Source: an uncultured Lachnospiraceae bacterium (lineage in GTDB: Bacteria; Bacillota; Clostridia; Lachnospirales; Lachnospiraceae). Taken from it: a stretch of DNA of 5,266 nt. The notes under the pieces were generated by a model. It ran no database searches. It was given only the letters and a program-made list of their open reading frames with translations, and was not told the origin of the DNA. How positions within the stretch are numbered: position 1 is the stretch's first letter; every line of letters starts with the position of its first letter. Location of the stretch: positions 1 through 5,266 of the forward strand of contig CAMZDH010000056.1 in the NCBI GenBank assembly GCA_947305345.1. Reading direction: 5' to 3'. Made by a program: the position numbers and the translations under genes. This document shows positions 1-5,266 of the stretch, in pieces.

Positions 1-1000
1 GGTGATATTTGATGAACTCCTCCAGGATCGGGATCACGTCGAACGGCCCGCGGACCGTCGTGCCGTCGCTTAAGACGTATTCGTCCGTGACGGTGCCGTC
101 CTCCTCGAGAACCAGTTTCGTCGCGAATCCGTGGCCCGTCATGTATTCGTAATAATTCGTATCGTCGATCGACAAAACGAACGGGATCTTCCCTTCCGGC
201 AGAAAAATCTTCTGATAGGTCATCTTCTCGGTGCCGTCGCTCGTCACTTCCATTTTCGCGACGTCGTACAGATCGACGAGCACGTAGCCCTTCCGGTACA
301 TCTCTTCCATCATGCGGACAAATTCCGAGACCGTCGTCATCGCCTTATTGTAATCCGTGATCTTGTGCGAAGTGATCTCGTAATCAAAGGTCCGGCTCGG
401 ATCGACGATCAGCGAATGAAAGAAGACGTGCGTGATGTTGTTGTTCGTCTTCCACTGGCGCGCCGCGCTCTTTGCGGCGATGAACGCGTCTTCCGCCTTG
501 ACGTAGCCCGGCTTGTTCACGTAACCCGTCACGTTCCTAATGATCGAGAGCGCCGCCTCGTAGTCGTATCCCGCTGCCAGCCGGTAGGCCTCGTCGAGGA
601 CCGCGTCCCCGGTGGAGGATAATGTCGGACTGCCCGGGAAGACCGGGAATTCGACGTTCGGATCGACGGCGTGGACCTTATCGATCAGGAGTTTCCGCGC
701 TTCCTTTTTCTCCTGGGCCTGCCGAAGGATCGCTTCCGCTTCCGCGAGCGACGCCGCGATCGAAGAACGCTCCTCCTCGGACGCGGCCTCGATCTCCCGA
801 AGGCGCAGTGCCTCCGCCTCCCGCTCCTTCGAATGCTTCGCGTAAGCGGCGGTCGTGATGAAGGACGCGGCAACAAGCGTCACCGCGGCAGCGATGATGA
901 AGATCACCCTGCCGAGGTTCTGATGCTTCTTCTGTCTCGGAGAGAGATACCGGCTGGTCCGGTTTCTGCCAAGTCTCCGCCGCTTGATGCCTGTGCCCAT
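1..1000 (-). CDS. Membrane-anchored polysaccharide deacetylase-like protein, partial (C-terminus beyond left edge)
   Basis: 333 residues are visible and the frame is still open at base 1. Residues 1-30 are strongly basic (KRRR near the start, RQKK at 22-25). Residues about 32-54 form one hydrophobic segment, either a type II membrane anchor or an uncleaved signal, which would place the rest outside the cell. Residues about 55-108 are rich in E, A, K and R and look like a coiled coil. Residues 132-185 look helical. From about 188 the sequence matches a clostridial family usually annotated as polysaccharide deacetylase: HVFFHSLIVD at 191-200, then MTTVSEF, GYVLVDLYDV and LPEGKIPFVLSIDD ending at 280. 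SIDD at 277-280 sits where NodB-type deacetylases have the metal-binding TFDD. The second metal motif (HSxxH) would lie past the edge, so catalytic competence cannot be judged. The ATG at 998-1000 is the only start in the 18-base gap after the exporter stop, and that TAA is in the same frame, which blocks any extension. Family recognition is from memory of homologues; activity is inferred. Confidence 0.75.
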   Translation of the reverse strand, partial: MGTGIKRRRLGRNRTSRYLSPRQKKHQNLGRVIFIIAAAVTLVAASFITTAAYAKHSKEREAEALRLREIEAASEEERSSIAASLAEAEAILRQAQEKKEARKLLIDKVHAVDPNVEFPVFPGSPTLSSTGDAVLDEAYRLAAGYDYEAALSIIRNVTGYVNKPGYVKAEDAFIAAKSAARQWKTNNNITHVFFHSLIVDPSRTFDYEITSHKITDYNKAMTTVSEFVRMMEEMYRKGYVLVDLYDVAKMEVTSDGTEKMTYQKIFLPEGKIPFVLSIDDTNYYEYMTGHGFATKLVLEEDGTVTDEYVLSDGTTVRGPFDVIPILEEFIKYH

Positions 1001-1003
1001 AAA

Positions 1004-1008
1004 CTCCT
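1004..1008 (-). promoter_or_regulatory. Ribosome binding site of the deacetylase-like gene
   Basis: AGGAG on the minus strand lies in the 18-base gap between the exporter TAA (1019-1021) and the ATG at 998-1000. The 3-base spacing to the ATG is shorter than usual. With the exporter stop so close, initiation may rely partly on ribosomes finishing the upstream gene (translational coupling). No terminator or promoter fits in this gap. Confidence 0.7.
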
Positions 1009-1018
1009 GAATGTGTTT

Positions 1019-4000
1019 TTAAATTGCCTCTCCGCGGCTCCACTGCGCCTCGTAGAGGTTGTGATAAAATCCCTGTTTCGTAAGCAGCTCCTCGTGCGTG
1101 CCCTGCTCGACGACGTCGCCCTGATTGACGACCAGGATGTGGTCCGCGTGCTGGATCGTCGACAGACGGTGCGCGATGATGAAGCAGGTCTTCTCCTTCA
1201 TCAGGGCGAGCATCGCTTCCTGCAGGCGGATCTCCGTCCGGGTGTCGACGTTCGAGGTCGCTTCGTCGAAGATCAGCATGTGCGCGTTGAGGAGCATCGC
1301 CCGCGCGATCGTCAGAAGCTGCTTCTGTCCCTTCGAAAGATTCGATCCCTCATCCGTCAGCAGCGTATCGTACTGATCCGGCAGGCGCATGATGTAATTG
1401 TGGATCCTTGCGGCTTTGCAGGCCGAAACGACCTCTTCCATCGTCGCGTCCTCCCGGCCGTATACGAGGTTTTCGTAGATCGTCCCCGTAAAGAGCCAGG
1501 TGTCCTGCAGCACCATCGCGAACGACCGCCGGACGCTATCCCTTGTCAGCTCCCTCGTTTCCTTTCCGTCGATGAAGATCTTTCCGCCGTTGATGTCGTA
1601 GAACCGCATCAAAAGGCTGATGATCGTCGTCTTTCCGGCGCCGGTCGGTCCGACGATCGCGACGGTCTTCCCTGCGGGCGCGGTGAGCGAAAGGTCGTGA
1701 AGGATCACTTTATCGGGGGTATAGCCGAAATTCACGTGCGACATCTCGACGTCGCCGTTCACGTGCGTCAGCACCTCTTCGTGCTCCGAAAGCGGCGCTT
1801 CCACCGGTTCGTCGATCAGACGGAACACGCGCTCCGACGCGGCAAGCGCCGACTGGAGCTCGGCCACGATGTTCGCCGCCTCGTTGATCGGTCCGGAGAA
1901 CCGCTTCGAATACAGCACGAACGAGGAAATGTTGCCGAGCGAAATGCTGCCGTTCATGAACAAGAGAGCGCCGAGCATCGTCACGAACGTCAGCGAGACG
2001 TCGCCAATCGTATTGACCATCGGCCCGTTGAAGGCCGCCATGTAATCCGCCTTGTAATACGCGTCGACCGCGCTTTCATTATAGGCCTCGAACCGCCTCA
2101 CGGAATCGAGTTCCCGGTTGTAAGCCTTTAAGGTCCGCTGGCCGGAGATCCGCTCCTCGATGAAGCCGTTCAGCTCGCCGAGCTTTCCGCTGCGAGCGCG
2201 GAACAGGGGCCGCGTGATCATCGAGATCCGCCGCGTATAGAGGATCGTCAGCGGGATCGTCACGAGGAAGACCGAAAGCAGTACCGGCGAGATCGCTAAC
2301 ATCATAATGAACGACCCGATGACCGTGACCGCGCTGGACGCCAGCGTGACGAGATCGCCCGACAGGCTCGTATTGATCGTCGAGACGTCGTAGGTGATCT
2401 TGCTGATGATGTCGCCCGCCGCGTGCGTATCGAAATAACCGACGCGAAGGTGCAGGATCCGGTCAAACATCTCGCGTCGGATCGAGGAAAGGATCCGCTT
2501 CGTGATGAACGACATGATGAGCGTCGCGAGGTAGGAAAGCACCGCGGAGACCGCGACCGCGAGCAGCATGATCATGCAGTACTTTTCGACTTCCGTGAAC
2601 TGCACGAGGTGGGGACCCGCGCTGAGCGCGTCGATCGCCTGCCCCGAAAGCCGCGGCACCCAGAGCGCCAATACGTTCGTGAGGATCGTTAAGAGGATCG
2701 CCGCGATGAACGGGACCGGGCGCTTCAGCATGTAGCCCATGAGCCGCGCGAAAATGCGTTTTTTATTGACGTTCCGCGTCTCCTGCTTTTCGCGGTTCAG
2801 CTGCTTCCTGACGGTTTGGAGGCATTCCTTATGCATGTTCCGCTTCGCGAATGCCTTCTGCGTCTCGAATACCTTCCGGACGACGTCTTCGTAGGTTTCC
2901 GCGTCCCTGAACTTCGGATGTTCGCGGGCCATTTCAAGGAACGCCTGCTTCTCTTCTTCGCTCGGTTCGCTGCGGAGCTTCTTTCCCTTCTCCGCCGCTT
3001 CGTCCGTGCCCATCTGGGAATGCGCGATCTCGCGGTAGATCTCGCAGTCCTCCATCAGCTCCTCGTGGCTGCCGCTGCCGATCAGCTTCCCTTCGTCGAG
3101 GACGAGGATCAGGTCCGCGTCCATGATGCTGGAGATCCGCTGCGCAACGACGACGAGCGTCGTGTCCTTAAACTGTTCCCGGATCGTGCCCCGGAGCCTC
3201 GCGTCGGTCTCGTAGTCGAGCGCCGACGAGGAATCGTCGAGGACGAGGATCTCCGGATCGCCTGCCAGAGCGCGCGCGATGTAGATTCGCTGCTTCTGGC
3301 CGCCGGAGAGGTTCGACCCCCGGATCAAAAGCTCGCTGTCGAGCCCGCGTTCGCCGACGAATTCCGCCTGCGCGGCCTTCGCGGCCCTGAGGATCGTTTC
3401 ATCATCGATCTCCCGCCCGAACCGGATGTTCTCCCGGATCGAGCCGCGGAAAATGATGTCGTTCTGGAAGACCGCGCCGAACTTGGCCCGAAGGTCTTCC
3501 AGCGTATAGTTTTTCACGTCCCGGCCGTCGACGTAGACGTGGCCGGACGCCGGATCGTAGAACCGGAGCATCAGGTTCACGATCGTCGACTTGCCGGCGC
3601 CTGTCGCGCCGATGATGCCAAGCGTCTTTCCCTTCGGGAGTGAGAACGAAACGTCCTTTAAGACTTCTCCGCCGGAGCGGTAGGAAAAGGACACGTCCTC
3701 AAAGCGGATCTCGGCTTCCTTCGCGCGCGCCCTGACCGTCTCTTCCGGTTCTTCAGAGGGCTCTTTCACCAGCGTATCAGGCCTGGAGAGGATCTCCGCG
3801 ATCCGGTTGCCGGAAACGGCCGCCTGGGTGTACATCATGAAAAACCGCGTGATGAAAATGACCGCATTCAGGATCATCGTCACGTAGGTCATCATCGCAA
3901 GGAGCACTTCCGGCGCGGTCTTTCCGGCGTCGACCTGCCGCGCGCCGAACCAGATGATCAGCACGAGTCCGACATTCAGGATCAGCCGGATCACCGGATG

Positions 4001-4717
4001 CATTCCGCCCATCACGAGCGCCGCATGCTGGTTCTTTTTGACGACGTCGCGGTTGATCGTTTCAAACCGTTTCTTTTCGCTGTCGTCCTTCGACAGGGCC
4101 TTGATGACCCGGATGCCGTTCACGTCTTCCCGGACGATGCGGACGAAGTTGTCGAGCGCCTCTCGCACCTTAATGAAAAGCGGCCGACCGAACCGCATGA
4201 AGGCCAAAGCGGAAAGGAGCATGACCGGGATCAGCGCGAGCATGATCAGCATTAAACGGTAGTCCATGAATCCGGTGATGACGAGTGACACGATCAGGAC
4301 AAGCGGCTGACGGATGCCCATCCTTTGCATCATTCCGAGGAACTGATGCACGTTGTAAGTATCGGTCGTTGCCCTGGAGATCAGCGACGCACCGGTCACC
4401 TCTTCCTGGTCCGACATCGACAGATAACTGATCTTTGCGAAAAGCTCCAGCCGGACGCGCTCCGTCGTGTTCCTGGCAACGAGACTCGCCATGCGGTTCG
4501 CCTTGATGTTGCCGAAGAGCGCGAGCCCGCAGATCGCGAGCATCATCAGACCCCAGAGCACAACGTACAGCGGGTTCTTCATCGGCGCGATCGTCTGAAG
4601 CATCCGGGTCATCGCCCAGGGGATCAGCATGGCCATTGAAGTCGCAAGTGTTTTCACGATCACGACAAAGACGATCTTTGCCGAATAAGGCTTCATGAAC
4701 TTAAAAATCTGCCGCAT
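1019..4717 (-). CDS. Fused full-length type IV ABC exporter (TMD1-NBD1-TMD2-NBD2)
   Basis: This is a 1232-residue ATP-driven exporter in the cytoplasmic membrane, counted from the ATG at 4717. TMD1 (about 10-300) has six hydrophobic segments and the coupling region GIRVIKALSK. NBD1 (about 335-565) has Walker A GATGAGKST (370-378), Q-loop Q418, signature LSGGQ (470-474), Walker B ending LVLDD with Asp495 at the catalytic position, and Gln526 in place of the switch His. A charged, probably helical linker covers about 566-655. TMD2 (about 660-950) follows. NBD2 has Walker A GPTGAGKTT (1023-1031), Q1071, signature LSKGQ (1127-1131), Walker B with catalytic Glu1152, and His1183. NBD1 therefore matches the degenerate partner (TM287/BmrC/LmrC type) and NBD2 the catalytic partner (TM288/BmrD/LmrD type). 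Such partners are normally two genes of about 580-600 residues; here they are one uninterrupted frame. The substrate cannot be read from sequence; multidrug, lipid or peptide export are all possible. An in-frame GTG at 4730-4732 would add 5 residues but has no ribosome binding site. The gene shares a probable operon with the deacetylase-like gene downstream. Confidence 0.96.
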   Translation of the reverse strand: MRQIFKFMKPYSAKIVFVVIVKTLATSMAMLIPWAMTRMLQTIAPMKNPLYVVLWGLMMLAICGLALFGNIKANRMASLVARNTTERVRLELFAKISYLSMSDQEEVTGASLISRATTDTYNVHQFLGMMQRMGIRQPLVLIVSLVITGFMDYRLMLIMLALIPVMLLSALAFMRFGRPLFIKVREALDNFVRIVREDVNGIRVIKALSKDDSEKKRFETINRDVVKKNQHAALVMGGMHPVIRLILNVGLVLIIWFGARQVDAGKTAPEVLLAMMTYVTMILNAVIFITRFFMMYTQAAVSGNRIAEILSRPDTLVKEPSEEPEETVRARAKEAEIRFEDVSFSYRSGGEVLKDVSFSLPKGKTLGIIGATGAGKSTIVNLMLRFYDPASGHVYVDGRDVKNYTLEDLRAKFGAVFQNDIIFRGSIRENIRFGREIDDETILRAAKAAQAEFVGERGLDSELLIRGSNLSGGQKQRIYIARALAGDPEILVLDDSSSALDYETDARLRGTIREQFKDTTLVVVAQRISSIMDADLILVLDEGKLIGSGSHEELMEDCEIYREIAHSQMGTDEAAEKGKKLRSEPSEEEKQAFLEMAREHPKFRDAETYEDVVRKVFETQKAFAKRNMHKECLQTVRKQLNREKQETRNVNKKRIFARLMGYMLKRPVPFIAAILLTILTNVLALWVPRLSGQAIDALSAGPHLVQFTEVEKYCMIMLLAVAVSAVLSYLATLIMSFITKRILSSIRREMFDRILHLRVGYFDTHAAGDIISKITYDVSTINTSLSGDLVTLASSAVTVIGSFIMMLAISPVLLSVFLVTIPLTILYTRRISMITRPLFRARSGKLGELNGFIEERISGQRTLKAYNRELDSVRRFEAYNESAVDAYYKADYMAAFNGPMVNTIGDVSLTFVTMLGALLFMNGSISLGNISSFVLYSKRFSGPINEAANIVAELQSALAASERVFRLIDEPVEAPLSEHEEVLTHVNGDVEMSHVNFGYTPDKVILHDLSLTAPAGKTVAIVGPTGAGKTTIISLLMRFYDINGGKIFIDGKETRELTRDSVRRSFAMVLQDTWLFTGTIYENLVYGREDATMEEVVSACKAARIHNYIMRLPDQYDTLLTDEGSNLSKGQKQLLTIARAMLLNAHMLIFDEATSNVDTRTEIRLQEAMLALMKEKTCFIIAHRLSTIQHADHILVVNQGDVVEQGTHEELLTKQGFYHNLYEAQWSRGEAI

Positions 4718-4723
4718 GGTATA

Positions 4724-4730
4724 CCACCCC
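4724..4730 (-). promoter_or_regulatory. Ribosome binding site that decides the exporter start
   Basis: GGGGTGG on the minus strand ends 6 bases before the ATG at 4715-4717, a normal spacing. It overlaps the alternative GTG start (4730-4732), so that codon is more likely part of the binding site than a start. The resulting N-terminus MRQIFKFMKPY is typical of half-exporters. Confidence 0.65.
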
Positions 4731-4743
4731 ACTTTGAAGTAGT

Positions 4744-4772
4744 ATTATAGCGCACTTCTAAATATAATTAAA
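4744..4772 (-). promoter_or_regulatory. Sigma-A type promoter of the exporter operon
   Basis: On the minus strand a perfect -10 box TATAAT (4744-4749) is preceded by a 17-base spacer (4750-4766) and a weak -35 box TTTAAT (4767-4772, 3 of 6 matches to TTGACA). Transcription would begin near 4737, giving a leader of about 20 bases that just holds the ribosome binding site. That leader also argues against the GTG at 4732 as the start. The weak -35 box suggests help from an activator or modest expression. The match is by eye. Confidence 0.6.
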
Positions 4773-4931
4773 GCGTTTTTTGAAATTTTGAAATGATTTG
4801 GTAAAGTATCGACGGGCTGCCGATCCGGTTCTTCTTTGCCCGCTTACATCAATTGCTTCCCTCCCGAATCCGCTTTCCAAAAAACGTTCGTTGCGGTCAC
4901 TCATGGCCTTGATTCGCTTATTTGCATCCAT
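4758..4931 (-). CDS. Possible small ORF of 57 residues, unknown function
   Basis: The ATG at 4929-4931 is preceded by GAGGTGA, a 7-base match to the 16S anti-Shine-Dalgarno complement, with 5 bases between GAGG and the ATG. The product would be basic (MDANKRIKAMSDRNERF at the start, FQNFKKRFNYI at the end), with no membrane segment and no motif I recognise. Codon choice is AT-biased and unlike the two main genes. Its last codons overlap the exporter -35 box and its TAG lies 40 bases before the exporter ATG. No convincing promoter lies upstream. An in-frame extension to an ATG at 5003 enters the repeat array and lacks a ribosome binding site, so I prefer the shorter form. It could be a real small gene, a degraded gene remnant or chance. 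Confidence 0.25.
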   Translation of the reverse strand: MDANKRIKAMSDRNERFLESGFGREAIDVSGQRRTGSAARRYFTKSFQNFKKRFNYI

Positions 4932-4953
4932 TTTCACCTCGTCCGGGACTATC

Positions 4954-5148
4954 CCGTCAGCGTAATCGGTTTTTCTTCTGAGAACGCTAATGCTTGTGCT
5001 CATTTATTTAGCGTTTTCAGGCCGTCCAGTAAAAAGCGCTAAAAACAAGAGGCTTCGCCTTTAGTGTTTTTCAAAAAATCTACCGAAACGCTGAAATAGT
5101 GAGGTTTTCCTTTAGCGTCCTGACAAAAAAACAAAAAAACGCTAAATC
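4954..5148. repeat. Array of eight alternately oriented AAACGCTAAA-type motifs, about 26 bases apart
   Basis: The four-base cores (CGCT on +, AGCG for the reverse) start at 4959(-), 4985(+), 5010(-), 5037(+), 5063(-), 5089(+), 5114(-) and 5140(+). The intervals are 26, 25, 27, 26, 26, 25 and 26. Seven copies have an exact core and one (5063) reads CACT. Flanks are A-rich, giving a consensus near AAACGCTAAA; two copies read CGCTGA. Same-orientation copies are 51-53 bases apart, so the array can also be seen as a decayed 52-base tandem repeat with an internal dyad. The units at 5037 and 5089 share more, including AGG-loop-CCTTTAG. Neighbouring copies can pair as stems (for example AACGCTAA at 4983-4990 with TTAGCGTT at 5008-5015; TTTAGCGT at 5111-5118 with ACGCTAAA at 5139-5146). 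The 52-base period is not a multiple of three, which speaks against coding. Its function is unknown to me. Confidence 0.85.
5041..5069. terminator. Terminator-like hairpin within the repeat array
   Basis: AGGC (5050-5053), loop TTC, GCCT (5057-5060) forms a tight stem. It extends imperfectly through flanking A-runs and T-runs (5041-5049 with 5061-5069, two mismatches). Both strands have a T-rich stretch after the stem: GTTTTTTC on plus and TCTTGTTTTT on minus. It could stop transcription either way and would insulate the exporter operon from transcription entering from the right. The stem is short and the element is part of the repeat array, so it may simply be one of its dyads. Confidence 0.35.
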
Positions 5149-5203
5149 CTCGACACAAAAGGCACGAAAATGAGATTATACGCGTTTCTGCGAGCGGTGC
5201 CGG

Positions 5204-5266
5204 ATGGAGAACGACGCCCGGACAGTGAGTGAATCGCAGATTCACGAACTGAACGGCTCGTTGCCG
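5204..5266 (+). CDS. Possible 5' end of a divergent plus-strand gene, cut by the right edge
   Basis: From the ATG at 5204 the frame is open for 21 codons to the window end, starting MENDARTVSESQIHEL. The DNA turns GC-rich near 5160, like the coding regions here and unlike the array. The ribosome binding site for this ATG is poor. A better one (AAAGG at 5158-5162, 7 bases before an ATG at 5170) belongs to another frame that stops after 20 codons at 5232. Read back from 5204, the same frame is open to a TGA at 5171 and contains RFCERCRMEN, which resembles a CxxC zinc-ribbon start but has no start codon of its own. A divergent gene here would share the intergenic array with the exporter operon. 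Too little is visible to name a product. Confidence 0.3.
   Translation, partial: MENDARTVSESQIHELNGSLP
5229..5245. repeat. Perfect 7-base inverted repeat with 3-base loop
   Basis: GTGAATC, loop GCA, GATTCAC. There is no T-run on either side, so it is not an intrinsic terminator. It lies inside the possible plus-strand reading frame. A second small stem, CGGC (5254-5257) with GCCG (5263-5266), follows it. Either could be chance or an operator-like dyad. Confidence 0.4.

Follow-up and report, generated by a model that had tools for sequence, protein, structure and literature searches.

A likely dispersed repeat element in an uncultured Lachnospiraceae bacterium carries a lattice of alternating CGCTRA sites that may be read by a DNA-binding protein

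A stretch of 5,266 nucleotides from an uncultured Lachnospiraceae bacterium (the window, meaning the whole stretch that was analyzed) carries eight CGCTRA hexamers, one of them degenerate, in strictly alternating orientation between positions 4957 and 5145. With middling confidence, we propose that these sites belong to a dispersed, likely non-autonomous repeat element, and that their lattice, with sites about 26 bp apart, is cooperatively bound by a putative sequence-specific protein. What is kept of the element is a short core and the spacing, and cooperative protein binding is the best explanation for this. That a protein, rather than an RNA or a bare DNA hairpin, would read the lattice is our interpretation of sequence comparisons. 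For dispersed repeats in bacteria, hairpins or transposase ends are the usual explanation. A core and a spacing that are kept where about half of the spacer positions have changed, together with a congener in which the lattice persists with another core, would be the signature of a putative spacing-code protein, and this signature offers a direct route to finding the reader.

The starts of the hexamers in the window are separated by 28, 23, 29, 24, 28, 23 and 28 bases (Table 1), and the starts of neighboring 10-mers by 25-27 bases. We compared this regularity with dinucleotide-preserving shuffles of the region 4900-5199. When the motif was fixed as ACGCTAA with one mismatch and steps of 23-29 bp, eight alternating sites were observed and at most two occurred in 200 shuffles. 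When any 7-mer and four step ranges were allowed, 100 shuffles gave at most four sites, compared with the eight observed. These results bear out an earlier note on this DNA, made from the sequence alone, which had described eight strictly alternating copies at 25-27 base steps and judged them more regular than chance would give. The DNA helix makes one turn in about 10.5 bp, and 52 bp thus correspond to about five turns, which would place sites of like orientation on one face of the helix; we adopted this arithmetic from the same note. Tandem Repeats Finder reported two short A/T-rich repeats in the window and did not report the array. A protein-coding repeat was ruled out because the period of about 52 bp is no multiple of three, and an 81-aa ORF at 4758-5003, which matched no Pfam family at E 1, was not counted as a gene. 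A CRISPR array, with same-orientation repeats and unique spacers, was rejected as well, since the sites in the window alternate strictly.

Table 1. Positions of the array, its sites and neighboring features in the window
Feature	Position	Strand	Remark
Two-domain ABC transporter gene	1019..4732	-	two stretches each of PF00664 and PF00005; 5' side toward the element
Repeat element, type A	4879..5182	.	304 ungapped bp in common with contig C4 (241 identical); flanks differ
ATCCATTTT, possible inverted counterpart of the right end	4926..4934	-	by eye, weak
Site 1	4957..4962	-	TCAGCG (CGCTGA on the - strand); weaker copy
Site 2	4985..4990	+	CGCTAA
Inner palindrome 1, head-to-head, sites 2-3	4985..5013	.	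pairing helix 1
Site 3	5008..5013	-	TTAGCG
Site 4	5037..5042	+	CGCTAA
Inner palindrome 2, sites 4-5	5037..5066	.	helix 2; two-sided change in three pairs
Site 5	5061..5066	-	TTAGTG (CACTAA), degenerate; weaker copy
Site 6	5089..5094	+	CGCTGA
Inner palindrome 3, sites 6-7	5089..5117	.	helix 3
Site 7	5112..5117	-	TTAGCG
Site 8	5140..5145	+	CGCTAA
Promoter-like match TCGACA-18-GATTAT (9/12)	5150..5179	+	within the element, to the right of site 8; possibly chance; missed by other criteria
Right end AAAATGAGAT	5167..5176	+	same in 4/4 aligned copies

In the host assembly (G000), which comprises 880 kb in 166 contigs and is 55% complete, three further arrays lie on contigs C4, C109 and C5, and a fragment lies at the end of contig C84. 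At C84 (L021:1500-1532) the contig stops inside an array end, so the missing portion of the genome may hold more copies. The window and C4 (type A) share 304 ungapped bases at 79% identity, and C109 and C5 (type B) share 309 ungapped bases at 89% identity; in both pairs the flanks differ. We built a sequence model from the four arrays and searched G000 and 14 congeners with it. In G000 it matched the four arrays, pieces of them and, weakly, one place on C100 (E 0.06). The copy in the window lies upstream of the ABC transporter gene, in the AT-richer end region of the window. The C4 array lies between divergent genes for GAPDH and a methyltransferase, and the C5 array is flanked by a proA-like ORF (by eye) and an amidohydrolase-like ORF (PF07969, below the curated cut-off). 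Because arrays are found at four unrelated intergenic or gene-edge places, a replication or partition-type site, as had been suggested from the sequence of the window, is unlikely.

The amidohydrolase-like ORF on C5 (L005:1475-2230) has a NagA-like start by eye and ends inside the array; its remainder is absent from the stretch read, and a misassembly at the repeat is a possible cause of the truncation. Beside the type B elements, GAGGCTGTTAAA (L003:1463-1480, L005:1210-1225) resembles an insertion-sequence end by eye.

Alignment of type A with type B gave 200 columns with zero indels, and the series of steps in the window is common to all four arrays. Differences in the CGCTA core number 1-4 among 35 positions in each of the four A-B comparisons, against 67-74 among 135 in the remaining compared columns (Fisher p 2e-9 to 2e-5). 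The spacers have thus changed at half of their positions without an indel, which suggests, with the neutral indel rate taken from general knowledge, that the spacing is under constraint. A core and spacing that are kept between types whose spacers have changed argue for constraint on both and against neutral decay. Within type B the contrast between core and spacer gave p values of 0.001-0.008 (one site mask being two bases off) and, in a second comparison, 0.034. Within type A it was not significant (window/C4, p 0.065-0.17), and the first C4 site reads CGCTAT. Beyond the aligned stretch, the C109 and C5 arrays have one step of 44 instead of about 24 (in C109, 46 between 10-mers). Alternatively, a tandem repeat could have expanded and been copied by ordinary duplication, and the arrays would be its neutral remnants. 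Such an origin would give strict alternation automatically if the repeat was a palindrome of period 52, and it fits the window/C4 pair, where the core shows no significant advantage in conservation over the spacers. We nevertheless consider it very unlikely given the comparison between types, in which the core is almost unchanged, and given a congener array in which the core has shifted and the lattice has not.

That array was found in congener G006 (contig C40; L125:1535-1726). It has eight alternating sites and is the only recognizable array among the 14 congeners; its match to the four-array model has an E value of 0.002 for one genome, or about 0.03 over 14. In order, its sites read CGCTGA, CGCTTA, CGCTTA, CGCTGA, CGCTTA, CGCTTC, TGCTTA and CGCTTA, at steps of 29, 24, 29, 23, 29, 23 and 29. 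It lies between thioredoxin-like and DeoR-like genes (by eye), at a locus unlike that in the window. When the motif was re-chosen in each of 60 shuffles, the G006 array scored 44 for six letters with one mismatch, compared with at most 26 in shuffles. For seven letters with two mismatches it scored 49, compared with at most 35, and one shuffle reached seven sites. The G006 spacers are no more similar to those of the window (0.38) than unrelated spacers are (0.39). A shifted core (CGCTTA) on an unchanged lattice would be the trace expected of a co-evolving reader.

We also examined the locus of the window in relatives. ABC transporter homologues are present in 7 of 14 congeners at 49-62% identity, and in none of these loci did a scan yield a chain longer than two sites. 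Five of them were read over 690-700 bp upstream, and a sixth has just 27 bp there. As an empty-site comparison, this gives seven loci without an array, but synteny is too poor for them to count as clean empty sites, and one locus has the 27 bp upstream. The earlier note had held that an array missing from this locus in close relatives would point to chance or neutral decay. The homologues examined do lack it, and this does not imply chance, since the array is dispersed. Elsewhere in the 14 congeners, the exact inner pattern yielded one isolated hairpin (G007), and 11 weaker model matches in seven other congeners (E 0.03-0.84) contained no chain of more than three sites with CGCTAA, CGCTTA or CGCTGA. 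A relaxed triple pattern run on 397 family genomes (two congeners among them) gave eight matches per strand in G000. Outside G000 there were nine single matches in nine family genomes, compared with four for the backward control. An order-level match (G040) was rejected because, by eye, it has no array.

The inner unit, CGCTAA...TTAGCG, is 29-30 bp long and recurs every ~52 bp. We counted named pairs on the four related rows and compared them with 500 shuffles. For the inner (head-to-head) pairs, 79.5% of cells were paired, a level reached in 4 of 500 shuffles, and the covariation score was likewise equaled in only 4 of 500. Four inner pairs had changed on both sides, a number that 374 of 500 shuffles match, and three of the four form one AAA/TTT block: the flanks of inner palindrome 2 read AAA/TTT in the window and TTT/AAA in the type B copies. 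For the outer (tail-to-tail) pairs, 63.5% were paired with zero two-sided changes, and the score was equaled in 462 of 500 shuffles. Because the inner pairs pair and covary somewhat better than the outer ones, these data, which are weak, lean toward the head-to-head pair as the likelier unit, with a period near 52 bp. Inside inner palindrome 1, the spacer box TGCTTNNNCTCATTT (4991-5005) is invariant in 4/4 aligned copies. The pairing data are compatible with either a protein dimer or a hairpin and cannot tell the two apart.

A hairpin is the basis of an explanation at the RNA level, also raised in the earlier note, in which pairs of neighboring copies, once transcribed, form alternative hairpins that terminate transcription in both directions or stabilize transcripts. 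The folding of both strands does surpass that of shuffles (z -2.8 and -3.7, with 1 of 200 shuffles as good per strand), and the level of inner pairing, its covariation score and the four two-sided changes are what such an element could leave. However, the pairing evidence is weak. It comes from only four related rows, the two-sided changes are no more numerous than shuffles give and come mostly from one block, and the outer pairs have none. Furthermore, terminator-like sites in 4600-5266 number 2 compared with 1.0 expected, there are 0 matches to an Rfam family at the gathering score, and hairpins by themselves would not demand a fixed distance from one to the next. We therefore regard an RNA-level role as unlikely.

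In the protein-bound element that we favor, a putative sequence-specific DNA-binding protein, probably dimeric, would bind the lattice cooperatively. Each head-to-head pair would be one dimer site, and the distance of ~52 bp (about 5 turns) would set successive dimers on one face of the helix. The protein itself might move, silence or organize the element. A cooperative DNA-binding protein had been among the suggestions of the earlier note. It gains indirect support from copies that retain core and spacing, with no indel, despite changes at about half of their spacer positions. No candidate for the protein itself was found: in G000, at 55% completeness, we found no binding protein, no transposase and no target-site duplication.

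We then compared the arrays with known dispersed repeats. The accessible part of one account of REP sequences (PMC2817692) describes their BIMEs as dispersed, regularly spaced, alternating units that are protein-binding sites. REPs have their own imperfect palindrome, many have a GTAG start, and they are usually present in more than 100 copies (PMC2817692, same part). The arrays here share the regular spacing, the alternation and the extragenic position (the C5 array abuts the truncated amidohydrolase-like ORF). In contrast, the unit here is a non-palindromic ~7-mer that pairs only with its neighbors, the site listing has no GTAG or similar unit start, and four arrays plus a contig-end fragment were found in the 55% of the genome available. 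The general look is thus BIME-like, but the arrays fall outside the REP/BIME class in three respects: the unit palindrome, the GTAG start and the copy number. Mobilization by a RAYT (Y1) transposase, an enzyme that recognizes hairpins in single-stranded form, would suit the dispersal outside intact genes and the alternating orientation. It is very doubtful here, given these differences and the absence of a Y1_Tnp match from the 55% complete host genome; 4 of 14 congeners have one.

Miniature inverted-repeat elements and small mobile sequences are short and dispersed and have no evident gene, as stated in the accessible part of PMC2229807, and the element in the window is like them in all three respects. 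It differs in that its interior array is the best conserved part. The right end AAAATGAGAT is conserved and its left counterpart is weak by eye; no clear terminal inverted repeat was found, and no target-site duplication was evident by eye in the flanks of either copy pair.

Database searches returned two 32-bp matches at E 1 in a plasmid collection, no match in a phage collection and, among viral contigs, two triple-pattern matches and one motif match. The viral motif match (L115) falls within an ORF or borders it and was taken as chance, and the two triple-pattern matches (L034, L035) were set aside because they have three sites each. Literature searches by sequence strings, DUF234 or topic found no description of the array among the matches listed, which looked unrelated for the strings and mostly concerned type VI secretion for DUF234; the accessible part of PMC2267715 contains none either. 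On the basis of this limited literature search, the array seems not to be in print.

The same lattice was sought beyond the family with a triple pattern in 84,980 species genomes, and 34 stretches were returned. The pattern permitted only certain gaps, so a shared lattice is partly built into the search. Array length in Phocicoccus and the position of sites in ATPase promoters are not imposed by it. Phocicoccus schoeneichii accounts for 6 of the 34 stretches. In six stretches of its genome that were retrieved afterward, 22-39 sites were counted per stretch, almost all of them at 23/29, and the spacers vary from array to array. These 52-bp arrays (L054, L064, L066, L155-L160), of up to 39 alternating CGCTAA sites, resemble the window in core, alternation and the 23/29 steps. 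They differ in consisting, where inspected, of near-identical tandem units and in having as many as 39 sites, in a comparison where the pattern partly fixed the lattice. No published name for them was found in the literature searched. Clostridiales RGIG5941 has two related arrays with 22/29-30 steps.

Of the 28 stretches outside Phocicoccus, 12 lie directly upstream of an ATPase_2 (DUF234-type) gene (L039, L042, L050, L051, L053, L058, L059, L060, L062, L065, L067, L069); 11 of these genes are over the Pfam cut-off and one contig-edge piece is below it. Their hosts are labeled Clostridia and relatives, Spirochaetales and Bacteroidota, and their arrays consist of alternating GGCGCTAAC/GTTAGCGCC-like motifs. 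No ATPase_2 gene was seen near 9 of the remaining 16 stretches, judged from neighbor lists by eye with four scanned. At 9 of the 12 loci, TTGNNN and a -10-like box are separated by a 17-bp spacer, and the GGCGCTA core begins at the third base of this spacer; when the 12 regions were dinucleotide-shuffled 100 times, no more than 1 of 12 loci had this register. The three loci without it are Bacteroidota by record label. These data suggest that the upstream array is a predicted operator, possibly an autoregulatory one. We found no account of the regulation of this widespread family in the literature searched.

Since arrays lie inside the predicted promoters of 9 of 12 ATPase_2 genes, such lattices are plausibly operators elsewhere, and the array in the window could likewise be an operator array of one transcription factor that controls the adjacent genes. 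It shares the alternating CGCTAA core and the lattice with the ATPase_2-upstream arrays, whose promoter register shuffles rarely reproduce. Moreover, the C4 array sits between divergent genes, and a weak promoter-like match lies to the right of site 8. However, a promoter search found no promoter that overlaps the sites in the window, and the genes beside the host arrays are unrelated, as opposed to the one gene type next to the ATPase_2 arrays. The ATPase operators read GGCGCTAAC and not AAACGCTAAA, and the lattice match is partly imposed by the search pattern. The 55% complete host genome has no ATPase_2 gene above the cut-off, with one weak match below it, and no ATPase like that of L058 at E 1e-40. 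An operator role in the host is quite unlikely on this evidence.

A broader idea joins these observations to the protein-bound element: a single kind of DNA-reading protein, present throughout Bacillota, Bacteroidota and Spirochaetota, might recognize a common lattice of alternating CGCTAA sites with 23/29-bp steps and a 52-bp period. Autoregulatory operators of ATPase_2-wHTH genes, the Phocicoccus arrays and the dispersed elements would then form a cross-phylum, geometry-coded system. We offer this as a long shot; no description of such a system was found in the literature searched. Among 291 genomes of the class there are four more distant ATPase_2-type homologues, none of them in G000. Upstream of two of the three whose upstream regions were inspected (L120 and L122), different inverted repeats, of the GGCGAAGTAT and GGCGATTTATAA types, lie near the start codon by eye, as if the operator sequence varied by ATPase_2 subfamily.
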